Shown here one piece after another: positions 1 to 64,000 of a DNA stretch of 64,000 bases. Numbering within the stretch: position 1 is the stretch's first letter; every line of letters begins with the position of its first letter. The stretch spans positions 124,001-188,000 of the forward strand of contig NZ_JAJLQY010000009.1 in assembly GCF_020991275.1 (NCBI RefSeq), written 5' to 3'. The notes under the pieces are model-generated. The model had not been told where the DNA came from and made no database searches. It saw only the letters and a program-made list of their open reading frames with translations. This stretch comes from Actinocorallia sp. API 0066. Its GTDB lineage: Bacteria > Actinomycetota > Actinomycetes > Streptosporangiales > Streptosporangiaceae. Position numbers and translations under genes: made by a program.

Positions 1-27
1 CCGCGCTACCAACTGCGCCACAGCCCC
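1..27 (-). tRNA. tRNA 5' fragment, probably tRNA-Ala
   Basis: On the minus strand the first 27 bases read as the 5' part of a tRNA: acceptor strand GGGGCTG, then a D-stem/loop GGCGCAGTTGGTAGCGC-type sequence. The rest, including the anticodon, lies outside the window. The GGGGCT start with G at position 3 fits bacterial tRNA-Ala, but identity cannot be confirmed without the anticodon. It is transcribed away from the AraC gene that follows. Confidence 0.85.
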
Positions 28-111
28 TTGACCGTAGAGACAATACCGTCTTCGGCGGGGTTCCCGTACTCGCGTGGGCGGTGGGTGGGTGCGTACGGTG
101 GACGGGTGGAG

Positions 112-957
112 ATGGTCTCGTGGCGTCCGGGGCCGGGGCTGCGGCCCTACCTCGGGCCGGTGTACGGGTACCGACAGGACGGCGGGGCGCCCGGCGTCCA
201 TCGGGGGGTGGCCTCGCCCTGGCTGACGGTCATCCTCACCTGGGACGAGCCGCTGCGGCTGGCGGAGGGCGCGGGGACGCAGGGTTACGGCGACCTTGTC
301 GGCGGGCTGCACCTGGCGCCGGAGACGATCGTGCACGACGGCAGGCAGTGCGGGATCCAGGTCGCGCTCCACCCGCGGGGCGCGCTGGCGCTGCTGGGAG
401 TGCCCGCGGGGGAGCTGGCGTTCCGGAACGTCGCCGGCGGGGACGTCCTGCCGGGCCTCGGAGAGCTGCGAGAGCGGCTGGGCGGGGCGACGGGCTGGGC
501 TGAGCGGTTCACGCTGCTCGAACGGTTCCTGCTGGCCCGGCTGGACGGACGGCCGCGCGGGCGGCCCGTCCTGCGGGACGAGATCGCCCAGGGCTGGCGG
601 CGCGTCCTGGAGACCGGCGGGGCGGTCGGCGTCGCGGAGCTGGCGGCCGAGACGGGGTGGAGCGAGCGGTACCTGCGGCGCGGGTTCGTCGAGCAGGTGG
701 GGATGCCTCCGGGCACGCTCGGCCGGGTCGTCAGGTTCGACACGGCACGGAGCGCCCTGCGCGCGCGGGCGGTGCGCGGAGAGCCGCTGCGCCTGGCCGA
801 ACTCGCACACGCGACGGGATACACCGATCAGGCGCACCTCAGCCGCGAGTTCCGCGCCTTCACCGGCCTGCCGCCCCTGCGTTACGTCAGGGCCGAGTTC
901 TTGGACGAGGCGTTCCGATTCGTACAAGACGACGACGGCGCGGCGGGGGAAGAGTGA
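112..957 (+). CDS. AraC family transcriptional regulator
   Basis: About 281 aa. The N-terminal ~140 residues look like the DUF6597-type sensor domain common in actinobacterial AraC proteins (motifs RPYLGPVYGY and WDEPLRL). The C-terminal ~100 residues form the AraC double helix-turn-helix, with GVAELAAETGWSERYLRR as the first HTH and LAHATGYTDQAHLSREFRAFTG as the second, ending in the usual PLRYV. It is probably a cytoplasmic DNA-binding regulator of the VOC gene that starts 4 nt after its stop. The frame is open back to a TTG at 28 and has GTG codons at 85 and 106. I chose ATG 112 because the conserved part starts there, but the ribosome site is weak and the start is uncertain. Confidence 0.85.
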   Translation: MVSWRPGPGLRPYLGPVYGYRQDGGAPGVHRGVASPWLTVILTWDEPLRLAEGAGTQGYGDLVGGLHLAPETIVHDGRQCGIQVALHPRGALALLGVPAGELAFRNVAGGDVLPGLGELRERLGGATGWAERFTLLERFLLARLDGRPRGRPVLRDEIAQGWRRVLETGGAVGVAELAAETGWSERYLRRGFVEQVGMPPGTLGRVVRFDTARSALRARAVRGEPLRLAELAHATGYTDQAHLSREFRAFTGLPPLRYVRAEFLDEAFRFVQDDDGAAGEE

Positions 958-961
958 AGGC

Positions 962-1378
962 ATGACCGACACAGCGAACACCAACGCGCCGGCGCCACAG
1001 GTCTGGCCGTCGCTCCGGGCCACCGACGCGCGCGGGCTCATCGCCTTCCTGGTCGAGGCCTTCGGCTTCGAGGAGGTCGTCTCCTACGGGGAGGGCGACG
1101 TCGTGCACCACGCCGAGCTCGCCTGGCCGCCCGGAGGCGGCATCATGCTCGGCTCCGACAGGAGGGACCCGGACGACAAGTTCGCGCTGCCTCCAGGCAC
1201 GTTCGGCGCCTACGTCGTCACCGACGAGCCCGACGCGCTGTGCGAGCGCGCACTGAAGGCGGGGGCCACCCTTGTGTCCGCGCTACAGGACACCGACTAC
1301 GGGTCCCGCGACTTCTCCGTCCGCGACCCCGAGGGCAACCTCTGGAACTTCGGCACCTATCGAGGCCATCCGCGCTGA
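962..1378 (+). CDS. VOC (glyoxalase/bleomycin resistance) family protein
   Basis: 138 aa, a single-domain vicinal-oxygen-chelate protein. The family signature is visible in WPSLRATDARGLIAFLVEAFGFEEV near the start and in the C-terminal RDFSVRDPEGNLWNFGTY. Members bind a metal or small ligand; substrates range from methylglyoxal-glutathione to antibiotics and cannot be read from the sequence. The ATG is preceded by GAAGG and lies 4 nt after the AraC stop, so the two are almost surely co-transcribed. Confidence 0.9.
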   Translation: MTDTANTNAPAPQVWPSLRATDARGLIAFLVEAFGFEEVVSYGEGDVVHHAELAWPPGGGIMLGSDRRDPDDKFALPPGTFGAYVVTDEPDALCERALKAGATLVSALQDTDYGSRDFSVRDPEGNLWNFGTYRGHPR

Positions 1379-1505
1379 TCCGAGGCCGTTCGGCGCCCTT
1401 CCGGCGCGCGGATTCACGCGGGGGCCGTCCGCGCGTCGCCGGGGAGTCGGACGGCGGCCGTCGCGAGGGCGTTAACGGGAAGTCTCCCGGGCGCGATGTA
1501 CGGGT

Positions 1506-2000
1506 ATGAGTGTGACGAACATGGCACAGGTCGCGGTGGCGACCGAAGCGGTCAAAGCGGAAACCGACGGCCGCACCCGGCTCTCTCCGGAATACACCAA
1601 GGACACCGCGCTGAACAGGGTCGCGGCGTTCATCCCCTCCGAGGCGGTCGCCGTCTATCTGGCGTTGTGGGCGTTCATCGACCCGCGCGCCGCCGTCGCC
1701 AAGTGGACGGTGTTCGGCGTCGGACTCGTCCTTGTCATCGCCTTCTATCTGCTGGCCTACCTACAGCGGCGCAGGGCCGTCACCTCCGGGGGCGGAGATA
1801 GCCCCGCGCGCAGCCTGCGCGTCACGCTGCTCCTGCTGCTGTTCGCGATGGTCGCGTTCACGGCGTGGGCGGCGGCGATGCCGGGCAACCCGTTCACCCA
1901 GTTCGGCGACGGGGCGATGAAGGTGGGCGGCGGCGCCATCATCGTGCTGGGCGTCCTCCTGCCGCGCGTCGCCGACGTGCTGGGGCTCAGCGAGGTCTGA
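1506..2000 (+). CDS. Hypothetical membrane protein, 3 TM segments
   Basis: 164 aa, function not recognised. A hydrophilic N-terminus of about 40 residues precedes a hydrophobic stretch VAVYLALWAFI and two clear transmembrane segments (WTVFGVGLVLVIAFYLLAY and LRVTLLLLLFAMVAFTAWAAA). A final glycine-rich hydrophobic stretch (GGGAIIVLGVLLP) may be a fourth. There are no catalytic motifs. It stands alone between short intergenic gaps on both sides. Confidence 0.7.
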   Translation: MSVTNMAQVAVATEAVKAETDGRTRLSPEYTKDTALNRVAAFIPSEAVAVYLALWAFIDPRAAVAKWTVFGVGLVLVIAFYLLAYLQRRRAVTSGGGDSPARSLRVTLLLLLFAMVAFTAWAAAMPGNPFTQFGDGAMKVGGGAIIVLGVLLPRVADVLGLSEV

Positions 2001-2155
2001 CGGCCCGGCTACGGGACGGTGAAGATCCGCAAGTGGCGCGGCGTGGGCGACGTCTCGGCAACGAAGTGAACAAAGGCCGGGAAGTCAACTCCTGAGGGCC
2101 GTGGTGAGGGCTATTCTCCTTCAAGGTCATCTCAAGAGTGAGAGTGGAGCCCCCG

Positions 2156-3169
2156 ATGAGCACCGCCGTTAAGGCCAAGACCGTAACTCGATGGGCTGCG
2201 GTGGGCCTGATGGCCGCCGCGGTCCTCACCGCGACCGGTGGCGGTTTCGCCCAGTCCTATTCCGGCCTCTACCAGTGGGCGATCGAGCACGGGCTGACCG
2301 GCTGGAAGGCCGCGTCGTTCCCGCTGCTGGTCGACCTGTTCATCATCGTCGGCGAGCTCGGCCTGTTCCTGCTCGCCCTCGACGCCTACGCCATCCGCAA
2401 GACCCTCCTGTCCTGGCTCGACTTCATGCTGCCGCTGTTCATCGCGCTCGCCGGATGGACGGCGTCGCTGGTGTTCAACGTCGGCCACGTGCTGAACAAG
2501 GACTTCTCCTACCAGGCGACGGCCGCCGTCCCGCCGATAGTGTCCATGCTCGGCCTGTTCGTGCTGCTGCGGACCCTGCACCGCTACGTCGTCGTCGACC
2601 TCACCCGCGCCGAGGACGACGACATCAAGGCCCTCGAAGGGGCGGACGAACCCCGTCAGATCACCGCCAGCGCCGTCCGCGTCGCGCAGCTTGAGGCGCC
2701 CGCCGAGCAGCTCGCCGACCCGCTGGTGAACACCGCGACCGCGAAGGCGCCCGCCGAGCAGCCCGCGCCGGCCCAGGCCGCCGCGTCCGAGGCCGCCCCC
2801 GCCAAGGCCGCCGCGCCGGGCTCGGGCGAGTCGGAGGCCGAGCAGACGTTCGTGGACCTGCTGGAGCCGGTCTCCGACCTCAAGGCGCAGCCGGACCCGG
2901 GCAGCATGCGCACCATCGTCACCGAGGCGCTGAACAAGCACAACGGCGACGTCACCAGGACCTGCGCCGACCTGGCCGCCGAGGGCTACGCCATCGACGA
3001 GACCGAGGTCAGCAAGATCCGCGAGAACCACTGGTTCCCCTACTTCGCCTACCGCCTGGTCGCCAAGCACGGCCCGGACGGCAAGCTCGTCGCCCAGGAG
3101 CTCACCGACCTCGGCGTCGAGTTCGACCGCGTCGCGCTGCGCGACCTCGTCCGCAACTGGCGCGCCTAG
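2156..3169 (+). CDS. DUF2637-type membrane protein (SpdB-like)
   Basis: About 337 aa. Four TM segments occupy the first ~150 residues (WAAVGLMAAAVLTATGGG, AASFPLLVDLFIIVGELGLFLLAL, FMLPLFIALAGWTASLVFNVGHV, VPPIVSMLGLFVLLRTLHRYV). An Ala/Pro/Glu-rich linker follows, then a soluble C-terminal domain of about 90 residues (SMRTIVTEALNKHNGDVTRT onward). The membrane part matches the DUF2637 family, often found beside conjugation genes of actinomycete plasmids and AICEs. Here it stands alone in the chromosome. ATG 2156 was chosen with GTGGAG upstream; a GTG at 2138 is also open. A strong terminator follows the stop. Confidence 0.75.
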   Translation: MSTAVKAKTVTRWAAVGLMAAAVLTATGGGFAQSYSGLYQWAIEHGLTGWKAASFPLLVDLFIIVGELGLFLLALDAYAIRKTLLSWLDFMLPLFIALAGWTASLVFNVGHVLNKDFSYQATAAVPPIVSMLGLFVLLRTLHRYVVVDLTRAEDDDIKALEGADEPRQITASAVRVAQLEAPAEQLADPLVNTATAKAPAEQPAPAQAAASEAAPAKAAAPGSGESEAEQTFVDLLEPVSDLKAQPDPGSMRTIVTEALNKHNGDVTRTCADLAAEGYAIDETEVSKIRENHWFPYFAYRLVAKHGPDGKLVAQELTDLGVEFDRVALRDLVRNWRA

Positions 3170-3183
3170 ACCCTCATCCCCAG

Positions 3184-3225
3184 GGGCGAAAGCCGGACGT
3201 TCCCCCGAACGTCCGGCTTTCGCCC
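3184..3225 (+). terminator. Strong intrinsic terminator
   Basis: A perfect 18-bp inverted repeat (3184-3201 with 3208-3225) has a six-base CCCCCG loop and is followed by TTTCT. It lies 15 nt after the stop of the DUF2637 gene. Confidence 0.9.
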
Positions 3226-3570
3226 TTTCTGCGTCTGTGGCGGGTGTTTGACGAACCCGTACTGGCCGCCGCCGGGGGCCGCAGCACGTCCGTATTCGAT
3301 GTGGCCCGGGGTTAGGCGAGTGTGGCCGGAAGGTCAGGCGAAAAGATCCGCCCGGATGAACGGCAGGCGTGCCCGCAAAGCCCTTTGATGTCCGGACTGT
3401 CCGGTGGTGTTCGTGGCGGGGTGTGGGTGGGTTGGTGGAGCGGTGGCGGGTTTGTGGTTGGTGGGGGGCTTGGGTAGGGGATCGGCGGTGATGCGGGGGG
3501 TGGAGCGGCGGGATTTGGGTGGGGTTGGGGGTGGGGGAGTCATTCGAAAGGATGATCGACTTGCCGTGAG
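3226..3570. other. Intergenic, G/T-rich low-complexity stretch
   Basis: I see no gene here. From about 3400 to 3540 the plus strand is almost only G and T with many runs of three or more G. A short open frame through it has no protein-like composition. The last bases (3544-3559) contain a degenerate second copy of the LexA-box pattern, TCGAAAGGATGATCGA, just upstream of the good one. Confidence 0.6.
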
Positions 3571-3586
3571 TCGAAATCTTGTTCGA
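3571..3586 (+). promoter_or_regulatory. LexA (SOS) box upstream of imuA'
   Basis: TCGAAATCTTGTTCGA matches the actinobacterial/Bacillus-type LexA operator TCGAACN4GTTCGA at 11 of 12 defined positions. It lies immediately upstream of imuA', as expected for the damage-inducible mutasome operon. Confidence 0.85.
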
Positions 3587-3596
3587 TGATGGGGGA

Positions 3597-4256
3597 GTGG
3601 GTGCGTGGGACGGGCTACGAGTCGAGGGACTCGTGGGGTCGTTGGGAACGCCGGAAGAACTTCTGGAAGAGCTGGTTCCGGTGCTCGCGCCCCTGCGTCC
3701 GGTGGTGCCGCAGTTGAGAGGAGGCAGTGTGGTGACGGTCGGCGGGAGTGCCGCGCTGGGAACGGCGCTGGTCGCGGGGGCGGCCCGGGGCGAGGAGTGG
3801 GCGGCCGTCGTCGGGGTGCCGGAGTTCGGGGTGGCGGCGGCGGTCGGGATGGGGGCCGACCCGGATCGGCTGCTGCTGGCCGACGCGCCCGGCGGGAGAT
3901 GGACGGAGGTGGTCGCCGCCCTGGCGGAGGGGGTGCGGCTGGTGCTGGTGCGTCCCCCCGCGCGGCCCGCGCCCGCGCAGGCCAGGCGGCTCGTCGCGGT
4001 GGCGCGCAAGCACGGGTGCGCCCTCGCCGTGCTCGGGCCCTGGGAGGGCGCCCACCTGCGGCTGACGGTCTCCGACGCGTCCTGGGAGGGGCTCGGGCAG
4101 GGGCACGGGCTGCTGCGCGCCCGTCGTGCCCGCGTCACCGCCACCGGGCGCACCGCACCGGGCCGGGGCAGGTCCGCCTGGCTGTTCCTCCCCGGCCCCG
4201 ACGGAAGGGTCGCTTCGGCGCCCACCCCCTTCCGCCGCCTGGGGGTGGTCGCGTGA
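3597..4256 (+). CDS. imuA': ImuA' mutasome accessory protein (RecA-like)
   Basis: About 219 aa. The protein resembles the RecA/SulA-like ImuA' that precedes imuB in actinobacteria. It keeps a RecA-like core (GGSVVTVGGSAALGTALVAGAA, EWAAVVGVPEFGVAAAVGMGADPDRLLLADAP), but the Walker A is degenerate (GGSAALGTA instead of GxxGxGKT), as in the family. In mycobacteria ImuA' and ImuB form a complex with DnaE2 for error-prone translesion synthesis after DNA damage. The stop overlaps the imuB GTG start. The start is uncertain: GTG 3597 is used here, while GTG 3633 has a better-spaced GAGGG. The LexA box sits directly upstream. Confidence 0.8.
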   Translation: MGAWDGLRVEGLVGSLGTPEELLEELVPVLAPLRPVVPQLRGGSVVTVGGSAALGTALVAGAARGEEWAAVVGVPEFGVAAAVGMGADPDRLLLADAPGGRWTEVVAALAEGVRLVLVRPPARPAPAQARRLVAVARKHGCALAVLGPWEGAHLRLTVSDASWEGLGQGHGLLRARRARVTATGRTAPGRGRSAWLFLPGPDGRVASAPTPFRRLGVVA

Positions 4257-5887
4257 CGGCCGCGCGCCCCGGCGGTCCCGAGGGCCGTGCGACGACCGGT
4301 GCCGCCGTGCCGGCCGGGGGCGGTCGTGTGCGGCGGGTCGCCGTCGTCTGGTGTGCGGACTGGCCGTTGGTGGCGGTGGGGATCGAGGCGGCGGTGCCCG
4401 GGGCCGTCCTGGAGAAGCACGGGTCGTCGGAGAAGGTGGCGGCCTGTACGGCGGCGGCCAGGGCGGCGGGGGTACGGCGCGGGCAGCGCAGGAGGGACGC
4501 GCAGCGGCTCTGCCCCGAGCTCGTTGTGGTGGAGCGGGATCTGGACGCGGAAGGGAGGGCGTTCGAAGGGGTGGCGGCCGCGGTGGCGGAGCTGACGCCG
4601 CGCGTCGAGGTGGTCAGGCCCGGCGTGTGCGCGATCCCGGCGCGGGGGGCGGCGCGGTTCCACGGCGGGGAGGAGGCGTTGCGGATCACCGTGCAGGACG
4701 CGGTGGTGGAGGCGGGGCACGACTGCGGCGTCGGCATAGCCGACGGGCTGTTCACCGCCGAGTTGGCGGCCCGCAACGGCGGCGGCGGGCTCATCGTGCC
4801 CGAGGGCGGGTCGGTGGCGTTCCTCGACGGGTTCCCGCTGGGGGTGCTGGCGGGGGCTGTTCCCGGCTGGGACGTCCTCGCGGAGGTGCTGGTGCGGCTC
4901 GGCGTCCGGACGCTGGGCGAGCTGGCCCGGCTGCCCGCGGGGGACGTCGCGGGCAGGTTCGGCGCGGCGGGCACGCTGGCGCACCGGCTGGCCGGGGGCG
5001 TCGAGCCGCGCGACGTGGCGCCGCACGCGGGCCTGCCCGACCTCACGGTGGTCCGCCCGTTCGACCCGCCCGCGGCGCGCTCGGACGAGGTCGTGTTCGC
5101 GGCCAAGGCCCTGGCCGACCGGCTGCACGCGGGCCTCGCCGCCGAGGGCCTGGCGTGCGTGCGGCTGGGCGTCGAGGTCGAGTTCGCCGACGGCGGGGTG
5201 TCGGAGCGGCTGTGGCGGCACGAGGGGCTGCTGTCGGCGCAGGCGGTCGCCGAACGGGTGCGGTGGCAGCTGTCGGGGTGGCGGCCCGCCGACGCGGACG
5301 CGGTCTGGGGCGGGGTGAGCGCGCTGCTCCTGGTGCCCGACCAGGTCGTCACCGACACCGGCGTCCAGCGCGCGCTGTGGGGCCGGGACGGCACGGGTGC
5401 GCGGGGCGAGCTGCCCGAACGTGTCGCGAGGGCCGCCGACAGGGTTCAGGCGATGCTGGGGCACGGCGCGCTCACCCGCCCCCACCTGACGGGCGGGCGC
5501 GGGCCCGGCGAGCGGGTGTTGCGCGTCCCGGTGGGCGACCTGCCGTTGGAGACGCGCCCGGAGGGCCCGTGGCCGGGCGCGCTGCCTACACCCGCCCCCT
5601 CGGTGGTGCTACCGGAGGCGAAGCCGGTCGAGCTGCGTGACGCGGAGGGCGCGCTGGTCAGGGTGACGGCGCGCTGTGTCCCGTCCGCGCCGCCCGCCCT
5701 GCTCGTCATGCCCGACGGGGCAAGACACCGCGTCGTCTCCTGGACGGGCCCCTGGCCCGCCCACGAACGCTGGTGGGATCCGAACGCGTCCCGCCGCCTC
5801 GTCCGCCTCCAGGTCCTCACCCCCCGCGCCGCCCACCTCCTCACCCTGGAACACAGCACCTGGACCCTGGAAGCCACCTATGACTAA
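4253..5887 (+). CDS. imuB: ImuB, inactive Y-family polymerase-like mutasome protein
   Basis: 544 aa. The fold is that of a Y-family polymerase, with palm/fingers over residues ~25-250 and a little-finger region (RPFDPPAARSDEVVFAAKALADRLHAGLAAEGL) at ~260-340. The metal-binding acidic residues are missing: the first motif reads VVWCADWPLVAVG instead of DxDxFFAsVE, and the second reads ARGAARFHGGEE where active enzymes have SIDE. This is typical of ImuB, which acts as the hub linking DnaE2, ImuA' and the beta clamp. GTG 4253 overlaps the imuA' stop (GTGA), indicating translational coupling. Third codon positions drift from G-rich at the 5' end to C-rich at the 3' end. Confidence 0.9.
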   Translation: MTAARPGGPEGRATTGAAVPAGGGRVRRVAVVWCADWPLVAVGIEAAVPGAVLEKHGSSEKVAACTAAARAAGVRRGQRRRDAQRLCPELVVVERDLDAEGRAFEGVAAAVAELTPRVEVVRPGVCAIPARGAARFHGGEEALRITVQDAVVEAGHDCGVGIADGLFTAELAARNGGGGLIVPEGGSVAFLDGFPLGVLAGAVPGWDVLAEVLVRLGVRTLGELARLPAGDVAGRFGAAGTLAHRLAGGVEPRDVAPHAGLPDLTVVRPFDPPAARSDEVVFAAKALADRLHAGLAAEGLACVRLGVEVEFADGGVSERLWRHEGLLSAQAVAERVRWQLSGWRPADADAVWGGVSALLLVPDQVVTDTGVQRALWGRDGTGARGELPERVARAADRVQAMLGHGALTRPHLTGGRGPGERVLRVPVGDLPLETRPEGPWPGALPTPAPSVVLPEAKPVELRDAEGALVRVTARCVPSAPPALLVMPDGARHRVVSWTGPWPAHERWWDPNASRRLVRLQVLTPRAAHLLTLEHSTWTLEATYD

Positions 5888-5969
5888 CCCCAGAACCAAG
5901 AACCACAGGCCACCGCCAACGACCAACCACAGAAACACACCCCGAGAAGCACACATATGTACGGGCGCG

Positions 5970-6740
5970 ACCGGAGCACAGCTTAAGGACAGGCATCGGA
6001 AGGAGGGTCGCGGGGCACCGTTGACGGGCGGCCGTAGGAGCACGCACCCAGAGGCGGATGTGCGTAGAGGGCGTGGTCGGAGTGCAGGCACAAGGACGGG
6101 CGCCGGAGGGGGCCGTGGAATGCCGATGACGGGCGACTACGGGAGCACGTGCGGGGAGGGCGGCGTGCGTAGGAGAGCGATCAGAGCGCGGCGTAAGGAC
6201 GGGCGCCGGAAGGAGGGTCGCGGGGTGCTGTTGGCGGGCGGCCGCAGGAGCACACGCCGGGAAGCGCACGTGGTCGGAGTGCGGCGTAAGGACGGGTGCC
6301 GGGAGGAGGGTCGTGGGGTGCTGTTGGCGGGCGGCCGTGGGAGCACACGCCGGGAAGTGGGCGTGTGTGCGGGCGTGGTCGGAGTGCAGCTTGGGGACGG
6401 GCATTGGAAGGAGGGTCGTGGGGTGCTGTTGGCGGGCGGCCGTGGGAACACGCGTCGGGAGGTGGGCGTGTGTGGGGGTGTGGTCGGAGTGCGGCGTAAG
6501 GGCGGGCGCTGGGAGGAGGGGCGTGGGGTGTTGTTGGTGGGCGGCTGTGGGAGTAGGTGCTGGGAGGGAGACATGTGTAGGGGTGTGGTCAGAGTGCGGG
6601 GTAGGGCCGGGCGTCGGAAGGCGCCGTTGGCGGGTGGCCGTGGGGACACGCGTCGGGAGGTGGGTGTGTGTGGGGGTGTGGTCGGAGTGTGGTGTGAGGA
6701 CGGGTGTTGGGGGGAGGGGGTGGGTTGTGGGGTTTGGTAA
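5970..6740. repeat. About 8 tandem 105-bp imperfect repeats
   Basis: Successive copies, anchored on a GTCGGAGTGCGG-like sequence, start at about 5970, 6076, 6180, 6273, 6378, 6483, 6588 and 6681. Spacings are 106, 104, 93, 105, 105, 105 and 93. The two short copies lack 12 bp at different places, and the last is degenerate. Net lengths are multiples of three, so one plus frame stays open to 6740 and encodes a ~35-residue repeat (core EEGRGVLLAGGRGSTRREVGV). The reverse strand and the dnaE2 frame are also largely open. I cannot decide whether it is translated: there is no convincing start or ribosome site. It separates imuB from dnaE2. Confidence 0.85.
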
Positions 6741-6810
6741 TCCGGGGGTTTCTTGGAAGGAGTTTGTTCGGCGGTCTACTTGGGGGACGGGTGGGGGTGA
6801 GGGGACGGTT

Positions 6811-9800
6811 GTGGAGGCGGGGGTTGGGGAGGAAGGGCGGGGGTTTGTGGCTGGGGAGGTGGGTTGGGCGGAGTTGCACTGTCACTCGTCGTTCAGTTTT
6901 CTGGACGGGGCTAGTGATCCGGCGGCGTTGGCGCGGGAGGCGGCGCGGCTGGGGGTCGGGTATGTGGCGATCACCGACCATGACGGGATGTACGGGGCCG
7001 TCCAGTTCGCCGACGCCGTCCGGGCGGCGGGCATCCGCGGCGTGTACGGGGCGGAGCTGAGCCTGGACATGCCGGGCAGACGGGCGGGTGAGGCCGATCC
7101 GGGCGGCTGGCACCTGCTGGTGCTCGCCCGCGGCGCGGAAGGCTACCGGCGGCTGTGCGCGGCGATCACGAAGGCGCAGCTGCGCGGCGGCGAGAAGGGC
7201 CGCCCCCGCTACGACCTGGACGAGCTGAGCGAGGCGCACGACGGCCACTGGGCGGTGCTCACGGGCTGCCGGAAAGGCCCGCTGAGCCGGGGCGTCGGCC
7301 TCGCCGAGCTGGGCGAACGGTTCGGGCGGGGCAACGTGTTCGCCGAACTCATCGACCACCGGATGCCCGGCGACGACCCGCGCAACGACGCCCTCCACGC
7401 CGAGGCGAGGAAGCTGGGCTTCGGGGTCGTCGCCTCCAACAACGCGCACTACGCGACGCCGGGCCCGGAGGCGAGGCTGGCCCAGACGCTCGCCGCGATC
7501 CGCGCCCGCACCCCGCTGGACCAGATGGAGGGCTGGCTGCACGCGGCCGGCACCGCGCATCTGCGGACGGGCGCGGAGATGGCCGTCCGGCTGGCCCGCT
7601 TCCCCGGCGTCCGGGAGGCGACGGTCGAGCTCGCGGAGGCGTGCTCGTTCGACTTCAAGGCAGATCCGCCGGGGCTGCCGCGCTGGCCCGTCCCGGACGG
7701 CCACACCGAGGCGTCGTACCTGCGCGAGCTGACGTACAAGGGCGCGGTGCGCAGGTACGGCCCGCGTGACGCCGAACGCGTACCCGGCGCGTGGAAGCAG
7801 ATCGACCACGAGCTGGACGTCATCGAGCGGATGAAGTTCCCCGGCTACTTCCTCATCGTGCACGACATCGTGGAGTTCTGCCGCGAGAAGGGCATCCTGT
7901 GCCAGGGCAGGGGGTCGGCCGCCAACTCGGCCGCCTGCTTCGCGCTGGGCATCACCGGGGTGGACGCCGTCCACCACCGGCTGCTGTTCGAGCGGTTCCT
8001 GTCGCCGGGACGGGACGGACCCCCCGATATCGACCTGGACATCGAGCACAAACGCCGCGAGGAGGCGATCCAGTACGTCTACCGCAAGTACGGCCGCGAG
8101 TGCACCGCCCAGGTCGCGAACGTCATCTCCTACCGGCCCAAGATGGCAGTCCGGGACGCGGCCCGCGCGCTCGGCTACTCGCCCGGCCAGCAGGACGCCT
8201 GGTCCAAGCAGGTGGACTGGCGCGACCCGGTGAACATCGACCTCGTGCCGCCGCAGGTCATGGAGCTGGCCGAGCAGATGAGCAGGCTGCCCCGGCACCT
8301 GGGCATCCACTCGGGCGGCATGGTCATCTGCGAGCGCCCGGTCGGCGAGGTGTGCCCGATCGAATGGGCCGCGCGCGAAGGCCGGAGCGTCCTGCAGTGG
8401 GACAAGGACGACTGCGCCTCGGCCGGCCTCGTGAAGTTCGACCTGCTCGGCCTCGGGATGCTCTCCGCCCTCGCCGACTGCTTCCGGCTCGTCGCCGCCC
8501 ACCACGGCGAGCACTACGACCTCGCGACGCTCCCGCAGGACGACCCGGCCGTCTACGCGATGCTGTGCGACGCCGACTCGGTCGGGGTGTTCCAGGTCGA
8601 GTCACGCGCCCAGATGGCGACGCTCCCCAGGCTCAGACCCAGGAAGTTCTACGACCTGGTGATCGAGGTGGCGCTGATCCGTCCCGGGCCGATCCAGGGC
8701 GGCTCCGTCCACCCGTACCTGAAACGCCGCAGCGGCGACGAGGAGGCGACCATCCCGCATCCGCTCATGCGGAACGCGCTGGAGCGCACCCTGGGCGTTC
8801 CACTCTTCCAGGAGCAGATGATGCAGCTCGCCGTCGACTGCGCGGGGTTCACGCCGCAGGAGTCCGACGCGCTGCGCCAGGCGATGAGCTCCAAACGCGC
8901 GCCCGAACGGATCGAGCGGCTGCGCGCCCGGCTGCTGGCCGGCATGACCGAACGCGGCATCCCGCGGGACGTCGCCCTCGACGTCTACGACAAGATCCTC
9001 GGCTTCTCCAGCTTCGGGTTCCCCGAGTCGCACTCCCAGTCGTTCGCGCACCTCGTGTACGCGAGCTCCTGGCTGAAGCGGCACTTCCCGGCGGCGTTCA
9101 CCGCGGCGCTGCTGCGCAACCAGCCGATGGGGTTCTACAGCCCGCAGTCCCTGCTCGGCGACGCCAAACGGCACGGGGTGACGGTCCGGCCCGTCGACGT
9201 CAACGCCTCGGCCGCCCAGGCGACGCTGGAGGAGCCGCTCCCGCCCACGACGAGGCACCCGCACGGCCCGGAACGGCGGCAGCCGGCGATCCGGATCGGC
9301 CTGGACGCCGTCCGCGACCTCGGCGACGAGGCGGCACAACGCATAGCGGAAGGGAGACCCTATACGTCCATGGAGGACCTGGCCCTGCGCGTCCCGCTGT
9401 CGGCGGCGGCGTTGGAGGCCCTCGCGACGGCGGGGGCGTTCGACCGCTTCGGCCTGTCACGCCGGGAGGCGATCTGGACGGCGGGCGCGCTGGCGGGCAC
9501 CCGTCCCGGCCAGCTGCCCGGCACCACGCCCGGCCTGCGGGCGCCCGGCCTGCCGGAGATGTCGGTGGTCGAGGAGACCCTCGCCGACCTGTGGTCCACC
9601 GGGATCTCCGCGGTCCACCCGATGGCGCATGTCAGACCGCTGCTGGAGGAGTACCGGGCGCTGACCGCCGTCGCGCTGCGCACCGCCCGCGACGCGTCCA
9701 ACGTCGTCGTCGGCGGGCTCGTGACGCACCGGCAGCGGCCCCCGACGGCGGGCGGCGTCGTCTTCCTCAGCCTTGAGGACGAGACGGGCACCACCAACGT

Positions 9801-9969
9801 GATCTGCCCGGCGCCGGTGTGGGACCGGCACCGGGCGGTGGGGCTGTCAGCGCAGGGACTTCTGGTCAACGGCAGGCTGGAGCGGCGGGAGGGTGTCGTC
9901 CACGTGCACGCGACCAGGCTCCGGCGCCTGCCCGTCCCCGGGAAGGTCCGCAGCAGGGACTTCCACTGA
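6811..9969 (+). CDS. dnaE2: Error-prone DNA polymerase DnaE2
   Basis: About 1052 aa, close to known DnaE2 (roughly 1050-1180). It starts with a PHP domain (AELHCHSSFSFLDGASDP; TDHDGMYG), then the C-family polymerase core with the catalytic PDIDLDIEH near residue 405, helix-hairpin-helix motifs (GFTPQESDALRQAMSSKR; LGFSSFGFPESHSQSFAHL) and a C-terminal OB fold (GGLVTHRQRPPTAGGVVFLSLEDETGTTNVI). It performs mutagenic bypass with ImuA'/ImuB. GTG 6811 follows GAGGGGACGGTT; GTG 6847 is an alternative. The frame is open upstream into the repeat block (to 6313), which I regard as noncoding for this gene. No LexA box is seen directly upstream. The 3' end overlaps the convergent GH16 gene by 123 nt. 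Confidence 0.9.
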   Translation: MEAGVGEEGRGFVAGEVGWAELHCHSSFSFLDGASDPAALAREAARLGVGYVAITDHDGMYGAVQFADAVRAAGIRGVYGAELSLDMPGRRAGEADPGGWHLLVLARGAEGYRRLCAAITKAQLRGGEKGRPRYDLDELSEAHDGHWAVLTGCRKGPLSRGVGLAELGERFGRGNVFAELIDHRMPGDDPRNDALHAEARKLGFGVVASNNAHYATPGPEARLAQTLAAIRARTPLDQMEGWLHAAGTAHLRTGAEMAVRLARFPGVREATVELAEACSFDFKADPPGLPRWPVPDGHTEASYLRELTYKGAVRRYGPRDAERVPGAWKQIDHELDVIERMKFPGYFLIVHDIVEFCREKGILCQGRGSAANSAACFALGITGVDAVHHRLLFERFLSPGRDGPPDIDLDIEHKRREEAIQYVYRKYGRECTAQVANVISYRPKMAVRDAARALGYSPGQQDAWSKQVDWRDPVNIDLVPPQVMELAEQMSRLPRHLGIHSGGMVICERPVGEVCPIEWAAREGRSVLQWDKDDCASAGLVKFDLLGLGMLSALADCFRLVAAHHGEHYDLATLPQDDPAVYAMLCDADSVGVFQVESRAQMATLPRLRPRKFYDLVIEVALIRPGPIQGGSVHPYLKRRSGDEEATIPHPLMRNALERTLGVPLFQEQMMQLAVDCAGFTPQESDALRQAMSSKRAPERIERLRARLLAGMTERGIPRDVALDVYDKILGFSSFGFPESHSQSFAHLVYASSWLKRHFPAAFTAALLRNQPMGFYSPQSLLGDAKRHGVTVRPVDVNASAAQATLEEPLPPTTRHPHGPERRQPAIRIGLDAVRDLGDEAAQRIAEGRPYTSMEDLALRVPLSAAALEALATAGAFDRFGLSRREAIWTAGALAGTRPGQLPGTTPGLRAPGLPEMSVVEETLADLWSTGISAVHPMAHVRPLLEEYRALTAVALRTARDASNVVVGGLVTHRQRPPTAGGVVFLSLEDETGTTNVICPAPVWDRHRAVGLSAQGLLVNGRLERREGVVHVHATRLRRLPVPGKVRSRDFH

Positions 9970-10908
9970 CACCGTCACCCTGTCCACGAGCATGGGGTGG
10001 CCGGGCTCGGTGGCGGGGCCGACGTCGCCGCCGTTGCCGCGCGGCATCGCGCCGCCCATCGCCATCGTGAAGATGACGAAGAAGCCGTCGCCTTCGGTCA
10101 TGTTGTCCCAGGCGCGTTTCCACCGGCGCTCGGAGACGCCGCGCGGCGGGTCGTCGCGGGTGAGGCGGTGCACCCGCCTGCCGTCGAGGTACCAGCGGAT
10201 CTCCTCGGCGTCGGTGCGGCGGTCGAACTCCAGCCGGTAGGTGTGGAAGCCGTCGCCGCAGCCGACCGGCGCGCACTCGGCCGACGTGCCCCGGCCCACG
10301 GGTTCGCGGCACGGGCCGCCGGAGCTGCCCTCGCCGCGGATGCCGCAGTGCAGGGTGAAATACGCCCGGTTCTTCCCGTTGACGTGTTCGACGATGTCGA
10401 TCTCGCCGCCGGACGGCCAGTTGCCGTCCTCCGGGTGGCGGCGCTGCGCCTGGTTGAGCAGCCAGAACGACGGCCAGTAGCCGTTCGCGCGGACCCCGGT
10501 GATGCCGGGCATCTTGATCTCGGCCTCGAAGGCGGTGCGGGTGCCGTCGGCGAACCTGAAGACCTTCGCGCTGTTGATGCGGGCGGACGTCCACTCGGTG
10601 CCGTTGCGGCGCGGGGTGAGCGCGAGCCTGCCCTTGCCGTCCTTGGCGACGTTGGCGGGGTCCGCCGTCATCCTGGCGATCTCCCCGGTCCCGAAGTTCT
10701 GCGGCCCCTTCCCGCCGAGCGGCGACACCGTCCGGTGCCCGAGATCGGGGATCCACTCGGCCCCCGGCCCCGCCCCCTTCTCGCCCGAAAAATCATCATG
10801 GAACAGAACTTTCCACCCGGGCGGCACCGGCACGTCCCGGGGTGTCCCGGACAACGCGGGCCTCGGCGCCGGCCGCTGCTCCCCGCCCTTCCCCGCCACC
10901 CCAACCAC
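9847..10908 (-). CDS. Secreted GH16-family glycosidase (beta-glucanase-like)
   Basis: 353 aa from the first canonical start (GTG 10908). The GH16 jelly-roll domain (GWKVLFHDDFSGEKG to the end) carries the catalytic ExDxxE motif in WPSGGEIDIVEHVNG. The family retains beta-1,3/1,4 glucan or galactan hydrolysis or transglycosylation; the substrate is not predictable. The frame stays open upstream to an in-frame TGA near 11308 and encodes a signal-peptide-like stretch (HQALAVALCSTSLYAPTAAAA) and a Pro-rich linker. No ATG, GTG or TTG occurs in that extension. A GGAGGA followed by ACC and ATC (11266-11268) suggests either a rare AUC start (CDS 9847-11268) or a lost start codon. It is a paralogue of the next gene. 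Confidence 0.8.
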   Translation of the reverse strand: MVGVAGKGGEQRPAPRPALSGTPRDVPVPPGWKVLFHDDFSGEKGAGPGAEWIPDLGHRTVSPLGGKGPQNFGTGEIARMTADPANVAKDGKGRLALTPRRNGTEWTSARINSAKVFRFADGTRTAFEAEIKMPGITGVRANGYWPSFWLLNQAQRRHPEDGNWPSGGEIDIVEHVNGKNRAYFTLHCGIRGEGSSGGPCREPVGRGTSAECAPVGCGDGFHTYRLEFDRRTDAEEIRWYLDGRRVHRLTRDDPPRGVSERRWKRAWDNMTEGDGFFVIFTMAMGGAMPRGNGGDVGPATEPGHPMLVDRVTVSVEVPAADLPGDGQAPEPGRVHVDDTLPPLQPAVDQKSLR

Positions 10909-11265
10909 TCCGGGTTCCTTGGAAGGCCCAGACGCGGGCCGCTGCTCTCCGGCCGTCGCGGAGCCCTTTGTGTCGGGGTGTTGTGCTGGGGGAGTCTGGG
11001 AGGTGGGCTTTTTTGGGGGGGTTTGGGGGGAGTCGCGGGGGTTGCTGGAGGGGAGTTCGGCCAGGGGGGTTGGTGGGGGGAGGGGGCGGGTGTGGGCGGC
11101 TGCGGCGGTGGGGGCGTAGAGGGAGGTTGAGCAGAGGGCGACGGCGAGGGCCTGGTGTATCCGGTGTCGGGTGGCCTCGGGTGAAGGGGGGGCGGGGCGC
11201 TCGGCGGAGGGGTGTCGGGCGAGCGCGGCCGATGGGGTGGGCTTGGGTGGGGTGGGGCGGGTGTT

Positions 11266-11277
11266 GATGGTTCCTCC
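11266..11277 (-). promoter_or_regulatory. Ribosome-binding site followed by a non-canonical ATC
   Basis: On the minus strand GGAGGAACCATCAACACC opens the extended GH16 frame: a consensus Shine-Dalgarno (11272-11277) sits three bases before ATC, and a signal-peptide-like sequence follows about 35 codons later. No usual start codon exists between the upstream in-frame stop and 10908. Initiation at ATC is an inference. Confidence 0.45.
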
Positions 11278-11344
11278 CGGGCGCGGGTGGTGGCGTGTGG
11301 GACGCCTTCACCGTGCCCGGGAGTGATCGTGCTGACACGTCGCG

Positions 11345-12958
11345 TCAGGGAAGGAACGTGAACCAGTTGACGTTCACGAACTCCTGCTTGTGGTCGGCGG
11401 TGAACCTGAGGTGCACGTCGTGGACGCCCGTCGTGGCCGGGATCTCGACGAGGACGTCGGCCCAGTCCTGCCAGCCGCCCGTGTTGGGCACCTTGACCGT
11501 CGCGACCGGCGCGGAGTCGGCCGAGTCGAGCCGCACCTCGATCGCGCCGCCCGCGCCGCCGCCCGCCCCGCCGGAGATCCGGGCGAGGAACTTGGTGGAG
11601 CCGCCGGGGCCGAAGGCGATGTCGTCGTAGCGGGCCCAGTCGCCGTCGGCGATCCAGCCGATGAACTCGGTCTTGCCGATGTCGTCGGCGTCGGCGGTCC
11701 GCAGCCCCGACTGCGCCGAGAACCCCTCGGCCTGGACGAACGGCGGACTCCACGCGGCGGGAGAGTCAGGGTCGAGTGGGGGCGGCGAAGATGTCGCGGG
11801 GGCTTCGGGCGCGGGGGAGTCCTCCGCCGGGGGGCTTTCCGGCTCTTCAGCGGGACTCTCCGTAGCCGTCGGCGAAGGCGAGGGCGTCGGGTCGGCAGGC
11901 ACGGCGGGTGCGACGTCCTCGTCGGGCGCCCCGGCGCCACGGGCCATGACCTTCACGTAGTCGACGAGCATCGGGTGCCCGGGTTCGGTGGAGTCGGCGA
12001 TGTCGCCGCCGTTGCCGCGCGGCATGTCGCCGCCCATGGCGACGACGAAGATGATGAAGAATCCGTCGCCGCCGGTCATGTTGTCCCATGCCTGGCGCCA
12101 CTGGCCGCCGTCGGTGCCGCCGGGCGGGTTGTTGCGCTCCAGCCGGTGGGTGAGGCGGCCGTCGAGGTACCAGCGCATCTCCTCGGCGGCGGTGCGGCGG
12201 TCGAACTCGAACCGGTAGGTGTGGTATCCGGCCTGGCAGGTGACGGGCGCGCACTCGACGGAGGTGCCTTGGCCGGTGTGTTCGTTGCAGGGGCCGCCCT
12301 GGTCGCCCGCGCCCTTGATGCCGCAGTGCAGGGTGAAGTGGGCGCGGTTGTGGCCGTTGACGTTCTCGACGATGTCGATTTCGCCGCCGGAGGGCCAGTT
12401 GTCCTGTTCGGGGTGGAGGCGTTGTTGCTGGTTGAGCAGCCAGAACGAGGGCCAGTAGCCGAGTGCCTGGGCGCCCGCGACGTCGGGCATCTTGATGCGG
12501 GCCTCGAAGGCGGTCTGCCCGCCGTCGGCGAACTTGAAGACCTGTTCGCTGTTGATCCGGGCCGACGTCCAGCCGCCCGCGCCGTCCTTGCGGGGGGTGA
12601 TGGCGAGGTTGCCCTTGCCGTCGGTGGCGACGTTGGCGGGGTCGCGGGTCATCGCGGCGATCTCGGTGGTGCCGAAGTTCATCGGTCCGGTGCCGCCGAG
12701 GGGTGAGACGGTGTGGTGGCCGATGTCGGGGAGCCAGTGGTCGCCGGGGTAGACGCCGTTGGCGCCGCCGAATCCATCCTCAAAGAGGACTTTCCACCCG
12801 TCGTCGGGTGCCGCGGCGGCGCTGAGCGTGAACCCGCCGGCGCGTTCGACGACGCTCCACGCGCCGAAGACTCCCGCGAGGACGCCGAAGGCCATCCCCG
12901 CGGCGATCATGAAGTGGTAGCGGTCCCGGCTCCGCAGCGCGGAGAGGAGTCCGGCCAT
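11345..12958 (-). CDS. Secreted GH16 glycosidase with C-terminal CBM6-like domain
   Basis: 537 aa. An N-terminal membrane or signal segment (FMIAAGMAFGVLAGVFGAWSVV) is followed by a GH16 domain (residues ~55-300) with catalytic residues in WPSGGEIDIVENVNG, a Pro/Glu/Ser linker of ~60 residues, and a C-terminal beta-sandwich starting FVQAEGFSAQSGLRTADADD that resembles carbohydrate-binding module 6. It likely acts outside the cell on a polysaccharide. ATG 12958 is preceded by GGGAGAG at good spacing; the frame is open further upstream to 13063. It is a close paralogue of the adjacent GH16, with near-identical blocks around YWPSFWLLNQ and GHPMLVD. Confidence 0.9.
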   Translation of the reverse strand: MAGLLSALRSRDRYHFMIAAGMAFGVLAGVFGAWSVVERAGGFTLSAAAAPDDGWKVLFEDGFGGANGVYPGDHWLPDIGHHTVSPLGGTGPMNFGTTEIAAMTRDPANVATDGKGNLAITPRKDGAGGWTSARINSEQVFKFADGGQTAFEARIKMPDVAGAQALGYWPSFWLLNQQQRLHPEQDNWPSGGEIDIVENVNGHNRAHFTLHCGIKGAGDQGGPCNEHTGQGTSVECAPVTCQAGYHTYRFEFDRRTAAEEMRWYLDGRLTHRLERNNPPGGTDGGQWRQAWDNMTGGDGFFIIFVVAMGGDMPRGNGGDIADSTEPGHPMLVDYVKVMARGAGAPDEDVAPAVPADPTPSPSPTATESPAEEPESPPAEDSPAPEAPATSSPPPLDPDSPAAWSPPFVQAEGFSAQSGLRTADADDIGKTEFIGWIADGDWARYDDIAFGPGGSTKFLARISGGAGGGAGGAIEVRLDSADSAPVATVKVPNTGGWQDWADVLVEIPATTGVHDVHLRFTADHKQEFVNVNWFTFLP

Positions 12959-13092
12959 GGGCTCTCCCGACGATCCGGCCAAGCGCAGGGGGAGCAGGGC
13001 GCCTCCCCGGCCCCAACTATGCCCGGATGACAGCGGCAACACGCCGAGAATTGCCGATGTCAATAAATGTCGGCATTCGGGATGGCCGAAAC

Positions 13093-13123
13093 CGTGCGGG
13101 GACGGACGGACCGCCCCCGCACG
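13093..13123 (-). terminator. Hairpin terminator after CAP gene
   Basis: The arms 13093-13101 and 13115-13123 (CGTGCGGGG/CCCCGCACG), with a further CGG/CCG pairing inside, lie just downstream of the CAP gene stop. On the minus strand they are followed by GTTTCGG. The intergenic sequence to the GH16 start holds no further gene. Confidence 0.65.
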
Positions 13124-13129
13124 ACGCGG

Positions 13130-13690
13130 CTACTTCCAGCCGAAGTCCTGCGTCCAGTACCGCTTGTGGTGCCCGACGCCGAGGGTCTTCAGCTTGCAGT
13201 TGAGGATGTTGGCGCGGTGGCCCTTGCTGTTCATCCACGCCTTGACGACCGAGGCCGCCGTCGGGTACCCGGCCGCGATGTTCTCCGCGCCGGGGTACTT
13301 GTAGCCCTCGGCCTTGATGCGGTCCCAGGGCGAGCGGCCGTCCTTGGAGTCATGGGAGAAGTAGTTCTTCACCTTCATGTCCTTGGAGTGCTTGCGCGCG
13401 GCCCGCGTCAGCTTGGCGTTCGCCTTGAGGGGCTTGCACCCGGCCTTGGCGCGCGCCTTGTTCGTGAGCTGGAGCACCTTGTACTCCTTGGGGCCCATGC
13501 CGCCCTTGGCGGGTGCCTTGGCCGCGACGGGGGTGACGGCGAAGGCGGGGTCGGTGAAGTCGATCTCCTGGGCGGTGTGCTCGGTGTTCTGGGTGCTCTT
13601 CCCGGTGGCGTCCACGACGGAGCCCGACCCACATCCGGTGAGCAGGACGAGGGCGGAGACCGAGATGATGAGCGGGAGCTTGGGGGTCAT
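13130..13690 (-). CDS. CAP-domain (SCP-like) lipoprotein
   Basis: 186 aa. A type II signal peptide ends in the lipobox LVLLTGC (Cys at residue ~20). A short linker leads to a CAP/SCP domain with the usual blocks LTNKARAKAGCKPLKANAKLTRAARKHSKDM, YFSHDSKDGRSPWDRIKAEGY, GAENIAAGYPTA and GHRANILNCKLKTLGVG. Bacterial CAP proteins are extracytoplasmic and often linked to the cell wall; the biochemical activity is unclear. ATG 13690 has GGAGATGAT upstream. It is a tandem paralogue of the next gene and shares an upstream element with it. Confidence 0.9.
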   Translation of the reverse strand: MTPKLPLIISVSALVLLTGCGSGSVVDATGKSTQNTEHTAQEIDFTDPAFAVTPVAAKAPAKGGMGPKEYKVLQLTNKARAKAGCKPLKANAKLTRAARKHSKDMKVKNYFSHDSKDGRSPWDRIKAEGYKYPGAENIAAGYPTAASVVKAWMNSKGHRANILNCKLKTLGVGHHKRYWTQDFGWK

Positions 13691-13733
13691 ATCATCTCCA
13701 ATTGCAACGAAGCGGTAACACCATAGTGGGACC

Positions 13734-13773
13734 AAGGTGATGCTTGTGCCGCTTGGTGCAAATCGCCCTTAAA
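13734..13773 (-). promoter_or_regulatory. Conserved upstream element, CAP gene 1
   Basis: The stretch ending TGCAAATCGCCCTTAAA (plus strand) is almost the same as the one upstream of the second CAP gene (14605-14643), including the block GTGATG(C/T)TTGTG. The remaining intergenic DNA is not similar. It lies 45-85 nt before the start codon, so it may be a shared promoter or regulator site, or a relic of the gene duplication. Confidence 0.5.
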
Positions 13774-13811
13774 GGTGCGTCAGGGATGATCTGTGCAGGT
13801 GGGACGGGGGG

Positions 13812-14561
13812 TCAGGTCCAGCCGAAGTTCTGGGTCCAGTACCGCTGGTGCTCGCCGACGCCCAGCGCCTTGAGCTTGCAGTTGAGGATGTTGGCCCGGT
13901 GTCCGTCGCTGTTCATCCAGCCCTTCACCACGGCCTCCGGCGTCGGGTACCCGGCGGCGATGTTCTCCGCGCCGGGGTCCAGGTAGCCCTCGGCCTTGAT
14001 CCGGTCCCACGGCGACCTGCCGTCCTGCGAGTCGTGCGCGAAGTACCCGTTGACCGCCATGTCCGTCGAGTGCTTGCGTGCCGCCCGCACCAGCCGCGCG
14101 TCCGCCCGCAGCGCCGGACACCCGGCCTTGGCCCGCTCGGCGTTCGTCAGCGCGAACACCTTCGCCTCGACGGCCGTCATCCCGCCTCCTCCGGGCGCCT
14201 GCCCCGTCGGCTTGGGCTTCGGCTTGGGCTTCGGTGAACTGGGCTTCGGCTTGGGCGTGGGCGACCCCTGGGTGGGCTTCGGTTTCACGGCCGTCGGCGT
14301 CGCCGGCTTCGGCTTGGCCGTCCTGGTCTTCGTCACGGACTTCGTCGGGCGCGGCCGCTTCGTCTTCGTCGGCGACGGCGCGACGCTCGGCGACTCCCCG
14401 ACGTCGTCCCCGCCCGGCCCCGCAACCGTCCCCCCGCCCGGCGTCGCCGCCCCCGAAGCCCCGGGTCGCGACGCCGCCGCGTCCTCCGTCCCCCCGGCCG
14501 CACACCCACCCGTCAGCACAAGCGCGGCGACCGCGACAACAAGCCCGACCCTGACGTCCAT
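13812..14561 (-). CDS. CAP-domain (SCP-like) lipoprotein with K/P-rich linker
   Basis: 249 aa. A lipoprotein signal ends in ALVLTGGC. It is followed by ~110 residues of Ser/Pro/Lys/Thr-rich linker with KPKPKP and TKTKRPRPTKS runs, probably spanning the cell wall, and a C-terminal CAP domain (LTNAERAKAGCPALRADARLVRAARKHSTDM; YFAHDSQDGRSPWDRIKAEGY; HRANILNCKLKALGVG). ATG 14561 follows GGGAGATGCC. It differs from its neighbour mainly in the long linker, so the pair may reach different depths in the envelope. Confidence 0.9.
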   Translation of the reverse strand: MDVRVGLVVAVAALVLTGGCAAGGTEDAAASRPGASGAATPGGGTVAGPGGDDVGESPSVAPSPTKTKRPRPTKSVTKTRTAKPKPATPTAVKPKPTQGSPTPKPKPSSPKPKPKPKPTGQAPGGGGMTAVEAKVFALTNAERAKAGCPALRADARLVRAARKHSTDMAVNGYFAHDSQDGRSPWDRIKAEGYLDPGAENIAAGYPTPEAVVKGWMNSDGHRANILNCKLKALGVGEHQRYWTQNFGWT

Positions 14562-14604
14562 GGCATCTCCCACAGCAACACGACGGCATCCCACTGGTCA
14601 GGCA

Positions 14605-14643
14605 AGTGTGATGTTTGTGTCCTGTGTTGCAAATCCCCTTAAA
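14605..14643 (-). promoter_or_regulatory. Conserved upstream element, CAP gene 2
   Basis: Second copy of the ~40-bp element (ends TTGCAAATCCCCTTAAA on the plus strand), 44-82 nt before ATG 14561. See the copy at 13734-13773. Confidence 0.5.
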
Positions 14644-14805
14644 CAAGATTTATGCCAGCCCCCACCCCACCCGCCCCGTCGGGCGATCAAGACCGAAGTC
14701 GCCTCCTTGACCCGGGCCTGGTCCCGGCAGACTCACCAGGGGTGTGGGGGAGGGCTCATTAATGCTTTGCGCCGGGGGGTTGGGGGGCGCTTATCCTTGG
14801 CGGTT

Positions 14806-17800
14806 GTGAGTGGTGTGTTCGTTTCTGCCGGTGAGCTGCGTCGACGTCTGGGCGGGGTGATGGTGCGGGATGCCGTGCGGTTGGGGCGGCGGTGGGAGGG
14901 GACGCGGAAGATCAGGGACGAGGGGCGGCGGGCGAAGGTCCAGGGGGAGGTGCTGCGGCAGCTTGAGGCGGCTGAGCTGAAGGTCGCCACCAGGGCTGCG
15001 GCGGTGCCGGAGCTCAGGTATCCGGAGCAGTTGCCGGTCAGCCAGAAGAAGGACGACATCGCGGCGGCGATCAGGGACCACCAGGTCGTCATCGTGGCGG
15101 GCGAGACGGGCTCGGGGAAGACGACGCAGCTACCGAAGATCTGCCTGGAGCTGGGCCGGGGCGTCAAGGGGCTGATCGGGCACACGCAGCCCAGAAGGCT
15201 CGCGGCCCGGACGGTCGCGGAGCGGATCGCCGAAGAGCTGGACACCCCGTTCGGCGGCGTCGTCGGCTACAAGGTCAGGTTCACCGACCACTCCAGCGAC
15301 GACACGCTCGTCCGCCTCATGACGGACGGCATCCTGCTCGCCGAACTCCAGCACGACCGCGCACTGGAGGGCTACGACACGCTGATCATCGACGAGGCGC
15401 ACGAGCGCAGCCTGAACATCGACTTCATCCTCGGCTACGTCAAGCAGCTCCTCCCGAGGCGCCCGGATCTCAAGGTGGTCATCACCTCCGCGACGATCGA
15501 CCCCGAGCGGTTCTCCCGGCACTTCGACGACGCCCCGATCATCGAGGTGTCCGGGCGGACGTACCCCGTCGAGGTCCGCTACCGTCCGCCGGAGGACGAC
15601 GTGGACCAGGCCGAGGCGATCTGCGACGCCGTGGACGAGCTCAGCCTTGAGGCTCCGGGCGACATCCTGGTGTTCCTGTCCGGTGAGCGGGAGATCCGGG
15701 ACGCCGCCGACGCCCTCGCGAAGAAGCAGTACCGCAACACCGAGATCCTGCCGCTGTACGCGCGGCTGTCGAACGCCGAGCAGCACCGGGTGTTCCAGCC
15801 GCACCGGGGCCGCCGGATCGTGCTGGCCACGAACGTCGCGGAGACGTCCCTGACCGTTCCGGGCATCAAGTACGTGATCGACCCGGGCACGGCGCGGATC
15901 TCCCGCTACAGCACGCGGTTGAAGGTGCAGCGGCTGCCTATCGAGGCCGTCTCGCAGGCGAGCGCGAACCAGCGCAAGGGCCGCTGCGGCCGCACCTCGG
16001 ACGGCATCTGCGTCCGCCTGTACGACGAGGACGACTTCGTCTCGCGGCCGGAGTTCACCGACCCGGAGATCCTGCGCACCAACCTGGCGTCGGTCATCCT
16101 CCAGATGACGAGCCTGGGCCTGGGCGACGTGGCGAAGTTCCCGTTCATCGACCCGCCGGACCGCCGCGCCGTCAAGGACGGCTTCGACCTGCTGCACGAG
16201 CTGCACGCGCTGGACGGCGAGCGCACCCTCACCGAGATCGGCCGCAAGCTGGCCCGCCTGCCGGTGGACCCCAGGATGGGCCGGATGATCCTGGAGGCGG
16301 ACGCCAACGGCTGCGTCAACGAGGTCATGGTCATCGCGGCGGCCCTCTCGATCCAGGATCCGCGTGAGCGCCCGTCGGACAAACAGCAGGCGGCCGACGA
16401 GAGGCACGCCAGGTTCAAGGACCCGACGAGCGACTTCGCGGCCTACCTGAACCTGTGGAACCACGTGCGGGAGCAGCAGCGGGAGCTTTCGGGCAGCCAG
16501 TTCCGGCGCGGCCTGAAGAACGACTTCCTGCACTATCTGCGCATCCGTGAGTGGCAGGACCTCGTGGGCCAGCTCAAGCAGGTCGGCCGGGATCTGGGCA
16601 TCACCGCCAACACAACACCGGGCGACCCGTACAAGATCCATGTGTCGCTTCTGTCCGGCCTGCTCTCGCACATCGGCCTCTATGACGCCGAGAAGCGCGA
16701 CTATTCAGGCGCGAGAGGGGCGAGGTTCGCGATCTTCCCCGGCTCGGGCCTGTTCAAGAAGAACCCCCGCTGGGTGGTCTCGGCCGAGCTGGTCGAGACG
16801 TCGCGGCTGTGGGCCCGCGTCAACGCCAAGATAGAGCCGGACTGGGTGGAGCCGCTCGCCCAGCACCTGGTGAAGCGCTCCTACAGCGAGCCGCACTGGG
16901 AGAAGAACCAGGCGGCCGTGATGGCGTTGGAGAAGGTGACGCTTTACGGCGTCCCGCTGGTGACGAACCGCAAGGTCAACTACGGGCGGATCGACCCGGA
17001 GCTGTCCCGCGACCTGTTCATCAGGCACGCCCTGGTCGAGGGCGACTGGGAGACCCACCACCGCTTCTTCCACGCCAACCGCAAGCTCCTCGCGGAGGTC
17101 GGCGAACTGGAGGAGCGGGCCCGCCGCCGCGACATCGTGGTGGACGACGAGACCCTCGTCGACTTCTACGACCAGCGCGTCCCGGCCGACGTCGTCTCCG
17201 GCGCCCACTTCGACGCCTGGTGGAAGACGGAGCAGCGGGTCCAGCCGGATCTGCTCGCCTTCGAGAAGTCCATGCTGGTGCACGAGACGGCCGCCGAGGT
17301 CACCGAGCAGGACTACCCCGACACGTGGCGGCAGGGCGACCTGACGTTCAAGCTCACCTACCAGTTCGAGCCCGGCGCCGACGCGGACGGCGTCACCGCG
17401 CACATCCCGCTGCACCTGCTCAACCAGGTGTCCGAGGACGGTTTTGACTGGATGGTCCCCGGCCTGCGCCAGGATCTCGTGACGGCCCTGATCCGGGCGC
17501 TGCCGAAGCAGACCCGCGTCAACTTTGTCCCGGCGCCCGACTTCGCCCGCCGTGTCCTGGAACGGCTCGTCCCCTATCAGGGCTCCCTCGTGGACGCCCT
17601 GAGCGCGGAACTCAAGGCGATGACGGGCGTCACGGTCGCCTCCGAGTCGTGGCAGCCCGGCCAGATATCCGACCACCTCCGGATGACCTTCCGCGTCATC
17701 GACAAACGCCGCAAACGCCTCGCCGAAGGCAAGGATCTCGCCAAGCTCAAACGCGACCTCGCCCCCCGCCAGCAGCAGACCCTCGCGAGGTCGTCCGGCA

Positions 17801-18627
17801 TCGAGCGCACCGGCCTCACCACCTGGGACTTCCCGGAGCTGCCCCGCCTCCACGAACAGGGCAGGCTCCGGGCCTACCCCGCCCTGGTCGACCAGGGCGA
17901 AACGGTGGCGATCCGGACGTTCGGCACCGAGGACGAGCAGCGGGCCGCGATGTGGCCCGGCGTCCGCCGGATGCTCCTGCTCAACGCCCCCTCCCCGGCC
18001 AAACACCTGCAGAATGGGCTGACGAACCAGGCGAAACTCACCCTCGCGCACACCCCGCACGGGTCCGTCGCGAAGCTGTTCGCCGACGTCACCGATGCGG
18101 CCGCCGACAAGCTGATGGCCGACCACGGCGGCGTCCCCTGGACCGAGGACGGCTACCGGAAGCTGTACGACGCCGTCCGGGCCGATCTCGCCGACACCGC
18201 CGCCCAGATCCTCGGCTGGACCGAACGGGTCCTCGGCTCCCACCAGGCCGTCCAGCGCAGGCTCAAGACCACGAACAGCCTCGTGCTGGTGCCGTCGCTC
18301 ACCGACGTCAGGGCCCAGCTGGACGAGCTGGTGCATCCCGGGTTCGTCACCGAGACGGGCCTGGCCCGGCTGCCGGACCTGCTGCGCTACCTGCGGGCGA
18401 TCGAGCACCGGCTGGAGCGGCTGCCCGAGAACCCCAACCGCGACAGGCTCCTGATGGCCCAGGTGGCGGGGGTGCGCGGCGACTGGGAGCGGGCCGGCCG
18501 CCCCGCCGACGTGCGCTGGATGATCGAGGAGTACCGGGTCAGCCTGTTCGCGCAGTCGCTCGGCACCAGGTACCCGGTCTCCGACAAACGGATCAGGAAG
18601 GCGATTACCGAAGCGCGCCCCCGGTAA
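14806..18627 (+). CDS. hrpA: ATP-dependent RNA helicase HrpA
   Basis: 1273 aa, normal length for HrpA. It is a DEAH-box helicase with motif I GETGSGKTT near residue 100, motif II DEAH in LIIDEAHERSLNID near 195, motif III ITSATID and motif VI QRKGRCGRTSDG, then the winged-helix/ratchet, OB-fold and long C-terminal DUF3418 region of the HrpA family. It acts in the cytoplasm on RNA. In E. coli it is tied to mRNA processing and rescue of collided ribosomes. GTG 14806 was chosen because the upstream open frame (to 13996) runs antisense to the CAP gene. The first ~60 codons are strongly G-ending. Confidence 0.93.
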   Translation: MSGVFVSAGELRRRLGGVMVRDAVRLGRRWEGTRKIRDEGRRAKVQGEVLRQLEAAELKVATRAAAVPELRYPEQLPVSQKKDDIAAAIRDHQVVIVAGETGSGKTTQLPKICLELGRGVKGLIGHTQPRRLAARTVAERIAEELDTPFGGVVGYKVRFTDHSSDDTLVRLMTDGILLAELQHDRALEGYDTLIIDEAHERSLNIDFILGYVKQLLPRRPDLKVVITSATIDPERFSRHFDDAPIIEVSGRTYPVEVRYRPPEDDVDQAEAICDAVDELSLEAPGDILVFLSGEREIRDAADALAKKQYRNTEILPLYARLSNAEQHRVFQPHRGRRIVLATNVAETSLTVPGIKYVIDPGTARISRYSTRLKVQRLPIEAVSQASANQRKGRCGRTSDGICVRLYDEDDFVSRPEFTDPEILRTNLASVILQMTSLGLGDVAKFPFIDPPDRRAVKDGFDLLHELHALDGERTLTEIGRKLARLPVDPRMGRMILEADANGCVNEVMVIAAALSIQDPRERPSDKQQAADERHARFKDPTSDFAAYLNLWNHVREQQRELSGSQFRRGLKNDFLHYLRIREWQDLVGQLKQVGRDLGITANTTPGDPYKIHVSLLSGLLSHIGLYDAEKRDYSGARGARFAIFPGSGLFKKNPRWVVSAELVETSRLWARVNAKIEPDWVEPLAQHLVKRSYSEPHWEKNQAAVMALEKVTLYGVPLVTNRKVNYGRIDPELSRDLFIRHALVEGDWETHHRFFHANRKLLAEVGELEERARRRDIVVDDETLVDFYDQRVPADVVSGAHFDAWWKTEQRVQPDLLAFEKSMLVHETAAEVTEQDYPDTWRQGDLTFKLTYQFEPGADADGVTAHIPLHLLNQVSEDGFDWMVPGLRQDLVTALIRALPKQTRVNFVPAPDFARRVLERLVPYQGSLVDALSAELKAMTGVTVASESWQPGQISDHLRMTFRVIDKRRKRLAEGKDLAKLKRDLAPRQQQTLARSSGIERTGLTTWDFPELPRLHEQGRLRAYPALVDQGETVAIRTFGTEDEQRAAMWPGVRRMLLLNAPSPAKHLQNGLTNQAKLTLAHTPHGSVAKLFADVTDAAADKLMADHGGVPWTEDGYRKLYDAVRADLADTAAQILGWTERVLGSHQAVQRRLKTTNSLVLVPSLTDVRAQLDELVHPGFVTETGLARLPDLLRYLRAIEHRLERLPENPNRDRLLMAQVAGVRGDWERAGRPADVRWMIEEYRVSLFAQSLGTRYPVSDKRIRKAITEARPR

Positions 18628-18637
18628 TGACACTTGC

Positions 18638-20209
18638 ATGTCGGGGGACGAAGCGCTGGTCGACGCCGCACGGGCGGGAAAGCTCGACCGGGTGAGCGAG
18701 CTGCTCGCCGAGGGCGTGCCGCCCGACCTGCCCGATTCCGAGGGCACCACGGCGCTGTACGCGGCGGCGGTCGCCGGGCACGGCGAGGCGGTCCGGGCGC
18801 TGCTGGAGGCAGGCGCCGACCCGAACCGGGCGAGCCTGGGCGACAGCGACGGCCTGCCGCTGTGCGGGGCCGCCTGCTGGGGCCACGACCAGACGGTCGC
18901 CGCGCTGCTGGAGGGCGGAGCCGAGCCCGACCGCACCGAGTCGTTCGACTGGACGCCGCTGAAGTGGGCGGCGACGGGCGGGCACACCGCCGTGGTGTCG
19001 CTGCTGCTCCGGCACGGCGCCGACCCGAACGTCGCGACCCGCACCCCGCCGCTGCACCTGGCCGCCGAACGCGGGGCCGTGGACGTCGTCAGGCTGCTGC
19101 TCGGCCACGGCGCCGACCCGGCCGCCACGGACGCCGAGGGCCGCACCGCCCTGGATCTGGCGCTGCGCTGGACGGGCGTGGACATCGAGGCCGAGCTGCG
19201 CCGCCGCCAGCGGGAGACGTTCGACGAGCCGGGCCACGAGGTCGTCGTCACCCGCACCGAGCAGGACGACGAGACGGAGCTGATCAGCGTGGCGGCCGGG
19301 CGCCGGGGCGAGTTCGACGGCGCCGAGTGCGAGCTCCAGACGGGCCACGGCGCGATCGCCACGATCCTGGAGCAGCGGATGGGCATCAGGACTCCGGTGG
19401 ACGAGCTGGTCCGCCGCGCGATGGAGTTCCGCTATCTGCGTCCGACGGCCGCCGAGTCCCGCAGGCATCCGACGGAGCGTCCCGGCTGGGCCGAGACGGT
19501 CCGGGTGCTGCGTGAGCGCGACGACGCCGAGGCGCTCGACCAGGCGCTCGCGCTGGCCAACGATCCCGATCCGCTGCACCGCACGCTCGGCGTGGGGGTG
19601 CTGGCCGATCCGGCGCACCGGAGCCGGGCGCTGCCGCTGCTGCGCCGGATGGCCCGTGAGGAGGCCGATCCGGTGCTGCTCAGGGCGGTCGTGCTGGCGC
19701 TCAGCGACCACGGCGACGTCGTCGCGCTGCCCGAGCTGCTCGGGCACGCCCGGCACCCCGACCACCGGGTCCGTGACGCCGTCGGCTACGCGCTCACCCG
19801 GGTGCTGCCGCCTGAGGACCCGATGGAGACGGCCGAGCTGATCCGGCTCACCGAGGACGACCACGAGTACGTGCGCGACTGGGCCACGATGTCGCTCGGC
19901 CTGCTGGAGGCCGACGGGCCGGAGATCCGCGACGCGCTGGCCCGCAGGCTGGCGGACCCGTCCCTGGTCGTGCTGGCCGAGGCGGCGCGCGGCCTGGCCG
20001 AGCGCGGCGACCCCAGGGCCAAGGCGGGCATCCGCAGGCTGCTCACCGACCCGAACCTCGACAACTACACGCTCGACGTCGCGCTGGAGTCGGCGGCCCG
20101 GCTCGGCGATCGGGAGCTGCACGCCGACGTGCTGCGCTGCCGCCCGCTCGCCGAGTCGCACAAGCTGCACGGGGTCTGGCGGGAGGCGTTCCTCGCCACC
20201 TCGGGGTGA
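18638..20209 (+). CDS. Ankyrin-repeat / HEAT-like repeat protein
   Basis: 523 aa. Residues ~1-190 hold about five ankyrin repeats (e.g. GTTALYAAAVAGHGEAVRALLEAGADPN; TPPLHLAAERGAVDVVRLLLGHGADP). After a linker, residues ~290-520 form HEAT-like alpha-alpha repeats (ALPLLRRMAREEADPVLLRAVVLALSDHGD). It has no catalytic motif and is probably a scaffold. ATG 18638 comes 10 nt after the hrpA stop with no clear Shine-Dalgarno, so it may rely on read-through from hrpA. Confidence 0.85.
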   Translation: MSGDEALVDAARAGKLDRVSELLAEGVPPDLPDSEGTTALYAAAVAGHGEAVRALLEAGADPNRASLGDSDGLPLCGAACWGHDQTVAALLEGGAEPDRTESFDWTPLKWAATGGHTAVVSLLLRHGADPNVATRTPPLHLAAERGAVDVVRLLLGHGADPAATDAEGRTALDLALRWTGVDIEAELRRRQRETFDEPGHEVVVTRTEQDDETELISVAAGRRGEFDGAECELQTGHGAIATILEQRMGIRTPVDELVRRAMEFRYLRPTAAESRRHPTERPGWAETVRVLRERDDAEALDQALALANDPDPLHRTLGVGVLADPAHRSRALPLLRRMAREEADPVLLRAVVLALSDHGDVVALPELLGHARHPDHRVRDAVGYALTRVLPPEDPMETAELIRLTEDDHEYVRDWATMSLGLLEADGPEIRDALARRLADPSLVVLAEAARGLAERGDPRAKAGIRRLLTDPNLDNYTLDVALESAARLGDRELHADVLRCRPLAESHKLHGVWREAFLATSG

Positions 20210-20356
20210 CGTTTCGGGCACGGCTGCTTAACGCGAACCGCCCGGCGCTCTGCGTCGTGTGACACTACTCGCGGATCACCGATGAAGATAGATTGAACGT
20301 TCATCCTCCGTTGTCGCACTCCGTGCGTCGCATGTCCCCCCTCCCGGAGCCCTCAG

Positions 20357-23215
20357 GTGTCGCCCGTGTCCGACCTCCCGCCCCCGACGCCGACGCCGGA
20401 CCGCCTGGTCGGACGAGCCGAGACCCTCGCCGCCTTCGCCGAGATCCTCGCCCGGCCGGACTTCTCCTTCCTGTCGCTGGTCGGTGAGCCGGGCGTCGGC
20501 AAGTCCCGGCTGCTCGCCGAACTGGCCGCCGCCGCGCGCGGCAAAGGCCGGCTCACCCTGTGGGGCCGCGCCGCCGAGTTCGACGAGGAGATGCCCTACG
20601 GGGCCGTCGTGGACGCGCTGGACGACCACCTGGAGTCGTCTCCGGAGGTGCCGCGCAGGCTCGGTCCCGGCGCCGTCCGGCTGCTCGGCACCGTCTTCCC
20701 GGCGCTGGAGGACGCGGCGGCGGGCGAGGCGACGGGCGCGCCGGGCCGCTACCGGCTGCACAAGGCGGTCCGGCAGCTTCTGGACGAGCTGGCCCGCGAC
20801 GACGGCCTCGTGCTCATCCTGGACGACCTGCACTGGGCCGACCACGCGACGGTCGAACTCCTCGACCACCTCGTCCGGCACCCGCCGCGCGGCCGGGTCC
20901 TCGTCGCGATCGCCTACCGGCCCGTCCAGGCGATGCCGAGGCTGGGCGCGCTGGCCGAGGCGGGTGAACAGGTGACCGTCGGGCCGCTCAGCCTGGAGGA
21001 GGCCGCCCAGTTGCTCGGCGGCGACCCTTCGGCCGAGCGTTGCCGCCGCCTGTATGACGCGAGCGGAGGCAACCCCTTCTACCTGGACGCCCTCGCGCGC
21101 GGCGAACGGGCGCAGGAGGACGCCGACGAGGCCGACGAGCTGCCTCGGGCCGTGCGGGCGGCGCTGCTGCTTGAGGTGAGCCGCCTCTCGGCGGGGGCGC
21201 AGGTCGCCGCCCAGGGCGCCGCCGTCGCGGCCGACGAGTTCGACCCGGTGCTCGTCGCCGTCGCCGCCGACATCAGCGAGGAGTTCGCCCTGTCGGCGAT
21301 CGACGAGCTCGTCGCGCGGGACGTGGTGCGGCCTTCGGCGCCCGGCCGGTTCCGGTTCCGGCACCCGCTCGTCAGGCAGGCCGTCTACCTCCAGGCCGCC
21401 GCGGGCTGGCGCCTGGCCGCGCACGGCAGGGTCGCCGCCCACCTGACGGCGCTGGGCGCGCCCGCGAGCGTCCGGGCCCGGCACGTAGAACGTTCCGCGC
21501 GGTTCGGCGACCAGACGGCGATCGACGTGCTCGTCGCGGCCGCCCGCGCCGCCGCCGGGCCCGCCCCGGCCACCGCGGTGCACCGGCTGCGCGCCGCGCT
21601 GCGGCTGATGCCGCCGAGTGAGCCGCGCCGGTTCGGGCTGCTCGTGGAGCTGGTCCGGGCGCAGCTGTCCAGCGGCAGGCTGGAGGACGCCCGGCGCACC
21701 GCGATCGAGGTGCTCGGCCTGCTGCCCGAGGACGACCAGATCATGCGGGCCATCGCCGTCCGCGCGCTGGCCCTGGTGGAACGCCAGCTCGACCGGCCGC
21801 AGCAGGCGCGCGCGGTGCTGCTCGCCGAGCTGAAGCGGCTGCCGGTGCGGCAGTCGGCGATCGCGATACCGCTGCGGCTGCGCCTGGTGGCCGAGAGCCT
21901 TTTGCGCAACGACAGCAGGGCCGCCCAGGCCGTTCTCGACCTCATCCCCGACATCAGCCGCGACTGGCCGCCCGGCCTCGACGTCGCGGTCGCCGCGCTG
22001 CGGGGGCTGCCCGCGCACGCGGCGGGCCGGACGGGCGAGGCGTACCGGTTCCTGGAGACGGCCGCGCAGCAGCTCGCGCTGACCCCCGACGAGCACCTCG
22101 TCGACTGGATGGACATCCTCACCTGGCTCGGCTGGACCGAGGTGCTCATCGGACGGCCCGACCGCTCCGTCCGGCACTTCACCCGGCTCGTCGCGATCGC
22201 CAGGCCGCACGAGATGGGCTACGTCGTCTCGAACATGCTCGCCGGGCAGGCCCGCGCGTCGGCGATGGCGGGCGCGCTCGGCGCCGCCTCCGCCGCCGCC
22301 GAGGAGGCGGCCGACCTCGCCCGGATGATCGGCTCCGGCATGCAGCTCGTGTTCGCGCAGACGCAGGGCTGCCTAGCCGCCGCCTGGGCGGGCGACACAG
22401 CGCGCGCGCTGGCCTGCGCCGAAGAAGCGCGCGCGACGGGCACCGGCGAGGGCGAGGTGTGGGGCTCGATGTCCCGGCACGCGCACGGCGTGGCGCTGCT
22501 CGCCGACGGACGGCCGGAGGAGGGCGTCCGCGAGCTGCGGGCCGCCTGCCGCGACTTCGACGACCCCGTGCTCGACCCGGCGACGCTGCTGTCGTGCGCC
22601 GAACTGCTCGCGGGCGCCGAGGCGGCGCGCGGCGATCTGGGCGAGGCGCGGCGCTGGGCAGGGCTCGCGGCGGGCTCGCTCCAGGAGGAGTGGGAGTTCG
22701 GCGCCGGGCTCGCGGAACTCGCCGGGGCGCACGCCGAGCTGTCGGCGTCACGGGCGCGGCGGGCCGCGGAGCTGCTGGACGGGCATCCGATCGAGCGGGG
22801 CAGGGCGCGGCTCACCGCCGGCGTCCTTGAGGCGGACCGGGAGACGGCGCTGGCCGACCTGTCCGTCGCCGCGTCGCTGTTCGCGGAGCACGGGGCCGAG
22901 GGGCTGCACGCCCAGGCCGTCCGGGAGCAGCGGGCGCGGGGGGTGCGGGTGCCGGTCGCGCGGGCCAAGGGGCGCGGCGGCCCCGGCGGGCTGTCGCGGC
23001 GCGAGCTCGAGGTCGCGCTGCTCGTCGCCGAGGACTACACGAACCAGCAGATCGCGGACAAGCTCGTGATCAGTGTGCGGACCGTCGAGACGCACCTGTC
23101 GAACATCTTCAGCAAGCTGGAGGTCGCCTCGCGGGTGGGGGTGGCCGGCGCGGTCCGTGGTCTCGGGGATCCGGGCACGGACGGACGCGAGGCTACGGGT
23201 TCCGTCTCGGGGTGA
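20357..23215 (+). CDS. LuxR-family (LAL-type) ATP-binding transcriptional regulator
   Basis: 952 aa. The N-terminal AAA/STAND module shows Walker [12 protein letters not shown] near residue 45 and Walker [12 protein letters not shown] near 155. A long TPR-like middle and a C-terminal LuxR HTH ([42 protein letters not shown]) follow. Large ATP-binding LuxR (LAL) regulators often activate catabolic or secondary-metabolic genes. Here the next genes downstream are an alpha/beta hydrolase and a GMC oxidase, possible targets. GTG 20357 follows GGAG at 7 nt. Confidence 0.92.
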
Positions 23216-23333
23216 CCCGTACCGCACACCTACGGGGGAACCTCCGTGTTTCCCACGATGTCCGATAAGTGGGGCTTGCGGGAGAGTTGGTGTCGGCGGG
23301 ACACCGCCGCGGCGCCGCGGAAGGGCAAGGAAG

Positions 23334-24416
23334 ATGACCGACAGGATTCCCAGGTTCACCCTCAAAGGGGTGACCGGCACGGAGATGTCGGAGCGACTGT
23401 TCGCCACCGAGGACGGGCTCGGGCTCAGCCTGACCCGCTTCCACCGGGCGGACTGCGACGACGTCGTGCTCCTGATCCACGGGCTCACCCTGTCGCGGGA
23501 CATGTTCATCATGCCCGAGCACACCAACCTGGTGACCCACCTGCTCGACCACGGGTTCACCGACGTGTGGACGCTCGACTACCGGATGAGCAACCGGTTC
23601 CCCTACGACATGGAGACCCACCGGTTCACCCTCGACGACGTCGCCGCCTACGACCACCCGGCCGCCCTCGAAGCGCTCCGGGAGGTCGTCGGAGACCGCA
23701 GGATCCACGTCATCGCGCACTGCCTCGGCTCGGTGACGTTCATGGCGAGCCTCTTCGGCGGACTCGTCGACGGGATCAGCAGCGTCGTCGCCAACAGCGT
23801 CTCGCTGCACCCGCGCGTCTCCAGGTGGGCGTCGCTGAAACTGCGGTTCGGGCCCGCGCTCGCCGAGTACGGGCTCGGCATGCCGGTCCTCGACCCCAGG
23901 TTCGGGGACGCGCCCTGGTTCACCCGGCGCAAGATCTTCTCCCGGGTGGTCTCGCTGTTCCATCCCGAATGCCGGGACTCCGCGTGCCACATGCTCAGCT
24001 TCATGTGGGGCGACGGCAAACCCGCGATGTTCTCCCACGAGACGCTGCACGAGGTCACGCACGCGCGGATGGCCGACCTGTGCGGGGCCAGCGGCGTCCA
24101 CTACTACCGGCACGTCCACAAGATGATCGACGCCGGACACATCGTGCCGTTCTCCGCCGAGGAGACCCGCCTCCCCGACGTCACGGCCGACCTCGCGTCG
24201 GTCCAGACCCCGATCCTGTTCCTGGCCGGGACGGAGAACCACGTCTTCACCGACTCCAACATCGTCACCCACGCCGCCCTGGAACAGGCGGCACCCGGCA
24301 GGCACGAACTGGAGCTGCTCCCCGGTTACGGCCACGTCGATCCGTTCGTCGGGAAGAAGGCGCATGAGGACGTCTTCCCGCGCATCGTCGAGTTCCTCAA
24401 GAAAAAGGCGGTCTGA
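23334..24416 (+). CDS. Alpha/beta hydrolase
   Basis: 360 aa, alpha/beta-hydrolase fold. It shows the oxyanion region LLIHGLTLSRDMF, a nucleophile elbow in IHVIAHCLGSVTF (centre C in GHxLG-type context: H-C-L-G-S) and a late His in PGYGHVDPFVGKKAHEDVF. The canonical G-x-S-x-G is altered to A-H-C-L-G, so Cys would sit at the nucleophile position, as in PHA synthase or dienelactone hydrolase-like enzymes. ATG 23334 has AAGGAAG upstream. It ends 4 nt before the cholesterol-oxidase-like gene, so the two likely act in one pathway, perhaps sterol or lipid turnover. Confidence 0.85.
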   Translation: MTDRIPRFTLKGVTGTEMSERLFATEDGLGLSLTRFHRADCDDVVLLIHGLTLSRDMFIMPEHTNLVTHLLDHGFTDVWTLDYRMSNRFPYDMETHRFTLDDVAAYDHPAALEALREVVGDRRIHVIAHCLGSVTFMASLFGGLVDGISSVVANSVSLHPRVSRWASLKLRFGPALAEYGLGMPVLDPRFGDAPWFTRRKIFSRVVSLFHPECRDSACHMLSFMWGDGKPAMFSHETLHEVTHARMADLCGASGVHYYRHVHKMIDAGHIVPFSAEETRLPDVTADLASVQTPILFLAGTENHVFTDSNIVTHAALEQAAPGRHELELLPGYGHVDPFVGKKAHEDVFPRIVEFLKKKAV

Positions 24417-24420
24417 ACCG

Positions 24421-26769
24421 ATGTCCGGGGTGGTGGAGACGGTCGACGCCGTCGTCATCGGGTCAGGGTTCGGCGGATCCGTCGCCGCGCTCCGGCTCGC
24501 CGAAGCGGGACAGACGACCGTCGTGCTGGAACGCGGGCGGCCCTACGCGCCGGGCGACTTCCCGCGCACCCCCGCCGACCTCGGCCGGGCCTTCTGGGAC
24601 CCGGACGAGAACCTCTACGGGATGTTCGACGTCTGGCGCTTCAAAGGATTCGACGCGGTCGTCTCCTCGGGGCTGGGCGGCGGCTCCCTCATCTACGCGA
24701 ACGTGCTCCTGCGCAAGGACGAGAAGTGGTTCGTCCACGAGCAGCGGCTGCCGGGGGGCGGCTACGAGCACTGGCCCGTGACGCGGAAGGAGCTCGACCC
24801 GTACTACCAACTGGCCGAGGACACCATCGGCGTCGAACCGTACCCGGTGCAGCACCCGCCGTACGCCCAGACCCCCAAGACCCTCGCGATGCAGGACGCG
24901 GCAGCCGAGCTGGGGCTCGACTGGTTCCGTCCGCCGCTCGCCGTCAGCTTCGGCACGCACACAGGGGCCGTGCCGGAGCCCGGGAAGCCCATCGCGGACC
25001 GGGGGTACCCCAACCTGCACGGGGTGCAACGGCGCACCTGCAGGCTGAGCGGCGAGTGCGACATCGGCTGCAACGCCGGCGCCAAGAACACCCTCGACCA
25101 CACCTACCTGTCGGCGGCGGCCCATCGGGGGGCGGACCTGCGGACGCTGCACGAGGCGCTCCGGATCAGGCGCCGCGACGGCGGGGGCTACCTCGTCGAC
25201 TACCGGCGGCACGATCCGGCGACCGGCGGGACGGCGACCGGGACGCTGGGCTGCGCCCGGCTCGTCCTGGCCGCCGGCACGTTCGGGACCACACGGCTGC
25301 TGCTGCGCTCGAAGCTGCCGGGCATCAGCTCCGCGCTCGGCACGCGGCTGTGTGGGAACGGCGACCTGCTCACGTTCCTCACCGGCGTCAAGAACAGCGC
25401 CCGCACCGGGCCGCTCGACGTCGCCAAGGGGCCGGTGATCACCAGCGCGATCCGGCTGCCCGACCAGCTCGACGGCATCGGCACCGAACGCGGCGCCTAC
25501 ATCGAGGAAGGCGGCTACCCGGGGTTCGTCGACTGGATGACGGCGGGGCTCGACGTGCCCGGCCAGATCACGCGCGCCGTCCGGCTGCTGTGGGACAGGT
25601 TCACCGACTTCCTGTCCGGCGAGCGCGACACCAACCTCTCGGCCGAGATCTCCGAGCTGCTCACCGGCAAGTCCGTCTCGGCGCACGCGCTGCCGCTGCT
25701 CGGCATGGGCCGCGACATCCCCGACGGGGTGCTGCGCCTGGACCGCGACGGACGGCTCACCGCCGACTGGACCGTCGAGACCAGCCGCGCCTACTTCGAA
25801 CGGGTCCGCGCCACCATGCGGCGGATCGGCGACGTGCTCGGCGCGGACTACGCCGACAGTCCGCTCTGGCTGCGCAAACGCGTCGTCAGCGTGCACCCGC
25901 TCGGCGGCGCGCCGCTGGGCCGCCACCCCGGCGAGGGCGTGTGCGACCCGTTCGGCGAGGTCTTCGGGCTGCCCGGAATGTACATCGCGGACGGGTCCGC
26001 GATGCCGGGTCCGGTGGGGGCGAACCCGTCACTGACCATCGCGGCGCTCGCGGAGCGGATGAGCCGCCAGATGCTCCACGGGGACGTCGAGAGCCTGGCG
26101 GGCGCCGGGACGGGGGCGGGGGCGGCCGGGGGGGCCGCCACGCCGCCTCGTCCGCGCGGGGCGACGGGCCTGTCGTTCACCGAGGAGATGAAGGGCGGCT
26201 ACGTCGCGGGGGCGACCGAGCCGCACGGCGGGGAGGCGGGCGAGCGGCTGTCGTTCCGCCTGACCATCACCGCCGACGACGTCGAACGCTTCCTGCGCGA
26301 CCCGGCGCGGCTGGCCCGCGCCGAGGGCTGGATCGAGGCGGCGTCCTTCGGCGGCCGCCGCCGCGTCGAACACGGCTCCTTCAACCTTTTTGTCACCCCC
26401 GGTGGTGACGCCGACCGCCGCGAGATGCGCTACCTCCTGCACTTCACCGACGTGCACGGCGCCCCCCGCACCCTCGCGGGCTGGAAGGACATCCAGGTCG
26501 GCCCCCCCACCCACATCTGGCCCGACACCACAACCCTCTACTACCGCGTCCTGGACGGCCACGTCCCCGCCCCGGACCCCGACCACCCGGCCCCCACCTC
26601 CGTCCTGGGCGCCGGCACCCTCCACATCCGCCTCGCCGACTTCCTGGAACAACTCACCACCTTCCGCACCGACGGCCCCGACGACCTCAAAGCCCTCACC
26701 CGCTTCGGCCGCTTCTTCCTCGGCGAACTCTGGGACGTCTACGGCCCCACCAACCACACCCCCGCCTAA
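24421..26769 (+). CDS. GMC oxidoreductase (cholesterol oxidase-like) with C-terminal extension
   Basis: 782 aa. An FAD-binding GMC enzyme: dinucleotide motif VVIGSGFGGSVAALRLAEAG at residues ~11-30, GLGGGSLIYANVLLR, a cysteine-rich insert (CRLSGECDIGCNAGAKNTLD) and the C-terminal VHPLGGAPLG ... YIADGSAMPGPVGANPSLTIAALAER. This resembles the type I (VAO-unrelated) cholesterol oxidase ChoD branch. About 220 residues follow the GMC core, with a second domain (LSFTEEMKGGYVAG to the end) that I do not recognise. ATG 24421 follows the hydrolase stop. The 3' end is extremely C-rich at third positions. Confidence 0.9.
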   Translation: MSGVVETVDAVVIGSGFGGSVAALRLAEAGQTTVVLERGRPYAPGDFPRTPADLGRAFWDPDENLYGMFDVWRFKGFDAVVSSGLGGGSLIYANVLLRKDEKWFVHEQRLPGGGYEHWPVTRKELDPYYQLAEDTIGVEPYPVQHPPYAQTPKTLAMQDAAAELGLDWFRPPLAVSFGTHTGAVPEPGKPIADRGYPNLHGVQRRTCRLSGECDIGCNAGAKNTLDHTYLSAAAHRGADLRTLHEALRIRRRDGGGYLVDYRRHDPATGGTATGTLGCARLVLAAGTFGTTRLLLRSKLPGISSALGTRLCGNGDLLTFLTGVKNSARTGPLDVAKGPVITSAIRLPDQLDGIGTERGAYIEEGGYPGFVDWMTAGLDVPGQITRAVRLLWDRFTDFLSGERDTNLSAEISELLTGKSVSAHALPLLGMGRDIPDGVLRLDRDGRLTADWTVETSRAYFERVRATMRRIGDVLGADYADSPLWLRKRVVSVHPLGGAPLGRHPGEGVCDPFGEVFGLPGMYIADGSAMPGPVGANPSLTIAALAERMSRQMLHGDVESLAGAGTGAGAAGGAATPPRPRGATGLSFTEEMKGGYVAGATEPHGGEAGERLSFRLTITADDVERFLRDPARLARAEGWIEAASFGGRRRVEHGSFNLFVTPGGDADRREMRYLLHFTDVHGAPRTLAGWKDIQVGPPTHIWPDTTTLYYRVLDGHVPAPDPDHPAPTSVLGAGTLHIRLADFLEQLTTFRTDGPDDLKALTRFGRFFLGELWDVYGPTNHTPA

Positions 26770-26793
26770 CCCCGTCCCGGCCGGCTCGGCTGG

Positions 26794-27051
26794 TCACTCG
26801 TAGTGCGTGCGACAGGCGATGATCTGGACGGTGTCAGCCTGCACGGCGTAGACGACGCGGTGTTCCGCGGTGATGCGACGTGACCAGAAGCCCGCCAGGT
26901 TCTGCCGGAGCGGCTCGGGCTTGCCGATGCCTTCGTAGCCGTTGCGGCAGATGTCTTCGATGAGCCGGTTCAGTCGCCTGAGAGTGGCACGGTCGTTCCG
27001 CTGCCACCAGAGATAGTCGTCCCAGGCTTCGGGCGTGAAAAGGATCTTCAC
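26794..27051 (-). CDS. yoeB: Txe/YoeB-family toxin (mRNA interferase)
   Basis: 85 aa, full family length. The fold is RelE-like with YoeB signatures: WDDYLWWQRND near the start, GKPEPLRQNLAGFWSRRITAEHRVVYAV in the middle and the terminal CRTHYE with the His-Tyr pair needed for RNA cleavage. It cleaves mRNA in translating ribosomes when free of antitoxin. GTG 27051 overlaps the antitoxin stop by 4 nt, the usual antitoxin-first operon. Confidence 0.92.
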   Translation of the reverse strand: MKILFTPEAWDDYLWWQRNDRATLRRLNRLIEDICRNGYEGIGKPEPLRQNLAGFWSRRITAEHRVVYAVQADTVQIIACRTHYE

Positions 27052-27320
27052 TCGGCGTCCTGGTCCTCTTCCTCAAGGAGTTCGTGCGGCTCGACCTGCC
27101 CTACGCGCAGGCTCTGGATGGAAGCCGCGAGGTGTCGGGCGTTGGCGGGGACGCCGAGGAGGAACGCGGTCTCCTTCAACGATTCGTATTCGCGCAGGCT
27201 GATCACAACAGCCGGTTCGCGGCCCGCCCGGGTCACCACGATCTCGTCAAGATCCTCGGTGACACGGTCCAGGGCGGCCGCCAGGTTCGAGCGGAACTCG
27301 CTCGCGGACATCGGGTGCAT
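27048..27320 (-). CDS. yefM: YefM/Phd-family antitoxin
   Basis: 90 aa. The N-terminal DNA-binding/dimer fold of the Phd/YefM family is visible (SASEFRSNLAAALDRVTEDLDEIVVTRAGREPAVVISLREYESLKET), with an acidic flexible C-terminus (PHELLEEEDQDAE) that wraps the toxin. ATG 27320 has AGAGGGGG four nt upstream; the frame is open to 27371 but that part holds the operator. It should neutralise the downstream YoeB and repress the operon. Confidence 0.92.
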   Translation of the reverse strand: MHPMSASEFRSNLAAALDRVTEDLDEIVVTRAGREPAVVISLREYESLKETAFLLGVPANARHLAASIQSLRVGQVEPHELLEEEDQDAE

Positions 27321-27344
27321 CTGTCCCCCTCTTTTCCACAAAGC

Positions 27345-27360
27345 GTACGTGATCACGTAC
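27345..27360 (-). promoter_or_regulatory. Palindromic operator of the yefM-yoeB operon
   Basis: GTACGTGATCACGTAC is a perfect 16-bp palindrome 25 nt upstream of the antitoxin start. YefM proteins bind palindromes with GTAC half-sites, so this is the likely autoregulatory site. Confidence 0.7.
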
Positions 27361-27416
27361 ATAGGACGCAAGCTCCGGACGAACAGCGACGGCCGGTGGG
27401 ACGGGACGCGGGGGTG

Positions 27417-28247
27417 TCAGGGTTTTCTGGCGAGGCCGCAGGCGGCGTCGACGTTCTGGGGGGTGCCGACCTCGGTGGGGTTGGGGCGCCATTGGGAGGT
27501 GGACACGACGCCGGGGTCGAGGAGTTGGAGTCCGTCGAGGAAGCCGGCCAGTTCGTCGGGGGTGCGGGCCACGTACGGGGTGGAGCCCTGTTCGATGGCG
27601 ATGCGGATGGCTTCTTCGCGGCCTTCCTTGTCCAGGACGCCGGTGCCGTCGTTGAGCGCCACGAAGCTGCCCGACGGCAGCGCGTCCACCAGGGTCCGGA
27701 CGATCTCGGCGGCCTCGGCGTCGTCGATCACGTTCCCCAGGATCCCGAAGAGGATGAGGCCGATCGGCCGCGTGAAGTCCAGGGTCTTCGCGGCGGCTTC
27801 GAGGATGCGGGCCGGGTCGCGGACGTCGCATTCGAGGTAGGCGGTCCGCCCCTCGTCGGTTCCGGTGAGCAGGGCTCGGGCGTGCACCAGCACCAGGGGA
27901 TCGTGGTCGACGTAGACGACCCGGCATTCGGGCGCGACCCGCTGGGCGACCTCATGGGTGTTGTCATGGGTCGGCAGGCCCGTGCCGATGTCGAGGAACT
28001 GCCGGATGCCCTCCTGCCCGGCGAGGTGCGCCACCATGCGCCCCAGGCACGCCCGCGACTGCCGGGCCACGTCCCGGATACCGGGGAACTCGTTGATGAT
28101 CTGGTCGCCGACGATCTTGTCGATCGCGTAGTAGTCCCGGCCCCCCAGCCAGTAGTTCCACATCCGCGCCGAATGCGGCACCGACTCGTCAATCCTCGCC
28201 CCGGCGTCCACCGCAGCGGACACCTCCTCATCACGGCCAGCAGACAT
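27417..28247 (-). CDS. SAM-dependent methyltransferase, SAV2177 family
   Basis: 276 aa, the size of this actinobacterial family (formerly DUF574). Landmarks are ARMWNYWLGGRDYYAIDK near residue 28, a SAM-binding motif QFLDIGTGLPTHDNTHEVAQ, VYVDHDPLVLVHARALL, and LILFGILGNVIDD with LPSGSFVALNDG. The methyl acceptor is unknown for the family. ATG 28247 is chosen; the frame is open into the RelA/SpoT gene region but that is a shadow. The TA operon follows downstream on the same strand. Confidence 0.9.
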   Translation of the reverse strand: MSAGRDEEVSAAVDAGARIDESVPHSARMWNYWLGGRDYYAIDKIVGDQIINEFPGIRDVARQSRACLGRMVAHLAGQEGIRQFLDIGTGLPTHDNTHEVAQRVAPECRVVYVDHDPLVLVHARALLTGTDEGRTAYLECDVRDPARILEAAAKTLDFTRPIGLILFGILGNVIDDAEAAEIVRTLVDALPSGSFVALNDGTGVLDKEGREEAIRIAIEQGSTPYVARTPDELAGFLDGLQLLDPGVVSTSQWRPNPTEVGTPQNVDAACGLARKP

Positions 28248-28399
28248 AAAGCGCCATCCCTCCCAGAACACCCAAAACAAAACCCAACAAAGATCACCTT
28301 GCAGCCGTCCGCCGCCCCACGCAAGCGGTTCACCCCATCCCGCACCTGAACCCGAGAGCCCGTCAAGTGGCTGGAGGGGTTGGGGTTGGGGGTTGTTGG

Positions 28400-30151
28400 T
28401 TAGGAGGGGAGGTGGCGGGTGGTGAAGTGGGGGAGGGCGGTGGGGAGGGGGAGGGTGCCGGAGGCTATGGCGAGGTAGAGGGATTCGGGGGTGCTGTGGC
28501 CTAGGGAGCGGGCTATCGCCAGGGAGTCGCCGGCGGTTTCGGCGGTTAGGAGGTCGATGCCTTGGGTGGCTAGGGCCTTGCGGAGGGCTTCTCGGCCGGT
28601 GAGGGCGGCTTCGTCGGTGGCCTGGGCGTCCAGGAAGCGTTGGATGTGGACTCGGGCCTGGGCGGTGCGGGCGAAGGAGAGCCAGTCGGGGCCCGGACAG
28701 GCGTCGGGGGCGGTGAGGACCTCGACGACGTTGCCCAGGCGGACCTCGGCGGAGAGGGGGGCGAGTCTGCCGTTGATGAGGGCGCCGATGCTGTGCTCGC
28801 CCGTCTCGGGATCGAGGGCGTAGGCGTAGTCCAAAGCCGTCGAACGCGGGGGGAGTGGGACGATCATCCCTTCGGGGGTGAAGACCGGCATGTTGCCTTC
28901 GGCGAGGTCGGTGCGCAGGCCGTCCAGGAAGGTCGCGGACGGGGCGTCGGACTGCCAGGCGAGTAGCCGGGCCAGCCACGCTAGGTCGCGGCGGCCCGCG
29001 AACTCGCCCACCGGGGCCTCGCCCTTGTCGCCCTGCCTGATGTGCGCGATCACCCCGTACTCGGCGACCTCGTGCATCTGCCGGGTCCTGATCATGACGT
29101 CCAGCATGTCGCCCTCGGGGCCGATCAGCACCGTGTGCAGCGCCCGGTACAGGTTGAACCGGGGGATCGCTATGTAGTCCTTCACCCTTCCGGTGATCGG
29201 GTGCAGCGCCGCGTGGACGGCGCCCAGAGCGACGTAGCAGTCCTGCTCCGAGCCGTCCACGAGGACGAGGAACCGGATGACCTCGCTGGTGCGCAGGCCG
29301 TCCAGGTCGCCGGGCAGGGTGCGGTGCACGCTGTACAGGTGGCGCGGGCGCAGCTCGACCTTTGCGCGCACCCCGTGCTCGGCCAGCGCGGCGCGCATCA
29401 TCTCGGCGGCGGGCCCCAGCTCTGCTTCGACGCGCGGAAGCACCTCGGCCACCTTCGCCTGCGTCTCGGTGAACGCGTCGGGGTCGAGGGTGGCGAACGC
29501 GAGGTCGTCCATCTCGCGTTTGAGGACGTGCAGGCCGAGCCGGTCGGCGAACGGGATGAGCAGGTCGAGCGTCGCGCGGGCGATCCGCTCGCGCTTGTGC
29601 GGCGGCTGCGCGCCCAGCGTCCGCAGGTTGTGCAGGCGGTCGGCGAGCTTGATGATGAGGACCCGCAGGTCGGCGGCGGCGGCCAGCACGATCTTGCGGA
29701 ACGTCTCGGCCTCGGCGGTCTCCTTGCCCCAGCGGGCGCCGTCGAGCTTCGTCACGCCGTCCACGATGACGGCGACCTCGTCGCCGAAGTCCACGCGGAC
29801 CTCGCCCAGCGTGTAGGCGGTGTCCTCGACGGTGTCGTGCAGCAGCGCGGCGACGAGGCAGGTGCGGTCCATGCCGAGCCCGGCCAGGATCGTCGCCACC
29901 GCCAACGGATGGGTGATGTACGGATTGCCGGACTTGCGCATCTGGCCGCGGTGCATCCGCTCCGCCACCTCGTACGCCCGGCGCAGCTCCGCCGGATCCG
30001 ACGCCGGATGCGCCGCGCGGAACGCCGCGACGAGCGGCTCCACCGCGTCCACGGGGCCGGATCCGGCCCGTCCCGGCGGGCGCGGCACCCGCGCCCACGT
30101 CCGCCAACCCGCCGCCGCGCGGCGTCCCGTCAAAGGCCAGCTCGTCGTCAA
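28400..30151 (-). CDS. RelA/SpoT homologue ((p)ppGpp synthetase/hydrolase-type)
   Basis: 583 aa. It has an HD hydrolase domain (ITHPLAVATIL ... VAALLHDTVEDT near residue 110), a RelA/SpoT synthetase domain (EVIRFLVLVDGSEQDCYVALGAVHAALHPITGRVKDYIAIPRFNLYRALHTVLIGP) and a TGS domain (MPVFTPEGMIVPLPPRSTALDYAYAL). It stops there, lacking the ACT/RRM regulatory end of the ~720-850 aa housekeeping Rel. In the synthetase core IPRFNLYRALHT replaces IPKxNxYQSLHT. It is therefore probably a second, shorter RSH enzyme. The start is TTG 30151; later GTGs are possible. The last ~100 bp are C-rich on the coding strand. Confidence 0.88.
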   Translation of the reverse strand: MTTSWPLTGRRAAAGWRTWARVPRPPGRAGSGPVDAVEPLVAAFRAAHPASDPAELRRAYEVAERMHRGQMRKSGNPYITHPLAVATILAGLGMDRTCLVAALLHDTVEDTAYTLGEVRVDFGDEVAVIVDGVTKLDGARWGKETAEAETFRKIVLAAAADLRVLIIKLADRLHNLRTLGAQPPHKRERIARATLDLLIPFADRLGLHVLKREMDDLAFATLDPDAFTETQAKVAEVLPRVEAELGPAAEMMRAALAEHGVRAKVELRPRHLYSVHRTLPGDLDGLRTSEVIRFLVLVDGSEQDCYVALGAVHAALHPITGRVKDYIAIPRFNLYRALHTVLIGPEGDMLDVMIRTRQMHEVAEYGVIAHIRQGDKGEAPVGEFAGRRDLAWLARLLAWQSDAPSATFLDGLRTDLAEGNMPVFTPEGMIVPLPPRSTALDYAYALDPETGEHSIGALINGRLAPLSAEVRLGNVVEVLTAPDACPGPDWLSFARTAQARVHIQRFLDAQATDEAALTGREALRKALATQGIDLLTAETAGDSLAIARSLGHSTPESLYLAIASGTLPLPTALPHFTTRHLPS

Positions 30152-30424
30152 CCTACCGCCCGGAACATGATCAGTGACCGAATGTAGCTGCCATTATGGG
30201 GGTGCGCGGGCGGCTGTCCAGGGCGGACCGGCCGGTAGGTTCCCGGTCCGGGCCGCACCGCGCGGGCATTCGTCACTCCGTGTGCCCGGAGTCTGATTTA
30301 ACGTTTCCGACATCACGATGTGATAATCGACACCCGATCGTCTGCTACGGCAGAATCGACGCAGGTCAAAGATGTCCGAGTCCGGTCCTTGAAATCGGGT
30401 CGTGATTCACCGTGAAATACTGAT
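30152..30424. other. Divergent intergenic region with two dyads
   Basis: No gene seen. It separates the divergent RSH and PhaC-like genes and is AT-richer than its surroundings from about 30290. It contains ATCACGATGTGAT (inside 30313-30330) and TTCACCGTGAA (30406-30416), two short inverted repeats close to the PhaC-like start that may be operators. Confidence 0.45.
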
Positions 30425-31516
30425 GTGGTGTTTCCCTCCCCGAAAAAGATCCGGAACGCGGCCGCGCTCACCGCGCACCGACTCGCGCACGGGGCCGTCG
30501 CCGACCTCACGCCCACCCCCGCCGACCCGCTCGGCACCGGCCTGATCCGGTACCGCCCGGCCGGCTCGGTGATCGCCACCGGGCCGCCCGTCCTGCTCGT
30601 CCCGCCGCCCGTCCCCGGCGCCTCGACCGCCTTCGACCTCCGCCGCGACGGAAGCCTCGCCGCCCACCTCGTCGGCACCGGAAGGCGCGTCTACCTGCTG
30701 GACTTCTGCGCCGGAGACAGGGAGCAGAGCCTCACCGCGTGGGTCGGCGAGACGCTCCCGGACGCCGTCCGCCGGGTCAGCCTCGACGCGGGGGAGCGGC
30801 CCGTCCAGCTCGTCGGCTGGTCCCTCGGCGGGGCGCTCGCACTGCTCGCCGCGGCCGCCGACCCGGGGCTCCCGGTGGCCTCCGTCGCCACCCTCGCCAC
30901 CCCCGCCGACCCCGCCGCGGCACCCCCCGGAAGCGCGCTCGGCCCCCTCGACACACTCACCGGCGGCGCCGATCCGGTATTGCTCGGCGCGTTCGGGAGA
31001 ATTTCTCCGCCGCTCGCCCGGCGCGGATATGAGATGCTCGGAATCGACACTTGTCTGAGGCGTCCGATAACACTTCTCGCACATCTCGCCGACCCCGACT
31101 TCCTGGCCGACCGGGAGGCCGTCGACGCGTTCACCCACGATCTGGGCGAGCCGGGACGCGCCGCCGCCCGCGCCTACGAGCGGTTCTACCGGCGCGGGGA
31201 TCTCGCGTCGGGCGAACCCAGGGTCGGGGGGAAGCCGGTGCCGCTCTCACGGATCCGGATACCCGTGCTCGTGGTGGCCGGGCGGGACGACGCGTTGGCG
31301 CCGTTGCGGGCGGTTTACCCGTTGACGCGGCTGCTGACGGGAACCCGCGAGGTCCGGTTCACCACCGCCGCCGGGGGGCACCTGGGGGCGCTGACGGCCC
31401 GGACGGCGCGACGGACTACCTGGACGCGGCTCGGGGCTTGGCTCGACGAGGCGACGCTGCAGCACGGGATGCGGCCCACGCGGAAGGACAGGGACACGGC
31501 GCTGCACCGGAGGTGA
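30425..31516 (+). CDS. Alpha/beta hydrolase, PHA synthase (PhaC)-like
   Basis: 363 aa. The sequence follows the PhaC/poly-hydroxyalkanoate synthase-like hydrolase pattern: PVLLVPPPVPGASTAFDLRRDGSLAAHLVGTGRRVYLLDF, the nucleophile elbow VGWSLGGALALLAA (Ser instead of the Cys of true PHA synthases), a late IPVLVVAGRDDALAPLRAVYP with the acid residue, and GGHLGALTAR with the His. The Ser nucleophile argues for an esterase/acyltransferase rather than a polymerising synthase. The start is GTG 30425 (or the adjacent GTG 30428). Confidence 0.8.
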   Translation: MVFPSPKKIRNAAALTAHRLAHGAVADLTPTPADPLGTGLIRYRPAGSVIATGPPVLLVPPPVPGASTAFDLRRDGSLAAHLVGTGRRVYLLDFCAGDREQSLTAWVGETLPDAVRRVSLDAGERPVQLVGWSLGGALALLAAAADPGLPVASVATLATPADPAAAPPGSALGPLDTLTGGADPVLLGAFGRISPPLARRGYEMLGIDTCLRRPITLLAHLADPDFLADREAVDAFTHDLGEPGRAAARAYERFYRRGDLASGEPRVGGKPVPLSRIRIPVLVVAGRDDALAPLRAVYPLTRLLTGTREVRFTTAAGGHLGALTARTARRTTWTRLGAWLDEATLQHGMRPTRKDRDTALHRR

Positions 31517-31656
31517 GGGCGCGCTGTCGCCCCGGGGAGAGCGGGTACGCCTTGAGTTCTGACACCGGGCTGCCGGCCACCTGTGACGCCTGTGCGGGGC
31601 GCTCTGATCTGAGCGGCCTGGCACGGGCCGTCAAAAGGGCGGCGCGGCGGCCGGGG

Positions 31657-32031
31657 TCAGTCGTCGGTGTTCTGCGGCGGGGTCGGCTTGCGCGGGGTGA
31701 TCCGGATACGGCCCGAATCCAGGTCGGGACGGACGTTGCGGGGGGCGTCGCCCGCCTGCTCGTGGTCGTCCACCCGGCGCAGCTTCTCCGCCTCCTGCTC
31801 CTGCAGCTGGATCTTCTTCGCGCCGCTGAACGCCGCGTGCAGATCCTCGAAGATCCCGGCGCCGAACCCGGCCCCGGCCTCGCCGTCGCCGCGCAACGAC
31901 TGCATCAGGCCCCCGCCGCCGGTGCCCTCACGGGCCCACTCAGGCACCGCCATCTTGGCCTCGAGCTTGGCCTTGCGGGCCATCTCCTCGGCCTTCTTCG
32001 ACCGCTTGCGGCGGCGGAAAGGTGACTTCAC
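31657..32031 (-). CDS. Conserved actinobacterial protein, DUF6191-like
   Basis: 124 aa, no known function. A basic N-terminus (KSPFRRRKRSKKAEEMARKAKLEAKM) is followed by a Gly-rich stretch and a C-terminal segment GIFEDLHAAFSGAKKIQLQEQEAEKLRRVDDHEQAGDAPRNVRPDLDSGRIRI, which resembles the actinobacterial DUF6191 family from memory. GTG 32031 follows GGAGAG. It is divergent from the Nif3 operon. Confidence 0.65.
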   Translation of the reverse strand: MKSPFRRRKRSKKAEEMARKAKLEAKMAVPEWAREGTGGGGLMQSLRGDGEAGAGFGAGIFEDLHAAFSGAKKIQLQEQEAEKLRRVDDHEQAGDAPRNVRPDLDSGRIRITPRKPTPPQNTDD

Positions 32032-32128
32032 AGACTCTCCAACGATTGCGCGGCCGAGTTTGATCCCCTTGATCGCGTGCGGCCGCCCACCGCACGCTAG
32101 CGCCCCGGCCTCGGATCCAGGAAGACCG

Positions 32129-32959
32129 GTGCGAAACCACGATAACCTTTCGGACGTGCGTCTCTCCGAACTGATCCAGGAGATCGAGGGCCGATACGAC
32201 CCGTCCTGGGCGGAGTCCTGGGACGCGGTGGGGCTCGTGTGCGGTGATCCCGAGGCCGAGGTCGCCTCGGTGCTCCTCGCCGTCGATCCCGTCGCCGCCG
32301 TGATCGACGAGGCGCTCGCCGAGGGCGTCCAACTCGTGATCACCCACCATCCGCTCCTGCTGCGCGGCATCAACGGGGTACCGGCGAGCACGCCCAAGGG
32401 CCGCACCGTGCACCGGCTGATCCGCGCCGGCACCGCCCTGTACACCGCGCACACCAACGCCGACGTCGCCGACCCGGGCGTGTCGGACGCGCTGGCGCGG
32501 GCCGTCGGCGTCGTCGGCGCGCTGCGGCCGCTGGAGCCGTCCCCCGCCGACCCCCGGCGCGGCCACGGCCGGATCGGCGAACTGCCCGAGCCGCTTCCGC
32601 TGCGCGAGTTCACCGCGCGGGCCGCCGCCGCCCTGCCCCGGACGGCCTGGGGCGTGCGCGCCGCGGGCGACCCCGAGCAGACCGTGCGCACCGTCGCCGT
32701 CTGCGGCGGAGCGGGCGACTCGCTGATCGAGACCGCACGGCGCGCCGGAGCCGACGTCTATCTCACGTCGGACCTACGCCACCACCCCGTCTCCGAATCC
32801 CTGGAGACGAGCCCCATGGCGCTCGTGGACGCCGCCCACTGGGCCACCGAATGGCCCTGGCTGGCCGACCTCGCCGCCCTCCTCAGCCCACACGTCAAGA
32901 CCCGGGTGTCCACGCTCGTCACCGACGCGTGGACCCACGCCGCCGAAGGAGTCCAGTGA
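32129..32959 (+). CDS. Nif3-like dinuclear metal centre hexameric protein
   Basis: About 276 aa, family Nif3/YbgI/GTP cyclohydrolase I type 2-like. Metal-binding motifs are WDAVGLVCGDP, VQLVITHHPLLLRG (HH), LYTAHTNADVADPGV (HTNxD) and the late LVDAAHWATEWPW (H..E). The biochemical role is unsettled. GTG 32129 is preceded by AGGAAG; GTG 32156 is the alternative. The stop overlaps the next GTG, starting the three-gene operon also found as Rv2230c-Rv2229c-Rv2228c in M. tuberculosis. Confidence 0.92.
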   Translation: MRNHDNLSDVRLSELIQEIEGRYDPSWAESWDAVGLVCGDPEAEVASVLLAVDPVAAVIDEALAEGVQLVITHHPLLLRGINGVPASTPKGRTVHRLIRAGTALYTAHTNADVADPGVSDALARAVGVVGALRPLEPSPADPRRGHGRIGELPEPLPLREFTARAAAALPRTAWGVRAAGDPEQTVRTVAVCGGAGDSLIETARRAGADVYLTSDLRHHPVSESLETSPMALVDAAHWATEWPWLADLAALLSPHVKTRVSTLVTDAWTHAAEGVQ

Positions 32960-33699
32960 AAGCCGCACCCCGAGACCAGCTGCGCCTGCTCGACCTGCAG
33001 GAACTGGACACCAGCCTCAACCGCCTCGCCCACCGGCGGCGCACCCTCCCCGAACTGGCCGAACTCGCCGCCCTCGAAGGCAGGATCGGCGAACTGCGCG
33101 ACAAGCTCGTCCGCGCCCGCACCGACCTCGCCGACCTCGACCGCGAGCAGGCCAAGGCCGAGCAGGACGTCGACCAGGTCCGCGCGCGCGCGGACCGCGA
33201 CCGCAAGCGGCTCGACTCCGGCCTGGTCACCTCCGCCAAGGACCTCTCCAGCCTCCAGTCCGAGATCACCTCGCTCGAACGCAGGCAGAGCGACCTGGAG
33301 GAGGTCGTCCTGGAGATCATGGAACGGCGTGAGGAGGCGGAGGCGCGCGTCACCGCCGTCGAGGCCGAGCAGCGTGAGCTGGACGTCACCCTCACCGACC
33401 TGAACGAGCGCAAGGCCAAGGCCGAGCAGGAGATCTCCGGCCAGTCCGGGCTCACCACCGACGCGCGCAAGGGCGTCGCCGCCGACATCCCCGGCGACCT
33501 CCTCGCCCTGTACGAGAAGCTCCGCGAGCAGTTCGACGGCGTCGCGGCCGCCGCGCTCACCCGCGGCCAGTGCCAGGGCTGCCGCCTCGCCCTCAACACC
33601 TCCGACCTGAACCGGATCAGGGCCGCCGCGGCCGACGACATCGTCCGCTGCGAGGAGTGCCGCCGCATCCTCGTCCGCACCCCCGAGTCCGGGCTGTGA
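32956..33699 (+). CDS. Coiled-coil zinc-ribbon protein (CdsZ/CT398-like)
   Basis: 247 aa. Residues ~5-190 are a long charged coiled coil (LDLQELDTSLNRLAHRRRTLPELAELAALEGRIGEL ...). The C-terminus holds a C4 zinc ribbon with CQGC and CEEC pairs. It belongs to the DUF164/zf-RING_7 family always found between Nif3 and RNase H genes in actinobacteria. It may act in nucleic-acid or secretion-related complexes, which is not established. It overlaps both neighbours by GTGA. Confidence 0.9.
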   Translation: MKAAPRDQLRLLDLQELDTSLNRLAHRRRTLPELAELAALEGRIGELRDKLVRARTDLADLDREQAKAEQDVDQVRARADRDRKRLDSGLVTSAKDLSSLQSEITSLERRQSDLEEVVLEIMERREEAEARVTAVEAEQRELDVTLTDLNERKAKAEQEISGQSGLTTDARKGVAADIPGDLLALYEKLREQFDGVAAAALTRGQCQGCRLALNTSDLNRIRAAAADDIVRCEECRRILVRTPESGL

Positions 33700-34805
33700 G
33701 CCGCAAACTCGTCGTCGAGGCCGACGGCGGGTCGCGCGGCAACCCCGGGCCCGCCGGGTACGGCGCCGCCGTCGTGGACGCGCTGACGGGCGAGGTGCTC
33801 GCCGAGGCGGCCGAGGCCATCGGACGGGCCACCAACAACGTCGCCGAGTACCGGGGGCTCATCGCGGGCCTGCGGGCCGCCGCCACCGTCGATCCGGGGG
33901 CGCGGGTCGAGGTGCGGATGGACTCCAAGCTCGTCGTCGAGCAGATGTCGGGACGCTGGCAGATCAAGCACCCCGACATGAAGCCGCTCGCCCTGGAGGC
34001 GCGCGATGCCGCGTCCGGCTTCTCGGCCGTCGTCTACACGTGGGTGCCGCGCGCGCGCAACACCCGCGCGGACGCGCTCGCCAACGCGGCGATGGACGCG
34101 GCGGCCCGGGGGGAGACGTGGTCGCCCTCCCCTCCCGTCGCCGCCCCTGAGCCCGCTCCGGCGCCGCCCAAGGGCGGCTGGCTGCCTCCGTCCACCGAAC
34201 CGACCCGCACCCTCCTGCTCCGGCACGGGCAGACGCCCCTGTCGGTGGAGCGGCGCTTCGCGGGCGTCGGCGACATCCCCCTGACGGACGTGGGACGCGC
34301 CCAGGCCGAGGCCGCCGCCCGTCACCTGGAGCCTGCGGGGATCGACGTCATCGTGGCGTCCCCCCTGCGGCGGGCCCAGGACACGGCGAAGGCCGTCGCG
34401 GCCGTCACGGGCGCGGAGATCCGCACCGAGGAGGGGTTCCGCGAGACGGACTTCGGCGCCTGGGAGGGCCACTCCTTCGCCGAGGTCGCCGAGCGCTGGC
34501 CGGACGACCTCGCGGCGTGGCTCTCGGACTCCGGGCACGCCCCGCCGGGCGGTGAGAGCTTCACAGCGGTCGCGAAACGGGTCGCGACGGCCCGGGACAA
34601 GGTCCTCGTGCGCTACCGCCGCCAGACGGTCCTCGTCGTCTCCCACGTGACGCCGATCAAGACCCTGGTGCAGCTCGCGCTCGAAGCACCCGACACCATC
34701 CTCTACCGGGTCCATCTGGACACGGCGTCGCTGTGCACCGTCGACTGGTACGACGACGGGCCCGCCGTCGTACGGTCGTTGAACGAGACGCACTACTTGA
34801 CGTGA
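33696..34805 (+). CDS. Bifunctional RNase H / acid phosphatase
   Basis: 369 aa. The N-terminal type I RNase H domain (residues 1-140) has the catalytic acidic residues in VVEADGGSRGNPGP, NNVAEYRGLIAGL (E) and VRMDSKLVVEQMSGRW (D), ending RARNTRADALANAAMD (D). A Pro-rich linker joins a histidine phosphatase domain (LLLRHGQTPLSVERRFAG, SPLRRAQDTA, VVSHVTPIKTL). It is equivalent to Rv2228c, which degrades RNA:DNA hybrids and has acid phosphatase / alpha-ribazole phosphatase activity. Start and stop overlaps make it the last gene of the Nif3 operon. Confidence 0.94.
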   Translation: MSRKLVVEADGGSRGNPGPAGYGAAVVDALTGEVLAEAAEAIGRATNNVAEYRGLIAGLRAAATVDPGARVEVRMDSKLVVEQMSGRWQIKHPDMKPLALEARDAASGFSAVVYTWVPRARNTRADALANAAMDAAARGETWSPSPPVAAPEPAPAPPKGGWLPPSTEPTRTLLLRHGQTPLSVERRFAGVGDIPLTDVGRAQAEAAARHLEPAGIDVIVASPLRRAQDTAKAVAAVTGAEIRTEEGFRETDFGAWEGHSFAEVAERWPDDLAAWLSDSGHAPPGGESFTAVAKRVATARDKVLVRYRRQTVLVVSHVTPIKTLVQLALEAPDTILYRVHLDTASLCTVDWYDDGPAVVRSLNETHYLT

Positions 34806-34822
34806 TACGGGAGGATGGGGCC

Positions 34823-35146
34823 ATGGTGAGCATGACGTTCGACGCCGGGCGGGACATGGACCCGGTCGCCACGGTGACACTGCGGTCCGAGGCTTGGGAG
34901 ATCAACATCCGCGCGATCCCCGCCGAATTCGCCAGGCTGGCCGCCATTCGCGACACCGACTGGGAGACCTCCGGCTCCATCGGCGCCGGCACCTGCGCGG
35001 GCGCCCCCGCCTTCTGGGTCCACCACCAGGGCAACGCCGTCATCCTCGTGGGCCAGGACGACGAGACCTGGGACTTCGCCGTCACCATCCCCCTCTCCCT
35101 CACCGACGAGATAGCCCAGGCCGCCTCCACCGCCGTCCCCGCCTGA
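34823..35146 (+). CDS. Hypothetical protein
   Basis: 107 aa, soluble, no recognised domain. Beta-rich sequence (DPVATVTLRSEAWEINIRAIP ... SGSIGAGTCAGAPAFWVHHQGNAVILVGQDDETWDFAVTIP) suggests a small beta-fold. ATG 34823 has GGGAGGA upstream. It follows the RNase H gene by 17 nt and may be co-transcribed. A short hairpin CCCCACACCCGTGGGG lies at 35155-35170 after the stop. Confidence 0.75.
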   Translation: MVSMTFDAGRDMDPVATVTLRSEAWEINIRAIPAEFARLAAIRDTDWETSGSIGAGTCAGAPAFWVHHQGNAVILVGQDDETWDFAVTIPLSLTDEIAQAASTAVPA

Positions 35147-35282
35147 CCCACCCACCCCACACCCGTGGGGTCCCACTTCCCGGACCTTCGTTGTGCGCGC
35201 ACTCGGAGGTATCCAGAGTTCTCACTCTCGGCAGGACGGGTCGCCGGGCCCGAGACCCGTCCCTGAGGCGAGTGGGCGGGTC

Positions 35283-35417
35283 TCAGCGGCTGCGGACTAT
35301 TTCGAAAACGATCTTGATCGTGGTCCAGATGGTGAGTTTGATCAGTTCGATGGCGATCTGCAGACGCAGCATGATGCTCCGGTCGCTGCGGTTGTTCTTC
35401 GGTTCCGGCTGGGTCAT
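35283..35417 (-). CDS. Small basic/hydrophobic protein (44 aa)
   Basis: 44 aa, beginning MTQPEPKNNRSDRSIMLRLQ and ending in a single hydrophobic, probably membrane-associated helix (IAIELIKLTIWTTIKIVFEIV) with RSR at the C-terminus. Support for coding comes from a good ribosome site, GAGGAG eight nt before ATG 35417. It is unlike its neighbours in base use and lies at the edge of the AT-richer islet. Function unknown; a small membrane or toxin-like peptide is possible. Confidence 0.6.
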   Translation of the reverse strand: MTQPEPKNNRSDRSIMLRLQIAIELIKLTIWTTIKIVFEIVRSR

Positions 35418-35642
35418 TGTGTCGGCTCCTCGTAAACTGTTCCGGCGGTGCCCTGTGGGCGTTGGCAATGTTTCCTTGCAGTCTTGGCGGCCAAGTGGAC
35501 GTCCTACAGAGCCGAGCGCTAGATCCCTCCGACATCACGTCTGCGCAGAGGGTTTGTGATGCGGATGTAGGACGCTTTCGGACGCGTGCTTGCATGCCTG
35601 TCTACACTCGTAGGACATCGTCGGACACGGACGGACGACTTG

Positions 35643-36578
35643 ATGCACGCTGCCGACCCGCCCCATACCAGTGATCTTGAACTTGCCAGTGTTAGCTCGG
35701 TGGAAGAGTTGGCGAGGGTGCTTCGGGTCCTGCGTATTCGCGCAGGAAAAGTACCGCTTCGAAGACTGGAAGTGGCGACGAAGTTCAAGAGAGTTCCTCT
35801 TTCCAGATCTACTCTTTCGGACATGTTGGCTGGCCGAAGACTGCCAAGTAAAGCAATCGTGCTCGCCTTCGTTGAAGAATGCGGGATTTCCGGAGTGGGC
35901 CTTGTTGAGTGGCGCTTGGCATGGGAACGCGCTGCCTCCGCAGCCGAATTTCCGGCCGTAGCCAATATTGAGACTTCCGGGATGGGCGTGGTGACGGCTC
36001 CGCTGGTCACTTATGAAAGTTTTGGCCTCGTTGGCATGGAGGTCAGGGGCTCCGAATTCCATTCTGTGCCTCCCGGAAGATTCATCCGAGAGGCGTCCAG
36101 CGAGGTGGTGATCTCTGGAGTCACGGCGAAAAGTACACTCACGCTATTGGCGAGAGATCTCGATCATATTCTTTCGCGAGGAGTATGCGTCGGTGTTCTC
36201 ATTCTTCATCCGCGTTCAGACGACGTCGCTCGCCTTCGGCAGCAGGAACTCATCGACGTCGGTGCCGAGCTCGAAGAGGTGGAGGCTCTGTTGAGGGGCA
36301 AGTACACGGTGTCGTACGGTAGCTCCTTCTATTACCGATTCTTGAGGAATATACCGCCCTTTACGGCCATAATGCGGGATGGTGCCCTCCTGACGAGGGC
36401 GACCGGTGTGGCAGAGGATGGGGCTTCGTTGATCCGTGTGCAACCCCGTTCCGCCCATCACAGCCAGCACCGCGGAGTTGTGTTCACCTTCCGGTCGGGT
36501 CATGCGGATGCCGCCTCCGCCTTCAACTTCTTTGCTGATGATCTTCGACTGCAATGGGAACAGGGATTGAGGCCGTAG
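35643..36578 (+). CDS. XRE-type regulator with unknown C-terminal domain
   Basis: 311 aa. The N-terminal ~90 residues resemble the degenerate helix-turn-helix of actinobacterial XRE regulators (SSVEELARVLRVLRIRAGKVPLRRLEVATKF ... SRSTLSDMLAGRRLP). The C-terminal half (VISGVTAKSTLTLLARDLDHILSRGVCVGVLILHP ... FFADDLRLQWEQG) looks like the ligand or phospholipase-D-like domain seen in DUF5919-type proteins, but I cannot prove it. ATG 35643 is used; the frame is open to 35586. Base composition is clearly AT-richer than the flanks, pointing to horizontal acquisition together with the next gene. Confidence 0.7.
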   Translation: MHAADPPHTSDLELASVSSVEELARVLRVLRIRAGKVPLRRLEVATKFKRVPLSRSTLSDMLAGRRLPSKAIVLAFVEECGISGVGLVEWRLAWERAASAAEFPAVANIETSGMGVVTAPLVTYESFGLVGMEVRGSEFHSVPPGRFIREASSEVVISGVTAKSTLTLLARDLDHILSRGVCVGVLILHPRSDDVARLRQQELIDVGAELEEVEALLRGKYTVSYGSSFYYRFLRNIPPFTAIMRDGALLTRATGVAEDGASLIRVQPRSAHHSQHRGVVFTFRSGHADAASAFNFFADDLRLQWEQGLRP

Positions 36579-36587
36579 TGTTTCTGG

Positions 36588-37700
36588 ATGGGGTCGCCGA
36601 CGATGTCGGGTAATATGCTAGACGGGGAGGTGGTCAGTTTTTATGCGGGAAAGCGGGTACTGATCACTGGGCATACGGGCTTCAAGGGGTCATGGCTGTA
36701 CGTGATCCTCGAATCCATCGGTTGTGATGTGTATGGAATCGCTCTCCCGCCGACGACGAGGCCAAGCCACTTTCTAGAGATGGGTATCGACCAAAAACCG
36801 GGAAGCTTCATCGGCAATGTCCTCGACTATCCCATGCTGGTGGAACTTATCGATTCGGTCAGGCCGCAGGTAGTGTTTCATCTGGCTGCTCAGGCATTGG
36901 TTCGAGAGGCGCAGGATCTTCCCAGAGAGACTTTTGAGACGAATGTCATGGGCACCGTGAATATTTTGGAGGCCGCGCGAAGGTCGGATTCGGTGGAAGC
37001 CATTATTTGTGTAACTAGTGACAAGAGTTATGCCCCAGGTAGCTCCGTGAAGACGGAGGAAAGCAGACTCGGTGGAGGGGATCCGCTTACTGGTTCCAAG
37101 GCTGCTGCAGAGATGGTCATATCCTCCTATCAGGTTGCGTCGCCTTCCTTCTGGGGTCGGAATAATTCCCGCCATGCACTCATGGGCGTCGCGTCGGCCC
37201 GGGCTGGTAATTCAATCGGAGGAGGAGATTGGACTCCGGGACGCCTTCTCCCGGATATTGCTGTCGCATTGGTAAGTGCTGGCAGTCTACCGCTCAGGTC
37301 TCCACGCGCAGTAAGGCCGTGGCAGCATGTGCTTGATCCGCTTTTCGGCTATCTCCGGCTTGGTGTTCACCTTGCCCGAGAGCCAGAGCGCTATAGTGGT
37401 CCGTTCAATTTCGGCCCCGAGGCCCGCGATGCGCTGACAGTCGACGGAATAGTAAATGAGGCATTTTCGGTCTGGGGAAGAGAAGTTCCTGTGTATCCTG
37501 TCGATGTAGACTTCACTGAAGACGCCATCCTGCTCATAGACTCTTCGCGGGCCAGGCAAGAACTTGGATGGTCTCCCCATTGGAACGCGTCTGAGGCGGT
37601 CGAGCGAACCGTGGATTGGTATCGGCGTTTCTATTCTGGAACACCCGCCAGAGAGCTCACTCTGGCGCAAATAGCGGATTACCTCGGTTCGATTCGGTAG
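36588..37700 (+). CDS. CDP-glucose 4,6-dehydratase-like SDR lacking the catalytic Tyr
   Basis: 370 aa, extended-SDR family closest to RfbG. It has an NAD-binding motif GHTGFKGSWLYVILESIG near residue 27, FHLAAQALVREAQDLPRETFETNVMGTVNILEAAR, ICVTSDKSYA and AVRPWQHVLDPLFGYLRLG. Family members carry a YxxxK in DPYSxSK; here the segment reads DPLTGSKAAAEMV, so the catalytic Tyr is Leu while Lys is kept. It may be inactive, or act on another substrate. ATG 36588 is 9 nt after the regulator gene; ATG 36603 and 36615 are alternatives. No other sugar-biosynthesis genes are near. Confidence 0.8.
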   Translation: MGSPTMSGNMLDGEVVSFYAGKRVLITGHTGFKGSWLYVILESIGCDVYGIALPPTTRPSHFLEMGIDQKPGSFIGNVLDYPMLVELIDSVRPQVVFHLAAQALVREAQDLPRETFETNVMGTVNILEAARRSDSVEAIICVTSDKSYAPGSSVKTEESRLGGGDPLTGSKAAAEMVISSYQVASPSFWGRNNSRHALMGVASARAGNSIGGGDWTPGRLLPDIAVALVSAGSLPLRSPRAVRPWQHVLDPLFGYLRLGVHLAREPERYSGPFNFGPEARDALTVDGIVNEAFSVWGREVPVYPVDVDFTEDAILLIDSSRARQELGWSPHWNASEAVERTVDWYRRFYSGTPARELTLAQIADYLGSIR

Positions 37701-37814
37701 AGTGAGCCGTACCCCGTGCCTCCTGCATCGTGGGGTCTCGCGCCCTTTCCGCAGCTCTCTCGAAATTCCCGCCTCGTGCAGGCAACCTCCTGCCTTCCCG
37801 TGCGTCTCTGAGGC

Positions 37815-38321
37815 ATGACCGCTGACACGGCGCCCCCGCGCCGCGTGGACGAGCGCACCTTCTCCGCGCTCTACCGAGACCACGCCCTGGGCCTCACCCG
37901 CCTCGCGTACCTGATGCTCGCCGACCGCGAAGCGGCCCAGGACGTCGTCCAGGAGGCGTTCCTCGGCCTCTACCGCCGCTGGCCGTCACTCCGCGACAAG
38001 GACAAGGCGCTCACCTACGCCCGCTCCGCCGTCCTCAACCGGTGCCGCTCCCTCCTGCGGGCCCGCCGGCTCCCCCTGCGGCGCACCCACGAGCCGCCCG
38101 CCTGGTCCGCCGAGTCCGAGGCACTCCTCAGTGAGGACCGCCGCCAGGTCCTCACCGCCCTGCACCGGCTGCCTCCCCGTCAGCGCGAAGCCCTCGTCCT
38201 GCGCTACTTCCTCGACCTCACCGAGGAGGAGACGGCGCAGGCCATGGGCGTCACCCGGGGCACCGCCAAGTCCACGGTCTCCCGCGCCCTCACCGCCCTC
38301 TCCCGTCACCTGGAGCCCTGA
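37815..38321 (+). CDS. RNA polymerase ECF-type sigma factor (SigE family)
   Basis: 168 aa. Sigma region 2 is FSALYRDHALGLTRLAYLMLADREAAQDVVQEAFLGLYRRWPSL; region 4 is LTALHRLPPRQREALVLRYFLDLTEEETAQAMGVTRGTAKSTVSRALTAL. This is the SigE-like (sigma-70 ECF, SACE-type) group common in actinomycetes. It probably directs a small regulon. The next gene starts 1 nt after its stop and occupies the usual anti-sigma position. Confidence 0.93.
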   Translation: MTADTAPPRRVDERTFSALYRDHALGLTRLAYLMLADREAAQDVVQEAFLGLYRRWPSLRDKDKALTYARSAVLNRCRSLLRARRLPLRRTHEPPAWSAESEALLSEDRRQVLTALHRLPPRQREALVLRYFLDLTEEETAQAMGVTRGTAKSTVSRALTALSRHLEP

Positions 38322-38322
38322 G

Positions 38323-38901
38323 ATGACGCCCACCGAAAGCCGTCTCCGCGACGCCCTCGCCTCCGCCGCCCACGGCATCGACAAGGTCCCGGACTTCGCG
38401 ATGCCCGCCCGTTCCCGCTTCTCGCGTCCCCTTGCGGCGGCCCTGGTCGCGGCTGCCACTGTCGGCGCGCTTACGTACCTCACCCAGGACCTCGACCCCC
38501 GTCCGGCTCCCGGGACGCAGGCGCTCACCCCCGCGCGGTCCGGCTACAACCTCACGGCCTACCTGTGCGTTCCTACGTCCGTCGAGCCGGGCTGCCACCG
38601 GCGCGCCGCCACGCCCGCCGACCACGAGGCCATCACGGCGACGCTTACGGATCACCCCGGTGTCGAGACCTTCACGTACGAGTCCCAGGAGGCCGTGTAC
38701 GCGCGGTTCCGTGCGCTCTTCAAGGACACGCCGGGGCTTCTGCGGGGCGCCAAGCCCGGCGACGTCCCCGACTCGTATCGGATCCAGGCCAGGCAGGACG
38801 CTCTTCCGGACGTCAGAGCCGCCCTCGCCACGCTTCCCGGCATCGACACCGTCGTGGACGAGCCCGCCCGGCCCGGCGCCTGGCCGGGCGACGTCCCCTG
38901 A
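38323..38901 (+). CDS. Single-TM protein with FtsX-type extracellular domain
   Basis: 192 aa. A short cytoplasmic N-terminus (ESRLRDALASAAHGIDKVPDFAM), like that of small anti-sigma partners, precedes one TM helix (PLAAALVAAATVGALTYL). The outer domain runs TAYLCVPTSVEPGCHRRAATPADHEAITATLTDHPGVETFTYESQEAVYARFRALFKDTP ... DSYRIQARQDALPDVRAALATLPGIDTVVDEP, which matches the FtsX ectodomain. No permease helices follow. Translational coupling to the sigma gene suggests a signal-sensing or anti-sigma role, which is an inference. Confidence 0.85.
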   Translation: MTPTESRLRDALASAAHGIDKVPDFAMPARSRFSRPLAAALVAAATVGALTYLTQDLDPRPAPGTQALTPARSGYNLTAYLCVPTSVEPGCHRRAATPADHEAITATLTDHPGVETFTYESQEAVYARFRALFKDTPGLLRGAKPGDVPDSYRIQARQDALPDVRAALATLPGIDTVVDEPARPGAWPGDVP

Positions 38902-38905
38902 GCGT

Positions 38906-38941
38906 CCGGGACCCCACGGCTCCGCGCGCGTGGGGTCCCGG
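38906..38941. terminator. Strong bidirectional hairpin
   Basis: A perfect 13-bp inverted repeat (CCGGGACCCCACG with CGTGGGGTCCCGG) lies between the converging FtsX-domain gene and the small membrane protein gene. There is no T-run, but its position and strength fit a bidirectional terminator. Confidence 0.75.
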
Positions 38942-38953
38942 CCTCGCTCCGGT

Positions 38954-39208
38954 TCATTCGTGGAGGGAGACCCGGAAATAGCCGTAGATGCCCGCGATGA
39001 CGGCTCCCGCGAACCACCCCGGGTCGCCGAACAGGACGATCGCGGCCAGCGCGATGCCCACCGGGATGAGGAAGTCCGCGACCGTCCGCAGGTAGATCGC
39101 GAGCCCGATCCCGCCGAACAGGAAGCCCACCACCGCCGCGACGTTCGCGCTCGCCCCGTACCGCGGCTCCGGCAGCGCCCGGATCAACCGCTCGATCCCA
39201 CCGATCAT
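38954..39208 (-). CDS. Small membrane protein (2-3 TM)
   Basis: 84 aa, unknown function. Hydrophobic segments SANVAAVVGFLFGGIGLAIYL, FLIPVGIALAAIVLFG and WFAGAVIAGIYGYF span most of the protein. ATG 39208 follows GAGGAGCACGGGCG. It is transcribed toward the hairpin at 38906-38941. Confidence 0.75.
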   Translation of the reverse strand: MIGGIERLIRALPEPRYGASANVAAVVGFLFGGIGLAIYLRTVADFLIPVGIALAAIVLFGDPGWFAGAVIAGIYGYFRVSLHE

Positions 39209-39427
39209 CGCCCGTGCTCCTCGCTCTGTGACGCATCCCCGATCCGACGCGAAGAGCATCCGCCACCCTGACGCCGCAAACCCCCTCACACCAGGGAAAC
39301 CGCCGCATCCCCCGGCGCCGTCGCGCGCTGACGACATGGGGTGCGCGCCAGACCGTCCCTCAGGCGTCTCCGGGCGCGGTTCAGCCGCCGGTCGCGGACA
39401 GGGCGGCCGGCGGCTTGGGGCAGTTGA

Positions 39428-40390
39428 CTAAAGGACGCCCTTCTGGGTGCCCAGGGCGTGCCTGAGGGCGTCCGTGGCCAGGGTGATGGCGGCGGACGCG
39501 GCGTTGGTGGAGCGCACAGGGTTGAGCATCATGAAGTCGTGCAGGATGCCGTTGAACCTGACGCACGTCACCGGGACGCCGGCCTCGGTGAGCTTGCGCG
39601 CGTACGCCTCTCCCTCGTCCCGGAGCACGTCGTTCTCGTCGACGATGACGAGCGTCGGAGGCAGACCGGCCAGTTGCTCCACGGAGGCGCGCAGCGGTGA
39701 GACGGTGATCTCGTCGCGGAGCGCCTTGTCCGGGCAGTAGCAGTCCCAGAACCAGGCCATCGCCTTGGCGGTGAGGAACGGGCCGTCAGCGAACTCCCGG
39801 TAGCTGTCGGTGTTCTGGGCGGCGTCGGTGACGGGGTAGTACAGCGACTGGTGGACGAACGTCACGTCGCCGCGGTCCTTGGCGAGGATCGCGATCACCG
39901 CGGTCATGTCGCCGCCTACCGAGTCGCCCGCGATGGCCATGCGGGACGCGTCGATGCCCTCCTCCTGGCCGTGCTCGATGAGCCACCGGGCCGTCGCGTA
40001 GGACTGCTCGATCGCTGTCGGGTACTGCGCTTCCGGCGACCTGTCGTACTCGGGGAACGCGACGGCGCAGTGCGCGCCGACGGCGAGTTCGCGGACGAGC
40101 CGGTCGTGGGTGCCCGCGTTGCCCAGCACCCAGCCCCCGCCGTGCACGTACAGCAGCACGGGCAGCGATCCGCCCAGGCCGAACGGCTTGATGAGCCGGA
40201 CCCTGACGTCGCCGACCGCGGTGGGCACCGTCACCCACTTCTCCTCGACCGGGAGCTTCTCGAACGGCGCGGCCTGGATGTCGTCGAGTACCTTGCGCGC
40301 CTTCTCCGGCCCCACCTCGTACAGGAACGGAGGCTTGGACGTGGCGTCCGCGAGCTCCTGCGCCGCGGGCTCCAGTACGTGCTTCGTCAT
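39428..40390 (-). CDS. Alpha/beta hydrolase (HSL/GDXG lipase type)
   Basis: 320 aa from ATG 40390 (GGGAAGG upstream). Hormone-sensitive-lipase family: oxyanion motif LLYVHGGGWVLGN, nucleophile in AIAGDSVGGDMTAV (GDSVGG), acid in TLVIVDENDVLRDEGEAYA and His in NGILHDFMMLNP. It hydrolyses acyl esters; the substrate is unknown. The frame is continuous with the upstream SDR sequence (no stop between them), so the protein could also be made as a 589-aa fusion from ATG 41197. Confidence 0.88.
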   Translation of the reverse strand: MTKHVLEPAAQELADATSKPPFLYEVGPEKARKVLDDIQAAPFEKLPVEEKWVTVPTAVGDVRVRLIKPFGLGGSLPVLLYVHGGGWVLGNAGTHDRLVRELAVGAHCAVAFPEYDRSPEAQYPTAIEQSYATARWLIEHGQEEGIDASRMAIAGDSVGGDMTAVIAILAKDRGDVTFVHQSLYYPVTDAAQNTDSYREFADGPFLTAKAMAWFWDCYCPDKALRDEITVSPLRASVEQLAGLPPTLVIVDENDVLRDEGEAYARKLTEAGVPVTCVRFNGILHDFMMLNPVRSTNAASAAITLATDALRHALGTQKGVL

Positions 40391-41197
40391 CGTTCTCGCC
40401 TTCCCTTCGGAGTCTTTCCTGCTGTTCCTTAGGGGGTTTGTCGGTTGACGTTCGGATTCGAGCCATTCGGCGAGGGTGACCCCGCCCAGCTCGGGCCGCC
40501 CCTCGGGGACGAGACTGCGCTCCTGGAGCCGCGAGCCGAAGTACCGGGCCTCGGGGTCGGCGACGACCTCCCGGCGGTCGTCGCGCGCCCTGAGCGCCTT
40601 CCGGACCACCTCGTCGAACCGGAACCGCTCGGGCCCGGCGATCTCCACGTCCCCGTTCACCGGCGGCCCGAGCGCCGCCTCCGCGACGACGGCCGCCACG
40701 TCGTCCGCCGCGATCGGCTGGAACGCCACGGGCGGCACCCGCACCACACCGTCCTTCCCCTCCGCCGCGTCCGCGATCCCCCCGAGGAACTCGAAGAACT
40801 GCGTCGCACGCACGATCGTGTACGGCACTCCCGACGCCGCCACAAGATCCTCCTGCGCCCCCTTGGCCCGCAGATACCCGTTGTCCGGCAACCCCCGCCC
40901 CGTCCCCACCACCGACAACACCACGTGATGCCGCACCCCGACCTCTTCCTCCGCCTCCAACAGATTCCGAGTGGAAGCCGTGAAGAACCCCATGACCGCA
41001 CCGTCCTCGAACGACGGCGAGTTACTCACGTCCACCACCACATCCGCCCCCCGCAACGCCCCCACAACCCCCGCCCCCGTCACGACATCCACCCCACTCC
41101 GCCGAGACGCCACCTCCACCTCACACCCCAACCCCTCAAGCCTCCCCACCACCTTCTTCCCGACGAGCCCAGCCCCGCCCACCACCACAACCTTCAT
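40391..41197 (-). CDS. NmrA-like NAD(P)H-binding SDR, reading through into the hydrolase
   Basis: 269 codons upstream of the hydrolase start, in the same frame and without a stop. Atypical SDR: KVVVVGGAGLVGKKVVGRLEGLGCEV (Rossmann), VVDVSNSPSF, HHVVLSVVGTGRGLPDNGYLRAKGAQEDLV, IVRATQFFEFLGGI and the family end GGVTLAEWL. ATG 41197 has GGGAGGGGGAGG upstream. Such SDRs normally end shortly after EWL. Here the tail passes ACA AAC CCC CTA AGG; one C fewer in the C5 run would give AAC CCC TAA. This suggests a one-base insertion (real or a sequence error) fused two genes. Confidence 0.8.
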
Positions 41198-41323
41198 GCC
41201 TCCCCCTCCCAAGCCTCGTCCCCTCACCCAACCCACGCTAGACACCCCCTCCCACCCCCACTCCCCCCAAACCGCAATAACTCCCCCAACCCTGGCAGCG
41301 GGCTTCCGGGGGAGAGCTGGGAG

Positions 41324-41350
41324 GGCGGACGAGGCGGCCTGTAAGCCGGG
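41324..41350. repeat. attL: 27-bp copy of the rnpB 3' end
   Basis: It begins GGCGGACGAGGCGGCC and ends GTAAGCCGGG, identical over 27 bases to 54106-54132. Flanks differ on both sides. There is no RNase P RNA here beyond these bases, so this is the target-site remnant at the far end of the element. Confidence 0.9.
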
Positions 41351-41365
41351 AACGGAGACCCCCAA

Positions 41366-41399
41366 CCCCCTGACCAGCCAAAACACCCCCTGACCAGCC
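41366..41399. repeat. Two 14-bp direct repeats, 20-bp period, next to attL
   Basis: CCCCCTGACCAGCC occurs at 41366-41379 and 41386-41399. The 20-bp (two-turn) phasing inside the element end suggests binding sites for Xis or Int; this is inferred from position only. Confidence 0.55.
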
Positions 41400-41457
41400 C
41401 GAACCCTCCTCTTCATTTCGGGCCAGTTCTCATCGTTTCCCGCCTCCTCGCACCCTC

Positions 41458-41476
41458 ATGTGCACGAAATGTGCAC
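41458..41476. promoter_or_regulatory. Paired ATGTGCAC sites, left end
   Basis: ATGTGCAC at 41458-41465 and 41469-41476, 11 bp apart. The same pair with the same spacing occurs at the right end (54019-54037). These are likely arm-type integrase sites. Confidence 0.55.
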
Positions 41477-41678
41477 TGATCTTGGTCGGTCGGCTCCCCG
41501 CGGTGGAATGCTGGTCGGGTCCCGACAACAGGCACCGCCGGGGTGCCCGAGGCCGGGTGCCGAACCGCTGGGAGTTAAGAGGCGCCTCACGGGGCGGTCG
41601 CACGCGTGGCGCACGATCGGCGTCCTGCGTAGACCCCAACGGAACCCGGCACGAACCTTCCCGGGCCCAGTCCTAGGT

Positions 41679-41927
41679 CCAGAGCGCTCATCCGCGCAAC
41701 GGCGAGAAGCCGTGACAGAGGGCAGAGCGCGGATGAGCGCTCTGGGATGGCGGGGTCTGGGGGCGCCTGAGCCCCCAGCGAGGATCTCGCGTCCGTAGTC
41801 CCCTGCGCCTCGGTCCACCGGCCCTGAGACGAGCTGGGCCGCCCCCGTCCGCCGCTGAGGGACCGGCGCCCACGCCGCACGCCCGAAGCGGCGTGCGGGG
41901 GCGGCCGGCGGCGGCGAAGCCGCCGCC
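41679..41927. other. Cluster of strong hairpins, possible ori/clt or structured RNA
   Basis: Between attL and the first cargo gene (41351-42123, no convincing gene) lie four inverted repeats. One is 19-bp perfect (41679-41697 with 41727-41745) and holds a nested ACGGC/GCCGT hairpin. The others are an 8-bp stem 41757-41778, a 9-bp stem CCGCACGCC/GGCGTGCGG 41875-41898, and a 9-bp stem with GAA loop 41907-41927. Short ORFs through it have no protein-like character. Rolling-circle origins, transfer sites or a structured RNA could look like this. Confidence 0.55.
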
Positions 41928-42123
41928 CTTGATCCCAAACAGCACAACTCGGCAGCAGCCAGCCTGCTATTACGAGCCAGCCGGATCCTGCCGCAGTTGG
42001 GTCAGATGCACTACCAAGCCCGCGTGGTCAGCCTCTACGGTGGCCGGATTTGTTCGGACTCGTTTTGGCAATCGGTAGCGATACCGTCGCTAATGCCGGT
42101 ATAAATAGTGCTATGCACATGAG

Positions 42124-42837
42124 ATGCCAATAGGACTTTGTGATCTTGAACAGGGTGTTAGCTCAGTCGAGAGAAATGACTCGGCAACCCTAATGACGCG
42201 CAGTCCCACTGTGATCAATGAGGGCTGGAAAGTTATGGCACTAGTGGTTTCTGGGCAGATCCGTCACGGAAAAAGGCAGCCATCGGACGTAGAGAATGAT
42301 CTTAAAGATTATTTTCCGAGTTTGGTGAATATTACAGCATATGACTTCGTTGTCGATCGCATAAATTGTAGGATTAAATTTACTTACAATAATTCTTCAA
42401 CACTTGATTTCAGTGTAACGGTAACCAGTCCGGAAGTTACCGCTCCGGCTGCTGTAGCGCTGTTGATTCGAGAGACGGATAGCCTTAACTTGGTTCTGGC
42501 TAAAGCGCTAAGTAGTCGATTTAATAGAGCACGAATGCAATATTGCTTTCTTGAGGATGACCCTTCCATGGCACAGCTTCTGAGTTGGACGGACGATCGC
42601 CCGCTCAAAACGTCTGCTGCTAGTTTTTCATATGTTCTAACGTTTCTCTTGGCAATTCTCTGTTTCTTCTTGATCAAGGGTCAGTTGGGTCAACCACCTA
42701 GCGATACGCGTACGTATAACATTATCTCGCTGGCCGTTGGAATAGCGATTCCAGCAATAGCCATACCGTTGCCGTTCCTCTTCGAGCATCTACGTAGAAA
42801 AGAAAGCGGCCGATGGTACTTTGAGAGTAGGACGTAG
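42124..42837 (+). CDS. AICE cargo: membrane protein of unknown function
   Basis: 237 aa. A soluble N-terminal ~165 residues (e.g. SGQIRHGKRQPSDVENDLKDYFPSLVNITAYDFVVDRINCRIKFTYNNSSTLDFSVTV) is followed by two TM helices (FSYVLTFLLAILCFFLI and YNIISLAVGIAIPAIAIPLPFLF) and a charged tail. No known family is recognised. Base composition is far more AT-rich than the chromosome. ATG 42124 has no good ribosome site; ATG 42193 and 42235 are possible starts. The TPR gene begins 8 nt after its stop, so the two form an operon. Confidence 0.65.
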   Translation: MPIGLCDLEQGVSSVERNDSATLMTRSPTVINEGWKVMALVVSGQIRHGKRQPSDVENDLKDYFPSLVNITAYDFVVDRINCRIKFTYNNSSTLDFSVTVTSPEVTAPAAVALLIRETDSLNLVLAKALSSRFNRARMQYCFLEDDPSMAQLLSWTDDRPLKTSAASFSYVLTFLLAILCFFLIKGQLGQPPSDTRTYNIISLAVGIAIPAIAIPLPFLFEHLRRKESGRWYFESRT

Positions 42838-42845
42838 GGGGCGTT

Positions 42846-44072
42846 GTGCGATTTAGGACAACTACAGAAGGTCAAGCATTCTCGGAGGATCTGGCCCGAA
42901 TACTGCAAAGCCGTGGTTGGCTAGTGAATCAAAATATATTTCCAGCCGGCTGGCTTCCCGATCTTTCAGCAATCTTCGATAGTCGAATCCTCCTCTTCAT
43001 AAGCTTGGAATTTGGGCAACAGTTTCTCCACTCAAGGACTGTGGACAAGCTTGCTAGGGCCCAGGGCGATATGGAATCTTTTTGGCCTGGCCGATCTATC
43101 CTGGTTCTTCTAAGCAACATGCCGATCAGTCCGCGTGTGCAATCGGCGCTGTCTTCAAGCGGAATAGACTTTTATGATCTGGCTAGATTCTCTAATATTG
43201 AGCAAATTATTGACGCTATTGAGAGCGTTTCTGGAATTCTTCCTAATTCTAATATTTCGCTTTCGGGTCAAGCAGATGCCGCGCTCAAGTCGGGCAATTT
43301 TGATGATGCAATTCGGCTATATGATAAGGTCATCAGGGAGCGTCGTGAAATTTTGGGGGCTGATCACCCCAGAACTCTAGAAGCGATTTATCGAATTGCT
43401 GCCATAAAATCAAAAATTGGCGATAGGTCTGGAGCTATTGCGACATATAGTGATCTGATTGTTGGCCAGCAGATTAGCCTCGGTGAGGATCATCCGGATA
43501 CGTTGACGAGCCGGAGTAACCTGGCCGCGTTGCTCCATGACATGGGTCGGCTGGAAGAGGCCGAGTTCGAAGCGAGGAATGTTCTCGAAGCGCGTCTCAG
43601 AGTGCTGGGGCCTGATCATCCGGATACGTTGACGAGCCGAAATAACCTGGCCGCGCTGCTCCATGACATGGGTCGGCTGGAAGAGGCCGAGTTCGAAGCG
43701 AGGCATGTTCTCGAAGCGAGTATTCGGGTGCTGGGGCCTGATCATCCGGATACGTTGACGAGCCGAAATAGCCTCACGGTATTGTTGCGCGACATGGGTC
43801 GGCTGGAAGAGGCCGAGTTCGAAGCGAGGAATGTTCTCGAAGCGCGTCTCAGAGTGCTGGGGCCTGATCATCCGGATACGCTGACGAGCCGAAATAACCT
43901 GGCCGCGCTGCTCTACGATGTGGGTCGGTTCGAAGAGGCTGAATGGGAGTTCCGTTCCGTTCTTGAGGCTCGGCGTAGATTGTTCAGTGAGGGGCACCCA
44001 TCGCTTATAGCGAGCCGACAGAACCATGAAATGGTCTTGCAAGCTCTGAACTCGAGTCGTGGAAGCGAATGA
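42846..44072 (+). CDS. AICE cargo: TPR protein with nuclease-fold-like N-terminus
   Basis: 408 aa. Residues ~1-135 (TTTEGQAFSEDLARILQSRGWLVNQNIFPAGWLPDLSAIFDSRILLFISLEF ...) resemble a degenerate restriction-endonuclease-like domain: the pattern PD ... LE is present but the usual Lys of PD-(D/E)xK is absent, so activity is doubtful. From ~165 on there are six 42-residue kinesin-light-chain-type TPRs (LGPDHPDTLTSRNNLAALLHDMGRLEEAE ...), units 2-4 nearly identical also at DNA level. GTG 42846. TPRs of this type occur in actinobacterial signalling and conflict proteins. Function unknown. Confidence 0.75.
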   Translation: MRFRTTTEGQAFSEDLARILQSRGWLVNQNIFPAGWLPDLSAIFDSRILLFISLEFGQQFLHSRTVDKLARAQGDMESFWPGRSILVLLSNMPISPRVQSALSSSGIDFYDLARFSNIEQIIDAIESVSGILPNSNISLSGQADAALKSGNFDDAIRLYDKVIRERREILGADHPRTLEAIYRIAAIKSKIGDRSGAIATYSDLIVGQQISLGEDHPDTLTSRSNLAALLHDMGRLEEAEFEARNVLEARLRVLGPDHPDTLTSRNNLAALLHDMGRLEEAEFEARHVLEASIRVLGPDHPDTLTSRNSLTVLLRDMGRLEEAEFEARNVLEARLRVLGPDHPDTLTSRNNLAALLYDVGRFEEAEWEFRSVLEARRRLFSEGHPSLIASRQNHEMVLQALNSSRGSE

Positions 44073-44115
44073 GGATACTGGAGTGGGCTGCTAGAGAAGA
44101 GTCCTGCTGTAGACG

Positions 44116-44568
44116 CTACTCGGGGTTCTTCCGTAGATCGGTCTCTCCGCCGATAGTTATGTCTCCACCGCTTTGGTAAATGCGACCCGAGTCGGATGCC
44201 CTGGCCCTCTGCTGGATATTCGTGGCATGATCCGCTGTAGACACGATTCCGTGGATATCTCCACCTACTGCAATACCGCCCGAGCTGGCTACGCCCCTAC
44301 CCGGCGCGGGATATTCGCGCTTCCTTAGTAGGTAGCCATAGGTTGATACTGCGAGTCCTGTAAGGCCGATAAGGGCTCCAATGATGGACGCTAGCTTGTC
44401 AGCCTGATTTATCCCTACAGACAAAAGGTACACGGCAAGGCCAAAAATTGTAGCGGCTACAACCAGGATGCCCGACCATATGATCGTTCGTAGGCTCATG
44501 GTTCCATCATCTAACTTCACGCCACCTGTGCCAAGCCGACGAGAGGAACTAGTAGGTCGTTCATCCAT
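44116..44568 (-). CDS. AICE cargo: small two-TM protein with GGDI motifs
   Basis: 150 aa, convergent with the TPR gene. Two TM helices (IIWSGILVVAATIFGLAVYLLSVG and LASIIGALIGLTGLAVSTYGYLL) are followed by a soluble tail with SGGIAVGGDIHGIVSTADHATNIQQ and GRIYQSGGDITIGG. The last motif resembles the VYQAGRDI-type signature found in many actinobacterial NTPase/TPR conflict proteins, suggesting a partner of such a system. ATG 44568 is used; an internal ATG (SLRTIIW) could also start it. A 22-bp palindrome lies directly upstream. Confidence 0.65.
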   Translation of the reverse strand: MDERPTSSSRRLGTGGVKLDDGTMSLRTIIWSGILVVAATIFGLAVYLLSVGINQADKLASIIGALIGLTGLAVSTYGYLLRKREYPAPGRGVASSGGIAVGGDIHGIVSTADHATNIQQRARASDSGRIYQSGGDITIGGETDLRKNPE

Positions 44569-44569
44569 G

Positions 44570-44591
44570 TATGGGGGAGGCCTCCCCCATA
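44570..44591. repeat. 22-bp perfect palindrome
   Basis: The half TATGGGGGAGG is followed at once by its reverse complement CCTCCCCCATA. It lies 1 nt upstream of the minus-strand cargo start and includes GGGGGAGG, the only ribosome-site-like sequence there. It could be an operator or a translation-blocking hairpin. The rest of 44592-44774 shows nothing recognisable. Confidence 0.6.
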
Positions 44592-44774
44592 GTTGAGGTC
44601 TTGCTAGCGACCCGAGCGACCCGGTTGGCTGAAGCCGAGTAGGCCCGGGGAGGTCACAGGCTCAGCTTGAGCTAGCGGGTACCTGGCCGCAGAGCCGGTC
44701 GGCTTGAGCAGTAACGAAGGTCTTCACCAGGTCGTACCGTTGGGCGGGTGGCAGGCGCGACGTAAGCTGACTCC

Positions 44775-45437
44775 ATGGTGATCAAGGCTGTTGTGTTTGA
44801 TGTGGGTGAGTGTCTGGTTGATGAGTCCAGGGAGTATGGGACGTGGGCGGACTGGTTGGGGGTGCCTCGGCATACGTTCGGGGCGGTGTTCGGGGCGGTG
44901 ATCGCGAGGGGGTTGGACTACCGGGAGGCGTTTCAGGTGTTCCGGCCTGGGTTTGAGCTTTATGAGGAGCGGGAGAAGAGGGCGGAGGCGGGGCAGCCCG
45001 AGTGGTTCGGGGAGGGGGATCTGTACCCGGACGTGCGGTCGGCGTTGGGGAAGTTGCGGGAGGCTGGGCTGTGGGTGGGGATCGCAGGGAACCAGACAGT
45101 GAGGGCGGGGGGCATCCTGCGGGGGTTGGAGCTTCCGGCGGACTTCTTGGCGACGTCGGATGACTGGGGGGTGTCGAAGCCTGATCCGGATTTCTTTCGG
45201 CGGTTGGTGGAGGTGGCGCCGTGTGAGGCTGGCGAGATCTTGTATGTGGGGGATCGGCTGGACAACGACATTCGGCCGGCGGTGGAGGTGGGGTTGAAGA
45301 CGGCGTTGATCCGGCGGGGGCCTTGGGGGTTGATCCAATGGGAGGACCCGGAAGCTCGGAGTGTTCCGACGATGCGGATTCACTCGCTGGAGGAGCTTCC
45401 GGGTCTGGTGGAGGCGTTTAACGCTGGAGGGTGCTGA
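44775..45437 (+). CDS. HAD-family hydrolase
   Basis: 220 aa. HAD subfamily IA-like: motif I VVFDVGECLVDESREYGTW (DVG variant in place of DxDG, usual in this actinobacterial subgroup), motif II/III region VGIAGNQT ... WGVSKPDPDFF with the Lys, and motif IV ILYVGDRLDNDIRPAVEVG. It is a probable phosphatase of unknown substrate. The codons are unusually G-ending. The gene overlaps the convergent regulator by 20 bp. Confidence 0.88.
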   Translation: MVIKAVVFDVGECLVDESREYGTWADWLGVPRHTFGAVFGAVIARGLDYREAFQVFRPGFELYEEREKRAEAGQPEWFGEGDLYPDVRSALGKLREAGLWVGIAGNQTVRAGGILRGLELPADFLATSDDWGVSKPDPDFFRRLVEVAPCEAGEILYVGDRLDNDIRPAVEVGLKTALIRRGPWGLIQWEDPEARSVPTMRIHSLEELPGLVEAFNAGGC

Positions 45438-46683
45438 GGGTGGTCTGCCAGCCGTAGAGGCGGTCGTCCAGGCGTTGGACGCATTCGTGGTCGGTCCAGG
45501 GCTGGAGGGCTCGGCGGACATCGTGGATGCGCTCCATACCGGTCGCATACCAAGTCAGGGCCAACTGATCCAGGGCCTGTTCGGCGTGGGTGCAGGCGGC
45601 TTCGGGGTTCTTGCGGGCGGCTTCGACTGCGGCCAGGTCGCCTAGGACCACTACGCGCTGCTTGCCGGCTTCCTCGGGGAGGTCGGCCAGGACGGCGGTG
45701 AGGGTCTCGTGGGCCTGGGGGTAGTGGCCGGCTACGAGCTGGGTGTTGCCCTTGAAGGCGGCCAGACGGACGGGGGAGAACCAGTCGAACCAGGCCGGGT
45801 CCTCGTGGTGCGGGGCCGTGGTGAGGATCTGTTCGCCGTGGTCGATGAGGCGGAGGGCTTCGCGGGGGTGGCCTGAGCGGGTTTCGCACTCGGCTTCGAC
45901 TGCGTCGAGCCATGCGAGGAATTGGGCGCTGGCGTTGCCTCGGCGGGCGTAGGTGCGGGCTGCGCGCATGCGTTCGGTGGCTTCTTCGCGGCGGGCTGCC
46001 CAGCCGGGGACGAATGCGGCGTGGGCGAGGATGGCGGCGCCTAGGAGGGCATCGTCGGCTTCGCCTGCGGCTTGGAGGGCGCGGACCAAGGTTGCGTCGG
46101 CCTCGTCGGGCTGGCGGAGGTCGAAGAACTCGATGCGGCCGGCCATGAGGAGGGACTCGGCCAACGCGGTGGCGAGGATGCGGCGGGACACTCCGCTGGT
46201 CTCGCCGAGGAGCTGGGTACCGAGACGGGCGTGTTCGGCGACGGCGGGATGCATCTGGGCCGGCTGGACCGTCCAGTAGAGGCGGCGGTGCGCGGTCGTG
46301 ATGGCGGCGTAGTCGCTGCCCGCGGTGGAGGGCTGCACACCGGTCGACGCCTGGGGGAGAGGAAGGGGGACGCCCTGGGCCTGGGCGGTGTAGGTCGTTC
46401 TCGCGTTCGTCGGCTGGGTGGTGTCGGTGGTCCAGGGGGCGGTGAAGCCCAAGTCCTCGATGGGGCGTTGGAGGACGTGGACCAAGAGGCGCTGGTGGTC
46501 GGCGCGGGGCCATGGGGGAGTGCTGGACTCCCAGCGGCGGACTTGGCGGGCGCTGATCTCCATGCGGCCTAGGCCGAGTTGGGGGGCGGCTCGGGTGAGC
46601 GCGTCGGCGAGTGCCTGTTGTGAGGCGAATCCGGCGTGCTGCCTGGCGGCCTTCAACTTCGTGTTGCCGACTGGACGTGACAT
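45418..46683 (-). CDS. XRE-family regulator with TPR-like domain
   Basis: 421 aa. The N-terminal HTH (KLKAARQHAGFASQQALADALTRAA ... GRMEISARQVRRWESSTPPWP) is followed by ~300 residues of alpha-helical TPR-like repeats (GVSRRILATALAESLLMAGRIEFFDLRQPDEADATLVRALQAAGE ... PEAACTHAEQALDQLALTWY). Such regulators are common on actinomycete mobile elements and may bind a peptide or small ligand. ATG 46683 has AGGAAGG upstream. The 3' end overlaps the HAD gene. Confidence 0.85.
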   Translation of the reverse strand: MSRPVGNTKLKAARQHAGFASQQALADALTRAAPQLGLGRMEISARQVRRWESSTPPWPRADHQRLLVHVLQRPIEDLGFTAPWTTDTTQPTNARTTYTAQAQGVPLPLPQASTGVQPSTAGSDYAAITTAHRRLYWTVQPAQMHPAVAEHARLGTQLLGETSGVSRRILATALAESLLMAGRIEFFDLRQPDEADATLVRALQAAGEADDALLGAAILAHAAFVPGWAARREEATERMRAARTYARRGNASAQFLAWLDAVEAECETRSGHPREALRLIDHGEQILTTAPHHEDPAWFDWFSPVRLAAFKGNTQLVAGHYPQAHETLTAVLADLPEEAGKQRVVVLGDLAAVEAARKNPEAACTHAEQALDQLALTWYATGMERIHDVRRALQPWTDHECVQRLDDRLYGWQTTLSTLQR

Positions 46684-46877
46684 GCGGTCCTTCCTCCGGA
46701 CGTACGGGCCGTTGCTGTCTCGACTGTAGCTGTGCAACGGACTTTCAAAGGACTTACCGGACACAAGCTAGCTCTAAAGGCCGCTAAGTGTCCTCTTTAT
46801 GGCCTCAAGAGGACCTTTGATGGGCCGTTTGAGTCGTCCACGCTTGGCGCAACGCAGTCGAGCGTGTGGAGGGCTTG

Positions 46878-47063
46878 ATGGGTGAGAAGGACGGGTCCGG
46901 CTCCGGGCGCTGCATGGGGTGTGGTGGTCGGGGCTGGAAGTTCGTGTCTTCGCCTGTGGTGCTGATGGCGGTGGCGGTGAGCGGGGATGCCGGGTGGGTT
47001 CCCGAGCGTGAGCCGTGCTGCCGGTGTGCTGGGTCCGGCCGTGTGAAGAAGGCGGCTGCGTGA
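46878..47063 (+). CDS. Small CxxC zinc-finger-like protein
   Basis: 61 aa. Two cysteine knuckles (CMGCGGRGWKFV and CCRCAGSGRVKK) resemble half DnaJ-type zinc motifs. It is probably a small zinc-binding protein of the AICE regulatory/transfer region. ATG 46878 follows GGAGGGCTTG. The preceding 46684-46877 has a CCTCTT/AAGAGG hairpin (about 46788-46808) and repeated AGGAC motifs that may be promoter elements. Confidence 0.65.
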   Translation: MGEKDGSGSGRCMGCGGRGWKFVSSPVVLMAVAVSGDAGWVPEREPCCRCAGSGRVKKAAA

Positions 47064-47166
47064 TGGGTGCGGGGCCGGCGGCCCTCGGTCTGGTCGGTCG
47101 CCCGCGTGGGTGCGGTCGGTCGGGTCGGGTGCGGCCGGTTCCGCCTTCTTCTGCGAAGGAGTGAGC

Positions 47167-47421
47167 GTGGACCGTGAGGAGAAGACGGCCGTCCTGGCTC
47201 GGCTGTGCCGTGTTCTGGCGCGTCCTGGGGTGGAGGTGCAGTTGCGGGATGCGGTGCCGCGGCTCGTGGTGCGGTCCTCGGCTGCTGCCGTCGGGGTCTG
47301 GGTCACCGATGGCGGCCTGGTCGCGTGGGGGCCTGAGGGGGGCACCGCGAACCCGGACGAGTTCGAGCGGGTGGCGGACGAGGTGATGGCGCTGCTCGCC
47401 GTCGACCGGTCGGGGCAGTGA
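47167..47421 (+). CDS. AICE small hypothetical protein
   Basis: 84 aa. Alpha/beta sequence (EEKTAVLARLCRVLARPGVEVQLRDAVPRLVVRSSAAAVGVWVTDGGLVAWGP ... DEFERVADEVMALL) with no known motif. It looks like a distant relative of the next ORF (both have a helix, beta strands and a final helix with xDEvxxLL). GTG 47167 follows GAAGGAG at 6 nt. Its stop overlaps the next start. Confidence 0.7.
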   Translation: MDREEKTAVLARLCRVLARPGVEVQLRDAVPRLVVRSSAAAVGVWVTDGGLVAWGPEGGTANPDEFERVADEVMALLAVDRSGQ

Positions 47422-47723
47422 TGGCCGGTCCGGTCGGCCTCGCGGATCTCGCGCGCCTGTCCTTGGCGTTGCGGGCGTCGGGGCTGAAAGCGCAGATCAA
47501 AGCGGATCGCGAGACGGCGTTCCTGAAGATCTGGCATCCGCTGCTCGTCGTGGCCGGGGTCTGTGTCGAAGTGCGCATGACGCCCGGACCGGACGGTGAG
47601 CCGGAGGCGTGGTTCGGCTTCGGGGATGAGCTGCTCGCCCCGTGCTCGGATCTGGATCGGGCGACGGACGAGATCCTGAGGGCGCTGCGTCCGATCCTGG
47701 CGATTGTCGAGGGGCGCACGTGA
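47421..47723 (+). CDS. AICE small hypothetical protein
   Basis: 100 aa, unknown. The layout is similar to the previous ORF: helix LADLARLSLALRASGL, strands FLKIWHPLLVVAGVCVEVRM and EAWFGFGDELL, final helix LDRATDEILRALRPIL. ATG 47421 (GTG 47418 also possible) overlaps the previous stop; the next gene overlaps its stop by GTGA, so the three are one operon. Confidence 0.7.
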   Translation: MAGPVGLADLARLSLALRASGLKAQIKADRETAFLKIWHPLLVVAGVCVEVRMTPGPDGEPEAWFGFGDELLAPCSDLDRATDEILRALRPILAIVEGRT

Positions 47724-47953
47724 GCGGCCTGCTTCCCGAGGACGCGCGGTTCGTGTGGCACGCGTACCTGTGCGCGGTGCTGCGGCTCAATGAGCCCTGG
47801 GTGGATGCGCCTTTCCTGGCGCCGGCCGAGAGACAGCGTGCATGCGCCCAGGTGACGCAAGCGCGGTTCCAGCTCACGCAGTTGTCCATGGAGCGGGCGG
47901 GCGCGTACGCCTCGCCGGTTCCGGCCGGTGACATACGTCCGCTTGAGCGTTAG
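47720..47953 (+). CDS. AICE small hypothetical protein
   Basis: 77 aa, helical (PEDARFVWHAYLCAVLRLNEPWVDAPFLAPAERQRACAQVTQARFQLTQLSMERAGAYA). No known family. GTG 47720 overlaps the previous gene. The first repressor operator lies a few bases after its stop. Confidence 0.65.
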   Translation: MSGLLPEDARFVWHAYLCAVLRLNEPWVDAPFLAPAERQRACAQVTQARFQLTQLSMERAGAYASPVPAGDIRPLER

Positions 47954-47957
47954 TGTG

Positions 47958-47972
47958 CTTGTGCGGACGAGT
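47958..47972. promoter_or_regulatory. KorSA-type operator in front of the GntR gene
   Basis: CTTGTGCGGACGAGT, one mismatch from the palindrome CTTGTCCGGACGAGT seen twice downstream of korSA. It sits 23 nt before ATG 47995, so the regulator probably represses itself. Confidence 0.65.
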
Positions 47973-47994
47973 AGAGAGCGAACGAGAGTCGGTC

Positions 47995-48720
47995 ATGGAG
48001 TTCGAGCCTCCGAAGTATGCGCGGGTCGTACGGGGTGTCCAGTCCTGGATCAAGGACGGGGCGTACCGGCCCGGTGACGTGTTGCCGTCGGAAACGCAAC
48101 TGGTGAAGCAGTTCGCCGTGGGGCGGACGACGGTCGTGCGGGCCTTGCAGATCCTCCAGCAGGACGGGTGGATTCACCGCGAGCATGGGCGTGGGAGCTA
48201 CGTGCGCGGTGTGCCCGTGGCGGTGGAGGAGGCCCGGCGGCCGGCGCTGACGCTCATCGATCGTCCGGAGTCGGCGAACGGGACGAGGGTGCTGTTCGTC
48301 GGCCGTGCCCGCGCCGGTGCGACGGTCGCGCGGCATCTGGACGTCACAGAGGGCGAAGAGGTCGTCTTGCGGCGGTGGGTGGCCGAGCGGGACGGCGTGC
48401 CCTCGGAGCTGGCGTCGGTGTGGGTGCCGCTGTCGGTGGCGGAGGGGACGAACCTGGAGGACCCCGGGCCGCTGATGGTCGGGCTCCGTCAGGATGTCTC
48501 GGCGTTCAAGTCGATGACGCTGTCCCTCGTCCGGGAGCGGACGAGTGCGCGGGCCGCGAGCTCGGAGGAGGCGGAACTTCTCGGGATCGAGGAGGGGGCG
48601 CCGCTGCTCGTCCTGCTGAACGCCTACCTGGCGGACGTCACGGTGGCGCCGTCGCTGCTGGTGGAGCTGGTGCTTCCCGGGGAGCTGCACGAACTGGAGT
48701 CGAGCTACGCGCTCCCCTGA
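47995..48720 (+). CDS. GntR/HutC-family repressor, KorSA-like
   Basis: 241 aa. The N-terminal winged helix (VVRGVQSWIKDGAYRPGDVLPSETQLVKQFAVGRTTVVRALQILQQDGWIHREHGRGSYV) and a UTRA ligand domain (ARAGATVARHLDVTEGEEVVLRRWVAERDGVPSELASVWVP ... LLVLLNAYLADVTVAPSLLVELVLPG) are clear. In pSAM2 KorSA represses pra and itself and so keeps the element integrated. Matching operators lie upstream of this gene and of pra. ATG 47995 chosen; GTG 47953 is also in frame. Confidence 0.88.
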   Translation: MEFEPPKYARVVRGVQSWIKDGAYRPGDVLPSETQLVKQFAVGRTTVVRALQILQQDGWIHREHGRGSYVRGVPVAVEEARRPALTLIDRPESANGTRVLFVGRARAGATVARHLDVTEGEEVVLRRWVAERDGVPSELASVWVPLSVAEGTNLEDPGPLMVGLRQDVSAFKSMTLSLVRERTSARAASSEEAELLGIEEGAPLLVLLNAYLADVTVAPSLLVELVLPGELHELESSYALP

Positions 48721-48753
48721 ACTTGATGTGACTCAGATCACTCAAGCTTAATC

Positions 48754-48806
48754 ACTCGTCCGGACAAGTGCTGGGTATCATGCCGAAGTAAGTTGTCCGG
48801 ACGAGT
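48754..48806. promoter_or_regulatory. Two KorSA-type operators in front of pra
   Basis: ACTCGTCCGGACAAGT (48754-48769) and AGTTGTCCGGACGAGT (48791-48806), with centres 37 bp apart. Both fit the palindrome ACTYGTCCGGACRAGT. They lie 23-75 nt before the pra start. Confidence 0.8.
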
Positions 48807-48828
48807 GGTCGAGTGATGGAGTGTGAGC

Positions 48829-49221
48829 ATGGCGGTTCAGGGTCCGTTCAAGGTCGCTTTCGGGGACGTGTTCCCGCACGGCGCGTACGTGAAGGGGGGT
48901 GTGGAGCCCGTTCGGGACTTCGACAAGTCGACGAAGGAGCACTTCGTCCAGGCGCGGGACAAGGAGACGGGCGAACCGGTCTGGCAGATCGAGGTCATCG
49001 ACGCGGACCCGGAGTCCAAGGGCTCGCTCAAGGTCAAGATCGTGGCGCCGGTCCAGCCGGTGGTCCCCGAGGCGCCGGCGGGCTTCCCGTTCATCCCGGT
49101 CCTGTTCGAGGGGCTGTCGGTGACGCCCTACGTCAACAGCGCGAACAACCGGCTGGCGTACTCGCTCAAGGCCAAGGCGATCAACTCGCCCGTCGTGCGG
49201 GCGCGCAAGGACGCGGCCTGA
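48829..49221 (+). CDS. pra: Pra-like activator of replication, integration and excision
   Basis: 130 aa. It matches the pattern of Pra-family AICE activators: MAVQGPFKVAFGDVFPHGAY start, VEPVRDFDKSTKEHFVQARDKETGEPVWQIEVIDADPE, and the end FPFIPVLFEGLSVTPYVNSANNRLAYSLKAKAI. In pSAM2 Pra switches on repSA, xis and int. Its promoter carries two putative repressor sites. Its stop overlaps the next start (TGATG). Confidence 0.85.
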   Translation: MAVQGPFKVAFGDVFPHGAYVKGGVEPVRDFDKSTKEHFVQARDKETGEPVWQIEVIDADPESKGSLKVKIVAPVQPVVPEAPAGFPFIPVLFEGLSVTPYVNSANNRLAYSLKAKAINSPVVRARKDAA

Positions 49222-49475
49222 TGCCGGGGATCGCGTCGATGGGTCTGCACCTGGGCGAGGACGCCTACGTGCTGTGCCACACCTACCCGGCGCGCGGCCC
49301 GATCCTCGCGATCTCGACCGGGGGAGCGGCGCTGACCCTGACGTGCGACGAACGCGACGCGATCGGCACGCGTGAGGTCGAGATCGCGCGGGCGCTGGTC
49401 GACGCGGCGCAGCGCTTCCTTTCCGAGGTCGAGCGGCTGGCCTCGGACGACACGGCGGCCGGTGCGGCTGCCTGA
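49221..49475 (+). CDS. AICE small hypothetical protein
   Basis: 84 aa, soluble, unknown. ATG 49221 overlaps the pra stop. Sequence MGLHLGEDAYVLCHTYPARGPILAISTGGAALTLTCDERDAI then a helix VEIARALVDAAQRFLSEVERL. It belongs to the pra-tra operon by position. Confidence 0.7.
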   Translation: MPGIASMGLHLGEDAYVLCHTYPARGPILAISTGGAALTLTCDERDAIGTREVEIARALVDAAQRFLSEVERLASDDTAAGAAA

Positions 49476-49547
49476 GCTGGTCGGGGCGGCTGGAGCTGGA
49501 ACCTCCGGCCGCCCCTTCGCATGTCCTCCCGATGCAAGGAAAGACAG

Positions 49548-51020
49548 GTGAAGCGTATGTCGTGGTCCATCCGTAAGAGCCGGCTCGGCGAGAACGTGGC
49601 GGTCGAGACCTCCGAGGACCCGTTCCGGCGGCCCCGGTGGGAACCCCCGGTCCTGCACATGCCCATGGGCCTGCTGCTGCTCGTCCAGACCTTCCAGACT
49701 CTGTTCTTCGCCGTCCGGCACTGCGTTCCGCTGGGTGTCCTCGGCGGTGCGGCGTGGGTCGTGCATGTCCACGGGTGGCTGCCGGTCGTCCTCGTCGTCA
49801 TGGCGCTCATTGTCGGCCTGACCGGGTGGGCGCTCGCGGACCGGGCGTCGTTCCTGCGGTGGGTCGGCTGGCCTGCGCTGGCGCGGTGTCGTCGGACGTT
49901 CGTCTACGCGCGGCACTGGGAGGCGGTCATGACGATGACCGGGCTGTCCCGCTCCCGCAAGGGCAGGGAGTACCTGCCCACCCTCGTCCGCGTGCGGTGC
50001 CGTGCGACCTCGGATCTCGTCCTGGTGAAGATGCTCAAGGGGCAGACCCCGGAGGCATGGGAGAAGTCCGCGGTCGGGCTCGCGCACGGCTTCGGCGCCG
50101 TCCTCGTCCGCGTGCGGGCGCACAAGAGGCCCGGCCGCGTCTGGCTGGAGTTCGTCCGCTCCGACGCGCTCAAGACGCCCATCCCGGCCCTCCCGCTCCT
50201 GGAGGACGCCACTGAGGTGGACTTGCGCGCGGTCCCGATCGGACGGCAGGAAGACGGCTCCCCGTGGCTCATCCGCCTCCTGGGGACGCACGTGCTCATG
50301 GTCGGCGCGACCGGTTCGGGCAAGGGCTCGATCCTGTGGAGCATCGTCCGCGGCGTCCTGGAGCCGATGCGGGCCGGCCTAGTGGAGGTCTGGGCCGTCG
50401 ATCCCAAGCGGATGGAGCTGTCCTACGGGCGTCCGTTGTTCGAGCGGTACGGGCGGTACTCCAGCGACCCGTCCGGCGGCATGGTCCAGCTTCTGGAGGA
50501 CGCGGCGGCGGACATGAACGCGCGGGCGGCCAGGTTCGCGGGCAAGACCCGGACGTTCACGCCCTCGGTCGAGCACCCGTTCCGGCTCGTCGTCGTAGAC
50601 GAGATGGCGTTCCTGACCGCCTACTGTCCCGAACGCGACCTCCGCAAGCGCGCGGAATCTGCCCTCGCCGTCCTGACGACTCAGGGCCGCTCGGTCGGGT
50701 ACTGCGTCGTCGGCGCCCAGCAGGACGCGCGCAAAGAGGTCAACACGCTCCGGAACCTGTTCCCCGACCGGATCGCGCTCCGCCTGGACGAGGACGAACA
50801 GGTGGACATGGTCCTGGGCGATGGCTCCCGCGACCGGGGCGCGTTCGCGGACCAGATCTCCAGCGATCCCGTCATCGGGGCCGGCGTCGCCTTCGTCCGG
50901 CTGGAGACCTCGCCCGATCCCGTCCGCGTCCGGGCGGCCTACGTCTCCGATGACGACATCTCCGAGATGGTGGCGCTGGCCGTCCCGCTGCGCCCGATCC
51001 CCTTCCGGGAGGCGGCGTGA
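49548..51020 (+). CDS. FtsK/SpoIIIE-type DNA translocase, TraSA/TraB-like
   Basis: 490 aa. Two or three N-terminal TM helices (PMGLLLLVQTFQTLFFAV, HGWLPVVLVVMALIVGLTGWAL) precede an FtsK motor with Walker A VGATGSGKGS near residue 253 and Walker B LVVVDEMAF near 347, then GYCVVGAQQDA. In actinomycetes such a single protein moves double-stranded DNA between mycelia. GTG 49548 follows AAGGAAAG; ATG 49557 is the alternative. The stop overlaps the rep start. Confidence 0.92.
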   Translation: MKRMSWSIRKSRLGENVAVETSEDPFRRPRWEPPVLHMPMGLLLLVQTFQTLFFAVRHCVPLGVLGGAAWVVHVHGWLPVVLVVMALIVGLTGWALADRASFLRWVGWPALARCRRTFVYARHWEAVMTMTGLSRSRKGREYLPTLVRVRCRATSDLVLVKMLKGQTPEAWEKSAVGLAHGFGAVLVRVRAHKRPGRVWLEFVRSDALKTPIPALPLLEDATEVDLRAVPIGRQEDGSPWLIRLLGTHVLMVGATGSGKGSILWSIVRGVLEPMRAGLVEVWAVDPKRMELSYGRPLFERYGRYSSDPSGGMVQLLEDAAADMNARAARFAGKTRTFTPSVEHPFRLVVVDEMAFLTAYCPERDLRKRAESALAVLTTQGRSVGYCVVGAQQDARKEVNTLRNLFPDRIALRLDEDEQVDMVLGDGSRDRGAFADQISSDPVIGAGVAFVRLETSPDPVRVRAAYVSDDDISEMVALAVPLRPIPFREAA

Positions 51021-52651
51021 CAGACCCTGTGGCCGCGCCGGTGAAGGTGTATCCGCCTCTCGCGCGTCAGGTCGTCCGGGCCGCTGCGATCGACCACGGC
51101 GTCTGCGTCCGGCCCCTCCCGCTGCGCCGTACCGACCTGGAGACCGGCAAGACCGAGATCCGGTACATCCCGTGCGGAAACACCCTCGCCTCCGTCTGCC
51201 CGACCTGCGCGGAGCGCAAGCGCCAGTTGCGGGCCGTCCAGTGCCGCCAGGGCTGGCACCTGGAAGAGGAACCGACCATCACCCGCGCGGACCCGGACGA
51301 GAACCAGACCCTGTGGGTCCAGCTCCGCGCGGAGGCACAGGCCAAGCGCGACGCGGCCGAACGCGACGGCGGAGACCTCGCCCTGTGGGATGACGTCCTC
51401 CTGGCCCTGGACGAGGAACTGGAACGCCTCGGCGCTCGCGGCTCGCTCAAGACCGGAGATCAGGCCGAACGGCGGACCCGCTCGACCCGGCGCCGTCAGG
51501 ACGCCCCCGACCTCCCGCGGCGACCCGTCTCCTCCCGAACGGTCGGCAAGGTCTACACAGCTCCGGACGGCAAGACGTTCCGGCCGTCGCTGTTCCTCAC
51601 GCTCACCCTCGACTCCTACGGACGGGTCCACAAGGACGGAACGCCCGTCGACCCGGCCTCGTACGACTACCGGCGGGCCGCGCGGGACGCCCTGCACTTC
51701 TCCAAGCTGATCGACCGGTTCGTCCAGAACCTGCGCCGGTTCGTCGGCCATGACGTCCAGTACTTCGCGGCAGTCGAACCCCAACGCCGTCTCGCGCCGC
51801 ACGTCCACATGGCCGTCCGCGGCACCATCTCCCGCGCCGAACTGCGCCAGGTGGCAGCCGCGACCTACCACCAGGTGTGGTGGCCGTCCGTCGATGAGAT
51901 CCGCTACCCCGACCCCTCCGGCCTCGTCTGGGACGAGGAGACGGGCAACTACGTCGATGTCGGGACGGGTGAGATCCTGCCCACCTGGGACCAGGCCCTG
52001 GACGCCCTCGGTGAAGACGAGGACGCCGAACCCCTCCACGTCGTCACCTTCGGCCGTCAGTTCGACGCACAGGGCGTCATGGCGGGCTCCGCGGACTCCG
52101 CGCGCTGCATCGGCTACCTCACCAAGTACCTGACCAAGGGCGTGGCCGAATGCCACGAACCCGACTCCGAACGCGAACGCGCCCACGTCGACCGCCTCAC
52201 GGACGCCCTCCGCTACGAACCCTGCGCCCCCACCTGCGCGAACTGGCTGCGCTACGGCGTCCAGCCCAAGAACCCCAAACGCGGCCTCACCCCCGGCTTC
52301 TGCCGCGGCAAGGCCCACCGCCGCGCCCACCTCGGCTACGGCGGCCGCCGCGTCCTGGTCTCCCGCAAGTGGTCCGGCAAGACCCTCGCCGACCACAAGC
52401 AGGACCGGCGCGACTGGGTCCTCGCCCGCCTCGCGGAGGCCGGCATCCCCACCCCCGCCCCCGACGAGACCGGCCGCTACATGTGGGCCTTCGCCCGCCC
52501 CGGAGACCCCGACGTGAAACCCCCAGACCACCGCCTTCTGCTCCTCATAGACGAACGCATCCGCCAACAGATCCAGATCCGGCGCGCACAAGAACTCTCG
52601 GCAACCGGCGCCGACGAAGGGACCGTCCTGAGCCTGAGAGGGGCCGCGTGA
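51017..52651 (+). CDS. Rolling-circle replication initiator, RepSA-like
   Basis: 544 aa. It opens with a zinc-finger-like CGNTLASVCPTCAERK. The HUH metal motif is APHVHMAV near residue 262 and the catalytic Tyr motif GYLTKYLTKG near 367 (Y-x3-Y). This is the RepSA family of pSAM2, SLP1-like elements and plasmids such as pIJ101 relatives. It nicks the origin to start rolling-circle copying after excision. GTG 51017 overlaps the tra stop; the 3' third is strongly C-ending. Confidence 0.92.
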   Translation: MTDPVAAPVKVYPPLARQVVRAAAIDHGVCVRPLPLRRTDLETGKTEIRYIPCGNTLASVCPTCAERKRQLRAVQCRQGWHLEEEPTITRADPDENQTLWVQLRAEAQAKRDAAERDGGDLALWDDVLLALDEELERLGARGSLKTGDQAERRTRSTRRRQDAPDLPRRPVSSRTVGKVYTAPDGKTFRPSLFLTLTLDSYGRVHKDGTPVDPASYDYRRAARDALHFSKLIDRFVQNLRRFVGHDVQYFAAVEPQRRLAPHVHMAVRGTISRAELRQVAAATYHQVWWPSVDEIRYPDPSGLVWDEETGNYVDVGTGEILPTWDQALDALGEDEDAEPLHVVTFGRQFDAQGVMAGSADSARCIGYLTKYLTKGVAECHEPDSERERAHVDRLTDALRYEPCAPTCANWLRYGVQPKNPKRGLTPGFCRGKAHRRAHLGYGGRRVLVSRKWSGKTLADHKQDRRDWVLARLAEAGIPTPAPDETGRYMWAFARPGDPDVKPPDHRLLLLIDERIRQQIQIRRAQELSATGADEGTVLSLRGAA

Positions 52652-52836
52652 ACCCGAGGGAAGACCGCTCCTGGACCGTGGACGAGGTGGCCGCCTTCCT
52701 CGGCGTCCCCAAGACGACCCTCTACCAATGGCGCTACCTCGGCATCGGGCCCAAGGCGGCCCGCGTCGGCCGGCACCTGCGCTACCTGCCCTCGGACGTC
52801 CTCGACTGGTTCCGCGCACAGCAGGAGGCGGCGTGA
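52648..52836 (+). CDS. xis: Excisionase (MerR-type HTH, Xis)
   Basis: 62 aa. A single winged helix-turn-helix of the BldC/MerR excisionase type (WTVDEVAAFLGVPKTTLYQWRYLGIGPKAARVGRHLRYLPSDVLDWF). It helps Int excise the element. It overlaps rep upstream and int downstream by 4 nt each. Confidence 0.92.
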   Translation: MNPREDRSWTVDEVAAFLGVPKTTLYQWRYLGIGPKAARVGRHLRYLPSDVLDWFRAQQEAA

Positions 52837-54029
52837 GCGTCTCGGACCGCTGGCACACGAGCAAGCCGCGTCGTGTCGACGGCGAACCCGTCGAGCGCTG
52901 CCGTGAGCACAAGCAGTACCCCTCGGCGACGCACGGGGAGGGCGACCGCTGGCAAGTCCGCTACCGGGACGAGCACGGCAAGCAGAAGGCGCGGAACTTC
53001 CCGCGCAAGGACGGCAAGGACCCTGAGACGTGCGCGGCGGCCTTCGACGCACAGCGCAAGACCGACACCGACCGCGGCGACTGGATCGACCCCCGACGCG
53101 GCCGGACCACCCTCGCGGAGTACGCGCCGCTGTGGATGAAGTCCCGGCTCCACAAGCCCAGCACCGCCGAGACGTACGGGCTGCACCTGAGGAACCACAT
53201 CCTTCCCGGCCTCGGGAAGCTCGGCCTCGCGGCGATCCGTCCGACGACGGTCCAGCAGTGGGTGAAGGACCTGCACGAGGTGAAGAAGCTCGCGCCGCGC
53301 ACGATCGAAACGATCTACGGGATCTTCGCGAGCGTCCTGCAAGGCGCCGTGCGGGACGAGTACATCCGCAAGTCGCCGTGCGTGGACATCCGGCTCCCCG
53401 AAGTCTCGGCAACCGTCGTGCGGCTCCTGACACCCGCACAGGTCGTGGCGCTGTCCGGCGCGCTTCCCAAGCGGTACCGGCTGCTGCCTCTCCTCGGCGC
53501 CGCGGCGGGCCTCCGGCAGGGAGAGGCGTTCGGCCTCGCGCGGGATCGGGTGCTGACCGATGAGCGCATGATCAAGATCGATCAGCAGGTCGTGATCACG
53601 AACCGCCGGCCCGTGCTCGCCTCGCCGAAGACCCCGACCTCCAAGCGGGAGGTGCCGGGGCCGGACTTCCTCCTGGCCGCCATCGCCCGGCACGTCGAGG
53701 ACCTCACGCTGGGGGAGGGGGACGTCCTCTGTCTGACCGGCCGCGGGCACCTGCTCCGGCGCGACTACTTCAACGAACGCGTCTGGAAGCCGGCCATAGG
53801 CAAGGTCAAGCTCCACGCGGACACGACGTTCCACGACCTGCGGCACACCTTCGCGAGTACCGCGCTCGCGCAAGGCGTCCCGATCTCGGAGGTGTCGCGC
53901 TGGCTCGGGCACCGGTCGATCACGACCACCGTGGACCTGTACGGGCACCTCGTGCCGGAGGCCGGCGGGCGGGCGCGGACGGCACTGGACGAGGCGTTCC
54001 GGCCCGCGCTCGGGGGTCATGTGCACTGA
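52833..54029 (+). CDS. int: Tyrosine site-specific integrase
   Basis: 398 aa. An N-terminal arm-binding region and a SAM-like core-binding domain (TLAEYAPLWMKSRLHKPSTAETYGLHLRNHILPGLG) are followed by the catalytic domain: Arg in AAGLRQGEAFGL near residue 226, HDLRHTFAS (HxxR) near 334, GHRSITTTVDLYGH with His and the nucleophilic Tyr near 369. It recombines the 27-bp core at rnpB. Its stop is 77 nt from the right att site, and one pair of ATGTGCAC sites overlaps its last codons. Confidence 0.95.
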   Translation: MSVSDRWHTSKPRRVDGEPVERCREHKQYPSATHGEGDRWQVRYRDEHGKQKARNFPRKDGKDPETCAAAFDAQRKTDTDRGDWIDPRRGRTTLAEYAPLWMKSRLHKPSTAETYGLHLRNHILPGLGKLGLAAIRPTTVQQWVKDLHEVKKLAPRTIETIYGIFASVLQGAVRDEYIRKSPCVDIRLPEVSATVVRLLTPAQVVALSGALPKRYRLLPLLGAAAGLRQGEAFGLARDRVLTDERMIKIDQQVVITNRRPVLASPKTPTSKREVPGPDFLLAAIARHVEDLTLGEGDVLCLTGRGHLLRRDYFNERVWKPAIGKVKLHADTTFHDLRHTFASTALAQGVPISEVSRWLGHRSITTTVDLYGHLVPEAGGRARTALDEAFRPALGGHVH

Positions 54030-54037
54030 ATGTGCAC
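54019..54037. promoter_or_regulatory. Paired ATGTGCAC sites, right end
   Basis: ATGTGCAC at 54019-54026 and 54030-54037, the same 11-bp spacing as the left-end pair (41458-41476). The pair overlaps the int stop codon. Confidence 0.55.
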
Positions 54038-54067
54038 TGGGGACGGAATCGACAAGATCACACAACG

Positions 54068-54093
54068 AAGCCCCAGGCTCTGACCTGGGGCTT
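54068..54093. terminator. Bidirectional terminator between int and rnpB
   Basis: AAGCCCCAGG and CCTGGGGCTT form a perfect 10-bp stem with a six-base loop. It lies after int on the plus strand and after the rnpB 3' end on the minus strand, inside the element. It therefore replaces whatever ended rnpB before integration. Confidence 0.75.
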
Positions 54094-54104
54094 TGGGCTT
54101 GGGG

Positions 54105-54503
54105 CGGCGGACGAGGCGGCCTGTAAGCCGGGTTCTGTTCTGGAGGGGCGTCGCCGCCTTCTCCTTGGCGGTCATCCATCTTGGGGCGTCGTTGCCGACG
54201 TCCTCTAGCGACCTACCCGCGAACATGGGGCGGGCAGCCCTCGTGGCGTTCGCTGTCTGGTCTTGCTCCGGGTGGGGTTTACCTAGCCGCCCGGGTCACC
54301 CCGGGCGCTGGTGAGCTCTTACCTCACCGTTTCACCCTTACCCCGTGCCCTGGACGGGCCGAGGCGGTCTGTTCTCTGTGGCACTTTCCCGCGGGTCACC
54401 CCGGGTCGGTGTTACCGACCACCCTGCCCTGTGGAGCCCGGACTTTCCTCGGCGAAGGATCCGAAGACCCCCCGACGCGACCGCCCGGCCGGCTCGTCCG
54501 CCG
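54105..54503 (-). ncRNA. rnpB: RNase P RNA (class A)
   Basis: On the minus strand the sequence begins GGCGGACGAGCCGGCCGGGC and contains the universal GAGGAAAGTCCGGGCTCC (P3-P4 side), ACAGGGCAGGGTGGTCGGTAAC-type and CCGCGGGAAAGTGCCACAGA segments, GGTAAGAGCTCACC, and the 3' end AACCCGGCTTACAGGCC followed by the P1 partner CTCGTCCGCC. Length of ~400 nt is normal for actinobacteria. It is the catalytic RNA for tRNA 5' maturation. The last 27 nt form the AICE attachment core and are intact. Confidence 0.95.
54106..54132. repeat. attR: 27-bp core inside rnpB 3' end
   Basis: Identical to 41324-41350. It covers the 3' P1 strand and the conserved GGCTTACAGGCC region, so rnpB is rebuilt intact by integration. 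Confidence 0.9.
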
Positions 54504-54662
54504 TACCCCCACCTTAACCCTTGAACGACCCGACGATCACGCCCCCCGAAACCCACGACAATCACGAGACCAACGACCTCGAAGCCTCCACCCCCATCGG
54601 ACGGCGCCGCATCGCCCGGGGCTCGAGGTCTTTGGCGGGTGGGCATCGTGGAGAAAAGGGGA

Positions 54663-54687
54663 GGGCCCGGCCGTGGGGGCCGGGCCC
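54663..54687 (-). terminator. Terminator of ndh
   Basis: GGGCCCGGCC/GGCCGGGCCC with a five-base loop, 22 nt downstream of the ndh stop. On the minus strand it is followed by TCCCCTTTTCT. The stretch 54504-54662 between it and rnpB shows no gene. Confidence 0.85.
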
Positions 54688-54709
54688 GTTGCTGGGGGTG
54701 GAGCGGTCC

Positions 54710-56089
54710 TTACTTTGCGGCGCTCTTGACGACCGAGTCGGCGGTGGGGCGGTCGGTGGCGGCGGCGAGGGCGAACTCCTGGAAGGGCTGCTCGATGCTG
54801 CCCAGGGAGACGGTCTCGCGCTTGAAGAAGAGGGCCAGGGTCCAGTCGGCGATGACGCGGACCTTGCGGTTGAAGGTGGGGACGCGCGACAGGTGGTAGG
54901 TGCGGTGCATGAACCAGGCGGCGAAGCCGCGCTGCTTGATGCCGTAGACGTGCGCGACGCCCTTGTGCAGGCCGAGGCCCGCGACCGAGCCGACGTAGGC
55001 GTGGCGGTACGGCTTGAGGGCCTTGCCACGGTAGGCGGCGACGATGTTGTCGGCGAGGACCTTGGCCTGGCGGACGGCGTGCTGCGCGTTCGGCGCGCAG
55101 GTCTCGTCGCCCTCCTTGGTGAGGTCCGGGATCGCCGCGTTGTCACCCGCGGTGAACGCGCGGACCGTTCCCTCGATCTGGAGGAACTCGTTGCCCTTGA
55201 CCCGGCCGCGCTCGTCGACGGGCAGGTCGGTCGACTTCGCGACCGGGTTGGCCTTCGCGCCCGCCGTCCACACGAGGGTGTTCGTCGGGAACTTCTCCCC
55301 GTCGGAAAGCTCGATGACGTTGTCGACCGCCGAGTTCAGGAAGGTCTTGAGCTTGACCTCGATGCCCCGGCCACGGAGCTGCTCGGCCGTCCACTTGCCG
55401 AGCTCGGGGCCGACCTCCGGCAGGATCCGGTCGGCCGCCTCGACCATGACCCAGCGCATGTCGTCGGCGCGCAGGTTCGGGTAGAACTTGATCGCGTCGC
55501 GCGCCATGTCCTCCATCTCCGCGAGCGCCTCGACGCCCGCGAAGCCGCCGCCGACGACGACGAAGGTGAGCGCGCGCCTGCGCAGCTCCAGGTCGTCGGT
55601 CGACGAGGCGATGTCGAGCTGGCCCAGGACGTGGTTGCGCAGGTGGATGGCCTCACCGATGGTCTTGAAGCCGATGCCGTTCTCGGCGAGGCCTGGGATG
55701 GGCAGGGTGCGCGAGACGGACCCGGCGGCCATGACGAGGTAGTCGTAGGTGAGCCGCTTCGGCGGGCCCTCGACGGGCTGGATGATGGCCCAGCGCTCGG
55801 CGTGGGAGAGCTCGGTGACGCGCGCGGTGACGATGTTGACCCGGGGCAGGACCCGGCGCAGCGGCACGACCACGTGCCGGGGCGAGAGGTTTCCGGCCGC
55901 CGCCTCGGGGAGGAAGGGCTGGTAGGTCATGTACGACTGCGGGTCGACGATCGTGATCTCCACCTCGCCGCGCTTCAGCTCGCTCTTCAGCTTCTTCTGA
56001 AGGCGGAGCGCGGTGTAGAGGCCGACGTAGCCACCGCCCACGATGAGAATGTGCGGGGCGTCGGGGTTCGCGTCGGGCCTTCTGGCCAT
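54710..56089 (-). CDS. ndh: Type II NADH dehydrogenase (NDH-2)
   Basis: 459 aa. Two Rossmann motifs: FAD site HILIVGGGYVGLYTALRLQ near residue 15 and NAD(H) site FVVVGGGFAGVEALAEMEDM near 175. Also present are MTYQPFLPEAAAG, the quinone-site-like AFTAGDNAAIPD and APNAQHAVRQAKVLADNIV, and a C-terminal amphipathic membrane-anchoring part (ADWTLALFFKRETVSL). It passes electrons from NADH to menaquinone without proton pumping. ATG 56089 follows AGGAG. A Rex-type operator lies 27 nt upstream, indicating control by the NADH/NAD+ ratio. Confidence 0.93.
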   Translation of the reverse strand: MARRPDANPDAPHILIVGGGYVGLYTALRLQKKLKSELKRGEVEITIVDPQSYMTYQPFLPEAAAGNLSPRHVVVPLRRVLPRVNIVTARVTELSHAERWAIIQPVEGPPKRLTYDYLVMAAGSVSRTLPIPGLAENGIGFKTIGEAIHLRNHVLGQLDIASSTDDLELRRRALTFVVVGGGFAGVEALAEMEDMARDAIKFYPNLRADDMRWVMVEAADRILPEVGPELGKWTAEQLRGRGIEVKLKTFLNSAVDNVIELSDGEKFPTNTLVWTAGAKANPVAKSTDLPVDERGRVKGNEFLQIEGTVRAFTAGDNAAIPDLTKEGDETCAPNAQHAVRQAKVLADNIVAAYRGKALKPYRHAYVGSVAGLGLHKGVAHVYGIKQRGFAAWFMHRTYHLSRVPTFNRKVRVIADWTLALFFKRETVSLGSIEQPFQEFALAAATDRPTADSVVKSAAK

Positions 56090-56115
56090 CTCAGGCTCCT
56101 AAAGAGGGTGTCACC

Positions 56116-56133
56116 TTGTGAAGACATTCACAA
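56116..56133 (-). promoter_or_regulatory. Rex operator upstream of ndh
   Basis: TTGTGAAGACATTCACAA is a perfect dyad fitting the Rex consensus TTGTGAAN4TTCACAA. Rex represses respiratory genes such as ndh and cydABCD when NADH is low. The remaining intergenic DNA to 56387 is AT-richer and serves the two divergent genes. Confidence 0.85.
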
Positions 56134-56387
56134 TGTAGCGGACATGTCTGGTCTAGTCCAAGCCCCAACTAAGGAAGATCCGTCAAAATTTCCAACCCGG
56201 CAAATGTGGATCGCTCTACAGCCGTGAACTACGCCACAAGTTTCGCAGTCACGAAAATCTGACCGTCCGTCATGACCAACGTCACACGTTCCGTACCCGA
56301 AGGTCCGGTGCGGCACTAGGGTTTTGCGGGGACCGCGCGTCGGCGCGCGTGCTCGCGTACGATCTCGACCCGGGAGTGCTGATCACC

Positions 56388-56954
56388 ATGAACAAGACCT
56401 CGGGACGGGCCGCGCTGCTCGGCGTTGCCCTGACGTCCCTGATCTCGGGCTGCGGCGTTGTGGGCAGCGGGTCCGACGGCGTCGCGCTGGCGGAGTTCAC
56501 CGTCAGCAGCCCCGCCTTCACCGACATGAAGGATATCCCCGCGCGCTACGGCTGCGCCGCGTACGGGGGCCAGGGCAAGATCCTGCCGCTGCACTGGTCG
56601 GGAGTGCCCGAGGCGAAGGCGTTCGCGGTCGTCGTGGACGACCCGGACGCTCATGGCGGGACGTATATTCACTGGGTACTCGCCAACCTGGACGGCAGGA
56701 CCGCCGACCTCGTTGAGGGGGTCGTCCCGGACCGTGGCGTGCAGGGCCGCAACTCGGCGGGCGAGGCGTCCTACCTGGCGCCCTGTCCTCCGCAGGGAGA
56801 GCGGCACCGCTACCGCTTCACGGTCTACGCGCTCAGCTCGCCCCTTCCCGAGGGTGAGGTGAGCGGTCTGAAGGACTCGCTCCCGGCGATCGCCGAGCGG
56901 ACTGTCGCGCGCGGCAGGATCACCGGATATTTCGGGCAACAGCCGGAGTCCTGA
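56388..56954 (+). CDS. YbhB/YbcL (PEBP) family lipoprotein
   Basis: 188 aa. Lipoprotein signal with lipobox ALTSLISGC. A phosphatidylethanolamine-binding-protein fold follows: FTVSSPAFTDMKDIPARYGC, LHWSGVPEAKAFAVVVDDPDAHGGTYIHWVLANLDG (DPD and H of the ligand pocket) and the late YRFTVYALSSPLP. The bacterial role is unclear; family members may bind phospholipids or inhibit proteases. ATG 56388. Confidence 0.9.
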   Translation: MNKTSGRAALLGVALTSLISGCGVVGSGSDGVALAEFTVSSPAFTDMKDIPARYGCAAYGGQGKILPLHWSGVPEAKAFAVVVDDPDAHGGTYIHWVLANLDGRTADLVEGVVPDRGVQGRNSAGEASYLAPCPPQGERHRYRFTVYALSSPLPEGEVSGLKDSLPAIAERTVARGRITGYFGQQPES

Positions 56955-57113
56955 GAGTTCCGGTACCGGTGGCCAAAACAACGGAGATCGTGTGATGGTA
57001 GAGGTCCGCGAACGCGAGGGCCGGGCGACGATGGGGGCCGGGCACTCCGGGCCCTGCGGGCCGACGGAAGCGGGACCGGACCTGTGCGCCGGGCCATGGC
57101 ACTGGGTGGAGCG

Positions 57114-59087
57114 ATGATTTTCGTTATTGCGGGGCTCGTAGTTCTCGTCGGCCTCGTCGTGGTGCTCGTCGCGCTCGGCATGCGGGCGCAGCGCGAGCGC
57201 GATGACGACGACGACTGGATGACCGAGGACCCCAAGCCGCGTCAGGACGGCGAGGACGCCGGCGCGCCGGACCGCAGGGTCGCGGGCGCCCCGCTGTCCG
57301 CGCCGACCGCCGGCGCGCCCCGCCGGGGCCGGGCCAAGGCGGGCGAGCGCCTCGCCGACGACGACTACTGGGCGACGATCACCTTCGACAAGCCCAAGTT
57401 CCCGTGGCAGAACGGCGAGGGCGGCGGCGACGAGCGCGCGGTCAAGCCGGACCCGCTCGACGCGATGCCGGAGCCGGAGCCCGTACACGCCGCCGCGGCC
57501 GCCGACGACCAGTACGAGCAGCCCTACGCCGAGCAGCCCTACGCCGCTGACCAGCAGTACACCGCCGACCAGCAGTACGGCGAGCAGCAGTACCCGGACC
57601 AGTACGGCGAGCAGCCTTACGGGGACCAGCAGTACGCCGACCAGCAGTACGCGGCCGACGGTTACGCGGACGGGTACGGCGACGGCTACTACCAGGACCA
57701 GAACGACGGCCACGGGTACGACCCGGAGCCCGCGCAGCAGCAGCCCCTGGAGCCGTCGGCCGACTGGCAGAACGAGCCGCTGACCCGGTTCGACCAGCCC
57801 GCGGTGCGCGGTTTCGACCAGCCGTACGAGGTGCCGTCCTACGAGCAGCAGCCCGTCACGGCCGCCTACGAGACCCCGTCGTACGAGAAGCCGTCCTACG
57901 AGACTCCCTCGTACGAGACACCTTCGTATGAGACGCCGTCCTACGAGACGCCGTCCTATGAGACCCCGTCTTACGAGACTCCCTCGTACGAGACGCCTCG
58001 GGTGCCGCAGCCGGATCCGCTCGGCCTGCCCGACCCGTTCGCCAGGCCCGCCGCCGCGGCGCAGCCGCGCGACCCCGAGGCGACCCAGGCGTACCCGGCG
58101 GCCCCGCTCGGCGGCCTCGGCTCGTCCGGCACCGGCCCGCTCGGCACGTACGGCGCCCCCGGGACGCGCTCCACGGGCCCCCTGGCGGCCCAGGGCACCG
58201 GTCCGCTGTCTCCCGGCCCCGCGAGCCCCACGGGGCCCTCCTCGCGCGCCACGGGCCCGCTGAGCGCCGGGACGCCCCCGCTGGGCTCCGCGAGCCCGCT
58301 GAGCCCGCTGGGCGGCACCCCCGCCTACGACCCGCCGTCCTACGGCGCGGCGGCGGATTCCTCCCCGTACTCCGACGGCCCGTCCTACAGCACCCCCACC
58401 GAGCCGCCCGCCTACGGCGGCGCGCCTGACCCCGCGAAGAAGTCCTCGACCGACACCGACGGCACCCGCCTGCCGACCGTCGACGAGCTGCTCCAGCGGA
58501 TCCAGGCCGACCGGCGCAAGTCCGACGCGCCCGCGACGTCCTACACGCCGCCCCCGGCGCTCGACCCCCTGAACGACCCGCTGTCGGCCGACCGTGACTA
58601 CAGCTCGGGCTGGCCCTCGACGTCCTCCACAAGCCGCACCCCGGATCCGCTCGGCGGCTCCGGCTCGTCCTTCGGCGGCTCGTCCTACACCGGCTCCACC
58701 GACTACCCGACGGCCCCGGCCTACGGCGGCGAGCCCAGCGCCCCCCGCTACGACGACCCGCTCAGCGGCTACGGAAGCGGCACGACGGGCTCGGCGGGCG
58801 CCTCCGGCGCGGCGGCGGGCTCCGGCTACGGCGGCTCCTCCTACGGCCAGAACGGCACCTCGGACAACGCGGGCCGCTACGGCGACTTCACCGGGAGCAG
58901 CTACAGCGGTTCGGCGGGCGACCCCGTCAGCGGCGCCCCCGCCCCGGGCGGCTACTACCCGCAGGAGCAGCAGCCCCCGTTCAGCGCCCCGGTGGAGTAC
59001 CCCTCGCAGCAGTACCCGACCGCGCAATACGCCGATCAGCCGCGTTCCGCCGAGGAATGGGACGAGTATCGCGACTATCGGCACTGA
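57114..59087 (+). CDS. Single-TM, disordered low-complexity protein with YETPS repeats
   Basis: About 657 aa. One N-terminal TM helix (MIFVIAGLVVLVGLVVVLVALGM) is followed by an acidic patch (RERDDDDDWMTED). The rest is almost wholly disordered: a Q/Y-rich region (QPYAEQPYAADQQYTADQQY), about nine tandem YETPS pentapeptides (DNA 57867-57999), then Pro/Ser/Gly-rich sequence to ~650. No domain is known. It may be an envelope- or divisome-associated scaffold. ATG 57096 and 57084 are alternative starts. The opposite strand has a 922-codon open frame, which I treat as a shadow. Confidence 0.8.
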   Translation: MIFVIAGLVVLVGLVVVLVALGMRAQRERDDDDDWMTEDPKPRQDGEDAGAPDRRVAGAPLSAPTAGAPRRGRAKAGERLADDDYWATITFDKPKFPWQNGEGGGDERAVKPDPLDAMPEPEPVHAAAAADDQYEQPYAEQPYAADQQYTADQQYGEQQYPDQYGEQPYGDQQYADQQYAADGYADGYGDGYYQDQNDGHGYDPEPAQQQPLEPSADWQNEPLTRFDQPAVRGFDQPYEVPSYEQQPVTAAYETPSYEKPSYETPSYETPSYETPSYETPSYETPSYETPSYETPRVPQPDPLGLPDPFARPAAAAQPRDPEATQAYPAAPLGGLGSSGTGPLGTYGAPGTRSTGPLAAQGTGPLSPGPASPTGPSSRATGPLSAGTPPLGSASPLSPLGGTPAYDPPSYGAAADSSPYSDGPSYSTPTEPPAYGGAPDPAKKSSTDTDGTRLPTVDELLQRIQADRRKSDAPATSYTPPPALDPLNDPLSADRDYSSGWPSTSSTSRTPDPLGGSGSSFGGSSYTGSTDYPTAPAYGGEPSAPRYDDPLSGYGSGTTGSAGASGAAAGSGYGGSSYGQNGTSDNAGRYGDFTGSSYSGSAGDPVSGAPAPGGYYPQEQQPPFSAPVEYPSQQYPTAQYADQPRSAEEWDEYRDYRH

Positions 59088-59128
59088 ACCCTGACCGGTG
59101 AGTTACCGCCTGTGATTCGATACGTCAT

Positions 59129-61372
59129 GTGACGTTCGAACCACAGAATGTAGTGACGCGATTCATCGCGCCAGGCAGGGACATCCCCGCGTCGTTCGTG
59201 GTGTTCCTCGTGGCCATCCCGCTGTCCCTCGGGATCGCGGTGGCCTCGGGGGCGCCCGTGGCGGCCGGACTGATCGCCGCGATCGTGGGCGGGATCGTGG
59301 TGGGTCTGCTCGGCGGAGCGCCGCTGCAGGTCAGCGGTCCCGCGGCGGGTCTGACGGTGATCGTCGCCTCGCTGGTGCAGACCTACGGCTGGCAGGCGAC
59401 GTGCGCCATCACGCTCTGTGCCGGCATCCTCCAGATCGGCCTGGGTGCCAGCAGGGTCGCCAGGACGGCGCTGGCGGTGTCGCCCGCGGTGGTGCACGGG
59501 ATGCTCGCGGGTATCGGCGTGGTGCTGGTGCTGTCCCAGCTGCACATCGTGCTCGGCGGCAGCCCGCAGCACTCGGCGCTGGCCAACCTGGTCGAGCTGC
59601 CACAGCAGATCATCTACAACCACTCGGCCGCGGTGATCATCGGCCTGCTGACGGTGGTCGTCCTCCTGGTCTGGGAGAAGCTCCCGTTCCGCAGGGTGCC
59701 CGCGCCGCTCGTCGCGATCGGCTCGGCGACCCTCATCGCCTGGATCGGCGGCCTCGACGTGCCTCGGGTGGACCTGCCCGAGACGCTGTTCGGCGGCTGG
59801 CGGCCGCCGTCGGTGCCGGACGCCCCGCTGCCCGACCTGGTCGGCGCGGTCGTCTCGGTGGCGCTGGTGGCCGGGGTGGAGTCGCTGCTGTGCGCGGTGG
59901 CGGTGGACCGGATGCGGCCCGTGGGGGTGCCGCGCAGCGACCTCGACCGCGAGCTGATGGGGCAGGGCGCGGGCAACCTCGTCTCGGGCGTGCTGGGCGG
60001 TCTGCCGGTCGCGGGCGTGATCGTGCGGTCCACCGCGAACGTGCACGCGGGCGCGCTGACGAAGGGCTCGACGGTCCTGCACGGCCTGTGGGTGCTGGTG
60101 CTCGCGCTGTCGTGCGCCGCTCTCATCGAGCAGATCCCGCTGGCCGCTCTCGCCGCGTTGCTTGTGGCGCTCGGCTTGCGGATGCTGGACAGGTCCCACA
60201 TCCGCAGCCTGCGCAGGCACCGGGAGACGTGGATCTACTGGATCACGCTGGCGGGGGTCGTCGTGCTGGGCCTCGGCGAGGGTGTGCTGCTGGGCATGGC
60301 CCTGGGGGCGTGCCTGGCGCTGCGCCGCCTCACCCGGGTGCGGGTGCGCACCGAGCAGCGGGACGGGCGGTGGCACGTCGTCGTCGCCGGGTCCCTGACG
60401 TTCCTGGGGGTGCCCCGCCTGAACGCGGCGCTGGCCGACATCCCGCCGGGCGTCCCGGTGGACCTCGACCTCGACGTGGACTTCATGGACAACGCGGCGT
60501 TCGACACTATCCATACCTGGCGCCTGTCCCACGAAAGGCAGGGCGGTAAGGTCGATATCGATGAAATTCATGAGTCCTGGTACAAAGACGCCATGACCGG
60601 CGAAACGGCTCCCAAGGACAAGTCGTCCGGGAACGTCCGGTGGTGGGCACCCTGGTCGCGCCGCGAGCGCGGCCCGGTGCGCGATCTCGACGACGCCTCG
60701 CCCCGCGAGGTACTGCTGGCGGGGGTGCGGGAGTACCACGGGCGGACGGCCCGCCTGGTGCGCCCGATCATGGCCGAGCTGGCCATGGCCCAGACCCCCG
60801 ACCACCTGTTCATCACCTGCGTCGACTCCAGGGTGGTGCCGAACCTCATCACCTCCAGCGGGCCCGGCGACATCTTCATCGTCCGTAACGTCGGCAACCT
60901 CGTGCCCCGCCACGGCGCCCGGGTGCCGGACGACTCGGTGATGGCGACGGTCGAGTACGGCACCTCGGTCCTCGACGTCAAGACGATCACCGTGTGCGGG
61001 CACTCCAACTGCGGCGCCATGGCCGGTGTGCTGGCCGGAGGCAGCGAGGTGGAGCACCTTCCGCAGCTCTCGAACTGGCTGCGGCACGCCAACTACAGCC
61101 TTGACAGGTTCCTGCACGAACCGGACCACGAGGGCGACGTCAGCCCGCTGGCCCGGCTCTGCCAGATGAACGTGGTCCAGCAGCTCGACAACCTCATGAG
61201 CTACCCGTGGCTGAAACGTCGGGTGGACCTCGGGGAGATCGAGCTCGTCGGGATGTACCTGGACCTGGAGACGGCGCAGGTGCACATCCTCGACTCCGAG
61301 CAGGGCAGGTTCCTGGCCGTCCCGGAGGAGGTCTCCGACGGCGGGAAGAAGGGCGCGCAGGCCACGGCCTAG
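59129..61372 (+). CDS. SulP-family anion transporter fused to beta-carbonic anhydrase
   Basis: 747 aa. Residues ~15-400 are an SLC26/SulP transporter with ~10-11 TM helices (e.g. ASFVVFLVAIPLSLGIAVASGAPVAAGL; GLPVAGVIVRSTANVHAGALTKGS) followed by a small STAS-like stretch. Residues ~500-735 are a beta-carbonic anhydrase with zinc ligands in ITCVDSRVVPNL (CxDxR) near 565 and VCGHSNCGAM (HxxC) near 625. Fused enzymes of this kind (like Rv3273) couple bicarbonate uptake and CO2 hydration. GTG 59129 used. Its stop abuts the stop of the convergent PH-domain gene with no gap. Confidence 0.93.
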   Translation: MTFEPQNVVTRFIAPGRDIPASFVVFLVAIPLSLGIAVASGAPVAAGLIAAIVGGIVVGLLGGAPLQVSGPAAGLTVIVASLVQTYGWQATCAITLCAGILQIGLGASRVARTALAVSPAVVHGMLAGIGVVLVLSQLHIVLGGSPQHSALANLVELPQQIIYNHSAAVIIGLLTVVVLLVWEKLPFRRVPAPLVAIGSATLIAWIGGLDVPRVDLPETLFGGWRPPSVPDAPLPDLVGAVVSVALVAGVESLLCAVAVDRMRPVGVPRSDLDRELMGQGAGNLVSGVLGGLPVAGVIVRSTANVHAGALTKGSTVLHGLWVLVLALSCAALIEQIPLAALAALLVALGLRMLDRSHIRSLRRHRETWIYWITLAGVVVLGLGEGVLLGMALGACLALRRLTRVRVRTEQRDGRWHVVVAGSLTFLGVPRLNAALADIPPGVPVDLDLDVDFMDNAAFDTIHTWRLSHERQGGKVDIDEIHESWYKDAMTGETAPKDKSSGNVRWWAPWSRRERGPVRDLDDASPREVLLAGVREYHGRTARLVRPIMAELAMAQTPDHLFITCVDSRVVPNLITSSGPGDIFIVRNVGNLVPRHGARVPDDSVMATVEYGTSVLDVKTITVCGHSNCGAMAGVLAGGSEVEHLPQLSNWLRHANYSLDRFLHEPDHEGDVSPLARLCQMNVVQQLDNLMSYPWLKRRVDLGEIELVGMYLDLETAQVHILDSEQGRFLAVPEEVSDGGKKGAQATA

Positions 61373-62914
61373 CTACGCGGCGCCCCGAGCTTGTGCGGAG
61401 TCCCCGGACGGCCCGTCCGGGGACTTCTCCTTGTCCGGGTCCGGCTGCCGGGCGAGGAACGGCGTGATCCACGCGGGCGTGACGGATCCGGCGAAGGCGA
61501 CGGCCCCGTCGCCGTCCAGGTCGATGATCGCGTAACCGCCCTCCCCGGCCCCGACGGCGACGGTCAGGGTGGCGAGGCCGCCGCGCCGCTGGAAGACGCT
61601 CTGGCGCAGTTTCCAGCCGACCACCGCCCGGTGCTCGATGATCTCCTGGTGCCGGATGAGCGAGCCGGAGCGGACCGACAGGAGCCGCCCGTCGGTGGCG
61701 TGGCCGAGCTGCCGGTACCTGTCGACGCCGAGCGGCACGCCCAGCGCGGCGGCGGCGAGCGCGAGCCCGGCGAGCCACGGGTGCCCGGTGCCCGCGGCGA
61801 CCGCCGCGACGGCGAGGGCGGGCGCGACGGCGCGGGTGAGGCGCCGGGTCCGGGCGGCGGGCGGGTGGGGCGTCAGCGGCTCCTTGAACGGCCCCACGGC
61901 CTCCGCGACGACGTCGGTGGCGATGTCCCGGGGCGCGGTGGGCAGCAGCCTGCCGCGGTGTCTGGCGTCGCCCAGGCCGGTGATGAGCGCGGTGAGCCGG
62001 ACGACGCCGAGCGTCCGCTCCAGCGGGTTGTCGCGCAGTTCGACGCCGCCGATCCGGCGCCGCTCCAGGGTGACGCTGCGCCGGGTGAACAGGCCGCGTT
62101 CGGCGAGCAGCGAGCCCTGCCCGGCCTCCCCGTTGGGCACGGACCGCAGTTGGAAGTCCCAGTTGAACCAGGCGAAGACCAGCACTGAAAGCAGCGGCAG
62201 CGCAAGCACGATCAGGGCGGCGGCCAGCACGCCGAGCAGAGGCGACAGGCCCAGGACGGTGTCGCCCAGGTGGCTGAGGGTGCCGTCGGAGATCAGGCCG
62301 ACCTCGTTGCTCAGGTTGTAGGCGGTGCCCAGGACGCTTCCGGCGAGCGCGAACGGCGTCAGCAGGTAGGCGCCGCTGAGCGGGGCGTACCAGGACCAGC
62401 GGGGCTCGGCGCGCGCGATGATCTCCGGTCCCGCCTCCTCCGGCGCCGCGCCCTCGGCGGCGCCCGTCTCCGCGCGGCGCCGCAGCAGGGCCTCGCGCAG
62501 CCGCTCGGCCTCGGCCCGGGTGACGCCGTCCAGCACGCCCTCGTCGCCGCCGGACGCCGCGTCCACGCGCAGCACGGCCAGGCCGAGCAGCCGGTGGGGG
62601 AGGCTCGTGCTGATGTCCACGCCGCGCACGCGTTCCAGCGGGATCGACTTCACCGACCGTCCGACGAGCTGGTGGCGCAGTTCGAGCCGGTCCGGGTAGA
62701 GCGTGTAGGTGAACGACCACCAACGGACGGCCTGGTGCAGCAGCCCCATCGCCAGGCCCGCGAGGGTGAAGTAGACGGCGACGTTGAAGCCGCTGATGAG
62801 CAGCCCGCTGACGGCGACGACGAGCAGCGCGGCGAGCTCCCGCAGCGCCGTCGCCACACAGCTGACAGGGCTGAGCCTGCGCGTGTCCCCCTCCACGGCC
62901 GGGCCGTCGCTCAT
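61373..62914 (-). CDS. PH-domain membrane protein, YdbT-like
   Basis: 513 aa. Bacterial PH (bPH2) domains alternate with TM segments: TLYPDRLELRHQLVGRSVKSIPLERVRGVDIS (first), LLAERGLFTRRSVTLERRRIGGVELRDNPLERTLGVV (second), LLSVRSGSLIRHQEIIEHRAVVGWKLRQSVFQRRGGLATLTVAVGAG (third). Its partner gene YdbS-like lies just upstream with an ATGA overlap. In B. subtilis YdbS-YdbT help resist bacteriocins from amyloliquefaciens; the role here is unknown. Start ATG 62914. Confidence 0.88.
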   Translation of the reverse strand: MSDGPAVEGDTRRLSPVSCVATALRELAALLVVAVSGLLISGFNVAVYFTLAGLAMGLLHQAVRWWSFTYTLYPDRLELRHQLVGRSVKSIPLERVRGVDISTSLPHRLLGLAVLRVDAASGGDEGVLDGVTRAEAERLREALLRRRAETGAAEGAAPEEAGPEIIARAEPRWSWYAPLSGAYLLTPFALAGSVLGTAYNLSNEVGLISDGTLSHLGDTVLGLSPLLGVLAAALIVLALPLLSVLVFAWFNWDFQLRSVPNGEAGQGSLLAERGLFTRRSVTLERRRIGGVELRDNPLERTLGVVRLTALITGLGDARHRGRLLPTAPRDIATDVVAEAVGPFKEPLTPHPPAARTRRLTRAVAPALAVAAVAAGTGHPWLAGLALAAAALGVPLGVDRYRQLGHATDGRLLSVRSGSLIRHQEIIEHRAVVGWKLRQSVFQRRGGLATLTVAVGAGEGGYAIIDLDGDGAVAFAGSVTPAWITPFLARQPDPDKEKSPDGPSGDSAQARGAA

Positions 62915-63405
62915 GTGGCGTCGTCCCGGAGGTCGTGGGCGCGGTGCGCGAGCTGGGCGGCGAGGCCCGTCGCGATGCCGACCGGCAGGCCGGTCAGCTC
63001 GGACGACCCCTCGTGCGAGGCCGTGCTGATCTTGAGGGTGGCGAGGTCGAGCAGCCGTTCCAGCCAGCTCTGCTCGGCGTCGACGGTCTGGATGCGGCTG
63101 ACGGGGACGAGCAGCCACTCGCGGTTCAGCCACCCGACCGTCGTGTAGACGACGTCGGCGCTGACCTCCCAGCGGTGCACCCTGTACCGCCACAGGGGGA
63201 TCACCAGGACGGCGAGGACGCTGAGCGCGCCGACGGCCCAGGGCAGCCAGACCGGCTGGAAGTCCCAGCGGGCGCCGACGGTCCAGCGGGCGAAGCCGTA
63301 GGAGACCCCGGTCAGCACGGCGCCGCCGACCAGGAGGTCGGCGGCCCACTTGATCACCGCCCGGCCCGAGACCCGGTGCGCGGGCGGGCGCAGCAGCGAA
63401 GTCAC
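62911..63405 (-). CDS. PH-domain membrane protein, YdbS-like
   Basis: 164 aa. Two TM helices (ADLLVGGAVLTGVSYGFARW, WAVGALSVLAVLVIPLW) lead into a bPH2 domain (YRVHRWEVSADVVYTTVGWLNREWLLVPVSRIQTVDAEQSWLERLLDLATLKISTAS). GTG 63405 is preceded by GGGTGAGATC. Stop overlaps the start of the YdbT-like gene (ATGA), so the two are made together. Confidence 0.88.
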   Translation of the reverse strand: MTSLLRPPAHRVSGRAVIKWAADLLVGGAVLTGVSYGFARWTVGARWDFQPVWLPWAVGALSVLAVLVIPLWRYRVHRWEVSADVVYTTVGWLNREWLLVPVSRIQTVDAEQSWLERLLDLATLKISTASHEGSSELTGLPVGIATGLAAQLAHRAHDLRDDAT

Positions 63406-63465
63406 GATCTCACCCTATGCGCCCGGAAGACCGTTCCTCCGTCCAGGCCGTCCCCGATCGTGGGG

Positions 63466-64000
63466 TCAGTCGGGGCGGCGGGCGCCGAACATGATCTCGT
63501 CCCAGGACGGCACGCTGGCGCGCCGGTTGCGGGCGGGGCGCTTGCGCGGGCGCGGCTCGGGCTTGGGCGGGGCGGTGGCGGCGGGCACCGGGGCGGGCTG
63601 CGGCTTGGGCTTCACCGGCTCGGGCGGCAGGACGGGCTCGGGCTCCGGCGCGGGCGTCCGCACCGGCTCGGCGGCGGCCGGGGCGGGCTGGCGCGGCTCG
63701 GGCGCGGGCGGCGCGACGGGCTCGGCGGGCGGCGCGGCCTCGGCCACGGCGGCGGGCTCCCGTGGCGCGGGCGGCGTGACGACGACGGCGGCGGGCTCCG
63801 GCTCGGCGGGCGGCGCGGGCGGCGTGACGACGGGCCCCGGAGCGTCCTCAGCGGCCTCAGGACGGTCCGGGGTGAGCGCGGCGGGCCCGGGCTCGGCCGG
63901 GGGCGCGGGCGCCTCCTCGGGCGGGCTGGGCGGCGCGGGCGCGGCCGGGGCCGTCGCGTCGAGCAGGGCGCTCAGCGCGTCGAGGTCGGGCACCTCGGCG
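63466..64000 (-). CDS. sepH: Septation protein SepH, C-terminal part (cut by window)
   Basis: About 178 residues, open beyond the right edge. After AEVPDLDALSALLDA the sequence is a very Pro/Ala/Glu-rich disordered region. It ends in KRPARNRRASVPSWDEIMFGARRPD, the conserved C-terminal tail of SepH (DUF3071). SepH in Streptomyces binds FtsZ and promotes filament assembly; its HTH N-terminal domain would lie outside the window. The next 60 bases downstream hold no further gene before the YdbS-like start. Confidence 0.85.
   Translation of the reverse strand, partial: AEVPDLDALSALLDATAPAAPAPPSPPEEAPAPPAEPGPAALTPDRPEAAEDAPGPVVTPPAPPAEPEPAAVVVTPPAPREPAAVAEAAPPAEPVAPPAPEPRQPAPAAAEPVRTPAPEPEPVLPPEPVKPKPQPAPVPAATAPPKPEPRPRKRPARNRRASVPSWDEIMFGARRPD

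Follow-up and report, generated by a model that had tools for sequence, protein, structure and literature searches.

A Tandem-Repeat Array between imuB and dnaE2 as a Probable Bridge Open Reading Frame in an Actinocorallia Mutasome Cassette

The Cassette and Its SOS-Type Control

The stretch of DNA analysed here (the window) comprises 64,000 nucleotides of the genome of Actinocorallia sp. API 0066 and carries, on its plus strand, the genes imuA', imuB, and dnaE2. The first of these, imuA' (3579-4256, start uncertain), was taken from the list of open reading frames (ORFs), and relatives carry homologues next to imuB. The imuA' stop and the likely GTG start of imuB share 4 nt (GTGA, 4253-4256). 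From the same list come imuB (4253-5887, stop TAA at 5885-5887), which has an IMS domain (E = 1.3e-15), and dnaE2 (6727-9969), which has DNA_pol3_alpha and PHP domains. The GTG start of dnaE2 at 6727 is backed by the alignment with a congener, G002, which begins at that point, and a Shine-Dalgarno-like (SD-like) run, GGGAGGGG (6712-6719, plus strand), ends 7 nt 5' of this GTG, inside the last partial repeat unit described below. The encoded DnaE2 is 71.6-74.2% identical to the DnaE2 of 18 loci of the Actinomadura clade. Two other genomes of the genus were available: G002 has a DnaE2 match at 89%, and G001 has no match of DnaE2 grade. The GC content of the source genome is 71% in the first stretches sampled.

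LexA boxes were scored with a sequence that we take to be their consensus. By this measure, a LexA-box-like site with one mismatch lies near the imuA' start (3571-3586, plus strand), and a second, weaker site with two mismatches lies at 3544-3559. All 18 of the Actinomadura-clade loci that were examined have a box upstream of imuA' with at most one mismatch, and none of their 18 imuB-dnaE2 spacers contains one, even with up to two mismatches allowed. The window has the same arrangement, with a box upstream of imuA' and none before dnaE2; its own imuB-dnaE2 spacer contains no LexA box with up to three mismatches allowed. Because the boxes precede imuA' in 18 of 18 loci and are absent from the spacers, and because the window has its sites at 3544 and 3571, these observations suggest that a single SOS promoter may serve the cassette; transcription of dnaE2 probably begins at the LexA-controlled promoter in front of imuA'. 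A pattern that we assume to represent the PafBC-type motif gave one match with three mismatches (5901-5919, minus strand), which was set aside because such matches exceed those in shuffled sequence window-wide (11 versus 3.9 expected).

The Repeat Array

The spacer between imuB and dnaE2 is occupied by a tandem array, which TRF places at 5984-6621 with a period of 105, 6.2 copies, 75% matches, and a score of 570. When the array is split at an anchor, the units start at 5987, 6094, 6197, 6290, 6395, 6500, and 6605, with lengths of 107, 103, 93, 105, 105, 105, and 93 nt, respectively (range 93-107, mostly 105), and a partial eighth unit begins at 6698 and reaches the dnaE2 start codon (6727). 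TRF and anchor splitting together delimit seven full units and a partial unit at 5987-6726 on the plus strand. Pairwise identity among the seven full units is 66-88%; two of them are 12 nt short, and an excess of 2 nt in unit 1 is offset by a deficit of 2 nt in unit 2. An earlier, sequence-only reading of this DNA had described about eight 105-bp repeats at 5970-6740, lying between imuB and dnaE2, with 12-bp indels and a length kept to a multiple of three. These repeats are real and are bracketed by that range, the regularity in length holds, given that the +2 and -2 cancel, and the position is confirmed by the IMS domain match on one side and the DNA_pol3_alpha and PHP matches on the other.

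When unit 4 was used as a query against the 7.0-Mb genome, it matched five places in the array, and the best hit elsewhere had E = 0.014 over 29 nt, with 40 of the 65 first-look candidates scored. A query with the whole imuB-dnaE2 spacer matched itself only. A dispersed-repeat or mobile-element origin was rejected, because these searches found the repeat at one locus only. An assembly artefact is also unlikely, because the copies are just 66-88% alike and are sited inside a 343.7-kb contig. We also considered whether the unit derives from the dnaE2 leader (p = 0.017 for 6693-6745 and 0.057 for 6706-6745); this origin is not claimed, because the similarity is weak and the GTG that aligns differs from the one that starts the gene.

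An ORF That Crosses the Spacer

The end of imuB reads ..TATGACTAA, and an ATG at 5880, within the overlap with the imuB stop (ATGACTAA), opens a frame of 286 codons on the plus strand (5880-6740), here called the bridge ORF. This frame crosses every unit of the array and stops at the TAA at 6738-6740, at +11 of the dnaE2 GTG, where dnaE2 codons 4-5 (GGT AAT) contain that TAA out of frame. The bridge overlaps imuB by 8 nt and dnaE2 by 14 nt, and its frame is kept across the array because the 2 extra nt of unit 1 are compensated by the 2 nt missing from unit 2, and the other length changes are of 12 nt. In other words, imuB, the bridge, and dnaE2 are linked by stop-start overlaps, the arrangement of a coupled chain as far as sequence can show it, and because imuA' and imuB overlap too (GTGA), the whole cassette can be read as one series of overlapping ORFs. 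To describe the array as splitting the cassette therefore seems mistaken as regards its effect: an overlapping ORF reconnects imuB with dnaE2.

Within the window alone, the openness of this frame is weak evidence. Over 5888-6726, there is no stop in the bridge frame, 2 in the dnaE2 frame, and 11 in the imuB frame, and the minus-strand frames have 1, 3, and 0; one minus-strand frame is thus also stop-free, and the dnaE2 frame has just two stops. Shuffling of its spacer, which ignores the repeat structure, gave p = 0.001 when the single frame was scored, 0.046 when strict chains were allowed, and 0.141 with relaxed ones.

The imuB-dnaE2 Junction in Relatives

Of 91 loci entered for comparison, 12 had no imuB upstream, 3 lacked a dnaE2 start that could be recognised, and 11 duplicated others over the stretch compared. 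The remaining 65 distinct junctions are mostly from the family of the window, with some from others. For the counts of bridges over at least 24 nt and for the repeat survey, L020 was restored by hand with a separately determined dnaE2 start. Three loci in which the needed end is missing, L005, L050, and L051, were left out of the comparison from the outset. The two genes overlap directly in 12 of the 65 junctions; in 11 the overlap is 8 nt, so that the overlap at the imuB stop contains the ATG of dnaE2, and in one it is 1 nt. In 40 junctions with a spacer, an ATG at -5 is retained where a following frame overlaps the imuB stop; the other 13 have a spacer and no such ATG.

Expected values were obtained from shuffled spacers, with dinucleotides preserved and flanks fixed. 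In 35 of 40 cases, the frame opened by the ATG at -5 has its end in the interval from -6 to +12 relative to the dnaE2 start, compared with 21.1 expected; the end lies at +11 in 15, at -2 (TGATG) in 11, at +1 (ATGA) in 6, and at -5, -4, and +8 in one each. The bridge count also includes chains of mini-ORFs, in which a start lies from 8 nt before to 9 nt after the preceding stop. By this count, 31 of the 38 spacers of at least 24 nt are bridged (15.0 expected), as are 15 of the 19 of at least 60 nt (7.0 expected), with tail probabilities of 3e-15 and 4e-8, respectively, both of which ignore relatedness. The seven unbridged spacers among the 38 include one of 834 nt in Streptoalloteichus.

Other tandem gaps behave differently. 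With gene starts from self-made calls, which miss true starts (the dnaE2 start of the window itself is called late), 21 of 287 control gaps of 24-1200 nt are bridged in 864 kb of the source genome, where 25.2 would be expected; for G002, sampled over 400 kb, the count is 8 of 143, with 10.3 expected. Under a stricter control that accepts single bridge ORFs only, the numbers are 10 of 287 (11.9 expected) and 1 of 143 (3.6 expected). Because these other sampled gaps show no bridging beyond chance, the bridge pattern is specific to the imuB-dnaE2 junction in our samples. A further 47 loci comprised 16 without imuB, 1 without a stop, 11 without a start motif, 4 with direct overlap, 3 with spacers shorter than 24 nt, and 12 that were tested, all of them from families other than that of the window; 7 of these 12 are bridged, compared with about 2.0 expected from the summed per-junction probabilities, and 5 are unbridged.

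In the comparison, which covered one genome per species, the congener G002 has an unrelated spacer of 407 nt with no such array and carries a bridge of 141 codons that ends at +8. Among the junctions tested, this is the second longest bridge after the 286 codons of the window. The window is like the imuA'-imuB-dnaE2 mutasome cassette in its gene content and in its LexA-type box before imuA', and unlike it in that no other tested junction has a bridge of such length.

Two long spacers should be mentioned separately. In Streptoalloteichus tenebrarius (L053, 6639-7472), the 834-nt spacer has its own 16-17-nt tandem repeats and is unbridged, a natural counter-example. In L180 (G096), a 552-nt spacer has a +1 frame that is open past the dnaE2 start, and ACG replaces ATG at the imuB stop.

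Stops inside dnaE2 That Match the Spacer Phase

The length of the spacer modulo 3 determines the frame in which a bridge enters dnaE2. Among the 51 junctions with an ATG at -5, an out-of-frame stop in dnaE2 codons 4-5 is found in 15 of the 18 whose phase leads to +11 and in none of the 33 with other phases (Fisher 2.6e-10, uncorrected for relatedness). In the three exceptions of the +11 phase, the bridge ends at -4, +8, and +32. The stop arises because the codon before a conserved Asn ends in T, which gives TAA, TAG, or TGA with the next codon. At this site, T is used in 15 of 16 NNY codons, compared with a background of 9.5% when codons 1-139 are counted and 19.7% when the count is limited to codons 1-14, and across all 20 junctions with the stop, the residues vary (GN, HN, SN, DN, GS, DS, and GD).

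On a DnaE2 tree of 64 rows, from which L146 was left out for its run of N, there are 8 changes in the stop trait and 9 in the spacer phase. Independent pairs drawn from the 64 rows gave 4.6 in the same direction, 0 in the opposite direction, and 3.4 without difference (median p 0.0625), and those from the 51 ATG rows gave 3.8, 0, and 1.2, respectively (median p 0.125); both results fall short of significance. Among junctions without an ATG at -5, where a bridge has no clear start, the +11 stop is present in 4 of 7 of the same spacer phase, which counts against the bridge as its explanation.

It is also conceivable that the long spacer is simply intergenic, that the array in it is a neutral minisatellite which is not translated, and that dnaE2 starts from its own SD-like site. 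The SD-like run 7 nt before GTG 6727 agrees with this, as do the arrays of period 70-100 in other long spacers of the genome and the weakness of frame openness in the window alone. On the contrary, the bridge pattern among relatives, the stops that match the spacer phase, and the different behaviour of other gene pairs all speak against neutrality, and we regard this account as unlikely.

Recurrent Duplications at the Junction

Tandem duplication recurs at this junction. With an array defined by a TRF score of at least 30 and a period of at least 12, 11 of the 33 junction spacers that are 24-200 nt long contain one, compared with 6 of 210 other tandem gaps in the source genome and 3 of 106 in G002; the control genomes here belong to the genus of the window, and most of the small junction arrays are from Actinomadura. 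The periods in the 11 arrayed spacers are 12-19 nt, and once also 36, and many of the small units contain ATGAC or ATGGGCTGG, as at the dnaE2 start. In Actinomadura latina (L040), copies of a 17-nt unit form four mini-ORFs joined by ATGA.

Peptide Content of the Bridge

The sequence-only reading had also named, as one of several possibilities, that the repeats encode a peptide. It was right about the frame, since EEGRGVLLAGGRGSTRR lies in a frame that overlaps imuB and dnaE2; the units, on the other hand, give no sign of peptide selection, and the bridge peptide of G002 is unrelated. A functional, SOS-induced repeat peptide or protein of 286 aa with 35-residue repeats would account for the open frame and for the overlaps at both ends. 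Among units 3-7, where selection on the peptide was sought through codon positions and N/S, no sign of it was found: differences per codon position are about equal (0.223, 0.198, and 0.167), and the bridge frame has an N/S ratio of 1.09 when measured against transitions placed at random. Differences between units are mostly transitions (157 versus 30). The ORF containing the array has no Pfam match at E up to 0.001, and the G002 bridge peptide (141 aa) has no real similarity to it (best blastp E 3.0). Against this background, a functional repeat protein appears doubtful, slightly more so than a neutral minisatellite.

Most improbable of all is that the units supply alternative SD-GTG starts giving DnaE2 N-terminal extensions of 138, 103, or 68 residues: the dnaE2 frame is indeed open from 6313, and GTGs in that frame follow GGAGGAGGG-like purine runs at 105-nt spacing (6313-6315 in unit 4, and likewise 6418 in unit 5 and 6523 in unit 6, plus strand), but such starts occur within the open stretch in units 4-6 only, and the DnaE2 N-terminus common with G002 begins at 6727.

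A Translated Bridge as the Proposed Explanation

We consider it likely, from the arrangement of the sequence, that the array is a bridge ORF expanded by tandem repeats, which keeps dnaE2 translationally coupled to imuB. The ancestral imuB-dnaE2 junction may have been a direct overlap or very short, and tandem duplication would then have lengthened it. The survivors would have been those changes that preserved a translated frame ending at the dnaE2 start; the unit of 105 = 3 x 35, the 12-nt indels, and the cancelled +2/-2 may be seen today because only frame-preserving changes survived. Ribosomes finishing imuB would re-initiate on the bridge, read through its repeats, and then start afresh on dnaE2, so that the translated bridge would pass on translation and shield the spacer from Rho-dependent polarity, and the bridge peptide would be a by-product. 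Since dnaE2 has an SD-like run of its own, coupling need not be obligatory. An effect of the array on dnaE2 expression, which had been suggested for these repeats, fits this proposal, with translational coupling as the likely route.

More broadly, and with only a little more confidence than doubt, we propose that selection at the Actinomycetia imuB-dnaE2 junction maintains the passage of ribosomes and not a sequence. Arbitrary bridges or chains of mini-ORFs would stay open and end at the dnaE2 start or at the codon 4-5 stop, and recurrent duplication would ratchet up their length, which has reached 286 codons here. If this is true, there is a content-free class of protein-coding sequence, kept solely for being translated. 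The requirement that the spacer stay translated would also offer a testable reason for an array in a mutagenesis operon and for its frame-keeping indels. In many Actinomycetia, translation would link the amounts of ImuB and DnaE2 that are made, the length of the array could tune the output of a mutagenic polymerase, and gene finders would be wrong both in calling such bridges noncoding and in calling them genuine proteins. The junction could also serve as a natural experiment on the reach of relayed termination-reinitiation.

Relation to Known Systems

Coupling was almost abolished when the genes of Haloferax volcanii and Escherichia coli pairs were about 20 nt apart (PMC10666635, in the available part of its text); a long untranslated spacer should therefore break coupling, whereas a translated one need not. 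Termination-reinitiation coupling (ATGA, TGATG), which according to the same partial source needs an overlap or a very short gap (PMC10666635), resembles the present case in the stop-start overlaps at both ends of the bridge. The difference is that here distant genes are joined via an intervening ORF of non-conserved sequence.

Among the closest precedents for the bridge in the available text of PMC2734929 are the mycobacterial interspersed repetitive units (MIRUs). MIRUs occupy 41 scattered locations in M. tuberculosis H37Rv and are apparently mobile, whereas the unit of the window was found at one locus, with no dispersal at many loci. The MIRU ORF is coupled with a -4 nt spacing; the bridge of the window also has a frame of the coupled kind, but with 8- and 14-nt overlaps. 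In addition, one frame runs through all units of the window array, unlike MIRU as that text presents it. The same partial source describes a second close parallel, the rnc-fpg1 gap, which is 1-6 bp in several other mycobacteria and is filled by 279-358 bp of repeats (ETR-F, VNTR3239) in the M. tuberculosis complex, where longer arrays went with more mRNA (PMC2734929). The likeness is that of a DNA-repair gene with repeats filling the upstream gap up to its start codon; it concerns another operon in another genus and extends to the repeats and the gap. Literature on repeats, overlap, or coupling at imuB-dnaE2, and on Streptomyces repeats with coupling, contained no description of the imuB-dnaE2 junction in the material retrieved, mostly titles and the opening lines of abstracts. 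In its available part, PMC2864759 mentions relevant elements in another genus and draws no link among them.

Composition Gradient and Other Repeats

Keto content (the G+T fraction) increases through the spacer: it is 0.25 ahead of unit 1, 0.56 within that unit, and 0.90 by the last partial one. The window at 5888-6860, like long tandem gaps, passes from C/A-rich at the end of one gene to G/T-rich at the start of the next, and the differences between units, mostly transitions, follow this gradient. The idea that the gradient is peculiar to the array was dropped, because long tandem gaps elsewhere in the genome show the same. In tandem gaps of at least 400 nt, the direction is the same, with a mean of +0.095 over 26 gaps in the source genome and +0.081 over 17 gaps in G002. 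Tandem gaps of at least 100 nt in 80 kb of each of five other genomes gave +0.032, -0.005, -0.004, +0.001, and +0.035, and the Actinomadura-clade loci gave -0.028 over 10 tandem gaps and +0.131 over 18 divergent gaps. Opposite GC skews at gene ends have been described in fungi (PMC3315797, in the part of the article available).

Three other repeat regions were noticed. An intergenic array in the source genome (L065, 4929-5167; C1:24929-25167) has a period of 100, 2.4 copies, and an 87% match, and shows the same gradient. The strongest gradient of the 105 gaps in the first sample is that of a 1415-nt tandem gap on C3 of the same genome (L070, 15073-16487), which contains 70-72-nt tandem repeats and many TTTCACGTGAAAC motifs, presumably parS-like. 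Finally, the window itself contains a second array at 43488-43939, with a 126-bp unit, 3.6 copies, and an 87% match, which looks like coding repeats and which we take to belong to a TPR-type protein.
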